A stretch of 64,000 nt of DNA from Armatimonadota bacterium (GTDB lineage: Bacteria; Armatimonadota; HRBIN16): assembly GCA_026003195.1 (NCBI GenBank), contig BPGU01000001.1:434001-498000 (forward strand), read 5' to 3'. How positions within the stretch are numbered: the first letter of the stretch is position 1; the number at the start of each line of letters is the position of its first letter. Made by a program: the position numbers and the translations under genes. The notes below the pieces were generated by a model. It had not been told where the DNA came from. It did not search any database and worked only from the letters and a program-made list of their open reading frames with translations. This document shows positions 1 to 64,000 of the stretch, one piece after another.

Positions 1-1279
1 CCTCTAACGCAGGCAGGAACACGCCCAGCCGGTCGGAGGTAGGGGCAATGCGATGTACGAGCATGATGCTGGGGTAGAGGCTCTCCACATCCGCCTTCAC
101 CACGCGCGGAATCACGCCGGTACGACGCACCTCCGTGTACCCACCGGGGAAATCGCGTGCGGCTTGGGGACGAGGTATCGCGTAGCCCGCGTGCAGATAG
201 GCGCGTACGAAAATGGCGTTAATCTTCTCGCCACTGCCGGCGGTTGCCACATGCTGGTAAGTGTCAGGAACCATCTGTGTCTGGTAGAACTCAGTCGGCA
301 GCACAATCTCCGCCAGTCGGGCGGTCTCCTGGGCGTCCTGCAGGGCGTACTGGCGCACCCTTTCGGGCGCAGAATGCCACTGCTCGCGCAGTTCGGCGCG
401 GTCTACCAGCACGCGCTCCTCGTCGGCGATACCATAGGCGCGGGCAACCTCTTTCAGCCCATAGCTCTGCAGGTCGCCCTTTGCCCAGTCGTAGCGCTGC
501 ACGGCGAAGTAGGTATCTACCACATGTCTCCCGGCAATATACACGGGGCGATAAGGGCGGTTAATCGCGCCAATGGGCAGGTTGCGCTCGCTGCCGATGG
601 TCATCGGTTGCCCACTGCGTCCTACCGTCAAGGAGATGCCGTGTTGTCGGGCGCGTTCTATGAGATAGGGAAGGTCGAAGCCGTACAGGTTGTGTCCTTC
701 CACTACGTCGGGGTCACGTTCGCGCAGGAGCTGCACAAACCGCTGCAGCATCTGCGATTCATCCGCATCGTCGAGCACCTCGCTCCAGCCGCGGTTGTCC
801 CGTAGCACGACGAGCAGTATCCGATTCGCAGGCTCTTGAGGGTTCAGGCCCGCTGTCTCAATATCCACCTGCATCCGATGCGCGTCGTCGAAGCTCATCG
901 TTTTGAACAGCGTGTAGCCGGAGAGCATCAGGAACTGCCGTTCGGCGCTACCGTAGGCCAGCACGTCCACGTGCATATCACGCAGGCGCAGGCGCGCGCT
1001 CTGGTAATCCGCCCACGAACGGAACTGCGCCATCCAGCAGAAGCCATCGCCGTCCAGCTGCTTCCACTGCGCGTTGATGTCAGGGTATTGCTGGGTGGTG
1101 AGCAACCAGGGAGTAAACGGTTCACGCCAGCTGATTCGCGAGCCGTCGGGCGTGCGCTGGTGCAGAATGGCTTCGGTGTCGGTCAGTTCCACTGCCACCA
1201 GGCGAGGAGTATCCTTCCAGCCGAAGAGAATCTCTTCGGCGGAGAGAGCAGGGGCGGCAATATCGAAAAGATTCATCAT
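1..1279 (-). CDS. DNA polymerase family B, N-terminal part (runs off left edge)
   Basis: About 426 residues of a family B (Pol II/archaeal-like) replicative or repair DNA polymerase are visible; the rest lies outside the window. The 3'-5' exonuclease domain shows ExoI (DIETAG, about residues 139-144), ExoII (EGHNLYGFDLPYL, about 194-206) and ExoIII (YALQD). Polymerase motif A (DVESLYPSIML) is near the truncated end. Motifs B and C would lie beyond base 1. No in-frame stop occurs. The start is one of two tandem ATGs at 1277-1279 or 1274-1276, with a GGAG about 9 bases upstream. Proofreading should be intact because all acidic exonuclease residues are present. The gene is divergent from the cupin gene. 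Confidence in the family is high; the exact subfamily is open. Confidence 0.9.
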   Translation of the reverse strand, partial: MMNLFDIAAPALSAEEILFGWKDTPRLVAVELTDTEAILHQRTPDGSRISWREPFTPWLLTTQQYPDINAQWKQLDGDGFCWMAQFRSWADYQSARLRLRDMHVDVLAYGSAERQFLMLSGYTLFKTMSFDDAHRMQVDIETAGLNPQEPANRILLVVLRDNRGWSEVLDDADESQMLQRFVQLLRERDPDVVEGHNLYGFDLPYLIERARQHGISLTVGRSGQPMTIGSERNLPIGAINRPYRPVYIAGRHVVDTYFAVQRYDWAKGDLQSYGLKEVARAYGIADEERVLVDRAELREQWHSAPERVRQYALQDAQETARLAEIVLPTEFYQTQMVPDTYQHVATAGSGEKINAIFVRAYLHAGYAIPRPQAARDFPGGYTEVRRTGVIPRVVKADVESLYPSIMLVHRIAPTSDRLGVFLPALE

Positions 1280-1420
1280 CCCACTGGCTCCGACAAAGAG
1301 TAAGCCCATCGTGATACTGGTGTCACCGGTACTGGTATTATACCTGAAGTATGTGTTGGCGGTATCGGCTCGGCAGGAACCTCCCCCCCCACTGCGAATC
1401 CGCTACTGGAGGTGAATGCG

Positions 1421-1783
1421 ATGGCGATTTACAAGAACCCCCAACCGCACTACTGGCAACCCGGCGGAGAGGTAGAAAAGCACTTTCACGACCACGATGA
1501 GACATGGGTCATTATGGACGGCAGAGCGAAGGCGTACATGATAGACCACGACGGGCAGTACCACGAGTTTATCCTTGAAAAGGGCGACATCTGGATGGTG
1601 GAAGCGGGAGTAGAGCATGGCTGTGTCGCTCTGGACGAGGGTGTGGCTATCTTTCCCTTCCCCGGCACCATTCCTGAAGGTGCTCAGCCGTATGGGCACT
1701 ACTATATGGAAAAAGAGGGCTACATCCCGAAGTTGAGGGTGGAACGAGTTCCTACAGACCGCTATCGCAGGGGGCAGGAGTGA
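1421..1783 (+). CDS. Small cupin-domain protein
   Basis: A 120-residue single-domain cupin. It has the first metal-binding motif (HFHDHDETW, about residues 21-29) and a second-strand region with GDIWMVEAGVEHG. The His/Glu set suggests a bound divalent metal, and the fold is used by sugar isomerases, dioxygenases and sensors. The ATG at 1421 is preferred because GGAGG lies 8 bases upstream; a GTG at 1412 would overlap that ribosome binding site. The stop codon TGA overlaps the next gene's ATG (TGATG), so the two are probably translationally coupled. The substrate cannot be told from sequence; the neighbouring dehydrogenase suggests small-molecule or sugar metabolism. Confidence 0.85.
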   Translation: MAIYKNPQPHYWQPGGEVEKHFHDHDETWVIMDGRAKAYMIDHDGQYHEFILEKGDIWMVEAGVEHGCVALDEGVAIFPFPGTIPEGAQPYGHYYMEKEGYIPKLRVERVPTDRYRRGQE

Positions 1784-2754
1784 TGCGCCGAATCGGAATA
1801 GAGTATCCCCAACGGGGGCAGATGCGCCTGATAGACATTGGCGAGCCGCCGCCCTTGCAACCCACGCAGATTCTGATACGTACCTGCTACACAGGCGTCA
1901 CCAATGGCACGGAGAGGCACGCTTTGCTGGCAGAACACGGGTTCACCCTGTACCCTTCCCGACACGGCTATCAGCATGTCGGACAGATAGAGGCGGTAGG
2001 AGCATCGGTGAAAGGGTTTCAGCCCGGCGACTGGGTGTTCTACGGGCAGTATGTGGGGCATCGCGGCTGGAATGTTGTAGACGTGGCTTTCGCCGATGTG
2101 CATTCTTACGGTTCTCACCTGTGTATCCCACTGCCCGAAGGGGTGGACTATCGGCTGTGCGCCCTGTGTGGCGTGGCGGGCGTAGCCATGCGGGCGGTGC
2201 GTCGATTTCGGGTAAAGCCAGCGCAAAGGGTATGGGTGGCGGGTGCAGGTGTTATCGGGCAGTTTGCGGCGCAGGCGGCGCGAGCGTTCGGCGCGCATGT
2301 GACGGTCACCGATCTACAGCCCAAACGTCTGGAAGTGGCGGAAACCTGCGGTGCGCATCGCACGATCAACGTTCGCGAACAGGGAATGGAGCCACTCCGA
2401 GAGGGTGCGCCCTACGACTGCATCATCGACTGTTCGGGTGCGCCTGACCTGCTGCAACAGGTTCACGACATGCGTCTGCTGGCGCATGGAGGTGTTATCG
2501 GTTTGGTGGCGGTGCGTTCGCAGACGGAGTTCCCCTGGGCGATGCTGCACGGCACGGAAGCGTCCATAGAGGTGTCCTGCCACTTCAGCCTGGACGACCT
2601 GCGGGTTCTGCTGTATTTCGTGCAGCAGGGGGTTATCCGCATCGAGCCGGTGATATCCCATGTGGTACCCATTGAGCAGGCTCCCGTGATATACGAAACC
2701 CTGCGTGATCGCCCGGCGGAGTTGCTCGGTGTGATTTTTGACTGGACGCAGTGA
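1783..2754 (+). CDS. MDR-family (zinc-type alcohol dehydrogenase-like) oxidoreductase
   Basis: A 323-residue medium-chain dehydrogenase/reductase. It has an N-terminal GroES-like domain (RHGYQHVGQIEAVG) and a Rossmann fold with the nucleotide motif GAGVIG (about residues 151-156). The N-terminal CYTGVTNGTE segment resembles the BchC/2-desacetyl-2-hydroxyethyl bacteriochlorophyllide dehydrogenase-like branch rather than classical alcohol dehydrogenases. The four-Cys structural zinc lobe is not evident. Its ATG overlaps the cupin stop, and the carbon-nitrogen hydrolase follows 15 bases downstream, so all three are likely one operon. The substrate is unknown; the BchC-like resemblance is not evidence for photosynthesis here. 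Confidence 0.85.
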   Translation: MRRIGIEYPQRGQMRLIDIGEPPPLQPTQILIRTCYTGVTNGTERHALLAEHGFTLYPSRHGYQHVGQIEAVGASVKGFQPGDWVFYGQYVGHRGWNVVDVAFADVHSYGSHLCIPLPEGVDYRLCALCGVAGVAMRAVRRFRVKPAQRVWVAGAGVIGQFAAQAARAFGAHVTVTDLQPKRLEVAETCGAHRTINVREQGMEPLREGAPYDCIIDCSGAPDLLQQVHDMRLLAHGGVIGLVAVRSQTEFPWAMLHGTEASIEVSCHFSLDDLRVLLYFVQQGVIRIEPVISHVVPIEQAPVIYETLRDRPAELLGVIFDWTQ

Positions 2755-2769
2755 CGGAGGACGGAAGGG

Positions 2770-3578
2770 ATGACCCTTCGCGTTGCAGGCGCACAGATAC
2801 CCGTCACCACGGATATCGAGAGCAATCTCGCCGCTATCCGTCGCGCTATAGCGTATGCCGCGGAGCAACGGGCGGACGTGCTACTCACCCCTGAGGGGTC
2901 GCTGAGTGGTTACACGCCTCGTTTTGACTCTCAGGCAGTCAACGAGGCATTGCAGCAAGTGGTCGCAGAAGCGTCGTCGGCGGGGCTGGCGCTGGCACTG
3001 GGGACGTGTTACATCGAAGCCGATGGGCTGTGCTATAACCAGATTCGCTTCTATGACCAGCGGGGACAGTACCTCGGCTTTCATGCTAAGATACTGCGCT
3101 GCGGTAGCATGAGCCATCCGCCCGTTGGAGAGATAGCGCACTACGCTACTGCGCCTTTGCGTACCTTTGCACGGTCGGCGGGCTCCTCTGTAACGACCTG
3201 TGGGCAAACCCTACCTGTACGCCTATGCCCGACACTCATCTGACGCAGCAGCTTGCCGCAATGGGAGCAAAGGTCGTCTTCCATGCGGTGAACGGCGGGC
3301 GCGATGGCTCAGAGTGGTCGCGGGTAGCATGGCGCTACCACGAGGCAAACCTGCGCCTGCGTGCGCACGCGGGCAAGATTTGGATGGTGACGGTGGACAA
3401 CTGTTACCCTCTGCACCTGCGGTGTTCCTCGCCCTCAGGGGTGGTGTCGCCGTCTGGAGAGTGGAAAGTGCGCGTCAGAGCACAGGGGGAGCGATTTTTC
3501 CTGTATACAATTCCGGTAGACAGTTTTTCCTTGCCGAGTTATAATGTCGAAAAGGATACTTTCTCCACGAGGAGGTGA
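2770..3578 (+). pseudogene. Carbon-nitrogen hydrolase (nitrilase family), broken by a -1 base frameshift
   Basis: Two overlapping frames together encode one nitrilase-superfamily amidase of about 269 residues. The first frame (from ATG 2770) holds the catalytic Glu (LTPEGSLSGY) and Lys (FHAKILRCG). The second frame, readable from about 3168, begins CTVGGLLCNDLWANP and holds the catalytic Cys (TGT 3189-3191). The switch occurs at ACCTTTGCACG (3163-3173); one extra T after 3166-3168 would restore a continuous frame. As read, the product would stop at 3243 without the nucleophile and be inactive. The complete triad split around one base suggests a very recent mutation or a sequencing error rather than an old pseudogene. 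It is the third gene of the cupin-MDR operon. Confidence 0.85.
3517..3545 (+). promoter_or_regulatory. Sigma-70-type promoter for the first prepilin
   Basis: TAGACA (3517-3522), a 17-base spacer, then TATAAT (3540-3545). It lies inside the 3' end of the hydrolase reading frame and would give a leader of roughly 135 bases before the prepilin ATG at 3688. Confidence 0.5.
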
Positions 3579-3687
3579 TGAGGAAGCGAGAAGATGGTTC
3601 GCATAGCACGGCAGAAAACAGTGCTTGAACTCTTCTGGCTTCACAGTGTGCCCATGGCGCACAGTCACGAAAAAAGAGGTTTTAGCC

Positions 3688-4491
3688 ATGAAGCGCGCAT
3701 TTACCCTCATCGAGTTGCTCGTGGTGATAGCGATCATCGCAATACTGGCAGCGATTCTGTTCCCGGTATTCGCTCAGGCTCGCGAGAAGGCACGCGCCAC
3801 GGGCTGTCTATCCAACTGCAAGCAGCTGGGCACAGCGTTCATGATGTACCTGCAGGATTATGACGAACGCTTCCCCGCGATTACCTGGTTCGACTCGTAC
3901 GATTCTTCTAACAACTGGCTGGGGAGCTTGTCGTGGCCGCTGGTGCTTATCCCTTATCACAAGAACACAGGTAAGGGAAGCTTTCTGGTATGTCCCAGCG
4001 ACAGCGACCACCCCAACTTCTCGAAACCGGAGTATATCTACCAGCTTCGGGCTGTGAACTGGCCCGGTTCCGAGCGAGACCTGACCACCTACGAAATGGC
4101 GCAGGTGTTCCCGCTGTCCTACGCGGCGAACTATTATCTCTCCAACTCCTAGCCGCGAGTACCCGGAGCGATTGGGCAAGTCGGCTTCGCGCTGGCAACC
4201 ATCGTGAAGCCGGCGAGCGTGTTCTTCCTCACGGAGTTTGGGCGCGGGAACATGCCCTGGTCGCAGATACCCTACAGCGTGTACTATACCATCCCGGGCT
4301 ACGGGGTGACCACACGCTGGAAGGCAGGACAGCGCCACCATGGCGGGCGCAATTTCGTCTTCTGCGATGGTCACGCCAAGTACTTCCGGGAGCCGATTAA
4401 CCTCGATATGGCTGGCGTCACTACCAACGATGTGGTGGCGGCTTACCGGCGCATTGGCGTACTGACCGACCCCTTAGACGAAGGCTTATAA
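3688..4491 (+). pseudogene. DUF1559-type prepilin with an in-frame TAG stop
   Basis: Starts at ATG 3688 (AAAGAGG upstream) with a type III prepilin signal: MKRA then [18 protein letters not shown], the long hydrophobic pilin helix. This is followed by [12 protein letters not shown], a CLSN/C motif and LQDYDERFP, all typical of the DUF1559 (SBP_bac_10) family common in Planctomycetota and Armatimonadota. TAG at 4150-4152 interrupts the gene after YYLSNS. The same frame then continues without another stop to 4491 and contains the conserved C-terminal end (HHGGRNFVFCDGHAKYFR), so the halves clearly belong to one 267-codon gene. TAG serves as a normal stop elsewhere in the window (for example at the ends of the two large glycosidase and nuo genes near 22667, 56830 and 62370), so recoding is unlikely. 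As written the product is a truncated 154-residue pilin. Confidence 0.85.
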
Positions 4492-4505
4492 ACGCCGAAC
4501 GCATC

Positions 4506-4533
4506 GTGGAGCCGCCGCGTGCGGCGGCTCCAC
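4506..4533 (+). terminator. Rho-independent terminator-like hairpin
   Basis: A perfect 13-bp inverted repeat (GTGGAGCCGCCGC / GCGGCGGCTCCAC) with only GT between the arms, followed by a moderately T-rich CTCCTGTTTGT. It lies 15 bases after the prepilin stop. Confidence 0.6.
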
Positions 4534-4564
4534 CTCCTGTTTGTACCGGCTTTCCACGTACCCC

Positions 4565-4593
4565 TTGCCTTTTTCGCGCGATTTTGGTATGAT
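4565..4593 (+). promoter_or_regulatory. Promoter of the sigma factor gene
   Basis: TTGCCT (4565-4570), a 17-base spacer, and an extended -10 TGGTATGAT whose hexamer TATGAT occupies 4588-4593. Transcription would start near 4600, which rules out the GTG at 4596 as a translation start. Confidence 0.55.
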
Positions 4594-4664
4594 GAGTGCA
4601 GAACACGGCTGTATCCATGCAGCCGCCCACTCTACACTGGGTGAGGATTGAAGCAACGGTGTTC

Positions 4665-5336
4665 ATGGAAGGTGAATCGCAAGTCAAGCGCAGCTATCGT
4701 CGCTTCATGCAGATGTCCGACAGGGAAATCGTAGAACAGGCACAGAAAGGCGACGAGCAGGCTGCAGAGTTCCTGCTGTATAAGTATCGCAATCTGGTTC
4801 GCACCAAGGTTCGATCATATTTCCTGTTGGGCGCAGAGCGGGAGGACCTGCTACAGGTCGGCATGATTGGGCTGTGGCAGGCAATCCTCGATTACCGAAC
4901 GGATAAGCCCATCTCATTCCCGGCGTTCGCCAAGGTGTGCATCCAGCGCCATATCATCACCGCCATCAAAGCGGCGACACGACAGAAGCAGATGCCTTTG
5001 AACACCTCCCTCTCGCTGGAGGTGACAGCGGAAGACGAAGATGCAGATTGGAGCCTGGCGGATATGCTGCCCGCCGAGCCGAGTAGCGATCCTGAGGAGC
5101 GGCTCCTGCGCGCCGAGGACACCCGCCAGCTGCAACGGACCCTACAGCAACTGCTGAGTGACTTCGAATGGCGCGTGCTGATGCATTACCACTTTGGCAA
5201 ATCGTATCGGGAGATCGCCGAGGCGTTGCAGTGCAAAACGAAGTCGGTAGACAACGCCCTGGCGCGAATCAAACGTAAGGTGGCAGGGCTGCCTCTGGGC
5301 AAAGCCGACCTGCGCGAACTCTTTATGAATAACTGA
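4665..5336 (+). CDS. SigH-type RNA polymerase sigma factor
   Basis: A 223-residue sigma-70 family factor most like Firmicute SigH/Spo0H. Region 2 is clear (KYRNLVRTKVRSYFLLGAER, then EDLLQVGMIGLWQAI), followed by the SigH-like FPAFAKVCIQRHIITAIKAA and TRQKQMPLNTSLSL. A region 4 helix-turn-helix follows (SYREIAEALQCKTKSVDNAL, then ARIKRKV). The start at ATG 4665 is chosen because the promoter at 4565-4593 lies upstream and the family N-terminus (MSDREIVEQAQKGD) begins soon after. glyQ follows after 6 bases. Armatimonadota are not classical endospore formers, so its regulon is likely stress, competence or pilus genes; that is inference. Confidence 0.9.
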   Translation: MEGESQVKRSYRRFMQMSDREIVEQAQKGDEQAAEFLLYKYRNLVRTKVRSYFLLGAEREDLLQVGMIGLWQAILDYRTDKPISFPAFAKVCIQRHIITAIKAATRQKQMPLNTSLSLEVTAEDEDADWSLADMLPAEPSSDPEERLLRAEDTRQLQRTLQQLLSDFEWRVLMHYHFGKSYREIAEALQCKTKSVDNALARIKRKVAGLPLGKADLRELFMNN

Positions 5337-5342
5337 GGTGCT

Positions 5343-6233
5343 ATGACCTTTCAGGAACTACTGCTGAGACTGGAACAGTTCTGGGCGCAACACGGGTGCC
5401 TGATTTTACAGCCCTACGATGTGGAGGTTGGAGCAGGCACGATGGCGCCTGGCACGGCACTGCGCAGCCTCGGACCAGAGCCGTGGAACGTCGCGTACGT
5501 ACAACCCTCCCGCCGCCCCGCCGACGGACGCTACGGGCGTAATCCCATGCGCGTGCAACACTACTACCAGTATCAGGTCATCCTCAAGCCATCGCCGGAG
5601 AACGTGGTGGACCTGTATCTGGATAGCCTGCGCGCGCTGGACATTGACCCTCTCGAACACGACATCCGCTTTGTGGAGGACGACTGGGAAGCTCCAACTC
5701 TGGGCGCGTCTGGCGTGGGCTGGGAAGTGTGGCTAGACGGCACCGAAATCACGCAGTTCACCTACTTCCAGCAGATGGGAGGCATTGAGTGTCGCCCCGT
5801 TTGCGCCGAAATCACCTACGGTCCCGAGCGACTGGCGATGTGCCTGCAGAAGAAAGAGAGCTTCTGGGAGCTGGAGTGGGCGCACGGCATCACCTATGGC
5901 GAGGTGGACCGACACGCCGAGATAGAGCACAACTACTACAACTTTGACTATGCAGACGTGGAGATGCTGTTCCGCCTCTTTGAGATGTTCGAGGCGGAGG
6001 GTCATCGCATTGCAGGTTTGGGATATACACACCCGGCTTTTGATTATGCGCTGAAGTGTTCGCATGTATTCAACCTGCTGGATGCGCGGGGCAGCATCTC
6101 CGTTACCGAACGCGCCAGCTATATCAACCGCGTGCGTGCACTGGCACGGAAGTGCTGCATACTGTACCTCCAGCAGCGTGAAGAGATGGGCTTCCCGCTG
6201 CTGAAAACACAGGAGGCGTTGACTGCGGTATGA
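5343..6233 (+). CDS. glyQ: Glycyl-tRNA synthetase alpha subunit
   Basis: A 296-residue catalytic subunit of the bacterial alpha2beta2 glycyl-tRNA synthetase, which makes glycyl adenylate and charges tRNA-Gly. The hallmarks are [20 protein letters not shown] at the N-terminus, [31 protein letters not shown] and [20 protein letters not shown]. Length matches the family. It starts with ATG six bases after the sigma factor stop. Its TGA overlaps the lepB ATG by four bases (ATGA). The beta subunit glyS lies downstream of lepB, so the pair is split by one inserted gene. Confidence 0.97.
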
Positions 6234-6748
6234 AAACGATGCTACTCGCGTGGCTTGCTTCCGCCATGCGAGTAGCGGTGGTCAGCGCCCTCGTATTTTT
6301 GCTAACGGTAAACTTCGTAGGTCAAGGGTTCCGTGTGGATGGGCGATGCATGGAACCCAATTTACATCATGGGGAGCGCGTGCTCACCGAAAAGGTCAGC
6401 TACCGGTGGCGACAGCCCCGGCGCGGCGACGTGGTGGTTTTTCGGGTTCCCGATGGCACCAACGAACTGATGGTGAAACGGGTGATCGCTTTGCCCGGGG
6501 AACGCATCAGCATTCGCAACGGCAAGGTGTACATCAACGGATGCCCTCTGCCGGAGCCGTATCGGCGCTATGAGATGCACTATTTCATGCGCGAGAAAAC
6601 GGTGCCCGAGGGAATGTTATTCGTCATGGGAGATAACCGCGACGTGAGCAACGACAGTCGCGACTGGGGATTCCTGCCTATGCGTCGCGTGATGGCGCGG
6701 GTGTGGTGCCGATACCAGCTGCCCTGGCGCTTCGAACTGGTTAGATAA
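6230..6748 (+). CDS. lepB: Type I signal peptidase with Cys at the catalytic Ser position
   Basis: A 172-residue S26A signal peptidase that would cut secretory signal peptides on the outer face of the membrane. One N-terminal transmembrane helix (about residues 10-31) is followed by box B, here [17 protein letters not shown]. The family has a Ser directly before MEP; the codon here is TGC (Cys). The other boxes look normal: RRGDVVVFR, the Lys-containing [13 protein letters not shown], and box [18 protein letters not shown]. The general base Lys is therefore kept while the nucleophile is substituted. The ATG overlaps the glyQ stop (ATGA), giving translational coupling, and glyS follows 71 bases later. 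It may be an active Cys-Lys peptidase or a specialised or inactive paralogue. Confidence 0.92.
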
Positions 6749-6819
6749 GAGGGAAGAGCACTGGCGGACTGCTGGTTTGTTGCGCCTGATGGAACCTTTT
6801 TTCGTGTGGGAGGTCTACT

Positions 6820-8928
6820 GTGGCAGATTTACTGCTCGAGATCGGAACCGAAGAGCTGCCCGCAGGTGTGGTGGAAAGCGCGCTGGAGCAGCTGCAGGCT
6901 GCAGTGACCCAGCGACTGCAGGAGGCGCGTATCGCTTTTGGTGCGGTGGAGACCTTTGGTACACCGCGCAGGTTGATCCTGTTCCTCCAGGAGGTTGCAC
7001 CGGCTCAGACCGACGTCGTGCGCGAAGTGCGCGGTCCTGCGGCGAATATCGCGTTTGACGCACAGGGTCACCCTACCCCCGCTGCGCTGGGGTTCGCCCG
7101 CAAGCAGGGCGTGGACGTAAGCGAACTGGAAGTGGTGCATACCCCGCAGGGCGACTACGTGATGGCGAAGGTTTTCGAACGCGGCAAACCGACCGTAGAG
7201 GTCGCAGCCAGTCTCTTTCCCGAAGCCATCCGCTCCCTGACCTTTCCCAAAATGATGCGCTGGGGCAGTGGCAACCTGCGTTTCTGCCGTCCGATACGCT
7301 GGTTGCTGGCGTTGTATGGTGGCGAGGTCGTGCCGTTTGAACTGGACGGCATCCGCAGCGGCAACCGCTCCCGCGGGCATCGATTCCTCGCACCGGAGGC
7401 GTTTGAAGTGCGAACCCCTGCCGATCTGTTTCACCAGCTGGACGAGCGATACGTGCTGTACGATCACCGCCGCCGGCGAGAGGTGATTCGCGAGCAGGCA
7501 AACCGCCTTGCGGAACAGGTTGGCGGGCATATCCTGTGGGACGATGCGCTGTTGGACGAGGTCACCCATCTGGTGGAGTACCCCACTGCCTTGCTGGGGC
7601 GTTTTGAGCCCACCTTTCTGAACCTGCCTGAACCGATACTCATTACCGCGATGAAGAAACACCAGCGGTTCTTCGCGGTGGTGGATGCTCAGGGCAAACT
7701 GTTGCCGTACTTCGTGGCAGTGCGCAACGGCGATGACCGCCATCTGGACGTCGTGCGCGACGGTAATGAGCGTGTGTTGACCGCTCGATTCAACGATGCG
7801 CACTTCTTCTACGAGCGCGACCGCCAGCAACCGCTGGAGGCGTTTGTGGGCGAACTAAAGCGCATCGTGTTTCAGGAGAGGCTCGGCACGATGGCAGACA
7901 AGACCGCTCGCCTGGCGAAGATAGCACGGGAGATGGCGGAGCAGGTAGGGCTAGACCCCTCGCTGGCGGAACGGGCTGCTACCCTCTGCAAAGCCGACCT
8001 GGCCACCGAAGTGGTGATGGAGCTGCCCGCGCTGCAGGGTGTCATGGGCAGGGAGTACGCCCTGCTGTCGGGCGAAGAGAACACCGTCGCTCAGGCGATC
8101 GCCGAGCACTACATGCCCCGTTTCGCCGGGGACGATCTTCCCGAAAGCGTACTCGGGCGGCTGCTCGCAGTATGTGATCGGGTGGATACACTGGTGGGCT
8201 ACGTGGGCGCTTTGGGGATTATACCTACCGGTTCCGGCGACCCATTTGGCTTGCGGAGAGCTGCACAGGGCGTGGTGCAGATTCTGGCCACGGTGGAGGG
8301 GATGCCGCGCCTGTGGTCACTGGTGGATACGGCGATACGCGCGTATGCACAGCAGGGGGTCAGCGTCGGTGAGGAGGGATTGCGTCAGCTGGCGCAGATG
8401 TTCTTGGGAAGGATGGAGGCTCTGCTGGAGGACGAGGGTGTCCGCTACGACGTGGTTCAGACGGTGTTGGCGGAAGAGCGCGTGGAGCCGTTTGCAGCGA
8501 GGGCGAATGCTCATATGCTCAACGCCTTGCCTATGCAGCGGCTGACCCCCGTGGCGCTGGCAGCAACGCGCGTGCGCAACATCCTAAAGGCGAGTGAGGC
8601 GGTCAAACTGGCGCAGACCGCTATCCTGCGACCACCCCTGGAATGGCTCGCACAGGTGGACACGACGCTCTTCCAGCAGGAGGAGGAGCATACCCTGCAC
8701 GAAAGAGCTCTGCAACACCAGCAGCAGATTACCGAAGCGGCGGAGCGGTTCCGCAGTGAAGAGGTGTTTTCCTTGCTGGAAGCGTTCACCGAACCAGTCA
8801 ACCGCTTCTTTGATGCCGTACTGGTGATGGCACCGGACGAGGCGATACGACGCAATCGCCTGCTGTTGCTGGCTGGCGTAGATGCTCTCTATCGGTACCT
8901 CGGCGATTTCAGCAAGCTGGTGGTTTGA
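6820..8928 (+). CDS. glyS: Glycyl-tRNA synthetase beta subunit
   Basis: A 702-residue beta chain of the heterotetrameric glycyl-tRNA synthetase, which binds tRNA-Gly and is required for charging. The N-terminus MADLLLEIGTEELPAG is diagnostic, followed by GTPRRLILFLQEVAP, SLTFPKMMRWG, ITAMKKHQRFFAV, NGDERVLTARFNDAHFFYE-like sequence, the HD-like segment, and a C-terminal anticodon-binding region including PTGSGDPFGLRRAAQGV. It starts with GTG at 6820, with a GGAGG about 10 bases upstream. It forms one transcription unit with sigH, glyQ and lepB. Length is normal. Confidence 0.97.
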   Translation: MADLLLEIGTEELPAGVVESALEQLQAAVTQRLQEARIAFGAVETFGTPRRLILFLQEVAPAQTDVVREVRGPAANIAFDAQGHPTPAALGFARKQGVDVSELEVVHTPQGDYVMAKVFERGKPTVEVAASLFPEAIRSLTFPKMMRWGSGNLRFCRPIRWLLALYGGEVVPFELDGIRSGNRSRGHRFLAPEAFEVRTPADLFHQLDERYVLYDHRRRREVIREQANRLAEQVGGHILWDDALLDEVTHLVEYPTALLGRFEPTFLNLPEPILITAMKKHQRFFAVVDAQGKLLPYFVAVRNGDDRHLDVVRDGNERVLTARFNDAHFFYERDRQQPLEAFVGELKRIVFQERLGTMADKTARLAKIAREMAEQVGLDPSLAERAATLCKADLATEVVMELPALQGVMGREYALLSGEENTVAQAIAEHYMPRFAGDDLPESVLGRLLAVCDRVDTLVGYVGALGIIPTGSGDPFGLRRAAQGVVQILATVEGMPRLWSLVDTAIRAYAQQGVSVGEEGLRQLAQMFLGRMEALLEDEGVRYDVVQTVLAEERVEPFAARANAHMLNALPMQRLTPVALAATRVRNILKASEAVKLAQTAILRPPLEWLAQVDTTLFQQEEEHTLHERALQHQQQITEAAERFRSEEVFSLLEAFTEPVNRFFDAVLVMAPDEAIRRNRLLLLAGVDALYRYLGDFSKLVV

Positions 8929-8974
8929 CCCGCTGACTGGTAGAGCCTGTCTGCTCTTGACCACAAACAGCATA

Positions 8975-9008
8975 TCATTGCGAGGGGGCGTCAGCCCCCT
9001 CGCAATGA
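8975..9008. repeat. CATTGCGAGG-type palindromic repeat; probable bidirectional terminator
   Basis: A perfect 15-bp inverted repeat (TCATTGCGAGGGGGC / GCCCCCTCGCAATGA) around GTCA. It lies between convergent glyS and the second prepilin. The same CCTCGCAATGAC core recurs at 22679-22845, so it belongs to a dispersed repeat family. Confidence 0.7.
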
Positions 9009-9049
9009 CACCAACAGGACGAACAGGTTTGAGCAAACCGCTGCCCGAC

Positions 9050-9814
9050 CTACGGAGAGCCCTGAGTGCACCAGCCCCACTGATCCTGCTTGGCGAAGCC
9101 CCACAGCTCGTCGCGGCAGACACTCGGTCCAGGCTCCTGTCCGCACCAGCGGGTGTACGCGCCCGATGTCACGCAGTACTGTCGTAGCGCACTGCCGTTG
9201 ATGTTGGTGCCTGTGCAGCCCGATAGCTTGGCGGTGAAGGTTTTGGCGTGTCCGTCCGCATAGCAGGCATTCACGATATCGTTGTGGCGAGCCTGCACGG
9301 GCGAATCGAACAAGCCAAAGCCACAAGCACCGGGCAGCGCGAGGTTGCCGTCCGATGCCAGAGCGGTTTCCGCCGGAAACTCGATGGATGCGATAGCTGC
9401 GCCAATGTTGGTCAAAGCATAGTTGAAGTTGTAGCTCGCCCATGTAAAGGCGCCGCATTCGCCACCAGGTACTCCGAGCGTTTTGAAGCCAGCATCGATG
9501 TCCATTGCTTTGGGCTCAGAGGGACACTGGTAAATCTGGCGGTTTTTCACGTAGGGCTCTATGGCAGCCAGGAATGTGAAGTAACAAGGTTGTCCGGCAG
9601 CATTTACCGACTGGTAGTAGCTCAGGGGGAACCGTTCATCGTAGTCCTGAACGTACATCATCGAAGCAGTCCCCATCTGCTTCATATTGCTCAGGCAGCT
9701 GGTTTGTCGGGCTTTCTCTCGCGCCCTGGCAAATACAGGGAACAGGATCGCTGCCAGGATTGCGATAATCGCGATTACCACAAGCAACTCGATCAGCGTA
9801 AACGCGCGTTTCAT
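9050..9814 (-). CDS. DUF1559-type prepilin
   Basis: A 254-residue type IV pilin-like protein. The prepilin peptidase site and helix are MKRA then [18 protein letters not shown], followed by [28 protein letters not shown], and the family's C-terminal [19 protein letters not shown]. The ATG at 9814 is chosen because AGGAGG sits about 9 bases upstream and the signal begins exactly there. Several Cys residues in the globular part could form disulfides. It is a single-gene unit with its own strong promoter at 9873-9901. It is probably a minor pseudopilin or secreted pilus-like subunit; the ligand is unknown. Confidence 0.92.
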
Positions 9815-9872
9815 GTTCGCCCAACCTCCTCTGAAAGATTTTACTCCAGTTATACGAGTAACCTCTGAGTAC

Positions 9873-9901
9873 ATTCTATAATGAGCACCCAGAGATGTCA
9901 A
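9873..9901 (-). promoter_or_regulatory. Promoter of the second prepilin
   Basis: On the minus strand, TTGACA (9901-9896), a 17-base spacer, then TAGAAT (9878-9873). The -35 is a consensus match. It sits about 60 bases upstream of the prepilin ATG. Confidence 0.65.
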
Positions 9902-9943
9902 GTGTTTTTGTCCCGTCGCCGGTGAAATTTCATTATGGGGCAT

Positions 9944-10477
9944 TTAGCCTCCCGGTAGTCTGTGGAGGTAATCGGAGCGTTGCGGTTGACGACGCAGATG
10001 CCAGCCGGTGTCGAACACCACTTCCGGAATAGAGGAGTTTTGGGCATTTGCTCGCGCCTCCCCCACCCGGCGCGAGACGGTTCCGATGTAGGACTCGTAA
10101 ATCAGCACACGCGGTTTCTCACCGAACAACTGATGGATTTCGGACCAGGCCTGATGAGCAATCAACGCCTTATCCCATGTCGGGATGGTGGCGGCGCACT
10201 CCAGGTAGAACACACCATTTTGGTCCACACGCAGGTTGACCGCCATCTCTCTGTGGCGATAGCGGCTACGGAAGAGGCGTCCGTACTGCCGTTTGCGCTC
10301 GAGGAGTGAAGCGGTAGGGTCGATCTGACCGCGGATTTGTTCGATGGTCGGTTCCCAGCGAGAGATATCGCTCAGGTCGGGCATGGGCAGATTTGCTACA
10401 GGGTCGTATGTCGCCAGTTTCCAGATAGCGGTTCCCCCCACTACCAGCAAAACGATTATGACCACGGCAAGGCGCAT
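9944..10477 (-). CDS. Membrane-anchored hypothetical protein
   Basis: A 177-residue protein with one N-terminal hydrophobic segment (MRLAVVIIVLLVVGGTAIW) and then a soluble extracytoplasmic part without recognisable motifs. It is rich in charged residues (LLERKRQYGRLFRSRYRHRE). It starts at ATG 10477, or GTG 10480 immediately before it; GAGG lies 6-9 bases upstream. It is divergent from the GntR-type regulator. I do not recognise the family. A tRNA-like or enzymatic motif was not seen, so the function is unknown. Confidence 0.65.
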   Translation of the reverse strand: MRLAVVIIVLLVVGGTAIWKLATYDPVANLPMPDLSDISRWEPTIEQIRGQIDPTASLLERKRQYGRLFRSRYRHREMAVNLRVDQNGVFYLECAATIPTWDKALIAHQAWSEIHQLFGEKPRVLIYESYIGTVSRRVGEARANAQNSSIPEVVFDTGWHLRRQPQRSDYLHRLPGG

Positions 10478-10518
10478 CACCGTACACCTCTTGATAGGGC
10501 TCAGATGAGAGTAGGTGA

Positions 10519-10549
10519 ATCATACCTTATTTCTCATTTTCTTTGTCAA
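10519..10549 (-). promoter_or_regulatory. Possible promoter of the membrane-anchored hypothetical gene
   Basis: On the minus strand, TTGACA (10549-10544) and TATGAT (10524-10519) are separated by 19 bases, longer than optimal. It is back-to-back with the regulator promoter, so one operator could control both. Confidence 0.35.
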
Positions 10550-10567
10550 TGCGGGGGGGAGGAGGAC

Positions 10568-10596
10568 TTGACAAAGATTCGTCGAAGGTCTATACT
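10568..10596 (+). promoter_or_regulatory. Promoter of the GntR/LacI-type regulator and third prepilin
   Basis: TTGACA (10568-10573), a 17-base spacer, and TATACT (10591-10596), close to consensus. It lies 48 bases upstream of the regulator ATG. Confidence 0.7.
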
Positions 10597-10643
10597 GGAA
10601 ATACTATAGGATTGATTGTGTTTAACTATGTGGTAATCGAGCC

Positions 10644-11774
10644 ATGTCTTCGGTGAAATGGAAGCACATCGCGGATGCTATCCGCTCCCAGATTGAGAGC
10701 GGCGAATTGCCTGCGGGCACCGTTCTGCCCTCGGAGACGGAGCTGGCGCAGCAGTACGGTGTGTGTCGGGTGACGGCACACCGCGCGATGTTTGAACTGC
10801 AAAGACTGGGGCTCGTGGTGCGCAAGCGCAAGCGGGGCACCTTCGTCGCGGAACCTCCACCTGCCAAGCCCGTTTTTGTGGCGGCGATCTTTCCCTTTGT
10901 GCACGATTACCCACAGGTGGAGTACCTTCGCGGCATCCGCAATGCGCTACCGGACCACTACAACCTGTTGCTCTGTGAGACCCACAATGACCCACACCGC
11001 GAAGCGCAGTACCTGCGTCGGATGCAACATGAGGCGGATGGTATTCTCTGTTATCCGACCTGTGACCTGAAGAACACCCCTTTGCTCCAGCGCATTCTGG
11101 ATAGTGGCAAGCCGCTGATTTGCGTAGACCGTCAGCCCGATGGATTGCAGTGCGACGCGGTGATGACAGATAACTATCAATCCAGCCTGATAGGCTTGCG
11201 CTATTTGCTGGAGCAAGGACACCGGATGATTGGCTACTTCAGCGACGACGCGCTCTATGTGTCTTCTATCCGGGAGAGATACGAAGCGTACCTGCAGGCC
11301 ATGCGGGAGGCTGGTCACAAAGATGTAGCCTCACTGGTTCGGCTGTTCCCGATGCGTGAAAACATCCAGCTGGACTACATGGTGCAGGCGGTGTATGATG
11401 CGTTGTTTACGCTACTGCATCAGCCCAGACCGATTACCGCCGTCTTCTGCTTACACGATTACTATATGGTGGCGGTGCTGGAGGCGTGTGACCGTATGGG
11501 CATCTTGGTACCAGATGACCTGGAAGTGCTCAGCTTCGCCGACGCTCCACCGTTGATGACCCGCGTCACACGCTCTGTACACCGTCTCGTGCAACAGGTG
11601 TACGAGATGGGGCATACCGCTGCCATTCGGTTACAACGCCGCATCAAGGGGGAGGTGATGCCGCCCGAAGTCACAACCACTCTGGCAAGTCTCTACCCTG
11701 CAGAACACCATCTGCCGGGGGAAAGGAAGTTACTTTCTCCAATACTCTCTGATGACAAGGAGGAAAAGCCATGA
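10644..11774 (+). CDS. GntR-family regulator with LacI-type sugar-binding domain (AraR-like)
   Basis: A 376-residue transcription factor. Residues 1-72 form a GntR winged helix ([40 protein letters not shown], then RGTFVAE). The rest is a periplasmic-binding-protein-like ligand domain ([62 protein letters not shown]). This architecture is known from AraR-type repressors that bind sugars. The ATG at 10644 follows the promoter at 10568-10596. Its TGA overlaps the ATG of the downstream prepilin by four bases. It may therefore control pilin or surface gene expression, and perhaps itself, in response to a carbohydrate; that is inference. Confidence 0.9.
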
Positions 11775-12523
11775 AAACCCGTGCTTTCACCCTGATCGAG
11801 CTGCTGGTGGTTATCGCAATTATTGCGATACTGGCAGCGATTCTGTTCCCGGTGTTTGCCCGCGCGCGTGAGCAAGCGCGAAAGACCAGCTGCCTCAGCA
11901 ATATGAAGCAGATTGGTCTAGGCATAGGGATGTACGTGCAAGACTACGACGAGAAGTACTTCTCCTGGAGCAGTCAGTGCGCGCACACGACGGACTGCAA
12001 TGGCGACATCGTGATGGCGTTCACTCGCTGGGCGGTACTGGTGCAGCCCTACGTGAAGAACGCGCAGATCTTTATCTGCCCCTCCTATCCGGATAACTTC
12101 TGGAAATGGGGTGGTTGGCCCGCCAACGGCTGCCCGGACCTGTGGCCCTTGCAGGGGTTCAGAGGGCTCTCGTACGACTTCAAGCTGGGCTTGGCGACCG
12201 GCTCGCGCTGTGGAGTAAAGCTCGCCAGCATCGACAAGCCCGCACAAACCATCATCTCTTACGAGAACAGCCCGATCCACGCCGAGAGGAGCGTGCCGTT
12301 CTGGTCGTGCACTGACAACCCGCAGGTATTCACCCGCATGGCTTTCAACGCCATCTTCGCGGACGGTCATGCGCGATACATCATGGCGGGTAACCACCGG
12401 TTCGTGAAGCTGCGGGTGTGGGAGACGGCAGGCTACCCCTGTGCCAACTTCGACCCGCACTGGTTCGTCACGGACGGCCGCGGCAACACCTGGAACCCCA
12501 GTGAAGGTTGGGATATCGACTGA
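11771..12523 (+). CDS. DUF1559-type prepilin coupled to the regulator gene
   Basis: A 250-residue pilin-like protein: MKTRA then [18 protein letters not shown], then [19 protein letters not shown] and [13 protein letters not shown]. The C-terminal DUF1559 signature is [20 protein letters not shown] lies 6-12 bases before the ATG, inside the regulator gene's 3' end. The start overlaps the regulator stop (ATGA), so translation is likely coupled. Paired Cys residues in the globular domain suggest disulfides. A terminator follows at 12532-12560. Confidence 0.92.
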
Positions 12524-12531
12524 TGGACGAT

Positions 12532-12560
12532 AGGGCAGACGGTCAAAACGTCTGCCCTTT
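12532..12560 (+). terminator. Rho-independent terminator after the third prepilin
   Basis: A 10-bp stem (AGGGCAGACG / CGTCTGCCCT) with loop GTCAAAA, followed by TTT. It lies 8 bases after the prepilin stop. Confidence 0.65.
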
Positions 12561-12578
12561 AACCAGAGGAGGAGCAAC

Positions 12579-12782
12579 ATGGAGGACAAAAACAAACGCA
12601 CCCTCATGGGTGTGATCGCGGTAGTTCTCGTCGTTATCGCGCTGGTGGTGATTGGGCTGCAGTGGAACAAGCAGCAGAAGGAAAAACAGGAAGTATTGCC
12701 TACTGAACGACCTTCGTGGTTTGGAGGGGGGGCAGGGGCACCGACCGGCGCCCCCACTACCAACGCCCCCTCAGGGCAGTAA
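12579..12782 (+). CDS. Small single-pass membrane protein
   Basis: A 67-residue protein with a strong GAGGAGG ribosome binding site. Residues 8-27 form a hydrophobic helix (TLMGVIAVVLVVIALVVIGL). A basic, Gln-rich stretch and a short Gly/Ala/Pro-rich tail (GGGAGAPTGAPTTNAPSGQ) follow. No family is recognised. The position between a prepilin and a TPM protein suggests an envelope role, but nothing more can be said. Confidence 0.7.
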   Translation: MEDKNKRTLMGVIAVVLVVIALVVIGLQWNKQQKEKQEVLPTERPSWFGGGAGAPTGAPTTNAPSGQ

Positions 12783-12802
12783 CAGCCATCCGTATGCCAG
12801 AT

Positions 12803-12829
12803 CTCGGGCGGGGAGCAACCCCGCCCGAG
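12803..12829. terminator. Bidirectional terminator-like hairpin
   Basis: An 11-bp GC-rich stem (CTCGGGCGGGG / CCCCGCCCGAG) with loop AGCAA, between the small membrane protein gene (+) and the convergent TPM gene (-). No strong T-run follows on either side. Confidence 0.5.
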
Positions 12830-12868
12830 CAGTAGCATGAACGATCTGATGAAGCGGAGAGCGGTTTC

Positions 12869-14383
12869 CTAGAAATCGCCTCCCCCGAAGTCGCCGCCAA
12901 AATCCCCACCGAAATCGGCGAAGTCGCCTCCGCCGGCATCCACATCACCCGCATCGAAGCCATCGAACAGATCGCTGAAGAAGTCTCCACCGCCAGCATC
13001 CGTATCGCTCGTTTCGCCCCATCCAAACATATTGTCGAAGAAATCGCCTCCACCGGTGTCCACATTGCCTGTTGTTGGGGAGTCGCCGAAGGTGCTGTCG
13101 AAGAAATCGCCGCCTCCGGCGTCCACTTCGGGGTTCTCTCCCCCCACGTTCACGGGTTCATGCTCATGGATAATCACCGGCGCCGGGTGCGAAAGGATAC
13201 TGCCCAGCAGGAGCAAGCTCACCCAGTCCATGCCCGGGTAAGGTCTACCGTAATCTCGATAGGGGTCGTAATCGGGCACTTCATACCACGGGCGAGTGCG
13301 ATCGCCGTCGCGAAACACACGCATCGCAGGCGTTTCACCTCGTCGGAGCTGCTCCGCGCACTCTTCGCACGCCCATACCTTTCGCGTTTGCTCGCCGATG
13401 GTCACTTCCACCGGCTGCAGTGTGCTCAGAGTGGGTGGCTTAGAGCAGAAGAAACAGGCGTAGGTGCGGTCGTTGGGGCGAATCTGCGCCATGTCTTCCC
13501 CTGCGACTGGCTCTTCGGGTTCTTCCTCTATGTGGATGCTGGTATCGCCTCCTGCTCTCAGGATGTATTTCTTCGCCTTTTCTATGCTCCTTTGCGCCTT
13601 GTCCAGCAGGTGCTCCGCCCGCCACAGGTCTTCCGGTCGTTTCGCACTTTCCATCATCTCCACCGCCTGTGCTTGCAGTTCGGCGGCTTTTTGGCGGTGT
13701 TCGCGAGCACGACTGGCATCCTCACCCTCCGGTAGTACGTCGATGTAGCCATCCAGATACTCAATGCCTTCCAGCACCTGCGCTCTCGTCTCCTGCAGGC
13801 GTGCCTTCAAACGGGCAATCTCTTGCGCTCTTCGGCGGATCACCCACGCCACACCCCCCAGCACCAGAACAGTGGGGATGCCGAACAATGCCACCGTGCC
13901 TAACGTGGAACTGCGTCGTTCGGCAGCGTAGTGGTCACGTAGCGCACGCGCTAACTGCTCCAATCCCTCTGTATAGCCCTGGCTCGAGAACACAGTACGG
14001 TACTGCTGGAAAACCTGTGTCGCTTGCTGACCGGGTATCACGCCGCTACTGATGGAGACACCGCCGTGTAACCCAGGTGCCTGGGGTACCAGAACAATCA
14101 CCGCCCCTTCCTGAATGTTCAGAGCATTGCGCAAGCCGTAAGCCAGTCTTTCGCGGGACTGTTTGTCGTTGAGAGGAACTACCACGAATTTGACGGTAAA
14201 GGGGCGCAGTTGTCGGGCAACCTGCTGCAAACGTGCCTCATCGACCGCACCAGCCAGATGGGGAGCTACATAAACATCTCCCTGTAGGAGCGTATCTACC
14301 AGTACGTTTTCCACTCGTGTGGATGTTTGGGCGAGTACTGGCAGGGCAATCAGACAAAGGAACATGCTCATCACAGCGCGCAT
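12869..14383 (-). CDS. TPM-domain membrane protein with a Gly/Asp/Phe repeat tail
   Basis: A 504-residue protein. In order it has a signal peptide (MRAVMSMFLCLIALPVLAQ), a TPM/DUF477-like domain (about residues 25-145), a transmembrane helix (GTVALFGIPTVLVLGGVAWV), and a predicted coiled coil of about 80 residues. A two-CxxC zinc-binding module (CFFC...CEEC) follows. The low-complexity tail repeats DAGGGDFF, ending in GGDFGGDFGGGDF. The ATG at 14383 is preferred over one 39 bases upstream because AAGGAGA lies 8 bases before it and the signal peptide starts there. TPM proteins are linked to photosystem II repair in plants and to membrane protein quality control in bacteria; the role here is unknown. 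Confidence 0.85.
   Translation of the reverse strand: MRAVMSMFLCLIALPVLAQTSTRVENVLVDTLLQGDVYVAPHLAGAVDEARLQQVARQLRPFTVKFVVVPLNDKQSRERLAYGLRNALNIQEGAVIVLVPQAPGLHGGVSISSGVIPGQQATQVFQQYRTVFSSQGYTEGLEQLARALRDHYAAERRSSTLGTVALFGIPTVLVLGGVAWVIRRRAQEIARLKARLQETRAQVLEGIEYLDGYIDVLPEGEDASRAREHRQKAAELQAQAVEMMESAKRPEDLWRAEHLLDKAQRSIEKAKKYILRAGGDTSIHIEEEPEEPVAGEDMAQIRPNDRTYACFFCSKPPTLSTLQPVEVTIGEQTRKVWACEECAEQLRRGETPAMRVFRDGDRTRPWYEVPDYDPYRDYGRPYPGMDWVSLLLLGSILSHPAPVIIHEHEPVNVGGENPEVDAGGGDFFDSTFGDSPTTGNVDTGGGDFFDNMFGWGETSDTDAGGGDFFSDLFDGFDAGDVDAGGGDFADFGGDFGGDFGGGDF
12880..13130 (-). repeat. Imperfect tandem repeats encoding DAGGGDFF units
   Basis: On the plus strand, degenerate copies of a GAAGAAATCGCCTCC-like unit followed by a GCATCCAC/GTCCAC segment recur about every 60-70 bases. 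They encode the Gly/Asp/Phe-rich tail of the TPM protein. Such arrays can expand or contract by slippage. Confidence 0.6.
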
Positions 14384-14482
14384 TCTGGTTGTCTCCTTGT
14401 GTGTTGCCTTGAAGGCTATCATAGGCTCTCCTGACTTATTATGACATCATGCATGCAGGAGGAGTTGCAGCGGATAAAAAAC

Positions 14483-14538
14483 TGGCGCGCCCGGAGGGAC
14501 TCGAACCCCCAACCCTCAGATCCGAAGTCTGATGCTCT
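14483..14538 (-). repeat. attL: 56-bp copy of the tRNA-Arg 3' half
   Basis: This stretch is identical over 56 bases to 20516-20571. It spans from the encoded CCA through the T arm to the anticodon stem of tRNA-Arg. It lacks the 5' half, so it is not a functional tRNA. It is the left boundary of the integrated element. Confidence 0.93.
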
Positions 14539-14585
14539 GGAAAAGCCGTTTCAACACAAGATGTAGTAGCCAGAACCGCGTATGC

Positions 14586-14601
14586 ACACAACATGTTGTG
14601 T
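14586..14601. promoter_or_regulatory. Palindrome near attL, candidate integrase/Xis arm site
   Basis: ACACAACATGTTGTGT is a perfect 16-bp palindrome. A nearly identical CACAACATCTTGTG lies at 20467-20480 beside attR. The related CACAAGATG occurs at 14555-14563 and 20509-20517. Confidence 0.45.
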
Positions 14602-14782
14602 TCCGTGATGTGACAGTTTCGACGAATCTGATGCTCATCCAGCAGCGAGTGCTTGACAGCGGGGACTTTTTGCGGTAACCTGTACCCGCGTTCAGCACCC
14701 GCACTGCTGGACGCCACGCCTGCCGGTGCTCTACCACCGCGCAGGCACTTTCATCATAGCATTCTCTGCAAAGTATGTCAAG

Positions 14783-15040
14783 ATGGAAGAGACTGATGTG
14801 CCAGAACCCGAAGACCCTGAGGCAGAAGAAGCCTTCCACCTGCTCCTGACGCGCCTCACGTTGGAACAGTGCCTGCGCTCTATTCCTGACGGCGTGCAGT
14901 GGCTCCAACTGGTGCAGGCAGGGCATAGCGCATGGGAAGCCGCCACCTTGCTCCGACGCAATCGCGCATGGCTGCAAAGGGTGCGGGAGGCGTGCAGACA
15001 GGCTCTGGAGGACTACCAATCGCCATACGCCTGCGGGTGA
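14783..15040 (+). CDS. Small hypothetical protein of the element, possible HTH
   Basis: An 85-residue reading frame from ATG 14783, with an acidic N-terminus (MEETDVPEPEDPEAEEAF). The C-terminal part (SAWEAATLLRRNRAWLQRVREA) resembles a region 4/HTH of phage late-gene activators, but this is weak. It is the only element gene on the plus strand. It overlaps the 3' end of the TerS-like gene by 28 bases, tail to tail. No clear ribosome binding site is seen. An upstream in-frame ATG at 14726 is possible. It may be a regulator or a chance frame. Confidence 0.45.
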   Translation: MEETDVPEPEDPEAEEAFHLLLTRLTLEQCLRSIPDGVQWLQLVQAGHSAWEAATLLRRNRAWLQRVREACRQALEDYQSPYACG

Positions 15041-15330
15041 CCTTCACCGACCACTTCCACGCGCTCGACGAATCCTTCGTCCTTGCCCAGCGTCTTGAGC
15101 ACAAACAGAATCGCCCATGCTTTGCCCTCGTGCACAGCCTTCACCAGTCCCTCATAGGCGTCGCCTACGAGTGCTGCTCGTCCCTCTTCCAAAGCCTCTC
15201 GCAGTCTGCTGTGCCGTCGCAGACGCTTGTAGAGGGCTTGACGGCTGATGCCCAGTTTGCGTGCCACTGCCGACAGATTGCCCGACAAGGCTTGTAGTTC
15301 TTGTGCGATTTGCTCTGTGGTCGCTTTCAT
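15013..15330 (-). CDS. Small-terminase-like HTH protein
   Basis: A 105-residue protein with an N-terminal helix-turn-helix (NLSAVARKLGISRQALYKRL). A helical segment ending VLKTLGKDEGFVER follows, a pattern common at the end of small terminase (TerS)-type and related phage HTH proteins. GGAGG lies upstream of ATG 15330. TerS recognises packaging sites on phage DNA; phage-inducible islands carry their own TerS to redirect helper packaging. No large terminase subunit is encoded in the element. It could instead be a plain regulator. It is the last gene of the leftward operon. Confidence 0.65.
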   Translation of the reverse strand: MKATTEQIAQELQALSGNLSAVARKLGISRQALYKRLRRHSRLREALEEGRAALVGDAYEGLVKAVHEGKAWAILFVLKTLGKDEGFVERVEVVGEGHPQAYGDW

Positions 15331-15383
15331 CGTCTGCCTCCGTGAAGGTTGACAAGGTTGACACCCTTAAGCACTTATTTCCC

Positions 15384-15695
15384 TCACAGCAACCTGCCCT
15401 GAGGCTCGTCGGTGAGGGCTTCCAACTGGCGCAAGACCTCTGTGGCGTCCCCTACCAGCACCACTGCACCACAAGCCTGCAGGCTTTCCAGTTCGCGCCT
15501 CTGCGGTGGGGACAGTCTGGCGTGCCTGCCTGTCTTGACCTCAATCGCAATCAACCTGCCTTGCCAGCAGGCGAAGATGTCAGGCAGTCCGCGTCGCTGC
15601 CCCCACGTGCCACGAATGCGAGCACACCATGCACCACGCTTCTGCAGGTAGCGCACGATTGCCTGTGCGTGCTGACTGTGTGCTGAGGTTGCCAT
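15384..15695 (-). CDS. VRR-NUC domain nuclease
   Basis: A 103-residue protein of the PD-(D/E)XK VRR-NUC family. The core GLPDIFACWQGRLIAIEVKT supplies the catalytic Asp, Glu and Lys, and LSPPQRRELESL is the following family helix. Such small proteins occur in phages and mobile elements, often beside replication genes, and are thought to act on branched DNA or in packaging. It starts at ATG 15695, 4 bases after the preceding gene's stop, so the two are co-transcribed. Length is normal for stand-alone VRR-NUC proteins. Confidence 0.88.
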   Translation of the reverse strand: MATSAHSQHAQAIVRYLQKRGAWCARIRGTWGQRRGLPDIFACWQGRLIAIEVKTGRHARLSPPQRRELESLQACGAVVLVGDATEVLRQLEALTDEPQGRLL

Positions 15696-15699
15696 CCGC

Positions 15700-16047
15700 T
15701 CAGAACAGCCTGCCCTGCTTCGGGTCTTCTCGGTGCCACAGGTTCAACGGCAGGGCAATCTGCTCCCCATGCCCGCGCTGGATGCGGATGCCCTTCTGCC
15801 ACAGCGTCGCCAGTGGCGCAGTGTAGGTGATGCCGTTCTCCACGTCGTGCACCTCCACCAGCGACGCCCCTGCCTCATGTGCCTGCTCCAGAATGTTGCG
15901 CTCGAATGCCCACGCTGGGGGCTGTCGCAACTGGTGGACGCTACGGCGCACACGACGCACCAGTCGGAAGCCATTCACCACACAACCGCTGTGCCTGCCG
16001 TCAGCGAGGCGCAGGTGCACAGTGTCGTTCCGTTGAATCGTTTGCAT
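15700..16047 (-). CDS. Hypothetical protein of the element
   Basis: A 115-residue protein from ATG 16047, preceded by AAAGGAG; an upstream in-frame ATG (16068) overlaps that site and is less likely. The sequence is basic in the middle (RLVRRVRRSVHQLRQ) and contains ENGITYTAPLATLW, but no family is recognised. It sits between the SSB-like protein and the VRR-NUC nuclease, so a role in element replication or recombination is plausible. No catalytic motif is visible. Confidence 0.7.
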   Translation of the reverse strand: MQTIQRNDTVHLRLADGRHSGCVVNGFRLVRRVRRSVHQLRQPPAWAFERNILEQAHEAGASLVEVHDVENGITYTAPLATLWQKGIRIQRGHGEQIALPLNLWHREDPKQGRLF

Positions 16048-16121
16048 GTTCCTAACAACTCCTTTCATGTGTGTTGTGCTTGGGGGGCGGGCAGGCGTGC
16101 GCGCCTGCCCGCTTCCCTCTC

Positions 16122-16592
16122 TTACGCCTGTGCAAACGGGTCGTCAGGGTCTTCGTCGTCTGCCATCTCGTAGAACCCCTGACTGGTGGCAGGAACCGCT
16201 ACCATGCCATGCCTGACACGCTGACCGACCAGCACGCGCCGAATGGGCAGAATGTCGGTCACCCGCGCAAACTCGCGCCCGTCAACGGTCTGCTTCATCT
16301 GCACCACCGCACGGGCACGCTTGCCCTTCAGCGCGTCTAAGTCAATGGTGTCGCCTTGCGCGTAGGGCTTGCCCGCGAACGCTGCTGCCCACTTCACCGC
16401 CTTCGCGTTGACCGCCGTGCTGGCGTTCGTCCACGCTCGCAGTTCCGTGCCCTCATACTCACCTTCTGCCACGCGCAACTGCCACACGAACTGCTCGCCG
16501 TAGGCTCCTTGCTGCTCCCGCACGTCCACCAGTTCCACCGTGTAGACGTCGTCAGGCAAGGTCTGTGCTTGTGCTGTCACTACCAGTTTCAT
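16122..16592 (-). CDS. Putative single-stranded-DNA-binding protein (OB-fold-like)
   Basis: A 156-residue protein rich in beta-strand patterns (VYTVELVDVREQQGAYGEQF, EGTELRAWTNAS, VQMKQTVDGREFARVTDILP). Its acidic C-terminal tail (MADDEDPDDPFAQA) is like the protein-recruiting tip of SSBs. It is similar in style to DUF669/phage single-strand-binding proteins. AAAGGAGG lies about 8 bases before ATG 16592. The gene follows the primase-helicase by 39 bases, which supports a replication role. The assignment rests on architecture and context rather than a diagnostic motif. Confidence 0.55.
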   Translation of the reverse strand: MKLVVTAQAQTLPDDVYTVELVDVREQQGAYGEQFVWQLRVAEGEYEGTELRAWTNASTAVNAKAVKWAAAFAGKPYAQGDTIDLDALKGKRARAVVQMKQTVDGREFARVTDILPIRRVLVGQRVRHGMVAVPATSQGFYEMADDEDPDDPFAQA

Positions 16593-16631
16593 GTCGTTTA
16601 CCTCCTTTGCGTTGTGTCGGTTTACCGTCGG

Positions 16632-19043
16632 TCAAGTTAGTGTGCCTATGTCAACCGCCGATGACGGGAATTGCCTGCGCGTATTGCATCCCACACACTC
16701 CCAGTCCCCTTCGTGGGTCGGCGTGTGCAGCATCGAACACCCGCACACCTCACACCACGCTGCCACACCGTCGCGCAGCGGGATGACTGCAGTACGGTAG
16801 TCAGGGATGCCGTCAGGGATGTCGTCCTCAACCAGGAACTCCATCATGACAGGCTCCTCATCACTCAGAGTGTCTGCTGGGAACTCCATCACAGCTTCAT
16901 CATCGCTAACGTTTTGTACTGGTCGGGCGTTAGCGGCGGGGTCTGGATTGTTACCACCTGCATCCAACTCACTACCATCTACTGTAAACAGTGTAGAAGT
17001 TGTAGAACCTGTAGAAGTTGTAGAACCTGTAGAAGTCGTAGAAGTTGGGGTGTTTTCGGTGTTGGCCACTTCTACAGGTTCTACAGGTTCTACGGTGGGG
17101 TTATAGTAATGCGTTTTTTCGGTGTTGGCTACTTCTACAGGTTCTACAGGTTCTACGGGGTTTATACAGTAATGATTTCCGTCGAAGAGCAGTTCGCCTG
17201 CAGCCTTCATTTTCGCCAGCAGGTTGTACGTTGTGTGGAAGTTCTTCCCCAAGTAATCGGCGATCTGCTTTGCTTTCGCTCTTCCGCCCAGTTCGGTGAT
17301 TGCTTGCAGAATGGCTTTCCGCTCCTCACTCATGCGCACGGTCTTGGCGTCACCCTCTACATACCACTTCCCCGCTGTGAACGTGATTGCCCACTCGCCT
17401 TCGTGCTCAATGTCTCTGCCCGTCACGAACAGCGTGCCACTCATCTCACCACGTGGCTTGCTCAGCGTCAGCACAGCGTCCACCGCGCCGGTTAGTCCTG
17501 TACTGCCACTGACGCGCATGAGAGGGTCTTCGTTGGGTGCTTTGCTCTCATGGTGCACCGCGACCAGCGTCACACCCTCTGCTACCGCGAGGTCTTTCAA
17601 CAGCGCGAAGGCGTCATAGTCGGACTGGTAGACGCCATCGTTGCGCCTGCGTCGGGGCAGGATGCGTGCCACCACGTCCACAAACACCACTTCGGCTTGC
17701 GTCTCCTGAATCAACTGGCGCAACTCGTCAGCACCGCCTCTGTCCAGTGGCGAAAGTTCTGTCACGATGTGGAAGGCGTCGGGGTCGTATGCCGTGCCCA
17801 GCAGTTGGATGCGTCGCTGGAGCCGACGCAGTCCATCTTCCAGAGCACAATACAGCACCCGACGTTTGGGTAGTGGCTCGTCCAGCCCCAGAGCGAAACC
17901 GCCCCCACTGAGCGCACAAGCAATCTGCAGGGCGAACCAGCTCTTGCCCACTTTGGGGCGTCCCACCAGTAAGGTCAGTCCACCTTCCGGCAGGATGTCC
18001 GGCACTAAGTAAGTCAGCGGGTCAAACTCTTTCGCCATCAGTTCGCGCAGACTGATTGTCCGACGCGGTGCTGGCTGGGGCACTGCAGCGTTACCATACT
18101 GCTGGCGCAGAGCTTTCGCAGCTGCATGGAAGTCGCCGCCATGCTCCAGCAGGGTGTATACTGCGAATGGGGAATAAGCGCGTCCTGCCTCAAAGGGTGG
18201 CGCGTTCGTGCTGAACACATACAGCGTGCCCAACTGGGGATGCCACGAAGCACTCACTCCTCGCTCTTTGCCCGGACGGGTCAGGTAGATGTTGCCCTCG
18301 CGCCCATTGCCTGCAACACACCAACCGTGCTTTTGGAGCAGATTCAGCACGTCGGCTTCTGCGTTGAACCTGTCGCCTACGCGCTGTGCTTCACCCGTCA
18401 CGCGCAGGGGTTCAGGGGGTTTGCGGTCCAGGCTGTGGGCGATGCACAGCAGGTCTTCTACCTGCTCACTGCTCAGCAGGGGTGCATCGGTCAGGTCGTG
18501 GCGAACCATGCGGTAAGGCTTGCCTGCAGGATGAACCTGTGCCGGCGACGGTGGCACGATGGCATACGCACCTTCACCGCGAATCTCAACCAGGGTGTTG
18601 CCCGCTTCATCTCGTGCCAGCACTTGCGTTGGCAGTGGCTCTGGGGTGCGGAAGTATAAGTGCTTGCCACCGCTCGGTGTCTCCGCGCATGGCAGCCGTT
18701 CCAGCAGTTCAGGGTCATGCTCCCGCAGCAGTTCGGCGAACGCGCTCCACGCGCTGGGGTCGTCAAAGTCCATCACCGCCAGATTGCTGGACACCTTGCC
18801 TGCCACCACAGCGACACCCAGCACATGCCCGTTGCCAAACCACTGGCGCAGGTCGGCTTCGGTGGGCAGTTCGCCCTGGTAACGCTTCCAGCTGGAAACC
18901 GCCGGTGCTTTGCTGCCGTCAGCGCGGATGGGCAGGATGCTCAAGCCAGCCCGCTGGTAGCGGAGCGCGGTAGAAAGAAGTTCATTGCTTGCCCACGCCG
19001 TCGTCTGCTCGGGGGGGACGCTGGACGGGTTAACGGTTTTCAT
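16632..19043 (-). CDS. Primase-polymerase / RecA-like helicase fusion with a C-terminal zinc finger (element replicase)
   Basis: An 803-residue replication protein. The N-terminal third is a bifunctional primase-polymerase domain (AEP fold) with the acidic motif VMDFDD (about residues 90-95) and SGGKHLYFR (about 125-133). The centre is a RepA/AAA_25-type ATPase with Walker A GRPKVGKSW (about 358-366), Walker B VVFVDVV, and AVHHESKAP. A winged-helix-like segment, a Thr/Ser/Val/Glu/Pro repeat linker (about 629-683) and a CxxC...CxxC zinc finger near residues 761-785 follow. The ATG at 19043 overlaps the HTH gene's end by 14 bases; a GGAGG lies upstream. The protein would prime and unwind the element's DNA, as pri-rep proteins do in phage satellites and plasmids. 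Confidence 0.9.
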   Translation of the reverse strand: MKTVNPSSVPPEQTTAWASNELLSTALRYQRAGLSILPIRADGSKAPAVSSWKRYQGELPTEADLRQWFGNGHVLGVAVVAGKVSSNLAVMDFDDPSAWSAFAELLREHDPELLERLPCAETPSGGKHLYFRTPEPLPTQVLARDEAGNTLVEIRGEGAYAIVPPSPAQVHPAGKPYRMVRHDLTDAPLLSSEQVEDLLCIAHSLDRKPPEPLRVTGEAQRVGDRFNAEADVLNLLQKHGWCVAGNGREGNIYLTRPGKERGVSASWHPQLGTLYVFSTNAPPFEAGRAYSPFAVYTLLEHGGDFHAAAKALRQQYGNAAVPQPAPRRTISLRELMAKEFDPLTYLVPDILPEGGLTLLVGRPKVGKSWFALQIACALSGGGFALGLDEPLPKRRVLYCALEDGLRRLQRRIQLLGTAYDPDAFHIVTELSPLDRGGADELRQLIQETQAEVVFVDVVARILPRRRRNDGVYQSDYDAFALLKDLAVAEGVTLVAVHHESKAPNEDPLMRVSGSTGLTGAVDAVLTLSKPRGEMSGTLFVTGRDIEHEGEWAITFTAGKWYVEGDAKTVRMSEERKAILQAITELGGRAKAKQIADYLGKNFHTTYNLLAKMKAAGELLFDGNHYCINPVEPVEPVEVANTEKTHYYNPTVEPVEPVEVANTENTPTSTTSTGSTTSTGSTTSTLFTVDGSELDAGGNNPDPAANARPVQNVSDDEAVMEFPADTLSDEEPVMMEFLVEDDIPDGIPDYRTAVIPLRDGVAAWCEVCGCSMLHTPTHEGDWECVGCNTRRQFPSSAVDIGTLT
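16993..17046. repeat. Six tandem 9-bp repeats GTAGAANNY
   Basis: Six contiguous units (GTAGAAGTT, GTAGAACCT, GTAGAAGTT, GTAGAACCT, GTAGAAGTC, GTAGAAGTT) lie inside the replicase gene. Three inverted units follow at 17067-17093 and three more at 17130-17156. The two inverted blocks are part of a larger direct repeat of about 60 bp (17053-17112 and 17115-17174). Confidence 0.85.
17053..17174. repeat. Tandem duplication of a ~60-bp unit in the replicase gene
   Basis: Two near-identical copies each contain TTTTCGGTGTTGGC, three inverted 9-bp units and a GGGGTT...AGTAATG end. In the protein this gives two copies of PVEPVEVANTE. Confidence 0.8.
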
Positions 19044-19227
19044 GTTGGCGCCCCACCTCCACCGATTGCATAGCCTCAAACCACCGCTCAAAAGCCAGGC
19101 GTGGGACGCGACGGCGTCCGCCCAAATAGACGCTGGGCAGTTCTCCAGAGTTGAGCAGCTTCCTTGCAGTTGCCTCGCACACACCGAGTGCCCGCGCAAC
19201 GTCACGAAGATTGAGAAAATCTCGCAT
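19030..19227 (-). CDS. Excisionase-like helix-turn-helix protein
   Basis: A 65-residue MerR/HTH_17-type protein. DVARALGVCEATARKLLNSG forms the recognition part, followed by a wing with the typical GGRRRVPRLAFERWF. Such proteins serve as excisionases (Xis) or AlpA-type activators in integrative elements. The ATG at 19227 has a strong AGGAGGTG site 7-13 bases upstream. The gene overlaps the replicase start by 14 bases, so the two are co-expressed. The upstream AT-rich region with an inverted repeat (19304-19333) is a likely operator. Confidence 0.85.
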   Translation of the reverse strand: MRDFLNLRDVARALGVCEATARKLLNSGELPSVYLGGRRRVPRLAFERWFEAMQSVEVGRQHENR

Positions 19228-19303
19228 GGTTTCACCTCCTATGAGGTGCACCACTGTGTTGGGGGAAAGGACGCAGGAGAGAAGCGTTCCAGATGTAAAA
19301 TCG

Positions 19304-19333
19304 GTATATTGATTTTATATGCAATCAGTATAT
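19304..19333. promoter_or_regulatory. AT-rich inverted repeat, possible operator
   Basis: GTATATTGATT and AATCAGTATAT form an 11-bp inverted repeat with two mismatches around an 8-base centre, just upstream of the xis-like/replicase operon. Confidence 0.4.
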
Positions 19334-19362
19334 TGTGTTTATATTCAAAACTGTGGTATAAT
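19333..19362 (+). promoter_or_regulatory. Extended -10 promoter of the candidate small RNA
   Basis: TTGTGT (19333-19338), an 18-base spacer and TATAAT (19357-19362). It points rightward, away from the replicase operon and toward no protein-coding start. Confidence 0.45.
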
Positions 19363-19374
19363 CAAGTTACGAAG

Positions 19375-19431
19375 AGTTACTGTTGTAACCTCAGGCTACC
19401 GTTCCAACCTGGGGTTACCGTTCTCTCCTGC
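19375..19431. repeat. Three 19-bp iteron-like tandem repeats
   Basis: Units begin at 19375, 19394 and 19413, exactly 19 bases apart, sharing the core G(T/C)TAC(C/T)GTT. They flank an AT-rich stretch (about 19296-19365), the usual layout of an iteron-type replication origin. Confidence 0.55.
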
Positions 19432-19467
19432 GCCTCTGTGCCCCCAACACAGAGGCGCATCTTTCTT
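19430..19467 (+). terminator. Terminator between the sRNA region and integrase
   Basis: A perfect 11-bp stem (GCGCCTCTGTG / CACAGAGGCGC), loop CCCCCAA, then ATCTTTCTT. The T-rich side follows the plus strand, which indicates rightward transcripts; the opposite side is not T-rich. Confidence 0.65.
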
Positions 19468-19516
19468 ACCATAAGTATACCACAAATTAGCGTTCCTGTC
19501 TACCTATTTTGTCTGT

Positions 19517-20443
19517 TCAGTGCATCTTCAGCATTCTCAACGGGCTATGCTGCTGGTGCGCTTGCCGTAAGTCGGTTTCCACCAGTTGCACGTAGTGCTT
19601 GAGCATGGCGAAGTCCCGATGCCCCAGCAGTTCGCGCAGATGCTCCAAACTCATGCCGGAGCGCAGTGAGTAAATGGCGAACGTCCGCCGAAACACGTGA
19701 CACCCCAGATGCTCCTTCAGTCCGGCACGCTTGCCCACGCGCTGGATGGCTTCCTGCACACCGTGCACGGTCAACGGGTTGCCGTCTACACCTACCCACA
19801 GTGGAGATTCAGCGTCCAACCGGTGGGGGCAGCTCTGCACATACTTGCGGATGGCTAACCGTGTCTGTGCGCTCAAGCACACAAGCCGGGTGCGTCGGCT
19901 CTTACCGTTCACCGTGAAGGTCTCCGTCGTGCCGTCCGCAACGGTCATCTGCACCAGTTCGCCCACGCGCAATCCCGTGTCCAGCAGCGTCAGCACCAGA
20001 GCGTGGTCCCGTCGGCGGAGCCAGTCGTTGCCCGCGCACGCTTGCAGGATGCGTCGAATCTCGTCTTCGGTCAGCGGCGGCTTGCAGACCGTGTCGGTCT
20101 TCGGTGCAGACACTTTCCGCATGGGGTCAATGTTCAGCAGTTCGTTGCGCACGAGCCACCGGAAGAAAGCACGCAGTGCTCTGTAGTCGGCGTGCACAGT
20201 GTGCAGGCTGGACACTTGCTGCTGGCGGTGGAGCAAGTACCGGCGCAGCGTGAAGGGGTCAATCTGCTCCAGTGGCATGTTCACGGCGTGCGCAAATCGG
20301 GCGAGTGTGTCCCGGTAGAAGCGCACGGTTCGTGGTCTCAGTCCACGTGCTTGCGCGTCTTCGCAGAACAGTTCCACCGCAGTGTGAAGAGAATACGCGC
20401 TGTTGACAGTGTCGCGAATCTGAAGGTTTGTGCTTGTGTGCAT
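19517..20443 (-). CDS. Tyrosine-recombinase integrase
   Basis: A 308-residue site-specific recombinase. The N-terminal SAM-like core-binding domain (about residues 15-105) includes TVRFYRDTLARFAHAVN. The catalytic domain has the Arg of DTGLRVGELVQM, the HVFRR box (HxxR), the His of LLGHRDF and the nucleophile Tyr in LKHYVQL. All catalytic residues are present, so it is probably active. The ATG at 20443 has AAAGGAG upstream, and longer in-frame extensions would read into the tRNA. It lies next to attR and the tRNA-Arg gene that it would use as target. The candidate arm sites overlap its promoter region, which suggests autoregulation. Confidence 0.95.
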   Translation of the reverse strand: MHTSTNLQIRDTVNSAYSLHTAVELFCEDAQARGLRPRTVRFYRDTLARFAHAVNMPLEQIDPFTLRRYLLHRQQQVSSLHTVHADYRALRAFFRWLVRNELLNIDPMRKVSAPKTDTVCKPPLTEDEIRRILQACAGNDWLRRRDHALVLTLLDTGLRVGELVQMTVADGTTETFTVNGKSRRTRLVCLSAQTRLAIRKYVQSCPHRLDAESPLWVGVDGNPLTVHGVQEAIQRVGKRAGLKEHLGCHVFRRTFAIYSLRSGMSLEHLRELLGHRDFAMLKHYVQLVETDLRQAHQQHSPLRMLKMH

Positions 20444-20466
20444 GGTGTTGTGCTCCTTTCGTGGAA

Positions 20467-20517
20467 CACAACATCTTGTGGTGATTCGGCGGAATCTGGC
20501 GTGTGGGGCACAAGATG
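20467..20517. promoter_or_regulatory. Candidate arm-type sites beside attR
   Basis: CACAACATCTTGTG (20467-20480), whose right half is CACAAGATG inverted, and a direct CACAAGATG (20509-20517) abut the att core. Matching motifs occur near attL at 14555-14563 and 14586-14601. Confidence 0.45.
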
Positions 20518-20571
20518 GCGCGCCCGGAGGGACTCGAACCCCCAACCCTCAGATCCGAAGTCTGATGCTCT
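20516..20571 (-). repeat. attR: 56-bp direct repeat within tRNA-Arg
   Basis: Identical to 14483-14538. It forms the 3' part of the intact tRNA and the right boundary of the element. Confidence 0.93.
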
Positions 20572-20591
20572 ATCCATTGAGCTACGGGCGC
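20516..20591 (-). tRNA. tRNA-Arg (anticodon UCG)
   Basis: A 76-nt cloverleaf. The acceptor stem is GCGCCCG/CGGGCGC and the D arm is GCTC...GAGC. The anticodon stem TCAGA/TCTGA holds loop CTTCGGA (anticodon TCG, reading CGA), and the T arm GGGGG/CCCTC holds loop TTCGAGT. Discriminator G and CCA are encoded. Its 3' 56 bases are the integration site of the element. Confidence 0.97.
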
Positions 20592-20705
20592 GCTCCAAAA
20601 TATATTATCCCACAAAAGCGACCAAATCGCAAGGTACCGCAGGACAGGATTCGGAGCATGGGCGGAGAATCAGAAAAACAGCTAAACTCCAGTGGAGGTG
20701 TGACT

Positions 20706-22667
20706 ATGGGCAACACTGGCCGCTTTCAAGGGCAGTATTTCTCGGGCAAAGGCGATGTGGAGTACTTGCAGCTGCTGGACACTGCACGCCGGATGTTTGA
20801 CCCCGACCCCGAGTTCCAGAATCTGCCGATGCTGTATACCCCGCAATGGAACGGTCTGGTCGAGGGACCCACGTGGAACGCCTGGTGGATACAAAACAGC
20901 TACGGGACCACTTACTGTGCGCTGCCGTTCCTGCTGGAGCCATACATCACTTTCCTGCAGAACGCGCAGGATCTGTGGTTTGACCAGATGGGCGACGGCA
21001 AAACCGTGCGCCCCTTCCAGATGGGAGAGCTTCGTTTGGACTGGATTCCGCCCGACGGTTGCCTGTGTGACGCTGCCGCCCCGGGCTGGTTTGTCGCAAA
21101 ACAGGGGGATGGGCGGGTGGACATCCACGACTGGGGCATGGAGTTCACCGCCGCAGGGCTGTTGATGCAGGCGGAACTGCTGTTGATTAGTCGCAACCCT
21201 GAAGCCATCGACCGCTACCTGCCCAAACTGGAGCGCTGCGCGGAGTTCATCGAAAGCAGGCGAGATCCGAGAAACAACCTTTTCCTCGCAGGACCGGCTG
21301 GGAACTTGCTCGCCCCCAGTTATGCAGGCTGGAAGCGTCCGGACGGCACATACGATATGGCATATCTCGCCGGATTGTCTATCACGACCATCGCTGCGCT
21401 GGACAGGCTTATCGAGTTGGAGAAGCTGGCAGGCAATGCACGCAAGGCACGCCTATACACGGGGCGGCGTGAGCGAGCGCGCAGGGGGCTGGCGCTGCTG
21501 ACCACGGAGGAGGGGTACTTCATCAAATCGCTGGACCCCGACGGCACGAAACACGGTGTGTACGGCGCGCCCAAGCACGGCTACTTCGAAGCCCCGCCCA
21601 ACCACGACGCCATCTGTTTCCGTGTTGTGGACGATGAGCAGGCACAGCGCATCTACGCCAAGATGGCTTCCATCCCCGGCTTGCGCCCGTACGATTTCAT
21701 CCTGCCCAACTACCCATCACTGGACGACATGTATACGGAGCCGGAGGGCTTGTGGGCTTTCGGGACGTGGGTGAACGGTGGGCACTGGTCTACCTGCGAA
21801 GCGCGCATGATTATGGCATACTACCGCCTCGGCAAGTACGAAGACGCTCGTCGTTCCATGAAGCGGTTGCTGGACTTTGCCCGCCGATTTCGTCTGGACA
21901 ACCCGCTGGTGAAGTTTGGAAGCGACGTGTATCAGCCGGGAGAACCCATCAACATCACTTACGACGCCTTTGGTCCCCCTGCCGCGATGGTGCGTGGGCT
22001 GTTCGAGTATCTCTACCGCGCCGACGGGTTGACGTTGATACCGCATATACCGGCTGGTATCACCGAATTGCATCAGCGCTTCCCAGTGCGCCTGGGCAAG
22101 AAGCGTTTATACCTGTCTGCGGTGGGGCAGGGGAGTGTGCACAGGGTGCTGGTCAACGGTAAAGACTGGCAATGGCATGACGAAACGTCGGTGTTTCTGC
22201 CTGAGGGGCATACGCCAGAGGAGGCGACGATACAGGTAGTACTGGGTGATGCAAAGCCCACCCGTGTACCCAAGCCTGCCGTGCCCGTTCCTGCGAAGTC
22301 GGTGCTGAGCGAGTTCGCGAAAGTGTCCGCACCAGCGTCACTGGCGCCGCTCAGGGAAAGGGTATCTACCTTCGCCCGTTTCCTGCAGCGATTAGAGCAG
22401 GCGGGGCTGGCTCAGACATACGAAGGTTCTCATGCCCAGCTGATACTGAGGCAGTGGCTGACGGTGTTGAGACGGGTAGAATTGCAGAGCATGGGCAAGC
22501 TGGCACGACTGCCCGAACCATCACAAACGGCTGCTGATAAGAGCTACGTGGATACCCTCACCAAACTGTGCGACGGTCTGGAGAAGGTGCTGGACGGCTA
22601 CGCGCATTCGCGCCTTGCTGAAAAGCGGCGCCTTGCTGAAATATGGCAGGAAGTGAAAAAGGGGTAG
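20706..22667 (+). CDS. Putative six-hairpin (alpha/alpha-barrel) glycosidase
   Basis: A 653-residue protein, apparently cytosolic (no signal peptide). The aromatic- and Trp-rich N-terminal half (WNGLVEGPTWNAWWIQNSYG), repeated helical hairpins and acidic motifs (DWGMEFTAAG, EGLWAFGTWVNGGHWST, YDAFGPPAAMVRGLFEYLYR) resemble six-hairpin glycosidases. A C-terminal beta region (RLGKKRLYLSAVGQGSVHRV) and a helical tail follow. GGAGG lies 7 bases before ATG 20706; longer upstream extensions cross the tRNA and are rejected. The substrate and GH family are uncertain. It resembles the 27655-29826 gene in fold class only. Confidence 0.7.
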   Translation: MGNTGRFQGQYFSGKGDVEYLQLLDTARRMFDPDPEFQNLPMLYTPQWNGLVEGPTWNAWWIQNSYGTTYCALPFLLEPYITFLQNAQDLWFDQMGDGKTVRPFQMGELRLDWIPPDGCLCDAAAPGWFVAKQGDGRVDIHDWGMEFTAAGLLMQAELLLISRNPEAIDRYLPKLERCAEFIESRRDPRNNLFLAGPAGNLLAPSYAGWKRPDGTYDMAYLAGLSITTIAALDRLIELEKLAGNARKARLYTGRRERARRGLALLTTEEGYFIKSLDPDGTKHGVYGAPKHGYFEAPPNHDAICFRVVDDEQAQRIYAKMASIPGLRPYDFILPNYPSLDDMYTEPEGLWAFGTWVNGGHWSTCEARMIMAYYRLGKYEDARRSMKRLLDFARRFRLDNPLVKFGSDVYQPGEPINITYDAFGPPAAMVRGLFEYLYRADGLTLIPHIPAGITELHQRFPVRLGKKRLYLSAVGQGSVHRVLVNGKDWQWHDETSVFLPEGHTPEEATIQVVLGDAKPTRVPKPAVPVPAKSVLSEFAKVSAPASLAPLRERVSTFARFLQRLEQAGLAQTYEGSHAQLILRQWLTVLRRVELQSMGKLARLPEPSQTAADKSYVDTLTKLCDGLEKVLDGYAHSRLAEKRRLAEIWQEVKKG

Positions 22668-22678
22668 CTGGAGGACGT

Positions 22679-22845
22679 GTCATTGCGAGGCGCCACCATT
22701 GCGCTTTTGTCGTGTGGAACGTTAGCGAAGCATCTCGTGCCACCCCTGTCATACTGAACAGGTTAAAGCCTCTCAGAGATTCTTCGCTTCCCCTCGCAAT
22801 GACAGGTTGCTGCTTTGGCAAACTGTCAGCGTGCCTCGCAATGAC
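22679..22845. repeat. Dispersed palindromic repeat cluster (CATTGCGAGG family)
   Basis: GTCATTGCGAGG at 22679-22690 pairs with CCTCGCAATGAC at 22792-22803, and another copy of the latter is at 22834-22845. Inside, AGCGAAG...CTC and GAGAT...TTCGCT (22724-22736 and 22776-22788) form a further imperfect stem. The block fills the gap between convergent genes and matches the hairpin at 8975-9008. Confidence 0.75.
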
Positions 22846-22854
22846 ACGGTTCGG

Positions 22855-24675
22855 TTACTTTCGAATATGCTTGCGCTTGGCGCGGTCAATGCCGGCGTCG
22901 CGTTTCTTCTCATCCAGATGCCATAGCCCACCACGCAGGTAGAACGCCTGGAACGCGCTTAACACTGAAGCCACCCTTCTGCGCCGGGTGCGTCGGATGA
23001 CATTGACCTCGCCGAGAACGCTCAGGAACTCCATGCCTCCGCGGTGTGTGCTGAGAATCTCACAGATGATGTCGAAGGTGGAGTAGCTCTGAGCCATACG
23101 GGTGCTCATATCCAGCAGCTCTTCGTAGCGCGTGCGGCTGATGTGCACGCGCTGGTCCAGCGTATCTTCCCAGCGCACCTTGAAGACGAACGGGTCCTCC
23201 GTGCGGGTGAGGGTAAAGACCAGCCCCGACACCGCCTCGCGCGTGGCGTACCATTCCAGCAAGCCGTAGATGAGCCGGACGCTCTGGTTCACATACACTT
23301 CGGTATAGCGCTCACCTGTGGTCTCGTCGATAAAAGTCACCTGCTGGAGGGCTGGCTCTTTCAGGAAGAAGCCAGCAGGTATCTGGCAGAGCGGGAAGGT
23401 GCCAATCTCCTTGTGGCGTGCCTTGACCACGCACTGTACGCTCTCGGGCACCGGAAAGATGGTGACCTCCTCCTCTTCGTCGCCCACGTCCTGCGCCACC
23501 GGGTCTTGAATATCGGAGCGCAGCGTACCGGAGAGCCCTTCGTCCTCCAGGTCAATCTCCAGGGCTTCGCCCTCTTCGGTATAGAACTGCACCTCTGGAA
23601 AGCGCAGGCTCTCAGGCACTTCGAACAGGTAGGCAGGCAGGTTCTGCGAGTTGACAAACCGCGTGCCGCCCAGCCATGTTACCCGTTCATCCTGCTTCAG
23701 GGACTGGATAATGGTCTGCAGGTCATTGGCGTACGTGGGGTCGCCGGGCGACAGGTCAAAGAATCGAAGCGCCAGATCATCTGCCGTCACCACCTTAGGA
23801 GACTGCAGCACATGGCGCACCATTTCTTCTACGTCCTCTACCGACAGCACCAGCGGCTCTGCCATCAACTGCGCCAGCACGCCTGCCATCTGTTTGGCTT
23901 GCGGACGTATCGCCTCTATCCATTGGGACGTCCACTCCGCCAGTGCCCAGTGCGTGACGGGTTCCAGTGCGTCGTTTTCCTGCAGAGGAAGTGCTATGAG
24001 CCCTTCCGCGTCTATCAGGCTCTGGTAAGCCTGCACCGCATCGAAGGTTTCGGGGTTCTTGTACCACTGCAGGAAAGCGACAAAACGCGCCGAGAGCGGA
24101 ACGCCCGCTGTGCGTAACAGGGCGATGACCGACTCTGGCGACCCATCGAACTTCGAGTGCTTTTGCAACAGCTTTTGTGCTTCCGCGAAGTCCACGTAGT
24201 TGTAGAAAGCAACGTCCTCTGGGGTGTTGTAATCGGTGCGCAGTAGCCACTCGCGCAGACCGATTCGGTTGTCCGGCAGGCGGAAAAAGTGTTCGGCGGA
24301 AAGGCGGTATGCCATGACCGCCATCGCCTCTGGAGTGCGGCGATACACTTCAGCAAGCAAGTAGGCAAGCGACTCCAGGGCGACGGGCTGCCCGACCTGG
24401 CGCAGGATGCGCTCTATCAGCGCGTACACGGGGCGAGTGGGATCCTCGTAGCGTATGGAGATCGTCCATCGCCGTTCCGTGGAGAGAAACAGGTCCGAGT
24501 TCGCTCCCAGTGTGTAGCGCAGCAGGTCCGTATCCAGAGAGAGTAGCCCACAGGCTTCCTGCAGCTCCGACATCTTCGCGGGCTCTCGGAAGCGCAGGAG
24601 CGCGTTTGCCACACTGGCACGCAGCAGCGCCTGGGCGAGTGTCTCTGCGCTAGGTAAAGTAACCGATTTGCTCAC
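22855..24675 (-). CDS. Large hypothetical protein upstream-coupled to rimO
   Basis: A 606-residue soluble protein of unrecognised family. The N-terminal part is helical and wHTH-like (ALLRFREPAKMSELQEACGL), with repeated helical segments through about residue 330. A strongly acidic patch (VGDEEEEVTIFP, about 395-406) precedes a beta-rich C-terminal third and a basic tail (RRTRRRRVAS, RAKRKHIRK). The ATG overlaps the rimO stop by four bases (ATGA), so it is translationally coupled behind rimO. No catalytic motif is seen. Nucleic acid or ribosome binding is possible from the charge pattern and context but unproven. Confidence 0.7.
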   Translation of the reverse strand: MSKSVTLPSAETLAQALLRASVANALLRFREPAKMSELQEACGLLSLDTDLLRYTLGANSDLFLSTERRWTISIRYEDPTRPVYALIERILRQVGQPVALESLAYLLAEVYRRTPEAMAVMAYRLSAEHFFRLPDNRIGLREWLLRTDYNTPEDVAFYNYVDFAEAQKLLQKHSKFDGSPESVIALLRTAGVPLSARFVAFLQWYKNPETFDAVQAYQSLIDAEGLIALPLQENDALEPVTHWALAEWTSQWIEAIRPQAKQMAGVLAQLMAEPLVLSVEDVEEMVRHVLQSPKVVTADDLALRFFDLSPGDPTYANDLQTIIQSLKQDERVTWLGGTRFVNSQNLPAYLFEVPESLRFPEVQFYTEEGEALEIDLEDEGLSGTLRSDIQDPVAQDVGDEEEEVTIFPVPESVQCVVKARHKEIGTFPLCQIPAGFFLKEPALQQVTFIDETTGERYTEVYVNQSVRLIYGLLEWYATREAVSGLVFTLTRTEDPFVFKVRWEDTLDQRVHISRTRYEELLDMSTRMAQSYSTFDIICEILSTHRGGMEFLSVLGEVNVIRRTRRRRVASVLSAFQAFYLRGGLWHLDEKKRDAGIDRAKRKHIRK

Positions 24676-26069
24676 GGTGAAACCTCCTTCTTATGCCCGA
24701 CAGAAACGGGCGGGTGAACAGTGCTTTCGGCTATCAGGTCGTAGGTGGTTGCATCAGTAATCGTTACTTTCACAAATGTTCCCGGTTGCAGGTTCCTTCC
24801 ACGTACCATCACCACGCCGTCCACCTCCGGGGCATCCCGGAACGAGCGGGCGATCCACATGTTGCTGTGGTCGGGGTGTGCCGCCTCTACCAGCACCTCC
24901 ATCTCGCGCCCGACCCATGTGCGGTTACGTTCCAGCGAGATGCGCGCTTGCAGACGCATGAGGCGGTCGTAGCGGCTTCGGGCGACGCGAGAGGGCACGC
25001 GGTTGGGCAGCTTTTCAGCAGGTGTGCCGTCCTCCGGTGAGAAGAGGAAGGCTCCTGCTCGGTCCAGCTGTACCTCTTCAAGGAATGAGAGCAGATTCTC
25101 GAAGTGTCCCTCTGTCTCGCCGGGAAAGCCTACGATAAAGGTGCTGCGCACGGTCATATCAGGATGTACTTCCCTGAGACGGCGTATCAGTTCTGTGTAT
25201 CGCTCTCTGCCGACCGGGCGCTTCATCGCGCGCAAAATCTCGTCGTCGGCATGCTGTAACGGCATGTCTACGTAGGGAAGCACGCCCGGCGTGTTCGCTA
25301 AAGCCTCCATGACCGGTTCGGTGAGGCGCGAGGGGTAGCAATAGAGCACGCGAATCCAACGGAACGCATGCATTGCGGACAGTTCGCGCAGCAGTTGGGG
25401 GAGCATCTGCTTTCCAGTGAGGTCTAAACCATATTGCGTTGTGTCCTGCGCAATGAGATTCACCTCCTGCACCCCACGCCCTGCAAGGTGCTCCGCTTCC
25501 GCCAGGACACGCTCTATCGGTTTGCTCACGTGCCCCCCGCGAAAGCTGGGAATAGCACAGAAGGTGCACTGGTGGTCGCAACCTTCGGAAATCTTGAGAT
25601 ATGCGCTCCAGGGAGCGGTGGAGAGCACACGTGTGCCTATTCGCGCCCACCGATGCTGAGGGGGTGTCTGCTCGACCACCATCTGGTCGGTAGACAGGGT
25701 ACGCTCCACCACTTCGTGAATGCGTGCCATCTGCCCAACGCCGATGAGAGCGTCTACCTCGGGTATCTGTTCCAGCAGTTTTTGCCCATATCGTTGCGAC
25801 AGACATCCGGCAACGATCACTTTCGCTCCTCGGCGTCGCTTCCAGCGCAGCGCATCGCGAATGGCAGAGAGAGATTCCTCCTTCGCACTGGCGATAAAAC
25901 CGCAGGTGTTGACGATAATGGCGTCAGCATGCGAGGCATCGGAGGTGAGCGTGTAGCCCTGCTCCGCCAGCACGCCCAGCATCTCTTCTGCATCCACCAC
26001 GTTTTTGGCGCAACCGAGATTGACGATTGCCACCGATGGGGATTTTCCGTTGGAACGACTCTTCGCCAT
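24672..26069 (-). CDS. rimO: Ribosomal protein S12 methylthiotransferase RimO
   Basis: A 465-residue radical-SAM methylthiotransferase that modifies an Asp of ribosomal protein S12. The N-terminal UPF0004 domain (VAIVNLGCAKNVVDAEEMLG; Cys ligands at NLGCAKN, NTCGF and VAGCLSQRYG) binds the auxiliary cluster. The radical-SAM motif is CDHQCTFCAIPSFRG, and a C-terminal TRAM domain is present. The GHHTR-type start was checked: ATG 26069 has GAGGAG just upstream. NLGCAKN rather than the MiaB-type sequence identifies RimO. It precedes the coupled 606-residue unknown. Confidence 0.95.
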   Translation of the reverse strand: MAKSRSNGKSPSVAIVNLGCAKNVVDAEEMLGVLAEQGYTLTSDASHADAIIVNTCGFIASAKEESLSAIRDALRWKRRRGAKVIVAGCLSQRYGQKLLEQIPEVDALIGVGQMARIHEVVERTLSTDQMVVEQTPPQHRWARIGTRVLSTAPWSAYLKISEGCDHQCTFCAIPSFRGGHVSKPIERVLAEAEHLAGRGVQEVNLIAQDTTQYGLDLTGKQMLPQLLRELSAMHAFRWIRVLYCYPSRLTEPVMEALANTPGVLPYVDMPLQHADDEILRAMKRPVGRERYTELIRRLREVHPDMTVRSTFIVGFPGETEGHFENLLSFLEEVQLDRAGAFLFSPEDGTPAEKLPNRVPSRVARSRYDRLMRLQARISLERNRTWVGREMEVLVEAAHPDHSNMWIARSFRDAPEVDGVVMVRGRNLQPGTFVKVTITDATTYDLIAESTVHPPVSVGHKKEVSP

Positions 26070-26160
26070 ACTCTCCTCACAAAAAAATCGCACTTGCGTG
26101 CGCACTTTAGTATACCATGTTCGCAGGCGACAGGTCAAAAAACGGGGGGAACCAACAGGC

Positions 26161-27489
26161 TCACTCGTTCTGCAATCGTTGCAACACGCGCTCCAGCTTC
26201 TGCAGGAACAGCCGAATGTCTTCTATCGTCACGCTCAGGTTGGGGCGCAGGCGGATGGTGTCGGTGCCCGCGCCGAGCAGCAGCAGGTCCTCTTCCTGCA
26301 GGGCTATCTCCATCAGTCGCTGGCGCATCTCCGCACGGCGCAGGCTGAACCCTTGATATAATCCCAGCCCACGCACGTTATAGACCAGCTCCGGATAACG
26401 TTGAGCGAGTGCGTTCAAACCCTCTACCAACACCGACGCTTTTTCGGGAACCTGCTCTATCAGTCGCTCCTCACGTACGATTTTCATCTCCTGCACGAAG
26501 CGCACCATATCCACCAGCGTGCCACCCCAGGTAGAATCCAGCACGCCTCGATCCTCCATCGGGTAAAGCATGTACACTACGCCGTTGCCCAGCTTCTTGG
26601 CAGTCGCTACCGCCTGCGGGGGATAGGGGAGGTCAAACTGGTCACAGGCGAAGAAGGCCCCTGTCTGACCGCCGGCGGTTTGCACCTCGTCGAAACCCAG
26701 ATACACGTCGTACCTGTATGCCAGCTCGCTCAGCCCGCGGAAGAACTCCGGCAACGCTACGCGGTGACCCCCTGCCCCCTGCAAAGGCTCCACGATGATG
26801 CCCACCACCTCGCCCTGATACCGCTGCAGAAAGTCCTCTACAATCTCCAAACTGCGCTGGGTACGAGCGCGGTTTTCGGACTCGGGCAGCGAGGTGTCCA
26901 TGGCAGGGAAAGGCACCTGAATGTTGCCCGGGATGAAGCCGTGGAAATCTTTCGTGACGATGGGATCGTGTGCCACCTGCGTCACATTCAGGGCGAACAC
27001 CGTGCGCCCATGAAACGCCTGGTCAAAGTAGATGAACCGCCTGGGGTTGGGCAGCCTGCCCTTCTTCAGCAGCTTATGGTGGTGCAGGTTGATAAGGTAC
27101 TTCATCATGTTCTCCACCGCCTCCGCGCCGGAGTTGACCGCATACACCTCCAGACGTGGGTTGCGCATACACTGGGGGGCGATTTCATAAAGCAGGCGAT
27201 AGTACTCCAGACACTCTGGCGTGAGGAAGTCGGGATTGGCAACCTTGTTGTTGGCGGCGCGAGCGAGCTTCTTCAGGTATTCGGGCTCGTACAGGCGCGG
27301 GTGGTTGTGCCCGATCAGCTTGGAGGCGTAATAGCCTGCCCAGTCGAACACGCGCTGACCGTCTACGGTCGCCAGCCACATGCCTTCGCTTTTCTCCAGG
27401 TCGATCACGAAAGGCTTCGGCTCGGCAATCACGTAGTGCGTCAGTTCTTCCAGCATCTGCTGGCTCAAGGCTCCCGGGTACTTGCGCAT
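26161..27489 (-). CDS. Class III aminotransferase, probable L-lysine 6-aminotransferase
   Basis: A 442-residue PLP-dependent aminotransferase. It has the class III landmarks VNSGAEAVENMMKYL, FHGRTVFALNVTQ, the Asp motif YLGFDEVQTAGGQTG, and the Schiff-base Lys in ATAKKLGNG. The N-terminal region (DWAGYYASKLIGHNHPRL) and length fit lysine epsilon-aminotransferases (Lat), which convert lysine to the piperideine-6-carboxylate precursor. Ornithine or other omega-aminotransferase activity is possible. The ATG at 27489 has AGGATAGG upstream. It sits 92 bases upstream of rimO on the same strand. Confidence 0.85.
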   Translation of the reverse strand: MRKYPGALSQQMLEELTHYVIAEPKPFVIDLEKSEGMWLATVDGQRVFDWAGYYASKLIGHNHPRLYEPEYLKKLARAANNKVANPDFLTPECLEYYRLLYEIAPQCMRNPRLEVYAVNSGAEAVENMMKYLINLHHHKLLKKGRLPNPRRFIYFDQAFHGRTVFALNVTQVAHDPIVTKDFHGFIPGNIQVPFPAMDTSLPESENRARTQRSLEIVEDFLQRYQGEVVGIIVEPLQGAGGHRVALPEFFRGLSELAYRYDVYLGFDEVQTAGGQTGAFFACDQFDLPYPPQAVATAKKLGNGVVYMLYPMEDRGVLDSTWGGTLVDMVRFVQEMKIVREERLIEQVPEKASVLVEGLNALAQRYPELVYNVRGLGLYQGFSLRRAEMRQRLMEIALQEEDLLLLGAGTDTIRLRPNLSVTIEDIRLFLQKLERVLQRLQNE

Positions 27490-27654
27490 GTCAGCCTATC
27501 CTGCCTGCGTGATGGAAGAGAGCATATACATCATATCATAAGAAGGCACGAACTGCCACTGGCAAACAGGACAACCGCCAGAGGAAACAGCGTCTGCCTG
27601 TGGAATCTGTTTTCCATCCTTTCGTGAGGTCTACCTATGTGGGCACTGTAGAGC

Positions 27655-29826
27655 ATGGTGATGATTCTGGTTCTGGCAGTCGCGGGCACATTCGCTCAGC
27701 AGTCTGTGCCGGAGGACTTTCCCCGTTTTCAGGTGCCGGGACAGGAGAAGCCGCTGGACACCCTGCGACGCCTGTTCTGGTTGCACTATCCGGGCGCAGG
27801 ACCGAAAGCCACCTTGTGGGATGAATGGCTGTCGCTGGCGTCGCTGTGGCCCGCGGTGGAGACGAACGGGTATGCCGACTCCTTCCGTCAGCAGTGGAGG
27901 CAAGTGCTGGGCGCGCGTGTTCTGGACGCAGAGGGATATGTGGCTACCCACCAGCACGCTTCCATCGCCCACCCGCTGGGCTGGCCCTTTCCCTTCTGGA
28001 ATCAGGGCAGACGCACCGCGGGCTGGCACTTCTCGTTCAAGGATACGGTGGGACCCGGCTGGCGCCCCGATACGCTGAGCACCCCTGAGGGATGGGAGCT
28101 CTCTGGAGCCGAAAACGCTGGAGTCACGGAAGAGGGCTGGCTCGTCCGCCTGACGGGTGCGAATGCCTCGGTGACCGCTCCTGCCTGCGACGTAGACCCC
28201 TATGAGGCGCCGTTCCTGCAACTGCGCTGGAAGGGGAAGGGCATCGAGGATGCCCAGCCGTACATCGAGTGGGCAACGCGCGAGCAGCCCGGCTTCTCGC
28301 CGGAACGTCGCTTCTACTTCAGTCCCCACACAGGTGATGTTATCCATCATGAGGCGATACCTGTCTACCGTCATCCCCTGTGGAAGGGTGACATCACGCG
28401 CCTGCGCATCGGCTTCGGCAACCCCAAACCGGGCGGCGAGGTGGTGATTCAGGCGTTCTTTACCCAGTACGACACCCGCCATAACATCAATGCGCAAAAC
28501 TTTGTGCGGGGGTGTGCTACCTACTTCTGGTGGACGCGCGACCTCAACTTCCTGCGACAAAACATCAACCGCATGCGTCTCGCCATGCGTTACCTGATGA
28601 CCGAGCACCGCACCCTGCAAGAGAAGGTCGTGGACACCCCATGGGTGGGGCATGAGGGACGTAGCGGTGTGCGCTACACACCCGACGGCAAGAAGCAGAT
28701 AGTACATGGAAGCGGTGTAGGTAATAACTACTGGGACCTGCTGCCGTTTGGCGCAAAGGATGTGTACGCTACCATCCATTACTACGATGCCCTGCGCAAG
28801 ATGGCACAGATTGAGACCGAAATCCTGCGCAATCCCGGTTGGAATATACCTCGTGGCGTGTACGCGCTGGAGCCCCAGCAATTGCTGAGACATGCCGAAG
28901 AGGTGAAGCGGACGGGCAACCGCCTCTTCTGGAACCCACAGACCCGACGCTTCGCCCCCATCGACGCCGATGGCAAGATGCACGACTACGGTTTCACCTT
29001 CCTGAACCTCGAGGCAGTGGCTTACGATTTCGCCACGCCCGAACATGCGCAGGACATCCTCCGCTGGATCAGTGGGGAGCGCGTCGTGGGAGGTGACACC
29101 GCGCAGGGCAAGGACATCTATTTCTGGCGATTTGCCCCACGCGCCACCACCAAACGCAATATCGACTACTACTTCTGGGCATGGAGTGCGCCGGAGAGCA
29201 TCGCTTTTGGCGACCAGGTGCAGGACGGTGGTGCGGTGCTGGGTTTTTCCTACTATGACCTGATGGCGCGGCTGAAGGTGCGCGGGCCCGATGATGCATG
29301 GAACCGCCTGCAAGAGATCCTGCGCTGGTTCGAGGAGGTGGAGCAGGCGGGTGGTTACCGCAAGTACTACGATGGCTCTCGCCCGGGCACATTACAGGGA
29401 GGGGGCACCGCAGGTGGTCTCGGACTGGATATGGAGTTCTTCGAGAGTGTGCTGGTGCCGCAGGTGATGCTCTACGGCTTCCTCGGTTTCCAGCCAATGG
29501 GCGACGGTTTTGCCATAGACCCCAAGCTGCCCACGCGCTGGCAATCGCTTCGTATAGACCGCATCCGCTGGCAGAGGCTCACGCTGGCTATCACGGTGAC
29601 GCCGGAGACTATCCGCATCGAAAAAGAGGGAGAGGGTGAAGAGGCACCACTTGTTCGGTTACCTTCTGGGGACTGGAGGGCTATTGGCAAAACGGCAAGA
29701 GGGGATCTGCGTGGGGTGAATCTGCAGAGAGCAACTCCCGAGCTGTATCGCCTGGAGTGGCAGGGCTTGCAGGAAGTGGTGCTGGAGCTTCGCAACCGAT
29801 CAACGAGGAGGAGCACAGAAAAATGA
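27655..29826 (+). CDS. Exported six-hairpin glycosidase-like protein
   Basis: A 723-residue protein. A short hydrophobic N-terminus (MVMILVLAVAGTFAQ) suggests a signal peptide. A beta-rich region (about residues 100-240) is followed by an alpha/alpha-barrel with DLNFLRQNINRMRLAMRYLM, HGSGVGNNYWDLLPFGAKD, DYYFWAWSAPESIAFGDQVQ and GGTAGGLGLDMEFFES, a pattern of six-hairpin glycosidases such as amylo-glucosidase-like families. The start is uncertain; no good ribosome binding site precedes ATG 27655. The stop overlaps the next gene's ATG (ATGA). The long minus-strand frame over it has no codon logic and is a shadow. The substrate is unknown. Confidence 0.75.
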   Translation: MVMILVLAVAGTFAQQSVPEDFPRFQVPGQEKPLDTLRRLFWLHYPGAGPKATLWDEWLSLASLWPAVETNGYADSFRQQWRQVLGARVLDAEGYVATHQHASIAHPLGWPFPFWNQGRRTAGWHFSFKDTVGPGWRPDTLSTPEGWELSGAENAGVTEEGWLVRLTGANASVTAPACDVDPYEAPFLQLRWKGKGIEDAQPYIEWATREQPGFSPERRFYFSPHTGDVIHHEAIPVYRHPLWKGDITRLRIGFGNPKPGGEVVIQAFFTQYDTRHNINAQNFVRGCATYFWWTRDLNFLRQNINRMRLAMRYLMTEHRTLQEKVVDTPWVGHEGRSGVRYTPDGKKQIVHGSGVGNNYWDLLPFGAKDVYATIHYYDALRKMAQIETEILRNPGWNIPRGVYALEPQQLLRHAEEVKRTGNRLFWNPQTRRFAPIDADGKMHDYGFTFLNLEAVAYDFATPEHAQDILRWISGERVVGGDTAQGKDIYFWRFAPRATTKRNIDYYFWAWSAPESIAFGDQVQDGGAVLGFSYYDLMARLKVRGPDDAWNRLQEILRWFEEVEQAGGYRKYYDGSRPGTLQGGGTAGGLGLDMEFFESVLVPQVMLYGFLGFQPMGDGFAIDPKLPTRWQSLRIDRIRWQRLTLAITVTPETIRIEKEGEGEEAPLVRLPSGDWRAIGKTARGDLRGVNLQRATPELYRLEWQGLQEVVLELRNRSTRRSTEK

Positions 29827-31298
29827 AACCGATAACCCTTTCTTTGGAAGAGTACCGCGACAAAGTGTACGCCTGCTGGATGGGCAAGAACATCGGGGGC
29901 ACGCTGGGCGCGCCCTATGAGGGGCAGAAAAAACTGCACTCGCTTACCTTTTATGACCCCGTGCCCGATAAGGCGTCTGCCAATGACGACCTGGATTTTC
30001 AACTGGTCTGGCTGGAGATGTTGCGTGAACGGGGGGTACAGCCGACGCTGAGCGACTTTGTGGACTACTGGAGCAAACACCTTGCTTCTTACCCGTGGAA
30101 CGAGTACGGCTTCTGTATGCGCAACATCTCGCGCGGCTTGCGCCCTCCGATTTCGGGGTGCTTCGAGAACTACTACATCGACGAGATGGGTTCGCCGATA
30201 CGCAGTGAAATCTGGGCATGTGTGGCTCCGGGTGACCCGCAGCTGGCAGCGTCGCTGGCGTGGATGGACTCGGCGATGGACCACGCGGGCGGCGAAGGAA
30301 CTTACGGCGAGATGTTCTGGGCGGCGGTGGAGAGCGCGGCGTTCGTCCTCTCCGACCCGCACACGCTTATCCGCATCGGGTTATCCATGATCCCCGTATG
30401 GTGTCGCATTTCGCGCGTGATTCGCGAGGCGGTATGGTGCTACGACAACGGGGTGCCCTGGCAGGAGGCACGCGAGCGCATCCTGTTCAACTTCGGGCAC
30501 AATCAGCCCTGTCACGCCGTGCAGAATCACGGTTTCACGGTGCTCGGCTGGTTGTACGGTAAGGACTACGGAGACAAGCTGTGCACCGCGGTCAACTGCG
30601 GTTATGACACCGACTGCACGGGCGCGACGCTCGGTTCGTTGCTGGGCATTCTGGGCGGTACGAAGGGCATCCCGCAAGAGTGGATAAAGCCTATCGGCGA
30701 CGCCATCGTGTTGCACCCGTACACGCGCGGTCTGGACGCCCCCAAAACGATTGGGGAATTGACAGAGCGTACGGTAGAGGTGGGGAAGAAGATGCTGGAA
30801 GCGCGCTCGGACAGCGCAGGACTGGGCGATTCCACCCGCTTGCCCGATAACCTGCTTTCCCTGCTGTTCCGCAACGAGCGGGCACTGCTGGCGCTCAGTC
30901 GTGACCCACAATCCGCTATTGTGCACACGAAGGGCTACGATATCGCCCTGCACTACAACGGTGAGCCGGTACTGCGCCCCGGCGTTGAGAAAATCATCGG
31001 CGTGTCCGTGAAGAAGGAAGATACGCTGGTGCCTGCCAGCGTGACCATCCGGGTGCCAGCAGGCTGGCGTGTTCAGCCTGTCCGGGAGCTACTGGGACAG
31101 TATCGCTTCGCCGTGTACGCCAGCGAGGTGGCTGACCGCAATACCATAGAGGTGAGTGCGACGCTGGACGGTACGCTTTTGAACGCCTCGTTCACGATGC
31201 TCGGACCGGGTGAAGCGAAGGGCTATCCTGCCGGTCAAAACGTGCCTACCTGCCCGCGGTGTCATGCGCGGGTGGAGGCGTGTATTTGCGAGAAGTAG
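29823..31298 (+). CDS. ADP-ribosylglycohydrolase-family protein with a zinc-knuckle tail
   Basis: A 491-residue protein of the DraG/crystallin J1 fold (about residues 10-300): WMGKNIGGTLGAPYEG at the start, NDDLDFQLVW with metal-binding Asp residues, and the C-terminal metal motif YDTDCTGATLGSLLG (usual DTDT is here DTDC). A beta-sandwich-like region follows (about 370-465), and the end carries CPRCHARVEACIC, a small zinc-knuckle-like motif. The ATG overlaps the glycosidase stop, so the pair is coupled. Context suggests a glycoside or glycoconjugate substrate rather than protein ADP-ribose, but this is inference. A terminator follows. Confidence 0.85.
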   Translation: MKPITLSLEEYRDKVYACWMGKNIGGTLGAPYEGQKKLHSLTFYDPVPDKASANDDLDFQLVWLEMLRERGVQPTLSDFVDYWSKHLASYPWNEYGFCMRNISRGLRPPISGCFENYYIDEMGSPIRSEIWACVAPGDPQLAASLAWMDSAMDHAGGEGTYGEMFWAAVESAAFVLSDPHTLIRIGLSMIPVWCRISRVIREAVWCYDNGVPWQEARERILFNFGHNQPCHAVQNHGFTVLGWLYGKDYGDKLCTAVNCGYDTDCTGATLGSLLGILGGTKGIPQEWIKPIGDAIVLHPYTRGLDAPKTIGELTERTVEVGKKMLEARSDSAGLGDSTRLPDNLLSLLFRNERALLALSRDPQSAIVHTKGYDIALHYNGEPVLRPGVEKIIGVSVKKEDTLVPASVTIRVPAGWRVQPVRELLGQYRFAVYASEVADRNTIEVSATLDGTLLNASFTMLGPGEAKGYPAGQNVPTCPRCHARVEACICEK

Positions 31299-31309
31299 CT
31301 CTTACCGAC

Positions 31310-31344
31310 AGCCCCTCTCCCGAATCTTCAGGAGAGGGGCTTTG
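31310..31344 (+). terminator. Terminator after the ADP-ribosylglycohydrolase-family gene
   Basis: An 11-bp stem (AGCCCCTCTCC / GGAGAGGGGCT) with a 10-base loop and TTTG after it, 11 bases past the stop, before the convergent rtcB. Confidence 0.65.
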
Positions 31345-31357
31345 ACAGATTCCTGAC

Positions 31358-32827
31358 TTATCCTTTCACGACGCCGATGGGGCGCATGCGAGCGACCTTG
31401 CGCGAGATGCCCACACCCTCGCACACGTCCACCACGTCTGCTACATCCTTATAGGCGTAGGAGGCTTCCTCAGCCAGCGTACCCTTGTTCTGGGCGCGTA
31501 CGTAGATGCCCTTCTCCGCCAGCTCCTGTGCGATGTTGCGTCCCTGTGCTTCACGCATGGCGCCATGTCGGCTCATCATGCGTCCCGCGCCGTGACAGGT
31601 GGAGCCGAAGGTCTCGCGCATCGCCGTCACCGTGCCTACCAGGATGAAAGAGTAGCGTCCCATGTCGCCCGGGATGAGCACCGGTTGACCCACATGGCGA
31701 TACACCTCTGGCACGGCGGGATGCCCCGGACCGAAGGCGCGAGTGGCTCCCTTGCGATGCACGCACACCGTCTTCACTTTGCCGTTTATCTCGTGCTCCT
31801 CGATCTTGGCGATGTTATGCGCTACGTCGTATATCTGGTGCATACCGAGGTCTTGCGGTTTGCTGCCGAACACCTTTGCGAACGCCTGCCGTACCCAGTG
31901 TGCAATCGCCTGACGGTTCGCCCAGGCGAAGTTCGCCGCGCACGCCATCGCCGTCAGGTAGTCCTCGCCCTCTTCAGAGGTGATGGGCGCACAGGCGAGC
32001 TGTCGGTCGGGTAATTCGATGCCGTACTTCTTCTGCGCCCTTTGCATCACGTCCAGATAGTCGTCGCAGGTCTGGTGTCCGAAACCGCGTGAGCCGGTGT
32101 GTATCATCACCGTAACCTGCCCGACCTGCGTGATGCCGAAGGCTTCTGCCGCTTTCGCATCATATATCTCGTCCACCACCTGCACCTCGAGGAAGTGGTT
32201 ACCGCCGCCCAGTGTGCCCAGTTGCGTCTTACCCCGTTCGATGGCACGGCTGGAGATATTAGCGGGCTCTGGGGGCAGCAGTCCGGTGAGAGTGGTGCTC
32301 TGCTCGCTGCGCTCCAGGTCCTCTTCCCAGCCGTAGCCGTGTTCGATCATCCAGATGGCACCTTTGCGCATCACTTCGCGCAGTTCCTGGGCGTTGACCT
32401 GAATCAGTCCTTCGCCTTTCAACCCCGCAGGCACGTCGCGGAAAATCTGGTTTACTAGCTCCTGGATGCGCGGTTGCACCTGCTCGAGGGTGAGGTCGGT
32501 ACGAAGCATCCGAACACCGCAGTTAATATCAAAACCGACTCCACCGGGCGACACGACACCTTCTTTGATGTCCATGGCTGCCACTCCACCGATGGGGAAG
32601 CCATAGCCCCAGTGGATGTCGGGCATAGCGACGGAGTAGTTCTGGATGCCGGGCAGCGTCGCGACGTTCGCTACCTGTTCTGGAGACTGGTCTTGCACGA
32701 TATGCTCAATCAGGCGTGCGCTGGCGTAGATGATGCCGTCCACACGCATTCCTTTCTTATAGTCCTTGGGAATGCGCCATCGGTAGGTATCGATACGCTC
32801 TAATTTGCCCTCCCATTTCTCGCTCAT
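31358..32827 (-). CDS. rtcB: RNA-splicing ligase RtcB
   Basis: A 489-residue GTP- and Mn-dependent RNA ligase joining 2',3'-cyclic phosphate or 3'-phosphate ends to 5'-OH. It has FDINCGVRMLRT (metal-binding Asp and Cys), LGTLGGGNHFLEVQ, IHTGSRGFGHQ, the guanylylated His in GSTCHGAGRMMSR, and CEGVGISRKVARMRPIGVVKG (split here as CEGVGISRKV and MRPIGVVKG). The ATG at 32827 has GGGGAGGTG six bases upstream; the ORF-extending GTG overlaps that site. It is not beside rtcA or archease. It may act in tRNA repair or RNA recovery after damage. Confidence 0.97.
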   Translation of the reverse strand: MSEKWEGKLERIDTYRWRIPKDYKKGMRVDGIIYASARLIEHIVQDQSPEQVANVATLPGIQNYSVAMPDIHWGYGFPIGGVAAMDIKEGVVSPGGVGFDINCGVRMLRTDLTLEQVQPRIQELVNQIFRDVPAGLKGEGLIQVNAQELREVMRKGAIWMIEHGYGWEEDLERSEQSTTLTGLLPPEPANISSRAIERGKTQLGTLGGGNHFLEVQVVDEIYDAKAAEAFGITQVGQVTVMIHTGSRGFGHQTCDDYLDVMQRAQKKYGIELPDRQLACAPITSEEGEDYLTAMACAANFAWANRQAIAHWVRQAFAKVFGSKPQDLGMHQIYDVAHNIAKIEEHEINGKVKTVCVHRKGATRAFGPGHPAVPEVYRHVGQPVLIPGDMGRYSFILVGTVTAMRETFGSTCHGAGRMMSRHGAMREAQGRNIAQELAEKGIYVRAQNKGTLAEEASYAYKDVADVVDVCEGVGISRKVARMRPIGVVKG

Positions 32828-32981
32828 ACCGTTCACCTCCCCAACAACATATTATACTCCAGGCTGAGAAAAGTTTGGGGAGCAGTGGAGAAGGCTCTTG
32901 AGGAAGCAGAATCACAGAGGGCACAGAGACGTTCTCCTCCCTGCGCCCTCTAGAGGCTCAACCTCTGCGGTTGGAAGTGTA

Positions 32982-34055
32982 TCAGTGCCCTATTGGCTCC
33001 GGGCTGGAACCTACCTCGGTAATCACCCACTCGCTGCCGATGCGCTCGACGGTGTAACTGATATAGGTGGTACGCACCTGGCTGTCTTCGTCCTCGTACA
33101 CGTGTTGTCCGTAGAGCACGTAGGCGTCGTTTGTGCGCTTGCGGATCTCATCGAAGGCGAAACGCATGGTGCGCGTGTTGCGCATGGCATCCACCGTCAT
33201 CGTGAAGTAGTCCTCGGCGGGTATCGAGTAGGCATACTTGCCGCGCAGGTACACCGCCACATACATATCCCAGCGCAGGTGTCGGCGTATCAGGTCGGGG
33301 CTATTGTATCGCCATGCCCGCTGGATGTCACCGATGGTCACGTCCAGGCGAGAGGGCAGATTGCGCTCCAGATAGTAGCTCTCGCGATAGGTGAATACCG
33401 GTACCTCCACGAACACCGGACGCTCTATCACCACAATGCGCTCGGTGGAGATGTACGCCGGCATCGTGGGGTAGAATACGTACACCGACGGGCAGGCTCG
33501 GTATGGCTCGTATACCCGCAGATAGAAACCGTATGCGACACCACGTGGATAGTGACGCCGGTACTGGTCGTTGACCGGTGGGAAGTAGATTTTGGGTTGC
33601 CATTCGCCAGTCCGCCTCGCGAGGTTGATCATGCCGTTGCTGGACGGACGCGGGCGGTTGCCAAAAGGTGTTTCTACCTCTGGCGGGTACACCCAGTATT
33701 GTCCCTCTCCCACTGGCGGCTGGTTATCGCGTCCGCTGGGCTGTGGGCGGTTTCCGGAGGCGTAAGGTGATGGAATAGGTCGGCGCGTGGGTGCAGGAGC
33801 GGTGCTGCCATCGCGCTTTCGGAACAGTTCGTTTTGATTCGTGCTGGAGCTGTTGTTGCCGGGCGACACGGATGGCGTGTTGCGGCTCTCGTTCTTGCCA
33901 GAAGACGACTTGTCGTCCGATTTGCTCTTGCCGCTTTCGGTCTTCTTGAAGAGCTTGCCGAGGTCATCTGCGGGTGCAGGCACTGCCGCCGCCACACCGA
34001 TGGCGAGCACCGCCGCCGCTATCAGCAATCTCCAGCGCAGGACGAGAGTTTTCAT
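32982..34055 (-). CDS. Exported hypothetical protein, Pro/Ser-rich linker
   Basis: A 357-residue secreted or periplasmic protein. The signal peptide (MKTLVLRWRLLIAAAVLAIG, then VAAAVPAPA) precedes a Lys/Ser/Pro/Asn-rich linker (about residues 35-120). A Tyr- and Arg-rich globular part contains YRACPSVYVFYPTMPAY and a C-terminal NTF2-like or similar domain (WDMYVAVYLRGKYAYSIPAE to VTERIGSEWVITEV-like). AGGGAGGG is present upstream of ATG 34055. The large opposite-strand frame here is a shadow. Function unknown. Confidence 0.75.
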   Translation of the reverse strand: MKTLVLRWRLLIAAAVLAIGVAAAVPAPADDLGKLFKKTESGKSKSDDKSSSGKNESRNTPSVSPGNNSSSTNQNELFRKRDGSTAPAPTRRPIPSPYASGNRPQPSGRDNQPPVGEGQYWVYPPEVETPFGNRPRPSSNGMINLARRTGEWQPKIYFPPVNDQYRRHYPRGVAYGFYLRVYEPYRACPSVYVFYPTMPAYISTERIVVIERPVFVEVPVFTYRESYYLERNLPSRLDVTIGDIQRAWRYNSPDLIRRHLRWDMYVAVYLRGKYAYSIPAEDYFTMTVDAMRNTRTMRFAFDEIRKRTNDAYVLYGQHVYEDEDSQVRTTYISYTVERIGSEWVITEVGSSPEPIGH

Positions 34056-34119
34056 GGGAATACCCTCCCTTCAAGTGCTTCCATTGATTAGACTGTTCCA
34101 CATATCGCCAGGTTACCAC

Positions 34120-36342
34120 CTACCTGTCTTGCGCAGGAGGTTGGATATAGCCGTAATATCTGCCCATCCAGTAGGGCAATAGCCAGAACACGCCGTCGCT
34201 TTCGGTACGCCCGCCATCACCTTGCACAGCAATCCAGGGGTTGTCGTCCCAGCGCATCACGCCGCGCTCGCTGGGCGGAGGAAGGCGGTCGGTCTGCCAG
34301 CTTTCACTTTCCGGCGAACGCACCAGCCTCAGGTCTTCGCGCCGGGTATTGTCCACCGTCCAGCGCACCAGGTCCAGCGGCGCGTCACGCAGGAACATCA
34401 GCGAGTCGCCCATCTCTGGAGCGGTACCCGTCAGCGAGGCATACACAAAATGGAACCAGGGATTCTGGTCCTGCTTTACCCCTGCGTACCATGTGTCCAG
34501 TGCCTGGCGGTACAGCTTCTTCAGTTCAGGGTCGGTTTCGTAAAGCAACAGAGCAGGAAATGCCAGCGCCAACAGCTCATCGTCGATGTGCGTGCGCCAG
34601 GCAGGGTTGAAGGTCTTCGCTCGCTGGACGTTCTCGCGATAGCCGTGTTCGTCCAGCAGTTTGCGATATTCGCGCTCGTATTTGGCGTCGCCGGTGATGT
34701 GATAGGTTGCTTTCAAGAAGGAGAGTATCTCTACGGAGTTAATGCCGCGTTCTGGTGCCCAGTCGGGGTCGCCGTTCAGTTTTTCAGGTGACCACACTCC
34801 CCAGCGGGTGTGCGTACCGTCGATGTCACGCAGTACGTATCCACCCTCGATGATGTAGTCCATCACGCGACGCACATGCTCGCGCACCTGCGCCCTATCC
34901 TGGTCGTCCGCGGCGAGGTCGTAGAAAAACAGGTAGCCGTAGAAATGCCCAGTGATTTCGTCACTGCTGGTATCGCCTTTCCAGAGCCATTTGCCATCTT
35001 TGCTCAGTCTCCAGCGCTCCTGCACGCGCTTGTGGCGAGGGTCACGCACGTGTTCGTCTGCCCACTCGGCATCGGTGTAGACGCGGTTGGGGTCGTTCAT
35101 GGGCTTCCAGTCGGCGGGGATGACCGTTCGTGCCACGAAGCCGGATGTGCCGGTCACCGTTTGCAAAAAGCGCAGCCCAGTGAAAGCGTTGCGAGCACAA
35201 GCCTGGGCGGAGGGGTCTCTCGTGGCGGCGTATCGGAAAGACTCCATCGCCAGGTACATGCCCGTGTACTCGCCGTCGTTGTCGTCGTCGCGAGGTTTCC
35301 ATGTGTTCACATCGCCCGGGACCTGCAAGAAGCATTTTTCCACCAGTCCCGGTTCGCGAACATGGCGGGCAAGGCAGACGCTCAGGTAGTGCTCCGCCTT
35401 CTGGGCGAGGGTCATCGTGCGCCGGCGTATCGCGCTCACACCACCGGCGGTAGCCACCCAGGCGGTGCCGTCCCGGTCGAAGGCGACATCGCGCACATCA
35501 TCGTCGGGTAGCCAGCGCAGGCTGTGCAGTAAAGACCACCGCTTACCGTCTGTGCGAGCTACGCCTACAGGCGTGCCTATCCACATCCTGCCATCGGGGG
35601 CGCGACGCACGCACTGCACCTGCACACTGGGCAAACCATCGGCAGTGGTCAGCTGTCCCACCCGCTTGCCGTCGCGATGGATGGTGATTCCCCCCAGACC
35701 GCCTATCCACAAACTGCCATCCGGCGCGAATGCCAGACCGCGCACTGATGCACTGAGAAGATACTCTTCGTCATACCGCCATGTTGTGCCCGATGGTGTG
35801 TAGTGGAACAGTCCCACGTCTGTGCCGATGTAGACACCACTATCGTCCGGCAGCACGGCTCTCACGCTTCGGGCAGAGGGCAGCTTGTGGGGAATGGCCG
35901 TGTTCGCTCTCACACGCCACATGCCGTCGGGACCGAAAGCCAGTATCTCACCGTTCCTCTCACACAGGTTGGATACTGGTTGCGCGATGCCGGGCACCTT
36001 GCGCAAGTTTTCACCTTCTACCCGATAAAGCCCATCCCATGCGCCTATCCAGGTATCGCCACGACCATCTGCCAATGCAACGAAAGCAGGTGCTGCTTGA
36101 GTGTTCACCGCCTTCCAGCGATGCGAGGTTTTATCCAGAGCGTAGACGCCCGCGCGCGTGGCTGCCCACACGTTGCCCTGCGCGTTCACGGCAACGGAAC
36201 GCACATCGTTCGCCTCTGCGGAACCGAGCGAGTAGCGTTCGGCGGTTTCTTGCACAAAGGGGACATCCATTGCGGGCTGTATGTGTGTGGCTACAGCAAC
36301 ACTCAGCAACAGGGGCATGATGACCATCCCAATCTCCTGCAT
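34120..36342 (-). CDS. Beta-propeller / alpha-toroid fusion protein, exported
   Basis: A 740-residue protein. After a signal-like hydrophobic N-terminus (MVIMPLLLSVAVATHIQP), residues about 35-310 are repeats of the two-component-regulator propeller type (DVRSVAVNAQGNVWAATRAG, LAFAPDGSLWIGGLGGITIH, RRAPDGRMWIGTPVGVARTD, VAFDRDGTAWVATAGGV). Residues about 320-740 form a helical glycosidase-like domain (DVNTWKPRDDDNDGEYTGMY, DEITGHFYGYLFFYDLA). The fusion of a propeller sensor module to such a domain without a kinase is unusual. The start could also be the ATG at 36327 (GGAG six bases upstream). Function unknown; carbohydrate sensing or processing is a guess. Confidence 0.75.
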   Translation of the reverse strand: MQEIGMVIMPLLLSVAVATHIQPAMDVPFVQETAERYSLGSAEANDVRSVAVNAQGNVWAATRAGVYALDKTSHRWKAVNTQAAPAFVALADGRGDTWIGAWDGLYRVEGENLRKVPGIAQPVSNLCERNGEILAFGPDGMWRVRANTAIPHKLPSARSVRAVLPDDSGVYIGTDVGLFHYTPSGTTWRYDEEYLLSASVRGLAFAPDGSLWIGGLGGITIHRDGKRVGQLTTADGLPSVQVQCVRRAPDGRMWIGTPVGVARTDGKRWSLLHSLRWLPDDDVRDVAFDRDGTAWVATAGGVSAIRRRTMTLAQKAEHYLSVCLARHVREPGLVEKCFLQVPGDVNTWKPRDDDNDGEYTGMYLAMESFRYAATRDPSAQACARNAFTGLRFLQTVTGTSGFVARTVIPADWKPMNDPNRVYTDAEWADEHVRDPRHKRVQERWRLSKDGKWLWKGDTSSDEITGHFYGYLFFYDLAADDQDRAQVREHVRRVMDYIIEGGYVLRDIDGTHTRWGVWSPEKLNGDPDWAPERGINSVEILSFLKATYHITGDAKYEREYRKLLDEHGYRENVQRAKTFNPAWRTHIDDELLALAFPALLLYETDPELKKLYRQALDTWYAGVKQDQNPWFHFVYASLTGTAPEMGDSLMFLRDAPLDLVRWTVDNTRREDLRLVRSPESESWQTDRLPPPSERGVMRWDDNPWIAVQGDGGRTESDGVFWLLPYWMGRYYGYIQPPAQDR

Positions 36343-36363
36343 CCTGAACCTCTCGGTGTCGAA

Positions 36364-36942
36364 TCATCCATGCGGTGCGAAGGTGACGCCCTCATACACC
36401 GCCTGCACGCGCAGTTCGACATTCGCGCTCTCCAGAGCGATCACCTGCTCCGCCCGGGTGTACTCCCTGTGCGCCCACTGTCCATCTGGCTGGCGGACGA
36501 AATGCTCGATGTGCATCCTGTCCTGTGAAACCAGCAGGTATTCGCGCAACGAAGGCAGCTTCTGATAGGCGAAGAACTTGACCGAACGGTCCAACTCTTC
36601 GGTGGACGGAGACAGCACCTCGATAATCACCGTTGGATTCAGCAGGTTGTCCTCCTGTTCGTCTTCAAATTGAGGCTGCCCGCACACCAAGACCACGTCA
36701 GGATAGAAGTATGCACTCGCTTCCGCTACCCGCACGCGCATGTCAGCGATGTACGCTTCGCAGGCTTTACCGCGTAGCGCCGCATACAGCATACCGCCCA
36801 GGTTGAAAGTAATCCTGTTGTGTGCACGCGACGCTCCCGCCATCGCGAAGACCTGTCCGGCGAGGTATTCGCTTTTGGTAGGTGATTGTCGTTCCGCCTG
36901 CAGGTATTGCGCCTCAGAGATATATGTGGAACGCACCGCCAT
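36364..36942 (-). CDS. Uma2-family (DUF820) putative endonuclease
   Basis: A 192-residue PD-(D/E)XK-fold protein. Its motifs are SEYLAGQVFAMAGASRAHNR, ACEAYIADMRVRV, YFYPDVVLVCG (catalytic Asp) and NPTVIIEVLSPSTEELDR (Glu...), with KFFAYQKLPSLREYLLV. The family is abundant in cyanobacteria, Chloroflexi and Armatimonadota, often in many copies; its function is not established. The ATG at 36942 has a GGGAGGG site upstream; an upstream frame extension lacks support. It is divergent from pilT. Confidence 0.92.
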   Translation of the reverse strand: MAVRSTYISEAQYLQAERQSPTKSEYLAGQVFAMAGASRAHNRITFNLGGMLYAALRGKACEAYIADMRVRVAEASAYFYPDVVLVCGQPQFEDEQEDNLLNPTVIIEVLSPSTEELDRSVKFFAYQKLPSLREYLLVSQDRMHIEHFVRQPDGQWAHREYTRAEQVIALESANVELRVQAVYEGVTFAPHG

Positions 36943-37036
36943 GCTATTGCCCTCCCGCGTACATGCTACCAGCACGCGAGGAAGCATGTCAATACGTTTC
37001 CCCGTACGTTGTGCAGCAAGAAGTCAGCAGAGGTTG

Positions 37037-37045
37037 TGATATAAT
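37037..37045 (+). promoter_or_regulatory. Extended -10 promoter for pilT
   Basis: TGATATAAT (TGnTATAAT) with no clear -35. It lies about 58 bases upstream of the pilT ATG. Confidence 0.45.
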
Positions 37046-37102
37046 GAAGGAGGGAGTCGTTAGGTACCCCCAATCTCTGTTCAAGCAGGATACCACAGAA
37101 TC

Positions 37103-38230
37103 ATGCGCAATGTTCACGACTTACTGGAGTACGCTATTGAGCGACGCGCTTCGGATGTCATCCTCAAGGCTGGCAGTCCTCCGGTTTTACGCATTGACGG
37201 CAAGGTGATAGTCGGTGATTTACCTCCGCTGACGCCACTGGACTGCCACGAACTGGCTTATAGCATTCTTTACAGTGCTGCTCGTGATGCCCTTCTGGCT
37301 TCGGCTCACCCCCGTGAGAGTGTGGAGCCTCTGGACGTGGACGAGAAGATGCAGCAGCTGGAACAACACGCCGAGATCGACACCGTGTTCTCCGTCGGGG
37401 GAATGGCGCGGGTGCGCTGTAACCTCTTCCTGCAGCGGGGCAGTATCAGCGCGGCACTGCGAATCATCCCTCTGCAGCCGCCCACGATCGAGGATGCCAA
37501 CCTGCCACCGGTGTTTAAAGATTTCGTTTCCCAGCAACAGGGGCTGATTCTCATCACCGGACCGACCGGCAGTGGCAAATCTACCACGATGGCGGCGATG
37601 ATTGAGGAGATTAACCGTGCCCGCACCGCCAATATCGTCACTATCGAGGAGCCGATAGAGTACGTCTTCGAGGACAAGCGGAGCGTGATTCTGCAGCGCG
37701 AAGTGGGCACGGACACCGCCTCTTTTGCTACGGCTCTGCGCAGTGTGCTGCGCCAGAACCCGGATGTGATTGCCATCGGCGAGATGCGCGATGTGGAGAC
37801 CATGCGCGTCGCCCTGACGGCAGCGGAGCTGGGTCATCTGGTGATTGCGACGCTACATACCATGTCTGCCCCTGCCACCATCACGCGCATCCTGAACAGC
37901 TTCCCGCCGGAGGAGCGTGTGCCTTTGCGGGTGCAGCTGGCGAATACGCTCATCTGTGCGGTGGCACAACGTCTGGTGTTACGTGCAGATGGGAAGGGCA
38001 GGCTGCCTGCCGTGGAAATCCTCGTCGGATCGCCCACCGTGCGCAAGCTGATTGAGGAAGGCAAAACAGACGACCTGTATGCCGCCATGCGCGAAGGCGA
38101 GCACTATGGCATGAACACGTTGAATCAAGCGTTGGAGCAGCTGTATGCGGCACAGCTAATCACCTACGAAGAGGCTCTGGCAAACGCGAGCAATGTGGCG
38201 GAGCTGAAGCAGATGCTCCGCCACCGCTAA
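37103..38230 (+). CDS. pilT: Type IV pilus retraction ATPase PilT
   Basis: A 375-residue hexameric ATPase that depolymerises type IV pili. N-terminal motifs: VHDLLEYAIERRASDVILKA, SPPVLRIDGKV. The Walker A is GPTGSGKSTT, the Asp box is IEEPIEYVFEDKRSVILQRE, Walker B-like is VIAIGEMRDVETM and the His box is GHLVIATLHT. The C-terminal AIRE-like region is poorly matched. GEMRDVET identifies PilT rather than PilB. The ribosome binding site is weak (AGGA, 13 bases away). Together with the DUF1559 prepilins it implies that the organism makes pili. It is convergent with the ANTAR regulator. Confidence 0.95.
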   Translation: MRNVHDLLEYAIERRASDVILKAGSPPVLRIDGKVIVGDLPPLTPLDCHELAYSILYSAARDALLASAHPRESVEPLDVDEKMQQLEQHAEIDTVFSVGGMARVRCNLFLQRGSISAALRIIPLQPPTIEDANLPPVFKDFVSQQQGLILITGPTGSGKSTTMAAMIEEINRARTANIVTIEEPIEYVFEDKRSVILQREVGTDTASFATALRSVLRQNPDVIAIGEMRDVETMRVALTAAELGHLVIATLHTMSAPATITRILNSFPPEERVPLRVQLANTLICAVAQRLVLRADGKGRLPAVEILVGSPTVRKLIEEGKTDDLYAAMREGEHYGMNTLNQALEQLYAAQLITYEEALANASNVAELKQMLRHR

Positions 38231-38233
38231 CCG

Positions 38234-38812
38234 TTAGATTAAATCCGCTGCCGTGATGATGCTCTCGGCGATTTCGCGCATCTTCTTGTTCTGGTTGCGC
38301 GCCTGGAAGTGGATGCGCTTGAACGCCTCCTCTTCGGTCAGCCCGAGACGCTGCATGAGGATGCCTTTGGCACGCTCGATCAACTTGCGGGTCTCGAGGG
38401 CTTCCTTCAGTTCCTCTACTTCGCGGTTACGTGCCTGCAGCTCGCGGAAGCGGAGCATGGCAATCTCAATAGCGGGACCCAGGTCCTCCTTGCGGAACGG
38501 CTTCACCAGATAGCCGAACGCGCCCGCTTCGCTGGCTGCTTCTACCAGCTCCTGCTCGCTGTAAGCGGTGAGAAACACGATGGCGCAGGGGCGTTCCTGA
38601 ACGATCGCACGCGCTGCCTCGATGCCGTCCAGCTCCGGCATACGGATATCCATGATGATCAAATCGGGCTCATGCACCCGAGCTGCCTGCACTGCCTGCA
38701 CGCCGTTTTCTGCCTCAGCCACCACCTGATGCCCGATTTTCTCCAGCCGTGCCCGTAGCATCATACGGGTCAGCGGTTCATCCTCGGCAATCAGAATGCG
38801 GTAACTTTCCAT
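38234..38812 (-). CDS. Response regulator with ANTAR RNA-binding domain
   Basis: A 192-residue antitermination regulator. The receiver domain (residues 1-125) has the acidic pair (IAEDEPLT), the phosphoacceptor Asp in LIIMDIRMPELDG, Thr in FLTAYSE and Lys in YLVKPF. An alpha-helical linker is followed by ANTAR (about 135-190): LIERAKGILMQRLGLTEEEA, FKRIHFQARNQNKKMREIAE. ANTAR proteins bind paired hairpins in nascent RNA and prevent termination. GAGGG lies 8 bases before the ATG. No partner kinase is adjacent, so the signal and target RNA are unknown. Confidence 0.95.
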   Translation of the reverse strand: MESYRILIAEDEPLTRMMLRARLEKIGHQVVAEAENGVQAVQAARVHEPDLIIMDIRMPELDGIEAARAIVQERPCAIVFLTAYSEQELVEAASEAGAFGYLVKPFRKEDLGPAIEIAMLRFRELQARNREVEELKEALETRKLIERAKGILMQRLGLTEEEAFKRIHFQARNQNKKMREIAESIITAADLI

Positions 38813-38822
38813 CCCTTTTCCC

Positions 38823-40892
38823 TCACTTTTCCCACATCTTGTTTCCTGGCGGTCGCGCCGGAAAGGCGTAAACCGCTCCGTTCAATGACCCTATCACGAA
38901 CCGTTCACCGTCCGTATCGGGTACGCAGAAAACATGTCCTCCCTCTAACTGGTAACTCTGCACAATCCGTCCGCTTTTTTCCTCTATCCAGTATACCACA
39001 CCATGCACCGATGCGGTGAAAAGATACCCCTGTGCGAATGCACATCCTGAATCATACAGAACTTGTCCCGTTTCTGCAACCCAGCGCGGCTGTCCCGTGC
39101 GCACATCGATCGCATACACCAGCCCACGACTGCCCAGCGCACCGCAGTAGACGGTTTCGTTCTGGAGCAGGGGAGAGGGATAGCCGAAACTGTTGCCCGA
39201 GGCGGACGGTAGTTCCCACAGGATGTCGCCTGTACGAACGCGCATGGCATGGAGCACCCCATCGTTAGACGGTACCACGAGACGTACTCCATCGGTCGCC
39301 GGGGAGCCGATTGCCGGCGCGTAGTAGAACGACCGACCAAACTTCTGCTTCCATCGGAGCACACCGGTGCGGGCATCCAGTGCATACACGTGGTTATCCC
39401 AGCATCCAGCGATGAACATCCCTCGCACTGGCACGATGCGCGATTGTACAAACATCCCTGTCTGGAAGGACCACAGCTGTTTGCCGTCACGCAGGGACAG
39501 TCCGTAAATCTTGCCATCGCCTGCAGCCGTGCAGACCACGTCCTCTTCAATCCCTGCCGAAGCGAACACGGGCGGGGGCAGGTTCGCTTTCCAGATAAAA
39601 CGTCCATCGGAACGGCGCAGACATACCACCGTGCCCGATGTGCTCCCCACCACGATCACGTCCTCGGTCACCGCAGGCGCCGCGACCAGAGTGCCTCCTA
39701 CAGGCGTTTTCCAGCGAAGCTGACCGGAGACGATGTCCACAGCATACAGTGTGCCGTCGAAGCTGCTGATATACACCGTGCCGTTGTACACCACAGGTTG
39801 CGCCTTGACGGAGCCGCCTGTGCGGAAAGTCCATAAAGGGCGTATGGCGCCGGGTACCCGCACGACGATGGAGGCTTCATAAGGCTTCTGCTGGCATACC
39901 GCCCGAAAATCCACCCGGTGCGTTCCGGGCAGAGCATCCGCAAGGGGCACGCGCACTGTGAACAAAGAACCACCACCTTCCGCAACCACGCTGCGCCATT
40001 CCCTGTGGCCGATTCGGCTTTGCCATTGTTCAGGTTGCTCCCCTTTTGGTGCGCGCCACTGTAGTCGCGCCAGCAGGACATCGCCTTGCAGACGCACACC
40101 GCGCACGCGCAGCTGAGGTATCGGCTGAGGCGCGCGGGGCAACTCCGCCAGCAGGGTGGGCTGTGCGTTTTCCCTGGTCACACGCCAGATACGTATGGTG
40201 GAGTCGTCTATCTCCGTTTGATGATAGCTTCCTTGATAGAGCCCGCGTGCCATCAGGAACAGCACCCCGTTGCGCCACCACGTGGTGTCCTTGTGTCCAT
40301 GACCTACGAATACCGCCTTCACGTTGTAGGGAGCAATGATGTCCAGCAGGCGATGTTCGTTATCCACCATTTTCTCGCCCGTTGCTACCCAGTGATGGAA
40401 AAACAGGAACACCGGCGCGCCTCTCGGCAATCGGCGCAGTCGCTGCTCTAACCAGCGCAGGTCAGCTTCCTCAAAATGTCCGTGATGTTCCAGCAGGGCG
40501 GTGCTATCCAGAGCAAAGAAGTGGCATCCTTCACGCTCCCAGTGCATGCGCAGGGGACCCAGCCACTTTGCGAATCCTTCCTTGCCGATCGCGCTCCAGC
40601 GCACATCGTGGTTGCCCGGCACGTTGATAAGCGGGATGCGCAGCTCGCCCATGATTTCACGGTAGCGTTTGTACTCTTCGGTGGAGCCCAGCTCGGTGCA
40701 GTCACCGGTGTTGACAATAAAGGCGGGTGGTGGGGTGAGCGTGTTAAAGGTTTGAACGTAGTCGCGTGTTTCCCGGTGGTGCGCGGTCACGCCAATATGC
40801 GTATCGGTGATATGCAAGAAGCGAAATGGAGCTCCCCACGCAGTCACGCTGAAGAGCAGGAGAGCAGCGATGCAGATGATCCGCTTTCGCAT
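38823..40892 (-). CDS. Calcineurin-like phosphoesterase fused to a PQQ-type beta-propeller, exported
   Basis: A 689-residue protein with a signal peptide (MRKRIICIAALLLFSVTAWG). The metallophosphoesterase domain has HITDTHIG, NTGDCTELGS, PGNHDVR, FFHHWVA and GHGHKD (all metal ligands). A short beta linker and a propeller of repeated PQQ-like blades follow (YISSFDGTLYAVDIVSGQLR, GKIYGLSLRDGKQLWSFQTG, NHVYALDARTGVLRWKQKFG). Start at ATG 40892 follows AAAGAGG; an upstream frame of 35 codons is not needed. The combination suggests an extracellular phosphohydrolase with a binding propeller, but the substrate is unknown. Confidence 0.88.
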   Translation of the reverse strand: MRKRIICIAALLLFSVTAWGAPFRFLHITDTHIGVTAHHRETRDYVQTFNTLTPPPAFIVNTGDCTELGSTEEYKRYREIMGELRIPLINVPGNHDVRWSAIGKEGFAKWLGPLRMHWEREGCHFFALDSTALLEHHGHFEEADLRWLEQRLRRLPRGAPVFLFFHHWVATGEKMVDNEHRLLDIIAPYNVKAVFVGHGHKDTTWWRNGVLFLMARGLYQGSYHQTEIDDSTIRIWRVTRENAQPTLLAELPRAPQPIPQLRVRGVRLQGDVLLARLQWRAPKGEQPEQWQSRIGHREWRSVVAEGGGSLFTVRVPLADALPGTHRVDFRAVCQQKPYEASIVVRVPGAIRPLWTFRTGGSVKAQPVVYNGTVYISSFDGTLYAVDIVSGQLRWKTPVGGTLVAAPAVTEDVIVVGSTSGTVVCLRRSDGRFIWKANLPPPVFASAGIEEDVVCTAAGDGKIYGLSLRDGKQLWSFQTGMFVQSRIVPVRGMFIAGCWDNHVYALDARTGVLRWKQKFGRSFYYAPAIGSPATDGVRLVVPSNDGVLHAMRVRTGDILWELPSASGNSFGYPSPLLQNETVYCGALGSRGLVYAIDVRTGQPRWVAETGQVLYDSGCAFAQGYLFTASVHGVVYWIEEKSGRIVQSYQLEGGHVFCVPDTDGERFVIGSLNGAVYAFPARPPGNKMWEK

Positions 40893-41077
40893 CGGCAAAA
40901 ACCTCTTTCCGTCAGGATACTCGTACTCCAGTGCCTCGCCGCGCCTCACGATGCACCTCTCACTTTCCCTCTCGGAGCCTGAATTCCCTGCTGACATGGG
41001 TCAGAGGGTACGACAAGGGAACAGAGAAGTGTGTTTCGTGGGTATAATGAGCAGGCAATAACGAACAGGAGGACAAG

Positions 41078-42260
41078 ATGGCTCTGGATCGTTTTTTGTT
41101 GATGCTCATCCTTATTCTACTGTTCGCCCGCGTGATGGCTCAACTGGCGGAGCGGGTGAAACAGCCGCCCGTGCTGGGCGAGTTGATTGCGGGCATCCTG
41201 CTGGGTGCGAGCGTGCTCGGCTGGGTGCCAGACAACGAGATACTGCACCTGTTGGCGGAAGTTGGTGTGATGCTGTTGCTTTTTGAGATCGGACTGGAAA
41301 CCGATCTGGGTGCCCTGCTGCGTGTGGGAGCCAAATCGCTGATGGTGGCTCTCATCGGCATCGCCCTGCCGTTTGCAGGGGGGGTACTTCGTCTGCATCG
41401 CTCTGGGCATCACCGGCAAAACCGCCATCCTGTTTGGAGCGGCGTTCTGTGCCACCAGCATCGGCATTACTGCACGGGTACTGTCGGACCTCGGGGTGTT
41501 GAACAGCACGGAGGGGCGCATCGTGCTGGGAGCGGCAGTGCTGGACGATGTGTTAGGGCTGGTGGTGCTGGCGGTAGTGTCAGCCATAGCGATGCAGGGG
41601 AGCGTGTCGCCGGGATTTGTGGTGCAGACCACGGTGGCGGCTCTGGCGTTTGTGGCGGTCGCGCTGGTGGTGGGCAGATTGCTGGCACCATCCCTCTTAC
41701 GTGTGGTAGACCGCATGACGGTGCGCGGTGCTCTGGTGACGGCTGCTCTGGTGATGGCGTTTGCCTTTGCGCTGGCGGCGAAAAAGGTCGGTTCGGCGGC
41801 GATTGTGGGATCCTTTGCGGCAGGGCTGGTGCTCGCCTCCATCGGTCGCACCAAACAGATCGAGCATGAGCTCAAGCCGATTGCGGACTTTTTCACGCCT
41901 ATCTTCTTCGTGAGCGTCGGGGTGGCGGTGAACGTCCGCCTGTTCAACCCCTTCGACCCAGCGAACAGCTCCACGCTGATGCTGGCGCTCTTGGGAACCC
42001 TGGTAGCCTTCTTGGGCAAGTTCCTCGCCGGTTGGGGGGCATGGGGCAAGGGGATACGACACGCGCTGATTGGGGCGGGGATGGTGCCGCGTGGAGAGGT
42101 GGGCTTGATTTTCGCCACAGTGGGCAAGCAGAACGGTGTGTTGAACGACGCGCACTACGCCGCGTTGCTGGCGGTGATATTCCTGACGACTTTTGTCGCC
42201 CCTATCTTGCTGTCCTATCTCGCGGCGAGGGGTACTACGAGGAGCGCGGCAACTCCATAA
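41078..42260 (+). pseudogene. CPA2-type Na+/H+ (K+/H+) antiporter, frameshifted at a G7 tract
   Basis: Two frames together make one antiporter of about 393 residues with about 12 transmembrane helices of the KefB/NapA type: RVKQPPVLGELIAGILLGAS, AEVGVMLLLFEIGLETDL, then GKTAILFGAAFCATSIGITA, LGAAVLDDVLGLVVLAVVSA (the conserved Asp pair) and MVPRGEVGLIFATVG. The frames switch at seven Gs (41378-41384); six Gs would join them as FAGGYFVCIALGITGK. As read, translation from ATG 41078 (GGAGG upstream) ends at 41869 in the wrong frame. It could be phase variation, mutation or homopolymer miscall. Its end overlaps the argA-type gene tail to tail. Confidence 0.88.
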
Positions 42261-42705
42261 TCACCGCCACTTCCTGACAGTCGTAGAATTTGGGACAGTG
42301 TACGCATTCCGTCCACACCTTGCGGGGTAGCTCGGCGCGGTCGCATACTCGGAAGCCCAGCTTCTCGAAGAACTGCGGTTTATAGGTGAGCGCAAAGACT
42401 CGCTCCACGCCCAGACAGGGTGCCTCGCGCAGGCACTCCAGCACCAGCCTTTTGCCGTAGCCCTTACCCTGTGCGTGCTCGGCAACGGCGAGCGATTTAA
42501 TCTCAGCGAGGTCGCGCCAGACCACATGCAAAGCCACGCAGCCCACCACCTCGCCGTTCTCTTCCACCACGAAGAAGTCGCGCAGGTTCTCGTAAAACTG
42601 CGCCAGCGAGCGGTGTAGCATATCGCCGCGGTCAGCGAAAAAGTTAACGAGGCGCTGCATCGCCGGGACGTCCGTCGTGCGCGCCTTCCGTATCACACCG
42701 TCCAT
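42235..42705 (-). CDS. argA: GNAT-type N-acetylglutamate synthase
   Basis: A 156-residue single-domain GNAT acetyltransferase of the short ArgA type (as in Mycobacterium). Motifs: IRKARTTDVPAMQRLVNFFA, EENGEVVGCVALHVVW, LAEIKSLAVAEHAQGKGYGK (the acetyl-CoA site), FALTYKPQFFEKLGFRV and a Cys-rich CVHCPKFYDC tail. It would acetylate glutamate as the first step of arginine synthesis. Separate from the long ArgA with an amino-acid kinase domain. It overlaps the antiporter gene at its 3' end and lies 15 bases downstream of rseP on the same strand. Confidence 0.82.
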   Translation of the reverse strand: MDGVIRKARTTDVPAMQRLVNFFADRGDMLHRSLAQFYENLRDFFVVEENGEVVGCVALHVVWRDLAEIKSLAVAEHAQGKGYGKRLVLECLREAPCLGVERVFALTYKPQFFEKLGFRVCDRAELPRKVWTECVHCPKFYDCQEVAVIMELPRSS

Positions 42706-42720
42706 ATCTTTGGTTTTGCC

Positions 42721-43806
42721 CTACTGTGGGAACTTCCCTGCAATCAGACGGTGAATGTCGTTGGCTGTGACGAGCACCAGAATAGAGAGCAGGATAGCCA
42801 GTCCCACCATCTGCACCGCCATCTGCTGCTTCGCGGTAAGGCGGCGTCCTCTCCGCAGCCACTCGACAAAGTACAGCACCAGATGTCCACCGTCCAGAAT
42901 CGGTATCGGAAAGAGGTTTAAGATACCCAGGCTGATGCTCAGCGCAGCCATAAAGCTGAGCACACGATGCAGCCCCTCTTTCGCCGCAACATGCGTCATC
43001 TGCACGATAGCCACCGGGCCACCCACGTTATCTTTCACCTTTTTGGTGAACAGGTGTTCGGGAATAGCCATGATGAGGTTCTTCGTGATGCGCGTGCCCG
43101 CTACCAGCGACTGCCAGGGCGACAACCGCTTGACTTCGAAGGCGGGGATGAACCCCAGCCTTCCCTCTTTGCGGGTAACTTTTTGACCGTTCTTGACCTC
43201 TTCCACCTCATACTCTTTCGGAACGCCGCTCAGCAAGATATATTTCTTGTCCCGTTTGACGCGGATAAAGAGCTTTTTGCCGGGGCTGCCGTGGATGACC
43301 TTCATCATGTGCTCGCCGTCGCGGATAGGCTCCTTATTAATCTCCACGATCACGTCGCCCATTTTCAGTCCTATGCGTTCCGCTTCGGTGCCGGGGAGCA
43401 CCTGCGCGACGCGATTCATCGGCTTGCCGATATCCAGCCCCACCGTCATGCCCATCACGGAGAAGATGACGTAGCCCAACAGTAAGCTCATGATGGGGCC
43501 GGCAAGCACTACCGCGTTGCGTTGCCATATCGGTTTGGAAAAGAAAGTGCCCGGAGGCGGGTTCTCGTCGTCGTGTGAGTCCATGCCGGCGATGCGCACG
43601 AAGCCGCCTAAGGGGAAAGGACGGATGGTATACTCCGTGTCGCCTTTTCGTGCCAGTACGATCCACTTGGGACCGAACCCGACGGCGAACTCCTCCACGC
43701 GCATCCCACACCATTTGGCGACGATGAAGTGCCCAAACTCGTGGGCGACAACGAGTATACCAATGGTGAGCAGAAAGTAGAACAGTGTTTGCAATACCTG
43801 GTCCAA
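42721..43806 (-). CDS. rseP: Site-2 intramembrane metalloprotease RseP
   Basis: A 361-residue M50 zinc protease that cuts anti-sigma factors and signal-peptide remnants in the membrane. N-terminal helix with VVAHEFGHFIVAKWCGMRV (HExxH), GGFVRIAGMD, a central PDZ domain (VAQVLPGTEAERIGLKMGDV) and the C-terminal ligand motif FPIPILDGGHLV. It starts with TTG at 43806, with AGGAGG 9 bases upstream; no ATG fits. It is the last gene of the rpsB-to-dxr transcription unit, separated from dxr by 111 bases. Confidence 0.95.
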   Translation of the reverse strand: MDQVLQTLFYFLLTIGILVVAHEFGHFIVAKWCGMRVEEFAVGFGPKWIVLARKGDTEYTIRPFPLGGFVRIAGMDSHDDENPPPGTFFSKPIWQRNAVVLAGPIMSLLLGYVIFSVMGMTVGLDIGKPMNRVAQVLPGTEAERIGLKMGDVIVEINKEPIRDGEHMMKVIHGSPGKKLFIRVKRDKKYILLSGVPKEYEVEEVKNGQKVTRKEGRLGFIPAFEVKRLSPWQSLVAGTRITKNLIMAIPEHLFTKKVKDNVGGPVAIVQMTHVAAKEGLHRVLSFMAALSISLGILNLFPIPILDGGHLVLYFVEWLRRGRRLTAKQQMAVQMVGLAILLSILVLVTANDIHRLIAGKFPQ

Positions 43807-43917
43807 CGGCGAAACCTCCTCAACAGGTGACAGTGGTCAGCGAACCGCTTTGCTATATCTCTCTTTACGTTCATTATACCTGTTGCGCGTTGCCGATTCG
43901 CTACGAAAACCACCAGA

Positions 43918-45060
43918 TTATGGACTTTTCCAGAGGCGTGCTTGTTCCCGTGCCCACCGGTCCACCTGTTGTACGGCTTCCAGCGTGGCGGGTTGTGGCT
44001 GATGTTTTTCCATCACGTCGCGTACGCACTGTACAATTTCGGTAAATCTGATCTCTCCCTGTAGAAATCGGGCGACAGCCACCTCGTTGGCGGCGTTCAT
44101 AGCAGCAGGCATGGTTCCTCCGGCGGCCAGTGCTTCGCGCGCGACTTGCAGTGCCGGGTATCGGCGCAGGTCGGGTTCGCAAAAAGTGAGCATGCCTACC
44201 TGCGTCAGGTCGAGCCGAGGCAGCTGGGTGTCTACCCGTTCGGGATAGAGCAGGGCATACTGGATGGGCAGGCGCATATCCGGCAGACCCAGCTGCGCCA
44301 GCACCGAGCCGTCTTGCATCTCCACCAGCGCGTGCACGATGCTTTGCGGGTGCAGCACGACCTGTATGCTGTCGGCAGGCACTCCGAAGAGCCAGTGTGC
44401 CTCGATAATCTCCAGTCCCTTGTTCATCAGGGTAGCGCTGTCGATGGTGATTTTGGCTCCCATCTGCCAGGTGGGATGTTGCAGGGCACGCTGTGGGGTG
44501 ACGAACGGTAGCTCTTCCAGCGGAACATCGCGCAGTGCACCACCAGAAGCGGTCAACAGGATTCGGCGTACCGAATCGGGACGCTCGCCTTGCAGGCACT
44601 GAAACACAGCAGAGTGTTCGCTATCGATAGGCACGATGGAAACGGCACGCTCTTTCGCCAGCGACATGACGCTTTCTCCTGCGGCGACCAGTACCTCTTT
44701 GCTCGCCAGCGCGATGCTTTTTCCCGCTTGCAGGGCGGCGACCGTCGCAGCCAGCCCACAGACGCCAGCTACCCCCACCACCACCGTATCCACTTCGGGC
44801 AGTGTCGCGACCGCTTGCAAGCCTTCGTCACCCGCATACACCTGCCAGCTGGGTTGACGCTCTTGCAGGACGGAGGCAGCTTTCTCGTCCACCAGGGCGA
44901 CATGCCGTACGCCGAAACGCAATGCCTGTTGCTGCAGACGTTCGTGGTCACGGTGGGCAGCTAGTGCTACTACCCGGAGGCGATCGGGCAGGCGCGCTGT
45001 CACGTCCAGGCACTGTGTGCCGATGGAACCGGTGCTTCCCAGAACGGCGATGCGTCTCAT
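43918..45060 (-). CDS. dxr: 1-deoxy-D-xylulose 5-phosphate reductoisomerase
   Basis: A 380-residue enzyme of the MEP pathway, converting DXP to MEP with NADPH. Motifs: IAVLGSTGSIGTQCLDV (nucleotide site), LASKEVLVAAGESVM, PIDSEHSAVFQCLQG, LTASGGALRDVPLEE, HPTWQMGAKITIDSATLMNKG and the MPAAMNAANEVAVARFL tail. Its ATG overlaps the uppS stop by four bases, which shows direct coupling to isoprenoid polymer synthesis. The usual cdsA between uppS and dxr is absent. Confidence 0.97.
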   Translation of the reverse strand: MRRIAVLGSTGSIGTQCLDVTARLPDRLRVVALAAHRDHERLQQQALRFGVRHVALVDEKAASVLQERQPSWQVYAGDEGLQAVATLPEVDTVVVGVAGVCGLAATVAALQAGKSIALASKEVLVAAGESVMSLAKERAVSIVPIDSEHSAVFQCLQGERPDSVRRILLTASGGALRDVPLEELPFVTPQRALQHPTWQMGAKITIDSATLMNKGLEIIEAHWLFGVPADSIQVVLHPQSIVHALVEMQDGSVLAQLGLPDMRLPIQYALLYPERVDTQLPRLDLTQVGMLTFCEPDLRRYPALQVAREALAAGGTMPAAMNAANEVAVARFLQGEIRFTEIVQCVRDVMEKHQPQPATLEAVQQVDRWAREQARLWKSP

Positions 45061-45848
45061 TCTTCATCCACGATGCCGCCGAACTTCCGCACGCGCTGTT
45101 GGTAGCTGAGGATGGCTTCAATCAGGTGTTCGGTGCGAAAGTCGGGCCAGAGGGTAGGGGTTACCCACAGTTCCGAGTAGGCGGTTTGCCACACCAGAAA
45201 GTTGCTCACCCGCATCTCACCTGCGGTGCGGATGAGCAGGTCCGGGTCAGGCATGTCTGGCGCGTACAGATGGGCGCGAATGGTGGATTCGTCAATCTCC
45301 TCGGGCTGTAGTTCCCCTTGTTGGACACGTTGTGCAATGGCGCGTACCGCGTCCACGATCTCCGCGCGTCCACCGTAGTTGATGGCAAGGTTCAGGATGA
45401 GGCGACTGTTGGATGCGGTAATCTGCATCCCGCGGCGCAGCTCTTCCTGAAGGCTGGCAGGCAGTTCATTCATTCGCCCGATGACGCGCACCTGAATGCC
45501 GTTGATGTACATCTGGCGCAGTTCCTGACGCGCCGCTTCCTCAATCAGAGCCATCAGACCGCTGGTCTCGTCGGGTGGGCGGCGCCAGTTCTCGGTGCTG
45601 AAGGTGTACAGGGTGACCATCTTCACGCCAAGGTCGGCGCAATCTTTGACTACACGTCGTACCGTGCGGTAGCCCTGACGGTGTCCGACCAGGCGGGGCA
45701 GTCCACGCTGAATCGCCCAGCGTCCGTTGCCGTCCATGATGATAGCAATATGTTGAGGCAGGCGCGAGAAATCCACGCCTGCCTCTCGCGCTTTGACCAC
45801 AGCGGGTGAGTGTTCACCCGTGTCAGCCTGTGAGGAGAGGGTTTCCAT
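45057..45848 (-). CDS. uppS: Isoprenyl transferase (undecaprenyl diphosphate synthase)
   Basis: A 263-residue cis-prenyltransferase making the lipid carrier for cell wall synthesis. Motifs: IAIIMDGNGRWA (catalytic Asp), RLVGHRQGYRTVRRVV, TLYTFSTENWRRP, LNLAINYGGRAEIVDA, PDLLIRTAGEMRVSNFLVW and YSELWVTPTLWPDF. ATG 45848 is preferred over a GTG 9 bases upstream. It ends in an ATGA overlap with dxr and lies 25 bases after frr. Confidence 0.97.
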   Translation of the reverse strand: METLSSQADTGEHSPAVVKAREAGVDFSRLPQHIAIIMDGNGRWAIQRGLPRLVGHRQGYRTVRRVVKDCADLGVKMVTLYTFSTENWRRPPDETSGLMALIEEAARQELRQMYINGIQVRVIGRMNELPASLQEELRRGMQITASNSRLILNLAINYGGRAEIVDAVRAIAQRVQQGELQPEEIDESTIRAHLYAPDMPDPDLLIRTAGEMRVSNFLVWQTAYSELWVTPTLWPDFRTEHLIEAILSYQQRVRKFGGIVDEE

Positions 45849-45873
45849 ACTTCTCACCGGAGCGTGGCTCCGC

Positions 45874-48067
<2,194 letters not shown>

Positions 48068-48073
48068 CGATGC

Positions 48074-49021
48074 CTAATCCTCCTGTACTCGTCGTGTGCG
48101 CTGACGCTCGACCTCTTCCTCTCCTTCAAACTCGCTGTATTCCTCATACATTCTGAAGTATTCGTCCTCCTCGCCGGGGCGAACCAGGATGTCCAGCGAC
48201 TCCTCCTCGCCCTCTTCGGCGCCTTCCTCTGCCTCTGGTTCTTCTTCCGGGAAGATAACCTCGCCTTCCTCGGGCTTTTCCTCGCCTTCCGTCTCTTCTG
48301 CCTCTTCCGCTGTCTCCACGACTTCTGCGCCTTGCCACTCGACCGCCTTTACCTCGATGATGGCATCGGCGATGCGGTTGCACAGCAGCTTGATGGCTCG
48401 GATAGCGTCATCATTGCCCGGAATCACGTAGTCCACCTCGTCGGGATCGCAGTTGGTGTCCACAATGGCGATGATGGGAATCTCCAGACGGTGCGCTTCC
48501 TGCACGGCGATGTGTTCCTTCTTGAGGTCTACAATAAACACCGCGTGCGGTAGCCCTGGCATATCTTTGATGCCAGCCAGCACCGCGTTCAGCTTTTCTT
48601 TTTCCTCACGCAGTTTGGCGGCTTCCTTCTTGGGTAGACGATCCAGCGTGCCGTCCTGCTCCATCTTTTCGAGCTCGTTGAGGCGTTTGATGCGCTCCTG
48701 GATGGTCTTCCAGTTGGTCAGCATCCCGCCCAGCCAGCGCTTGTTCACGTAAAACTGTCGGCTGCGTTCGGCAGCTTCACGCACCGCCTCCTGCGCCTGC
48801 TTCTTCGTGCCCACAAACAGGATGTGCCCGCCGTTCTGCACCACCTCCTGCACGAACGCCTGCGCTTGCTCGAACAGCTGAAGCGTCTGGTGCAGGTCAA
48901 TGATGTAAATGCCGTTCCGCGCGCCATAGATATAGCGCTTCATCTTGGGGTTCCAGCGGCGGGTGTGATGGCCGAAATGCACTCCTGCTTCCAGGAGCTC
49001 CTTCATGGTGACCGTTGCCAA
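48074..49021 (-). CDS. rpsB: Ribosomal protein S2 with an acidic C-terminal extension
   Basis: A 315-residue S2. The family core [67 protein letters not shown] and [17 protein letters not shown] ends near residue 235; about 80 further residues are Glu-rich ([20 protein letters not shown]). Start TTG at 49021 with AAAGGAGG about 10 bases upstream; the next ATG is five codons in. It leads the tsf-pyrH-frr-uppS-dxr-rseP unit. Acidic S2 tails occur in some phyla and their role is not established. Confidence 0.96.
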
Positions 49022-49146
49022 AGCTGCTTTTCCTCCTTTGCTTTCAGGTTATGCCTCCCGCTCCATCAGCCCCATGCGCGATCCCGGGCGGGACACCGGC
49101 GCACGAGTCCGGAGCGGTGTGTGATGTCGTCCTGCGACGCACAGCC

Positions 49147-49175
49147 AGTTTACCACAAATTGGGGCGGGAATCAA
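49147..49175 (-). promoter_or_regulatory. Promoter of the rpsB operon
   Basis: On the minus strand, TTGATT (49175-49170), a 17-base spacer and TAAACT (49152-49147). It gives a leader of about 120 bases rich in GC palindromic segments, where S2 autoregulation could act. Confidence 0.45.
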
Positions 49176-49900
49176 GGTTCCTCTTTTTCGTTCTGCTCCC
49201 AATCGGCGTCGCCGGTATAAGCGCACATACCCACGCGCGGAGAGTTGACCACCGGCAGGAGCATCTCCTCACCGCACTCGTGTTGCTTCGCGCATCTGGC
49301 ACACAACCAGCCTAACCCATCCCAGATACACTCGGTGCATACAAAAGCGGCGGGTTCTCCACATACCTCGCACCGTATTTCAGGCGGGTGGTTTCGCGCC
49401 AGCAACACAACCTGATTCTGAGGCATCTGCGCGTCAAAGGTGGAGAGCACTTTGAGCTTCAGCCGGGTAGTGGTGCCCATGTCGTACTCGTGGATGAACT
49501 CCTTTCCCTTCTTGAGCACCTCTTTCAGCTGCGTGCGCATGGAGCGGTCTTCATGGGAAGAAGCAATCCATGAATCGGTTAGTGCCCTCTCGTCCACGTA
49601 GTACACCTTGTTGATGATGAACTGGCTGAGATGCCCACAACATTCCAACCAGATGTCGCGCAGGAACCCGTCCAGGTCCTCCAGTGTAGCGGTAGCGGGA
49701 ACAGCCACGTACATCCAGTACTCGGGGTTGAACGCACCGTGCACGACAAGCAAAAAGACGCTTTTTTTGGACGCTTTAGACGGGAACTTCTGTGCGAAGT
49801 GTTCGGGAGCACAGGCAATGATGTGCTTGCTCATGCCTGCCCGGGTGTACTCTGCACCGCAGAGACTGCAGCACCCTTTCGTCTGTGCCTGTTTTGCCAT
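49172..49900 (-). CDS. pRiA4b ORF-3-like protein with zinc-binding modules
   Basis: A 242-residue protein. N-terminal CxxC...HxxxC zinc finger (CCSLCGAEYTRAGMSKHIIA, then C). The central part (GAFNPEYWMYVAVPATATLE, DLDGFLRDIWLECCGHLSQF) matches the plasmid pRiA4b ORF-3-like domain pattern. The C-terminal segment has a second Cys-rich unit (CEVCGEPAAFVCTECIWDGL, then CARCAKQHEC). The ATG at 49900 has AAAGGAGG 10 bases upstream. The family is linked to plasmids and IS elements, but no mobile element is visible nearby. Function unknown; nucleic acid or protein binding is likely. Confidence 0.75.
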   Translation of the reverse strand: MAKQAQTKGCCSLCGAEYTRAGMSKHIIACAPEHFAQKFPSKASKKSVFLLVVHGAFNPEYWMYVAVPATATLEDLDGFLRDIWLECCGHLSQFIINKVYYVDERALTDSWIASSHEDRSMRTQLKEVLKKGKEFIHEYDMGTTTRLKLKVLSTFDAQMPQNQVVLLARNHPPEIRCEVCGEPAAFVCTECIWDGLGWLCARCAKQHECGEEMLLPVVNSPRVGMCAYTGDADWEQNEKEEP

Positions 49901-50087
49901 GGCAGGAATACCTCCTTTGAAAATAATTTGCGATGCAGGATACTCTGGTTCCTTCAAACAAGCTGTTTCTGGGGAGATCGTTTGAAGCCGAACACTCTGG
50001 AAGATGACGCATCGCGGCTGATCGGGTGCTTTGGGGCGAGGATGATTGCGCGGAGCGTGTCCGTTCGCCGCGGAGGAGGGGATAAGC

Positions 50088-51212
50088 ATGAGGGACGGAC
50101 CAGCAAACAGAGAGTGCGAGGTGCCAATACGTCTGGAATTACCCCGCAGCAGGGTGTTGTGCCGAGCCGCGGAGGAGGGGAGATTACGGCTGGTTGATCC
50201 ACGCTCCCGACAGGAGGTAGAGGTTCAGCGCCAGGATGGGTATCTGTGGGCAATAGTTCCGTATTCGAAGATAGCGAATCGTTGGAATCTGGAGATTTCA
50301 CCGCAGTTCTCCCCCGTGCGGATACGCGCCTATCGTGACCGCGCGACGCGGCAACTGGTCGTAGCGGAAAATGGGCATCCGGTGTTGCAGTATAACTACT
50401 GGACGGTAGACCGCCCCGACCGTCACGCGCAGGTAACTGCTGAAAACCGTATCTACTCGCGTGCACGCAGCAACTACATTCACCCTCTCTACGGGCTCGC
50501 AGGCGAAGTGATGACCGAAGACTGGCCCCTGGACCATCCGCATCATCGGGGCATCTACTGGGCATGGCCCGAAGTGGACTATCGTGGCGAACGAGGCGAC
50601 CTGCATGCCCTGCAGCGTGTGTTCGCCTATCCAACAGGCAGATACCGCCTGACCGAAGGCGCGGTGTTCGCGCAAATGGAGGCAGAAAACGTCTGGAGGT
50701 GGGAGAGTGGAGAACCTGTGGTGCTGGAGTGGGCAAGGATTCGCGCTTATCGCCGCACGACACAAGGACGGTGTATAGACCTCACCTTCTTCTTCACTGC
50801 CCTGAAGGAGCCGGTGCTGCTGGCACGGCGCGGCACGAACCTGTACGGTGGGTTGAACATGCGTCTTTCCGCGATCCAAGACCAGAAGTTTGTCATGCAC
50901 TCTGAGGGCAAACAGGCTTGGGCAGGGGCGTTTGGCGTGTTCCCCGGCGGGGGGGATCAGCCTGCTGGCTTGCTGATTCTGCCCAGTGTGGAGAACCCTT
51001 ATCACCCGCCGGAATGGGTGGAATATCCCAACCTGAACTGGCTACAGCCTACGTTCCCTGCTTCCGGGGTGCGACACGACCTGCAACCCGGTAAGCCACT
51101 GGTGTTGCGCTACCGGCTGTGGATACAACAGGGGGAAGAGCCTTCGCAGGAGTTGTGGCAGGTGTTCTGGCGGTCTTACACGATCACAACGGGAGGGGAT
51201 GATGAAGCATGA
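50088..51212 (+). CDS. DUF6807 (PmoA-family) protein
   Basis: A 374-residue protein with family landmarks HPLYGLAGEVMTEDWPLDHP, HHRGIYWAWPEVDYRGERGD and AGAFGVFPGGGDQPAGLLIL. The name PmoA here does not refer to methane monooxygenase. The family commonly neighbours Gfo/Idh/MocA oxidoreductases in Planctomycetota-like carbohydrate clusters, as here. The ATG at 50088 has GGAGGAGGGG about 8 bases upstream. The stop overlaps the next gene by four bases (ATGA). A role in sugar or uronate catabolism is inference. Confidence 0.82.
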   Translation: MRDGPANRECEVPIRLELPRSRVLCRAAEEGRLRLVDPRSRQEVEVQRQDGYLWAIVPYSKIANRWNLEISPQFSPVRIRAYRDRATRQLVVAENGHPVLQYNYWTVDRPDRHAQVTAENRIYSRARSNYIHPLYGLAGEVMTEDWPLDHPHHRGIYWAWPEVDYRGERGDLHALQRVFAYPTGRYRLTEGAVFAQMEAENVWRWESGEPVVLEWARIRAYRRTTQGRCIDLTFFFTALKEPVLLARRGTNLYGGLNMRLSAIQDQKFVMHSEGKQAWAGAFGVFPGGGDQPAGLLILPSVENPYHPPEWVEYPNLNWLQPTFPASGVRHDLQPGKPLVLRYRLWIQQGEEPSQELWQVFWRSYTITTGGDDEA

Positions 51213-52540
51213 GCAAGATGTCTCGCCAACGATTATTGCAGGCAGGCATCGGCACGGCGATTGCCTTTCCAATGGTGGTGCCGGCATCGGCGGTGGGGCG
51301 GGGTGGTCAACCTGCGCCCAGTGAACGCATCGCTGTCGGTCTGATCGGTGCAGGAGGAATGGGCAGAGCGAACCTGCACAACTGCGCACAGTATCCCGAT
51401 GTGGTGGTCACCGCCGTCTGTGATGTGTGGGGGAGCCGCCTGCAGGCGGCGCTGGAGCCGTTTCGCCGTACGGCGAAGGGTTACCGTGACTATCGCGAGC
51501 TCCTGGAGCGTCCAGAGGTGGACGCGGTGATCATCGCCACCCCGCCACACTGGCATGCCTTGCAGGCGATTCATGCCGCGCAAAAGGGCAAGCACATCTA
51601 CCTGCAGAAACCAATGACCCTGTATCCCGACGAAAGCCTCGCCGTGCGCAACGCAGTGCGCAGGCATAGGGTAGTCACCCAGATTGGCACGCAGATTCAC
51701 GCCAGCGAGAACTTCCGCCGTGTCGTGGAGTGGGTGCGCTCTGGCAAGCTGGGGCATATCAGCGTGGTGCGTACCTTCAACGTGATGAATCAAGGACCGC
51801 AAGGCATCGGTCATGCGCCCAAGGAGCCTCCTCCCGCCGACCTTGACTGGGAGATGTGGTTGGGACCCGCTCCCAAACGCGAGTTCAATCGCCTGCTGGT
51901 CGCCGATGCCTATTACCACAGCTCGTTTTGGGACTATTCGGGTGGCTGGACGATGGGCATGGGACCGCATATCCTTGACCTGCCCGTGTGGGCGCTGGAT
52001 TTGGGAGTGCCTCTGGTGACACACTGCACAGGTGGGCGTTTTGTGCTGCGCGACGATGGCGACGTGCCCGATACGCAGGAGGTGCTGTGGCAATACCCCA
52101 ATGTCACCATGACATGGATGATGAACCTGTGCAACAGCTTCGGCTTCGACTTTGGACGCGGACAACCTGCGCGCCGTTTGGGCATCTATCTGCATGGGGT
52201 AAACGGTACGCTCTTCGCGGACTATGGCAGGCATGAAGTGGTTCCCGAGGGCGATTTGCTGAAGGACACCACACCACCCCCGCAGAGCATTCCGCCTTCG
52301 CCGGGGCACGAGCGCGAATGGCTGGACTGCATCCGCAGCGGAAAGCAGCCCAGCTGTAGTGTGGAGTATCACTATCGCATTGACCTTGCGCTCACGCTGG
52401 CAAATGTAGCGTACCGGGTGGGGCGTGCCATTCGCTTCAACCCGCGGACCGAACGGATAGAGGGCGACCGCGAGGCTCAGCGTCTGGCGCGGCCGCAGTA
52501 CCGACCGCCCTGGAAGTTTCCGGAGGAGTATTTACGGTGA
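51209..52540 (+). CDS. Gfo/Idh/MocA-family oxidoreductase
   Basis: A 443-residue NAD(P)-dependent oxidoreductase. The N-terminus (SRQRLLQAGIGTAIAFPMVV, then PASAVG) resembles a Tat-type or secretory signal but lacks a twin Arg. The Rossmann domain begins VGLIGAGGMGRANLH (about residues 47-61), with AVCDVWGSRL, the typical IIATPPHWHALQAIHAAQKG and HIYLQKPMTLY. The catalytic-type segment VRTFNVMNQGPQG and DWEMWLGPAP follow. ATG overlaps the upstream stop. Such secreted-type members are common in Planctomycetota and Armatimonadota sugar clusters. Confidence 0.93.
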   Translation: MSKMSRQRLLQAGIGTAIAFPMVVPASAVGRGGQPAPSERIAVGLIGAGGMGRANLHNCAQYPDVVVTAVCDVWGSRLQAALEPFRRTAKGYRDYRELLERPEVDAVIIATPPHWHALQAIHAAQKGKHIYLQKPMTLYPDESLAVRNAVRRHRVVTQIGTQIHASENFRRVVEWVRSGKLGHISVVRTFNVMNQGPQGIGHAPKEPPPADLDWEMWLGPAPKREFNRLLVADAYYHSSFWDYSGGWTMGMGPHILDLPVWALDLGVPLVTHCTGGRFVLRDDGDVPDTQEVLWQYPNVTMTWMMNLCNSFGFDFGRGQPARRLGIYLHGVNGTLFADYGRHEVVPEGDLLKDTTPPPQSIPPSPGHEREWLDCIRSGKQPSCSVEYHYRIDLALTLANVAYRVGRAIRFNPRTERIEGDREAQRLARPQYRPPWKFPEEYLR

Positions 52541-52604
52541 GAGTTTTCAGGACGGAAGAGGGACGCTTTTGTTTCTCATATCTTGAATCTGACGGGGGGT
52601 ATGG

Positions 52605-55598
52605 ATGACACAACCGGTAGCGATTACCCTGAACGATCACACTGCGCTTGGGCAGGTGTTTATCGCCGAGGAGCGGTTTAACCTGCTCTGGGTTTCTGTG
52701 CCCAGCTGGAACGATCACGAAGGGGGATTCACCCTGACATTGTGGGATTCGCCCCACCGCAGACGCCGACTGGCGTCGCAGGCATTTAACGACATCCGCG
52801 ACAATAGCAGGGTCGTGCTCATCTTGCCGGAGCCGGTTCCGCCCGGTTCCTACTACTGGGAGATTTCCGAAAGGACAGGCAACACGCGCGTGGGGCTGTA
52901 TGCGCATCGTCTGCGGAGCGATGCCTCAGAACCGGCTTATCTGGACGCCCAGCCAGATGCACGTCTGCGCTTTGTGTTCGGGGTGCAATATTCGCCGTAT
53001 GCGGGAAAGGGCAAGCGGAGGTCGTGGTGGGCACGCACCCGTCAGACGGCGAGTACGGTAGGCTCCTTTCCCCAGTGGATTTGGTACCCCGAGACGCCCA
53101 TTGCCGACAACGCCACACGCTTCTTCCGTAAGAGCTTTGAGGTGCAGGGACGCATTCGGCGAGCGCGGGTGATCGTCACAGGCGATGATGCCTTCACCCT
53201 GTGGCTCAACGGGCACGAGGTGGCAAAAGGCGGACAGCCCATGCTTCAGGAAGTGGATGTCACCCGTCTGATACACACGGGACGCAATGTGCTGGCAGCG
53301 TCGGTGTTCAATGCTATTGCGCCTGCGGGTTTATTGCTGGAACTGCGTATGGAGGATGCCAGAGGACGAGAGCAAAAGGTGTTTAGCGATCACAGCTGGT
53401 GGTGCAGCAAGCAGGAGTTCCCGCGGTGGCAGGAGATAAATGACGACCACTCTGACTGGGCGCAGGCGGTCATACAGGGTGACGTGTTCGCCGGACCGTG
53501 GTATGGCACGGGCAACATCGCCCGGTACTATCCACACCCGGGGGTGCTGGAGGCACTGGAACCTCTGAAGAGAGAGCCTCCTGTCCGCGCTGAAGTACGC
53601 GTGCAGCGGGGTGCGCCCAGGTTGTTTCTCAACGGCAAGGAGGTTTTCCCCTTGCTGGCATGGAGCAACGACCTGATAGAGTTCGCGCCCGACTTCACTT
53701 TTGCCAGCATAGACCTGTTTCATCCACACTATAACCTCGCCGATGGCTGGCGGGAGAACGGAAAGCACGACTGGAGCGGTTTCGTCAACCTGCTATCGCA
53801 CCTGTTAGCGGCGAATCCACGAGCCTATTTCCTGGTGCGTTTGGGACTGTTTGCACCCGAATGGTGGAAGGTGAAACATCCCCAAGAACAGATTGGCTAC
53901 GCCCTCCCTCTGGACGAACGACAGGGCGAGTTCAGTGGGGTCAGGCATCCTTCGTTCGCCTCAGAAACGTGGCGGCGGGAGACGGAGGTTGTGCTGCGCC
54001 ACTTTCTTCGCTTTGTGGAGCAGAGTCCTCTGCGCAGCCGCGTCATCGGCTATCAGATAGCCTATGGTATCTACGGCGAGTGGCATTATTTTGGGGCACG
54101 CTACCTGCCCGACACCAGTCCGCCGATGCAGCGAGCCTGTGGCGGTGTCCCTCCTGTTGATTCCAGAATGCGGGCTTCGTTGGGGCTGTTTCGCGACCCC
54201 GCCAGAGAGGGGGACGTTATCCGTTACTATCAGCGTTTCCACGAAGTATGCGCCGACACCCTCCTCTACTTTGCGCGGGTGGTCAAACAGGAAACGCACG
54301 GCAGGGCATTATGCGGTGCGTTCTATACCTACCTGCTGGAGAACCTGTGGATACAAGAGGGCGGGCATCTCGCGCCTCAGAAGGTGCTGTCCAGCCCGTA
54401 CATCGATTTCGTCGCGTGCCCATACGCTTATCAGGGGGATGCTACCGACGGCGCAGGCAACTGGTTGGGGCGTTCTCGGGGCTTGGCAGGCGACGGGGGG
54501 TATCGCGTGTTGCTGGAGAGTATCCAACGGCACGGTAAGATGTACTTCGCGGAGATAGACCCCAGCACCTGTCTGGAAACCCAGCCCGAGAACATGGGCA
54601 ACGGAGGTGTGGGGAGCGAAAGCCTGCACGGGAGCCGTTTGATTCTGCGGAGAGATCTCGCCCAGATGATCGCACAGGGCAACGCGGGATGGTTGTTCGA
54701 TATCGGTCCGGGTTGGTACGCCGAGCGGGAGTTTCTGGAGGAGATACGTGCTCTGGTGCAACTGGGCAGAGAGCGCGCTCGCTGGAGCTTGCAATCGCCT
54801 GCGCAGGTGGTGGCGGTATTTCAGCCCGAGAGCTTCTTCGTCACTGCGCACTGGAAATCGGCGCCCGGGGCAGGAGAGTACGACCTGTTTGGCGATTACT
54901 TTCTGAACAGGCAATCTCGCGCCATTCATCGTCTGGGAGCGCCGGTGGACTTTCTGGACCTCGCCGACCTGCGAGAAGACGACGCTCGTCGTTACCGTCT
55001 ATTCTTGCTCTGCAACTGTTTTGTCCTGAGCGATGAACAGGTAGAGAGGTTACGCCGTCTTTTGGCGGGAAGCGGTGCCACCGTGGTGTGGTTCTATGCG
55101 CCCGGTTTCGTCTCTTCAGAGGGGCTTTCGGTGGAGCGTACGAGCCGTTTGACGGGATTTGCCTTGCGCCTGCTGCCTGATGCCGGAAGGATGCTCATAG
55201 AGGCGTCTGGGAAGACGTTTGGCTTGCCCGGAACACATCAGCCGCGCTTTGTCGTACAAGAGCCTTCTTCGGAGGAGTTAGGTCGGTGGGTAGATGGTAG
55301 CGGTGTGGCTTTTGCCCGCAAGCAGGTGGACGGTTTTACCTCCGTGTATGTGGGTACTGCGCCACTACCTGCCGAGATATTGCGCCAGCTAGCTCTGCAG
55401 GCAGGTGTGACCTTGTGGAGCAGCCAACCAGACGTGGTGTATGCCACCGCGGATGTGGTTTCTGTCACCGCAACAACAACCGGCGCAAGGGAGATTCGCC
55501 TGCCACAGCCGATGCGACGGTGGAGATTTCTCGCTGGCAAGCAACAGGTGTTTGCTCTCAATGTGAGAGAAGGGGAGACGGTGATATTCACTCGCTAA
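52605..55598 (+). CDS. Large putative glycoside hydrolase (GH42/beta-galactosidase-like)
   Basis: A 997-residue protein. Two N-terminal beta domains are followed by a lectin-like or rhamnosidase-N-type domain (RKSFEVQGRIRRARVIVTGD, DAFTLWLNGHEVAKGG), a TIM-barrel-like region (GYQIAYGIYGEWHYFGARYL with an acidic residue in a GH-A-like position, KMYFAEIDPSTCLETQPENM) and a C-terminal trimerisation-like domain (VAVFQPESFFVTAHWKS, RYRLFLLCNCFVLSDEQVER). No signal peptide. ATG 52605 begins 64 bases after the oxidoreductase stop, without a strong ribosome binding site. It probably completes the operon for a glycan or aryl-glycoside. The exact GH family is uncertain. Confidence 0.78.
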   Translation: MTQPVAITLNDHTALGQVFIAEERFNLLWVSVPSWNDHEGGFTLTLWDSPHRRRRLASQAFNDIRDNSRVVLILPEPVPPGSYYWEISERTGNTRVGLYAHRLRSDASEPAYLDAQPDARLRFVFGVQYSPYAGKGKRRSWWARTRQTASTVGSFPQWIWYPETPIADNATRFFRKSFEVQGRIRRARVIVTGDDAFTLWLNGHEVAKGGQPMLQEVDVTRLIHTGRNVLAASVFNAIAPAGLLLELRMEDARGREQKVFSDHSWWCSKQEFPRWQEINDDHSDWAQAVIQGDVFAGPWYGTGNIARYYPHPGVLEALEPLKREPPVRAEVRVQRGAPRLFLNGKEVFPLLAWSNDLIEFAPDFTFASIDLFHPHYNLADGWRENGKHDWSGFVNLLSHLLAANPRAYFLVRLGLFAPEWWKVKHPQEQIGYALPLDERQGEFSGVRHPSFASETWRRETEVVLRHFLRFVEQSPLRSRVIGYQIAYGIYGEWHYFGARYLPDTSPPMQRACGGVPPVDSRMRASLGLFRDPAREGDVIRYYQRFHEVCADTLLYFARVVKQETHGRALCGAFYTYLLENLWIQEGGHLAPQKVLSSPYIDFVACPYAYQGDATDGAGNWLGRSRGLAGDGGYRVLLESIQRHGKMYFAEIDPSTCLETQPENMGNGGVGSESLHGSRLILRRDLAQMIAQGNAGWLFDIGPGWYAEREFLEEIRALVQLGRERARWSLQSPAQVVAVFQPESFFVTAHWKSAPGAGEYDLFGDYFLNRQSRAIHRLGAPVDFLDLADLREDDARRYRLFLLCNCFVLSDEQVERLRRLLAGSGATVVWFYAPGFVSSEGLSVERTSRLTGFALRLLPDAGRMLIEASGKTFGLPGTHQPRFVVQEPSSEELGRWVDGSGVAFARKQVDGFTSVYVGTAPLPAEILRQLALQAGVTLWSSQPDVVYATADVVSVTATTTGAREIRLPQPMRRWRFLAGKQQVFALNVREGETVIFTR

Positions 55599-55763
55599 CA
55601 GATTCGCCACAGAGAACCAAACGGGGGAGAAGGATTCACCTGCCCTTGCTGCGAATTAACCCTCAAAATTCCTCTTTTTCTCTACCCAAAAAGATATTTA
55701 TTGAGGTAAAATGTAGACGGTTTACCGAGACTTGTGAATTCGTTCACGATAAGGGAAAACGGG

Positions 55764-56246
55764 ATGCTGAACAGTTACCTTCCTGTGCTGGTATTGGCTG
55801 TGCTGGCGGCAGTGCTGGCTGTCGGCATGGTGGTTCTGTCTTTCCTGCTGGGTCCGAAAAGACCAGACGCCCGCAAGGTTTCCACGTATGAGTGCGGGGT
55901 AACGCCTGTAGGCTCTGCGCGGGAGCGGTTCCCCGTCAAGTTCTTTCTGGTAGCGATGCTGTTCATCATCTTCGATGTAGAAACCATCTTTCTTTACCCC
56001 TGGGCGGTTACTTTCAAGGACGCCCCGAAGGCGGTGCAATTGTTCAATCTGGTAGAGATGGGTGTGTTTATCGCCATCCTGTTCGTCGGATATTTCTACA
56101 TGCTGGGCACGCGCGCGCTGGAGTGGGAGGAGTCAGAGCGGGCACAGCCCCGCCGGGTGCGTTTGGTCTCAGCGGCTCAGAAGCTGGAAGCCCCCAGCGC
56201 TTTGCGCGAGGAAGTGACTTCGCCCAGTTCGGGAGGGGTTGGATGA
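55764..56246 (+). CDS. nuoA: NADH-quinone oxidoreductase subunit A
   Basis: A 160-residue membrane subunit of complex I with three transmembrane helices. Motifs: [57 protein letters not shown]. The family Cys loop is present. The C-terminal tail after about 120 is longer than usual. ATG 55764 follows a purine-rich AAGGGAAAACGGG. The stop TGA overlaps the nuoC ATG (ATGA). nuoB, normally next, is absent. Confidence 0.95.
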
Positions 56247-56830
56247 GTGAGACCACAGCGCAGGAGATGAGCGAGCGTACAGACGTCGCACGCTTACGGG
56301 AGCGTTTTGCCGAGGTGGTGCGGGAGGTTTATACTCTGCGTGGAGATACCTGGATAGTGATAGACAAGGCAGCGTTGCCCGATGTTTGCCGTTTCCTACG
56401 CGACGACCCTGAACTCAGCTATCGTTTCCTCTCGGACATTGTAGGCATAGACCAGCTGGGACGTCGTGAGCCTCGCTTTGAAGTGGTGTATAACCTCTAT
56501 TCGTTCCGCACCTTCACGCGGCTGTTTCTGAAGGTGCGTGTGCAGGAAGGGGAGAGCATACCTTCCGTCACCGACATCTATCCGGGCGCAAACTTTCCCG
56601 AACGCGAGATATACGACATGTTCGGAATCGTGTTTGAAGGACATCCCGATTTGCGCCGTATCCTGATGCCGGAGGATTGGGTAGGGCATCCGCTACGCAA
56701 GGACTTTCCCCTGGGTGGTGAAGAGGTGGTGTTTGATCGGGGTACGCTAGGACCTTCTATCGCGGAAGTACAAACGCCTCATCCGGGCGAGTCCTTCTTC
56801 GGAAAGACAGGGCTTTCCGGTCGAGAGTAG
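56243..56830 (+). CDS. nuoC: NADH-quinone oxidoreductase subunit C
   Basis: A 195-residue 30-kDa subunit of the peripheral arm. Motifs: [59 protein letters not shown] (the family ERE.YDMFGI signature), [23 protein letters not shown] 56243 overlaps nuoA's stop. It is a separate protein, not fused to nuoD or nuoB. Confidence 0.96.
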
Positions 56831-56845
56831 AACGCGGAGGGAAGC

Positions 56846-58054
56846 ATGAGCCTTACACCAGAGCAAATGGAGATATTGCCCGGAGCCACCGAAGGTTCCA
56901 TGGTCATCAATATGGGACCGCAGCATCCGAGCACGCACGGGGTGTTGCGCCTGGTGGTGGAGCTGGATGGTGAGACCATTGTAGATGTGGTCCCACACAT
57001 CGGCTACCTGCACACGGGCATCGAGAAGACCTGCGAGTACGAGCAGTACCAGAAGTGTATCCCCCTGGTGGAGCGGATGGACTATCTCTCCGCGATGAAC
57101 AACTCGCTGGCGTTTGTACTGTCGGTGGAGAAGCTGCTGGACATCGAGGTCCCCCCACGTGGGGTGTGGATGCGCATGATTTTCAGCGAGCTGCAGCGCA
57201 TCGCCAGCCATCTGGTGTGGCTGGGCACGCACGCGCTGGACCTCGGTGCGATGACCCCGTTCTTCTACTGCTTCCGCGAGCGCGAGCGCATTCTGGATAT
57301 GTTCGAGCACCTCTCCGGGGTGCGCATGTTTCCCTCGTGGATACAGGTGGGGGGCTGGCGGGCAGATATGCCCGAGGGATTGCTGGAGAAAATCGCACAG
57401 TTTGTGGAAGAGTTTCCCGCCAAAGTGGACGACTACGAGGGGTTGTTGACGGAAAACCCGATATGGGTAGAACGCACCCGCAACATCGGCATCATCACTA
57501 CGGACGAGTGTATCGCTCTGGGTATCAACGGACCCATCCTGCGTGGAAGCGGTTACGCCTTCGACCTGCGCAAAGCCAACCCCTACCTCTACTATGATCA
57601 GGTGGAGTTTGACATCCCGACCGGTACGGTCGGTGACGTGTACGACCGTTTCCTCGTGCGCGTGGAGGAGATGCGACAGGCAGCACGCATTATCCGACAG
57701 TGCATCGAGCGCATCCCCGACGGACCGGTCAGCAGTGACGACCGCAAGGTGGTACCGCCCCCGCGCGAGGAACTGGATAACAGTATGGAATCGCTGATAC
57801 ACCACTTCAAGCTGTGGACGGAGGGGTTCCGCCCTCCCGAGGGCGAGGCGTACGTGCCGATAGAGGGACCCAAGGGCGAAATCGGCTATTACGTAGTGAG
57901 CGATGGCAGTAACCGACCGTGGCGGGTGAAAACACGACCACCCTGCTTCATGAACCTGCAGGCTCTGCCTCTGATGAGCAAGGGGCACATGGTGGCGGAC
58001 ATCGTGGCTATTATCGGGAGCATTGATATCGTGCTGGGGGAGATCGACCGATGA
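56846..58054 (+). CDS. nuoD: NADH-quinone oxidoreductase subunit D
   Basis: A 402-residue quinone-site subunit. Motifs: INMGPQHPSTHGVLRLVVEL, PHIGYLHTGIEKTCEYEQYQ, FFYCFRERERILDMFEHLSG, RGSGYAFDLRKANPYLYYDQ, and the C-terminal DIVLGEIDR. The quinone-binding His of HPSTHG is present. 16 bases after nuoC, with GGAGG ahead of ATG 56846. Its stop overlaps nuoE's start. Confidence 0.97.
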   Translation: MSLTPEQMEILPGATEGSMVINMGPQHPSTHGVLRLVVELDGETIVDVVPHIGYLHTGIEKTCEYEQYQKCIPLVERMDYLSAMNNSLAFVLSVEKLLDIEVPPRGVWMRMIFSELQRIASHLVWLGTHALDLGAMTPFFYCFRERERILDMFEHLSGVRMFPSWIQVGGWRADMPEGLLEKIAQFVEEFPAKVDDYEGLLTENPIWVERTRNIGIITTDECIALGINGPILRGSGYAFDLRKANPYLYYDQVEFDIPTGTVGDVYDRFLVRVEEMRQAARIIRQCIERIPDGPVSSDDRKVVPPPREELDNSMESLIHHFKLWTEGFRPPEGEAYVPIEGPKGEIGYYVVSDGSNRPWRVKTRPPCFMNLQALPLMSKGHMVADIVAIIGSIDIVLGEIDR

Positions 58055-58731
58055 GCGAGGCGATACGTTTGAGCGAATATCCTCGCGTGCGGCGCATCGA
58101 TGGAAAACAGCCGCCCGAGCTGCGCTTTTCCGAGCAGGCGGTACAAGAGCTGGAGCGTATTAAACGTCACTATCCGAACAAGCGTGCAGCGATGCTGCCC
58201 GCGCTGTGGATTGCACAGCGGGAGTATGGTGGCTACCTGCCTCCAGAGGCGATGATGGAGGTGGCTTACCGCCTGGGCACCTCCTACGCGGTGGTGGAAG
58301 GCGTGGCTACCTTCTACACGATGTACAACAAGCGACCGGTGGGGCGGGTGATGCTGGAGGTATGCACCAATCTCACCTGCTCGATATGCGGCGGCTACGA
58401 GATACTGCGCTACCTGGAGCAAAAGCTGGGCATCCGGGTGGGCGAAACCACGCCCGATGGACAATTCACCCTGACGGAGGTGGAGTGCCTGAACGACTGC
58501 GGCAACGCCCCAGTGATGCAGGTGGGCGACCGGTATTTTGGCAATCTCACCCCGGAAAAGATAGACGCCCTGCTGGAGGAGCTGAGGAACAGCGAGGAGC
58601 ACACGGTGGTGCAGCTGGCTGACACGGTGGTGCAGTGTCATCTGTCGGAGAGCGAACGGCAAGACATCGAGCGCGCGCTGGCAAAGGCGCAGACAACAAA
58701 CGAGGTCAGGCAGGACGGACAAGATGGCTGA
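58051..58731 (+). CDS. nuoE: NADH-quinone oxidoreductase subunit E
   Basis: A 226-residue [2Fe-2S] subunit of the NADH module. Thioredoxin-like fold with cluster ligands in CTNLTCSICGG and VECLNDCGNAP. N-terminal helical part (RIKRHYPNKRAAMLPALWIA). The C-terminal 60 residues are an extra tail. ATG overlaps nuoD's stop, and the end overlaps nuoF's ATG by 8 bases. Confidence 0.96.
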   Translation: MSEAIRLSEYPRVRRIDGKQPPELRFSEQAVQELERIKRHYPNKRAAMLPALWIAQREYGGYLPPEAMMEVAYRLGTSYAVVEGVATFYTMYNKRPVGRVMLEVCTNLTCSICGGYEILRYLEQKLGIRVGETTPDGQFTLTEVECLNDCGNAPVMQVGDRYFGNLTPEKIDALLEELRNSEEHTVVQLADTVVQCHLSESERQDIERALAKAQTTNEVRQDGQDG

Positions 58732-60013
58732 GCTGAAAGTTCTGTTCAAGGATATCGATGTCCCGGGCATCCAGACGCTGGAGGTATACGAGCAACATGG
58801 CGGCTACAGTGCGCTGCGCAAAGCGCTGGGCATGACCCGCCAGCAGGTGATTGACGAGGTGAAGGCGTCAGGGGTGCGCGGGCGCGGCGGTGCAGGATTT
58901 CCTGCATGGATCAAGTGGAACGGCATCCCGAAGGACGAGAGCAAACCGCACTACGTGCAGTGCAACGCCGATGAGGGCGAGCCGGGCACTTTTAAGGACC
59001 GCGAGCTGATGATGCGCCATCCGCATCAGCTCATCGAGGGCATCGTTATCGCGGGCTACGCGACGCTCTCTAAGGTGGGTTACATCTACATCCGCGGGGA
59101 GTACACTGAACCCGCTCGGGTGATGCGCCGCGCTATCGACGAGGCGTATCGTGCCGGTTATCTGGGCAAGAACATCCTCGGCAGCGGGGTGGATTTTGAC
59201 CTGTATATCCACATGGGCGCGGGCTCCTACGAGTGCGGTGAGGAATCGGCGATGATGAGCTCCATTATGGGCGAGCGGGGACAGCCTCGTCTGAAGTTTC
59301 CGCACGCTCCCCTGCCTACCATCGCCGGACTGTGGGACTGTCCGACACTGATTAACAATGTGGAGACCCTTTCGTGTGTGCCCGCCATCATCCGCAACGG
59401 CGGCGCGTGGTACGCCTCGATGGGTACCGAGAAAAGCACCGGCACGAAGATTTTCTCCGTGAGCGGACACGTGAACAAGCCGGGCAACTACGAAGTGGAG
59501 ATGGGCACGCCGCTGATGGAACTGCTGGAGCTGGCGGGTGGTGTGAAGGGCAAGCTGAAGGCGGTGATACCGGGCGGCTCATCTGTGCCCATCTTGCCTG
59601 CAGAGAAATGCGACGTGAACCTGGACTATGAATCGTTGCAGGCGGCGGGCACCATGTTGGGTTCCGGCGGATTCATGGTGTTGAATGATACGGTGTGCAT
59701 CGTGAAGTTCATGCGGCGCACAGCTGCTTTCTACGCGCACGAGTCCTGCGGCAAGTGCACGCCCTGTCGGGAAGGTACGCGGTGGATGGTCAAAATCTTT
59801 GACCGCATCCTCGCGGGCGGTGGACGAATGGAGGACATCGATCTGCTGCTGGATATCTGCGATCAGATAGATGGGCGGTCGTACTGTGCGCTGGGCGATG
59901 CGGCAGCATGGCCCATCCGCGCCAGCATCAAGCACTACCGGCATGAGTACGAGTACTTCATCCAGCACGGACGATCGCTCGTGGAAGCGGAGGGGAAGGC
60001 GGTTGCCACGTAG
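58724..60013 (+). CDS. nuoF: NADH-quinone oxidoreductase subunit F
   Basis: A 429-residue NADH- and FMN-binding subunit. Motifs: SGVRGRGGAGFPAWIKW (nucleotide loop), NADEGEPGTFKDRELMMRHP (FMN), GAGSYECGEESAMMSSIMGE, and the [4Fe-4S] N3 motif ESCGKCTPCREGTRWM. NADH oxidation occurs here. The start overlaps nuoE. Confidence 0.97.
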   Translation: MAELKVLFKDIDVPGIQTLEVYEQHGGYSALRKALGMTRQQVIDEVKASGVRGRGGAGFPAWIKWNGIPKDESKPHYVQCNADEGEPGTFKDRELMMRHPHQLIEGIVIAGYATLSKVGYIYIRGEYTEPARVMRRAIDEAYRAGYLGKNILGSGVDFDLYIHMGAGSYECGEESAMMSSIMGERGQPRLKFPHAPLPTIAGLWDCPTLINNVETLSCVPAIIRNGGAWYASMGTEKSTGTKIFSVSGHVNKPGNYEVEMGTPLMELLELAGGVKGKLKAVIPGGSSVPILPAEKCDVNLDYESLQAAGTMLGSGGFMVLNDTVCIVKFMRRTAAFYAHESCGKCTPCREGTRWMVKIFDRILAGGGRMEDIDLLLDICDQIDGRSYCALGDAAAWPIRASIKHYRHEYEYFIQHGRSLVEAEGKAVAT

Positions 60014-60057
60014 CCCTCATGGAAGCTTGACGCATGACAGGTGGAGGTTATGGGTAG

Positions 60058-62370
60058 ATGGCAGACCAGGAACTGGTGAACATAGAGATTAACGGCATCG
60101 AACTGCAGGTGCCCAAGGGGGAAATGATTATCGAGTCCGCCAAGCGCATTGGCGTGGACATCCCCTTCTTTTGCTATCACCCCCGGCTGGGCAAGGGGCA
60201 GGCGGCGAACTGCCGCATGTGCCTGGTGGAGGTAGGAACCAAACAACCCGATGGCTCGGTGCGCATGATGCCCAAGCCGCAAACGTCGTGCAGTTTGCCT
60301 GCTAGTCAGGGGTTGGTGGTCTTCACCGACACGGTGGCGATCCAGAAGGCGCGAAGAGGCATTCTGGAGTTCTTGTTGATTAACCATCCGCTGGACTGCC
60401 CGATATGTGACCGTGGTGGCGAGTGCCCCCTGCAGAACAACACATTGTTCTACGGTCCCGGCGTCTCGCGCTTCGTGGAGGAGAAACGCCATCTGCCCAA
60501 AGCCTTCCCCATCAGCGATTATGTGGTGCTGGACCGCGAGCGGTGCATCCACTGCGCCCGTTGTACGCGATTCTCTCAAGAGATTTCCGGCGATGCCCAG
60601 CTGGACTTCCTGAAGCGCGGCGCGGACATGATGGTCAGCACCTTTGATGACACCGAGTTCACCTCACGCTTTTCGGGCAACACCATCGAGCTGTGTCCTG
60701 TCGGTGCGCTCACCAGCCGGGTGTACCGCTTCCGTGCTCGTCCGTGGGATATGAAGTCGCAGAAGAGCATCTGTACCCGCTGTTCCAACGGGTGTAACAT
60801 CTGGCTGGACTACCGCCCGAACCGATTGGTGCGCGTCTTGGGGCGCGAGAACGAGGCGGTCAACGAGGAGTGGACGTGCGACAAAGGCAAGTTCGGACAT
60901 GAATACATCAGCAGTGACCGGCGGCTGCTCAGTCCGCTCATCCGCAGGGATGGCAAGTTTGTCACAGCGAGCTGGGTGGAGGTGTACCAGCTGATTGCCT
61001 CGCGGATACGGCAGGCGGTGCAGGAACATGGAGCGAAAGCGGTGGGCGCCATTGGAGGGGCGCATCTTTCCAACGAGGAAACGTACGTGCTGCAGAAGCT
61101 CATGCGCGCGGCAATAGGCACCAACAATATCGACCATCGTCTGGAGCGCAACCAGCTGGCTGGCGGCGGCACGCTGCTGTCGCGACTGGGCGTGCCCTTC
61201 GCACAAAATGCCATCGCTGACATCGAGAAAGCAAAGACGGTGTTCATCTTTGGCTCGGAGCTGGTGGACGAACAGCCCATTGTGTTCTTGCGAGCACGCA
61301 AGGCGTGGTATCGGCATGGCGCCAAGGTCGTGATCGCCTACCCTGAGGTGACCGAAACCGAGCTGCGCTTCGACGAGCCGCTGGTGCTGCGCTATCGTGA
61401 GGGAACCGAAATCGCGCTGGTTCATGGGTTGCTCTCTCTGTTGCTGGCTTCGGGCAGGGCGGCGATAGATGGACTGACACAGGATGAACAGCAGGCTTTG
61501 CAGGAGAAACTCCGCGCGTACACGCCCGAACAGGTAGCGATGACAACGGGCATCCCAGAGGAGCATCTGCGAGGAGCGGCGGAGTTGCTGGGCGAGGGCA
61601 CAGTGGTCCTCTGCGGTGCGAAGGTACGCAACCATCCTGACTACGCCGGACTGATGGATGCGCTGGTGAACCTGACTGTGCTGACCGGCAACGCGGAGCG
61701 TGAGGATGGCGGAATAAACATCCTGCTGCCTGAGGTGAACTCGCATGGTGCGGCGGATATGGGCGCATTGCCCGATAGGCTGCCCGGATATGTGCCGGTA
61801 GATGACGAGGCAGCACGCCGGCAAATAGAGAGTGTTTGGGGGGGGGCCCTACCTGCCGATCCCGGCATGAGCACGCAGGAGATGCTGGAAGCCGCCGCGC
61901 GGGGACAGATGCAGGTGCTGTACATCGTGGGCGAGGACCCGGTGCAGAAGTACTACGACACTGAGCTGGCGCAACGCGCTCTGGAGAATGCCGGTTTTGT
62001 TATCGTGCAGGATCTGTTCCTGACCGAGAGTGCGCAGTATGCGGACGTGGTGCTGCCTGCGGCGAGCGTGGCGGAGAAAGAGGGTACTTTCACCAACACC
62101 GAACGGCGTGTGCAGCGGTTCTGGAAGGCTCTCGGATCGCCTTCGCCAGAGGTCAAGCCCGACCTGAACATCTTCGCGGAACTGGCGGTGTATTTGGGCA
62201 AGCCGATACCTGTTTTCTCCGCAGAGCAGGTGATGGAGGAAATCGGGAAGGTGTTCCCGGCGTACACGGTGTGTCGCTACGACGATATGCCTGCGGAAGG
62301 GGTTCGCGTGCCTGTTGGGTCTGCGGGACAGAGACCGGCTGCCCGGGAACAGGTCAGGGCGACACAGTAG
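60058..62370 (+). CDS. nuoG: NADH-quinone oxidoreductase subunit G
   Basis: A 770-residue iron-sulfur subunit. Cluster motifs in order: [2Fe-2S] CYHPRLGKGQAANCRMC, His-Cys cluster HPLDCPICDRGGECPLQN, [4Fe-4S] CIHCARCTRF with a distal Cys-Pro, and the N7-type CTRCSNGC...C near residues 240-280. The rest is a degenerate molybdopterin-oxidoreductase fold (WVEVYQLIASRIRQAV, CGAKVRNHPDYAGL). A run of nine Gs at 61838-61846 keeps the frame (VWGGALPAD). ATG 60058 is 44 bases after nuoF's stop. Confidence 0.96.
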   Translation: MADQELVNIEINGIELQVPKGEMIIESAKRIGVDIPFFCYHPRLGKGQAANCRMCLVEVGTKQPDGSVRMMPKPQTSCSLPASQGLVVFTDTVAIQKARRGILEFLLINHPLDCPICDRGGECPLQNNTLFYGPGVSRFVEEKRHLPKAFPISDYVVLDRERCIHCARCTRFSQEISGDAQLDFLKRGADMMVSTFDDTEFTSRFSGNTIELCPVGALTSRVYRFRARPWDMKSQKSICTRCSNGCNIWLDYRPNRLVRVLGRENEAVNEEWTCDKGKFGHEYISSDRRLLSPLIRRDGKFVTASWVEVYQLIASRIRQAVQEHGAKAVGAIGGAHLSNEETYVLQKLMRAAIGTNNIDHRLERNQLAGGGTLLSRLGVPFAQNAIADIEKAKTVFIFGSELVDEQPIVFLRARKAWYRHGAKVVIAYPEVTETELRFDEPLVLRYREGTEIALVHGLLSLLLASGRAAIDGLTQDEQQALQEKLRAYTPEQVAMTTGIPEEHLRGAAELLGEGTVVLCGAKVRNHPDYAGLMDALVNLTVLTGNAEREDGGINILLPEVNSHGAADMGALPDRLPGYVPVDDEAARRQIESVWGGALPADPGMSTQEMLEAAARGQMQVLYIVGEDPVQKYYDTELAQRALENAGFVIVQDLFLTESAQYADVVLPAASVAEKEGTFTNTERRVQRFWKALGSPSPEVKPDLNIFAELAVYLGKPIPVFSAEQVMEEIGKVFPAYTVCRYDDMPAEGVRVPVGSAGQRPAAREQVRATQ

Positions 62371-62386
62371 ATACTGTCAGGATGAG

Positions 62387-63424
62387 GTGCGGGAGGACGT
62401 GGAAGAGTTACTTTCTAACCCGTGGGTAGTCATACCGCTCCGGATCATCATTGTGCTCGGCTTCGTGCTGACGGCGGTACCGGGGCTGGTATGGCTGGAG
62501 CGGCGTGTACTGGCGCTCATGCAGATACGCAAAGGTCCGAATCGGGTGGGACCGGCTGGGTTGCTACAGCCCGTCGCCGACGGCATCAAGCTCTTCTTCA
62601 AAGAGGATGTTTTGCCGGAGCGGGTGGACCGGTTTATCTATTTTCTGGCGCCTGCGGGGTTCCTGATTCCGGTGCTCTGTGCGACGGCGGTGGTACCTTG
62701 GGGTCCCGACGACCGTTTGACGCCCATCGCGGATGTCAACATCGGCATCCTGTTCCTGCTGGCGATGACCTCTCTCACGGTGTATGGTATCGTGTTAGCG
62801 GGATGGTCGTCCAATAACAAGTATTCCTTGCTGGGCGGATTGCGTGCCTCCGCACAAACCATCTCCTACGAGCTGGGGATGGGATTGTCCATCATCGCGG
62901 TGGTTTTAATGTCAGGCTCGCTGTCGATGCGTGACATCGTGGCGAACCAGCAGGGGGATTGGGGCATGCTGCACTGGCACCTGTTCCGATTCTTCCCGCT
63001 GGGGCTCATCGCCACGGGAATCTTTCTGGTGTCTATGCTGGCAGAGACTAACCGCGCTCCGTTTGACTTGCCGGAAGCAGAAAGCGAGCTGATTGCGGGC
63101 TATCACACCGAGTACAGTAGCATGAAATTCGCCATGTTCTTCATGGGCGAGTATGCCAGCATGATTACCATCTCGGCGGTGATGGTGACGTTGTTCTTCG
63201 GGGGATGGCTTTCGCCTCTGCCCTTTGCGCCGTTCACGTGGATACCCGGTCCGGTGTGGTTCCTGCTCAAACTTGGGGTATTCATCTACTTCTTCATCTG
63301 GGTGCGGGCGACGCTGCCACGCCTGCGCTACGATATGCTGATGAAGCTGGGCTGGCTGCGCTTGTTACCGACGGCACTGGTCAACCTGTTTCTGGTAGCG
63401 ATGATTCTCTGGTGGCAGAAGTAG
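62387..63424 (+). CDS. nuoH: NADH-quinone oxidoreductase subunit H
   Basis: A 345-residue membrane subunit with eight or more helices and the quinone-channel motifs [80 protein letters not shown]. The start is uncertain: GTG 62387 or GTG 62399; no ATG fits in the region after nuoG. nuoI is not between it and nuoJ. Confidence 0.95.
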
Positions 63425-63433
63425 GAGGGAGAG

Positions 63434-63928
63434 GTGTTCGGACAGATACTTTTTGGCATCATGGCGTTGGTGATCGTGGTGACCTCTATCGGGGTGGTGG
63501 CGGTGCGCAATCCGGTGCGCAGTGCACTCAACCTGGTGGCGAACTTCTTCGCGCTGGCAGTGCTGTATCTGTTCCTGTACGCGCAGTTTGTGGCGGCGGT
63601 GCAGATTATCGTATATGCAGGCGCGATCATGGTGCTATTCCTGTTCACCATCATGCTGCTCAATTTGGGCGCTCCCGCAGAGATGGCGGAACGCTTCGAG
63701 TGGAAACGCCCCATTACCTGGGGGATGGCTCTCCTGTTTGTGATTGTGCTGGCAGGAGGGGTATTTGTCCGTCTGGGCGAAGCCCAGACGGTGCCGGAGG
63801 ATATCGGCACGGTGCAGATGGTAGGCAAGTATCTGTTCACCGACTGGGTCTATCCCTTTGAACTCACTTCGGTACTTTTGCTGATTGCCATCGTGGGCGC
63901 CATTGTGATGGCGAAGCGGAGACTGTGA
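63434..63928 (+). CDS. nuoJ: NADH-quinone oxidoreductase subunit J
   Basis: A 164-residue membrane subunit with five predicted helices. Motifs: VRNPVRSALNLVANFFALAV, YLFLYAQFVAAVQIIVYAGA, IMVLFLFTIMLLNLG, and the C-terminal helix (LTSVLLLIAIVGAIVMAKRR). It starts with GTG at 63434 with GGAGGGAG upstream, 9 bases after nuoH. Typically NuoK follows; see the next entry. Confidence 0.94.
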   Translation: MFGQILFGIMALVIVVTSIGVVAVRNPVRSALNLVANFFALAVLYLFLYAQFVAAVQIIVYAGAIMVLFLFTIMLLNLGAPAEMAERFEWKRPITWGMALLFVIVLAGGVFVRLGEAQTVPEDIGTVQMVGKYLFTDWVYPFELTSVLLLIAIVGAIVMAKRRL

Positions 63929-63929
63929 A

Positions 63930-64000
63930 ATGGTGGTTGGCTGGAAGGAGCTGCTGGTTATTGTGGTAGTGGCGGTCGTGCTGAGTTTTATAGTTAGAGT
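63930..64000 (+). CDS. Start of a membrane protein, truncated by window end
   Basis: An ATG immediately after nuoJ (GGAGA 9 bases upstream) opens a frame of 23 codons, MVVGWKELLVIVVVAVVLSF then IVR, which is a hydrophobic helix. NuoK is expected at this place, but this N-terminus does not clearly match NuoK. Too little is visible to name it. Confidence 0.5.
   Translation, partial: MVVGWKELLVIVVVAVVLSFIVR

Follow-up and report, generated by a model that had tools for sequence, protein, structure and literature searches.

Organization of the element and its integration site

The window analyzed here, a stretch of DNA of 64,000 nucleotides, contains a compact element of 6,033 bp enclosed by two 56-bp repeats (14483-14538 and 20516-20571). 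The source bacterium belongs to the hot-spring Armatimonadota. The features of the locus are as follows.

14483..14538, minus strand: att copy at the far end of the element, a displaced 56-bp 3' fragment of tRNA-Arg (identical repeat; partial tRNA match in Rfam; missing from the empty site in congener G007)
14783..15040, plus strand: small HTH-like protein of unknown function, 85 aa from a conserved ATG, the ORF possibly extending to 14726 (HTH_23 0.0082; sibling conservation)
15013..15330, minus strand: TerS-like protein, 105 aa, N-terminal HTH and helical hairpin (HTH_8 1e-7; PHROG TerS 1.8e-4; phage context; fold model)
15384..15695, minus strand: VRR-NUC/Hjc-type nuclease, Holliday-junction resolvase-like, C-terminus ...EPQGRLL (Pfam Hjc 1.6e-6, VRR_NUC 3.2e-5; PHROG endonuclease 5.1e-14)
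15700..16047, minus strand: orf115, 115 aa (122 aa if read as the longest ORF, to 16068), core protein of the family, fold unknown, with C-terminal QGRLF (conserved in siblings)
16122..16592, minus strand: SSB-like protein (DUF669-type), 156 aa (PHROG SSB 0.0023; sibling identity)
16632..19043, minus strand: replication protein, 803 aa, PrimPol, RepA-like AAA_25 helicase and C-terminal zinc finger (Pfam Prim-Pol 2e-22, AAA_25 4e-26; PHROG DNA polymerase/primase 9.1e-48)
19030..19254, minus strand: AlpA/excisionase-like HTH protein, 65-74 aa (HTH_17 5.4e-12; phrog_66 excisionase and transcriptional regulator 2.7e-9)
19255..19516, no strand: intergenic stretch of higher AT content, GC falling to ~0.51, containing inverted repeats I6 and I20 (inverted-repeat and GC scan)
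19517..20443, minus strand: tyrosine recombinase (integrase), 308 aa (Pfam Phage_integrase 8.5e-29)
20516..20591, minus strand: intact tRNA-Arg(TCG) used as integration site, with the second att copy at 20516-20571 (ARAGORN; Rfam 71.6 bits)

The perfect tRNA direct repeats described in the initial annotation are 100% identical and form part of the intact tRNA-Arg(TCG). Rfam detects both this tRNA and the displaced 3' fragment, and no structured RNA other than tRNA was found at its gathering thresholds. An unoccupied tRNA-Arg site, which the initial annotation had proposed to look for, is present in congener G007, where both flanks join around a single intact tRNA (junction 88% identical); because of this comparison, a chance origin of the repeats is excluded. 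Among 10 congeners, four that have the tRNA assembled show an empty site, and in G003 a satellite occupies it, with no prophage seen; the G003 sibling carries an integrase 79% identical to that of the 6,033-bp element. Insertion was carried out by the element's tyrosine recombinase, which targeted the 3' part of tRNA-Arg(TCG) and restored the tRNA.

Regarding the gene content, the complete integrase adjoining the intact tRNA, the Xis-like HTH gene, the primase-polymerase/helicase and the VRR-NUC nuclease were all recovered as proposed, the zinc-finger-like motif at the C-terminus of the helicase being a Cys4 read off the sequence. The SSB-like assignment is only partly secured: the gene is 86-93% identical in three siblings of the same genome, but its profile match is weak. 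On phage contig L193, a protein resembling it is encoded close to a PrimPol gene. A scan of IMG/VR yielded no contigs carrying the SSB-like protein, and a PrimPol scan of the genome contigs gave no usable relatives. Every gene listed in the initial annotation is present, but two conserved genes, orf115 and the plus-strand HTH gene, had been overlooked. The latter is 88% identical in the G005 sibling L045 and 44-53% identical in L052/L053, invariably lies beside the same TerS type and has a dN/dS of 0.32; the element's genes are all intact, with dN/dS of 0.07-0.38. The intergenic region at 19255..19516 is inferred to be a candidate control region or origin. Pfam and PHROG profiles detected no capsid, portal, tail or TerL genes inside the element, in agreement with the reported absence of structural genes, and the own capsid genes that are the hallmark of cf-PICIs were not found in it. 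No PADLOC match indicating defence cargo was obtained for the element proteins tested or for most sibling cargo genes, apart from one weak CARF match in L011. The element keeps a replication module (PrimPol-helicase, SSB-like protein, clamp-motif protein and resolvase-like nuclease) and a TerS-type gene, with no virion genes.

The TerS-like protein and orf115

Taken alone, the TerS-like protein reaches only the weak PHROG score given above, and a PDB fold search was not significant; its structure model has a pLDDT of 73.5, with phage/TerS fold matches. In Vibrio phage 1.213.O and in IMG/VR contigs, a homologue immediately precedes terL. On L040, Terminase_3 (1.6e-31) is found directly downstream of a TerS relative, and L041 and L042 are further cases of terL neighbours. 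The profile of the element's TerS also matches sibling TerS proteins (TerS-B family) that score 6.7e-24 against PHROG TerS. The hallmark of TerS, an HTH with a helical oligomerisation domain and homologues upstream of terL, is met. Assignment to a non-packaging HTH family, which had been named as a finding that would refute a satellite, is opposed by the homologues adjoining terL and by the cross-match to the PHROG-supported TerS-B. Membership of a packaging-type family is supported, and binding to pac/cos DNA and to TerL is inferred. The terS-type gene is under purifying selection (dN/dS 0.07). Variation in the alignment of the divergent TerS proteins was too great for pattern scanning.

The structure of orf115 was modelled with a pLDDT of 84.3, and in an 11-member alignment the Q and L/F of its QxxLF motif are invariant or nearly so. 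Judged from sequence, QGRLF resembles a beta-clamp-type motif. No match to orf115 was found in Pfam, PHROG or PADLOC, and none that convinced among PDB sequences or phage records; none of 72,556 plasmid records (PLSDB) contains the protein, and only one distant contig carries it in IMG/VR. A nuclease function was considered and rejected. Since the nuclease-like fold matches are weak and no catalytic triad is recognisable, the clamp-motif reading alone was retained.

A family of related elements

The initial annotation treated the locus as a single compact element; it is instead one member of a large modular family. Five more siblings, 6.6-14.2 kb long, lie in the same genome at other tRNA genes, and this genome also has a related 13.3-kb island. 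Siblings are spread over the Armatimonadota and are also present in Chloroflexota; two of them are in the isolate Anaerolinea thermolimosa IMO-1, one of 7,626 bp at tRNA-Pro (L156) and one of 6,619 bp at tRNA-Val (L158). Some relatives carry the database names Armatimonadetes bacterium RSWS16 and HRbin16, which supports the phylum proposed in the initial annotation. They are flanked by direct repeats at many tRNAs, and most measure 5.5-8.8 kb. Recent mobility is pointed to by G005, where the copies found at three contig ends are 99.9% identical. Sibling genes were predicted with a home-made codon-usage caller, which is adequate for content and not for exact starts.

Most full-length siblings carry a terS-type gene, which is exchanged as a cassette between elements, even at one tRNA site, and unrelated TerS types fill the same 3' position. 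No terS is recognisable in L010, L055, L182 and L230, the last being a 4.27-kb Chloroflexota element with a replication-initiator-like protein. Module-B siblings have an amidase-like gene (PHROG lysis 0.0017), and in L011, a hybrid of 14.2 kb, phage-like late genes are retained. The family is apparently undescribed, spans at least two bacterial phyla and probably spreads in the particles of other phages.

Resident phages and candidate helpers

Tailed phages with TerL, portal and capsid genes are present in the same genome, on contigs of a MAG with 4.8% contamination. Resident phage C8 has DNA in common with siblings L009 (292 bp, 87%) and L044 (204 bp, 89%). Another contig, C14, is a temperate phage contig representing a free phage form; its tRNA-Gly att core is the same as that of siblings L011/L044, its PrimPol is related, and its integrase is 35% identical to the element's and 45% to that of a sibling. 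Regarding the helper phages with TerL and a matching pac site anticipated earlier, the TerL-bearing phages exist, but no shared pac/cos site was found, blastn of the elements against the resident phages giving mainly coding and att matches. Resident helpers are not a general feature, since PF03237 detects just one solitary TerL-like gene in nine of the 10 congeners and none of the TerL families tested added another.

Nature of the element and proposed life cycle

The element is very probably a minimal phage satellite that works in the manner of PICIs and PICMIs and belongs to neither, although packaging is inferred, with neither particle nor packaging data behind it. Other points against this reading are the weak scores of the TerS-like protein on its own, the near absence of the SSB-like protein and orf115 from IMG/VR, the siblings without terS, the missing pac/cos site, the lack of a general resident helper and the contamination of the MAG that holds the resident-phage contigs. 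A genomic island or small integrative plasmid, the latter named at the outset as the main alternative, would replicate autonomously and move by natural transformation or passive transduction, with the TerS-like HTH protein as a regulator. The replication module is indeed the largest part of the element, PrimPol/RepA domains occur on some plasmids, and L230 has its initiator-like protein without terS. However, no relaxase or partition gene was seen, PrimPol and orf115 searched against PLSDB gave weak, domain-level matches or none, TerS relatives adjoin terL in phages, and unrelated TerS types at the same 3' position would not be predicted for a plain regulator. The same evidence does not bear out conjugative plasmids as relatives, another finding that would have refuted a satellite. 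Because some siblings lack a recognisable terS, an integrated plasmid is weakened and not excluded, and it remains an unlikely yet tangible possibility. An integrative mobilizable element transferred by conjugation, which the tRNA site, integrase and small size would fit as well, is hardly credible: none of the eight element proteins matches a relaxase and none is evident in siblings (the search covered relaxases, not oriT), whereas packaging-type genes were found.

The phage-type early genes could also be what remains of a temperate phage that has lost its structural genes and is decaying; the free phage form C14, with its related Int and PrimPol and shared tRNA-Gly att, and the hybrid L011 are in keeping with such a remnant. 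Against it stand the compact gene order and narrow size recurring at numerous tRNAs across many genera of two phyla, the intact genes under the dN/dS values given above, and the near-identical copies in G005. Descent from phages of this kind is possible, ongoing decay of the element is not supported, and a defective prophage is judged very improbable. A phage satellite is the supported reading, as no capsid or tail genes belonging to the element were found either, and none of the three named refutations applied.

In the proposed cycle of such a satellite, helper infection or induction would lead to excision by Int and the AlpA-like protein, whose role as a regulator is inferred. From the excised circle, the element's PrimPol-helicase, together with the clamp and polymerase of the host, would generate concatemers, which the nuclease may trim. 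The satellite TerS would then steer the helper TerL to satellite DNA, so that helper capsids are filled with it, and Int would integrate this DNA again after its arrival in a new host. Judging only from the size ratio between the 6.0-kb element and the 34.6-kb resident phage, each capsid would probably hold several copies, as in PICMI. On a broader scale, it seems reasonably likely that the element stands for a widespread family of ultra-small satellites with TerS, so far undescribed, that inhabits Armatimonadota and Chloroflexota. Such a family would have a core of its own, made up of the SSB-like protein, the clamp-motif protein and the VRR nuclease, along with TerS/late cassettes open to exchange; a single genome would often hold several members in distinct tRNA genes, and helper phages, whether resident or infecting, would package them as concatemers.

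Knowledge of phage satellites comes chiefly from Proteobacteria, Firmicutes and certain marine groups, and the literature found places none in Armatimonadota or Chloroflexota. If the above interpretation is true, minimal satellites of ~6-8 kb occur routinely, several to a genome, in these phyla rich in thermophiles. The smallest elements bear on the open question of the fewest genes needed to parasitise a tailed phage, and TerS cassette swapping at a fixed chromosomal site would reveal how satellites change helpers. The isolate A. thermolimosa is a possible entry to experiments.

Comparison with known systems

VEIMEs and tycheposons are marine virion-packaged mobile elements (cited in PMC10803314 and PMC11389934); at the level of general features, they resemble the present element in being integrative and in presumed movement in phage particles, and differ in being reported from marine bacteria. 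Phage contig C14 shares a related integrase and PrimPol and the att core of L011/L044, and is set apart by its own TerL and late genes.

Phage-inducible chromosomal minimalist islands (PICMIs) are known from Vibrionaceae and are packaged as concatemers into helper capsids of full size; PICMI115 comprises 6,110 bp and six genes, adjoins fis and has no annotated terS (PMC10803314). The element is of nearly equal size, likewise has int, an alpA-like gene and a primase without capsid-remodelling genes, and meets the PICMI criterion (~6 kb, reduced content, int/alpA/primase core, no capsid genes). In contrast, it carries TerS-like, SSB-like, nuclease and clamp-motif genes, lies in a tRNA-Arg gene and not beside fis, and has its relatives in Armatimonadota.

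PICIs, including SaPIs and Gram-negative members such as EcCICFT073, are defined by an integrase, a replication module and a master transcriptional regulator in conserved order, a unique att site never occupied by prophages, the absence of structural or lytic genes, a size of ~12-15 kb, and excision, replication and packaging induced by a helper (PMC6092414); for the present element, the helper-induced steps are inferred. The module criterion is met by Int, the PrimPol-helicase and the AlpA-like HTH protein, and PICIs share with the element an alpA-like regulator, a primase-replicase, in some cases terS, and, probably, dependence on the helper terminase. The element also satisfies the lack of structural and lytic genes, which the module-B siblings and L011, with amidase-like or late genes, do not. 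It is half the size of PICIs or less, its rep, SSB and nuclease set is different, and the att sites of its family are tRNAs. The PICI module set at about half the usual length, as originally claimed, is borne out for int, alpA-like gene, primase and TerS-like gene, but under the criteria in print the element does not count as a PICI. Because its size and gene set differ and one att site of the family is common to a phage, it stands beside PICIs and PICMIs as a member of neither.

The tRNA-Arg(TCG) element and its site

The perfect 56-bp tRNA repeats described in the initial annotation are confirmed and lie 6,033 bp apart. Its gene set, in which no structural gene had been noted, was also recovered, and no protein of the element matched a virion structural family. 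The features are as follows:

14483-14538: exact copy of the first 56 plus-strand bases of tRNA-Arg(TCG)
between the att copies, minus strand: integrase
between the att copies, minus strand: AlpA/Xis-like HTH protein
between the att copies, minus strand: PrimPol with AAA_25 helicase
between the att copies, minus strand: SSB-like protein
between the att copies, minus strand: orf115
between the att copies, minus strand: VRR/Hjc nuclease
between the att copies, minus strand: TerS-like HTH protein
between the att copies, plus strand: small HTH-like gene
20516-20591, minus strand: intact tRNA-Arg(TCG)

As the GC content is close to that of the surroundings, composition is no marker of the element, which is marked by the repeats and the comparative data. 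The initial annotation had proposed looking for an empty site in relatives, and the left flank was used as a query against all ten genomes of the genus. In G007, a single intact tRNA-Arg is contiguous with the same left and right genes, and the two window flanks, when joined, are 88% identical to this locus across the junction; the left-flank gene also adjoins the tRNA without an element in G001, G002, and G004. In G003, a sibling element occupies the same tRNA beside the same right-flank gene, with an integrase 79% identical to that of the window and a different rep and TerS cassette. The history of the site is one of site-specific integration with turnover.

Replication module and orf115

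The rep protein is a PrimPol-helicase. Its gene contains tandem 9-bp units and a 62-bp duplication (16983-17174), which encode a low-complexity linker ahead of the zinc finger. For orf115, the 115-aa family core protein, the searched libraries contain nothing known to be related. This protein ends in QGRLF, and its relatives end in QPTLF, QPSLF, QLSLF, QLALF, QLTLF, QLPLPL, or QLNMF, with weaker forms (QLRLE and similar) in more distant homologues. The beta-clamp-binding consensus in bacteria is QL[S/D]LF. The C-terminal motif fits this consensus, from which recruitment of the host sliding clamp by orf115 is inferred.

Evidence for a small terminase subunit

The TerS identity of the HTH protein rests on cumulative evidence. 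The protein matches PHROG TerS (1.8e-4), and its relatives on three IMG/VR contigs (aligned parts 45%, 31%, and 22% identical) all sit directly upstream of a terL-like gene, which on L040 is a Terminase_3 (1.6e-31). A weak homologue in Vibrio phage 1.213.O (4e-3) overlaps the annotated terL. The family profile also matches the TerS-B cassette carried by L009, L013, and others (6e-5 to 5e-4), which itself matches PHROG TerS at 6.7e-24. Analysis of 34 downstream ORFs from IMG/VR, mainly beside TerS-B relatives and including three of A type, revealed that ORFs following TerS-B-type relatives are largely terminases (Terminase_6N 14, Terminase_6C 9, Terminase_3 6; counts overlap). The structure model (pLDDT 73.5) is an HTH with a helical hairpin, whose viral fold matches include terminase small subunits; a PDB search gave nothing significant, the best match being phage protein phBC6A51. 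The dN/dS of terS between the window and L045 is 0.07. Differing TerS types are found near the 3' end of siblings L014 (1.6e-23), L186 (7.4e-15), L156 (1.4e-9), L184 (1.9e-6), L187 (1.2e-6), and L183 (1.4e-5). L010, L055, L182, L185, and L230 have no recognisable terS, and no packaging site was found.

Related elements

A DNA search of the source genome (G000) detected siblings at tRNA-Gly(GCC) (L009), tRNA-Arg(CCT) (L010), tRNA-Met (L012), tRNA-Thr (L013), and tRNA-Gly(TCC) (L011); a longer relative of these lies at tRNA-Leu (L014). With SSB and orf115 profiles, the family was also found in further genomes of the genus. Used for the wider Armatimonadota search suggested at the outset, the same profiles yielded relatives in 20 of 291 genomes, which represent 10 of 156 genera. 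In Chloroflexota, 298 genomes were sampled from the class to which Anaerolinea belongs, and 31 of them were positive. Most siblings examined are flanked by direct repeats of 27-140 bp. The usual size is 5.5-8.8 kb, but some elements reach 12-14 kb. The one-contig genome G266 carries three elements of ~7 kb each, and Anaerolinea thermolimosa IMO-1 carries two. Among 12 sampled Chloroflexota orf115 loci, five are within islands of 4.3-10.7 kb that adjoin tRNA genes and have direct repeats at their ends, and others are in unclear settings or near serine recombinases. Since orf115 is thus broader than islands in Chloroflexota, it is by itself no proof of a satellite.

Several siblings, whose genes come from home-made calls, have individual features. 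L014 (G000:C2) is a 13,254-bp island encoding a UvrD-like helicase, its TerS, and a 1,685-aa protein that by eye looks like a primase fused to a DNA polymerase. The Chloroflexota locus L230:6628-10982 is a 4,267-bp island flanked by duplicated tRNA-Cys genes, with an integrase, an orf115 homologue, and an initiator-like protein. One 8.4-kb element is present at three contig ends of G005 (L046, L047, L048) with 99.7-99.9% identity, implying at least two recent copies. L011 (G000:C1:535544-549832) is a 14.2-kb hybrid: the 7.1 kb on its left share 97% identity with a satellite in G005, and its right part includes genes that share 56% identity with a late gene on phage contig C14.

Resident phages as possible helpers

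G000 contains seven PF03237 TerL loci, six of them in phage-like contigs or a prophage. The seventh is a solitary chromosomal gene on C3 (G000:C3:420910-421500; L081:8275-9621, minus strand) with housekeeping and no phage neighbours, possibly a domesticated terminase-type ATPase/nuclease. On contig C8 (34.6 kb), portal and major capsid genes accompany TerL; in prophage C1:656k, TerS and TerL are joined by portal-like and capsid genes. C14 encodes TerL and, between a late gene and int, carries a copy of the tRNA-Gly core that resembles attP; it is therefore taken as a free phage form. Contig C5 (L079; 202,060 bp), with TerL and other phage-like genes, may be a jumbo phage, and contig C7 (L078; 35,164 bp) bears part of a related genome. 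G000 is a MAG with 4.8% contamination, and phage contigs could be misbinned; C8 and C14 are tied to the host by shared DNA and the att core.

The nuclease gene includes DNA common to C8 and L009, L044, and L047 (87-89%, 187-292 bp), and the window matches that of C8 exactly over 32 bp. Over 43 aa, the window TerS and the HTH part of the C1:656k TerS are 40% identical (8e-4). Together with the sigma-like homologue described next, these likenesses are circumstantial evidence that phages and satellites have long shared a host; they do not prove a helper relationship. At the end of module-C satellites, and on the opposite strand, are two small genes that resemble sigma factors (L010:7815-8487, L011:12587-13193, L044:6672-7353). 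A homologue (54%) of their small sigma-like gene lies just upstream of TerS-TerL in C1:656k, which suggests that late transcription links module-C satellites and helper. Each of the other nine congeners also has exactly one PF03237 match; satellites occur in congeners where no TerL of a resident phage was detected, which points to infecting phages as helpers besides resident ones.

Comparison with known satellites

No report of satellites in Armatimonadota was found in the open-access literature, and an unseen report is possible. In module-B satellites, an amidase-like gene with a weak PHROG lysis match adjoins TerS (L009:10902-11675, L046:6313-6954), which is unusual for PICI-like elements. 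By the PICI criteria (PMC6092414), the window element fails the size test, and for the family it is doubtful whether the att site is unique. It is similar to PICMI (PMC10803314) in size and economy but differs in site, host, and gene set. On sequence evidence, with no particle data, the element works like a PICI or PICMI and is best placed in a new family of satellites.
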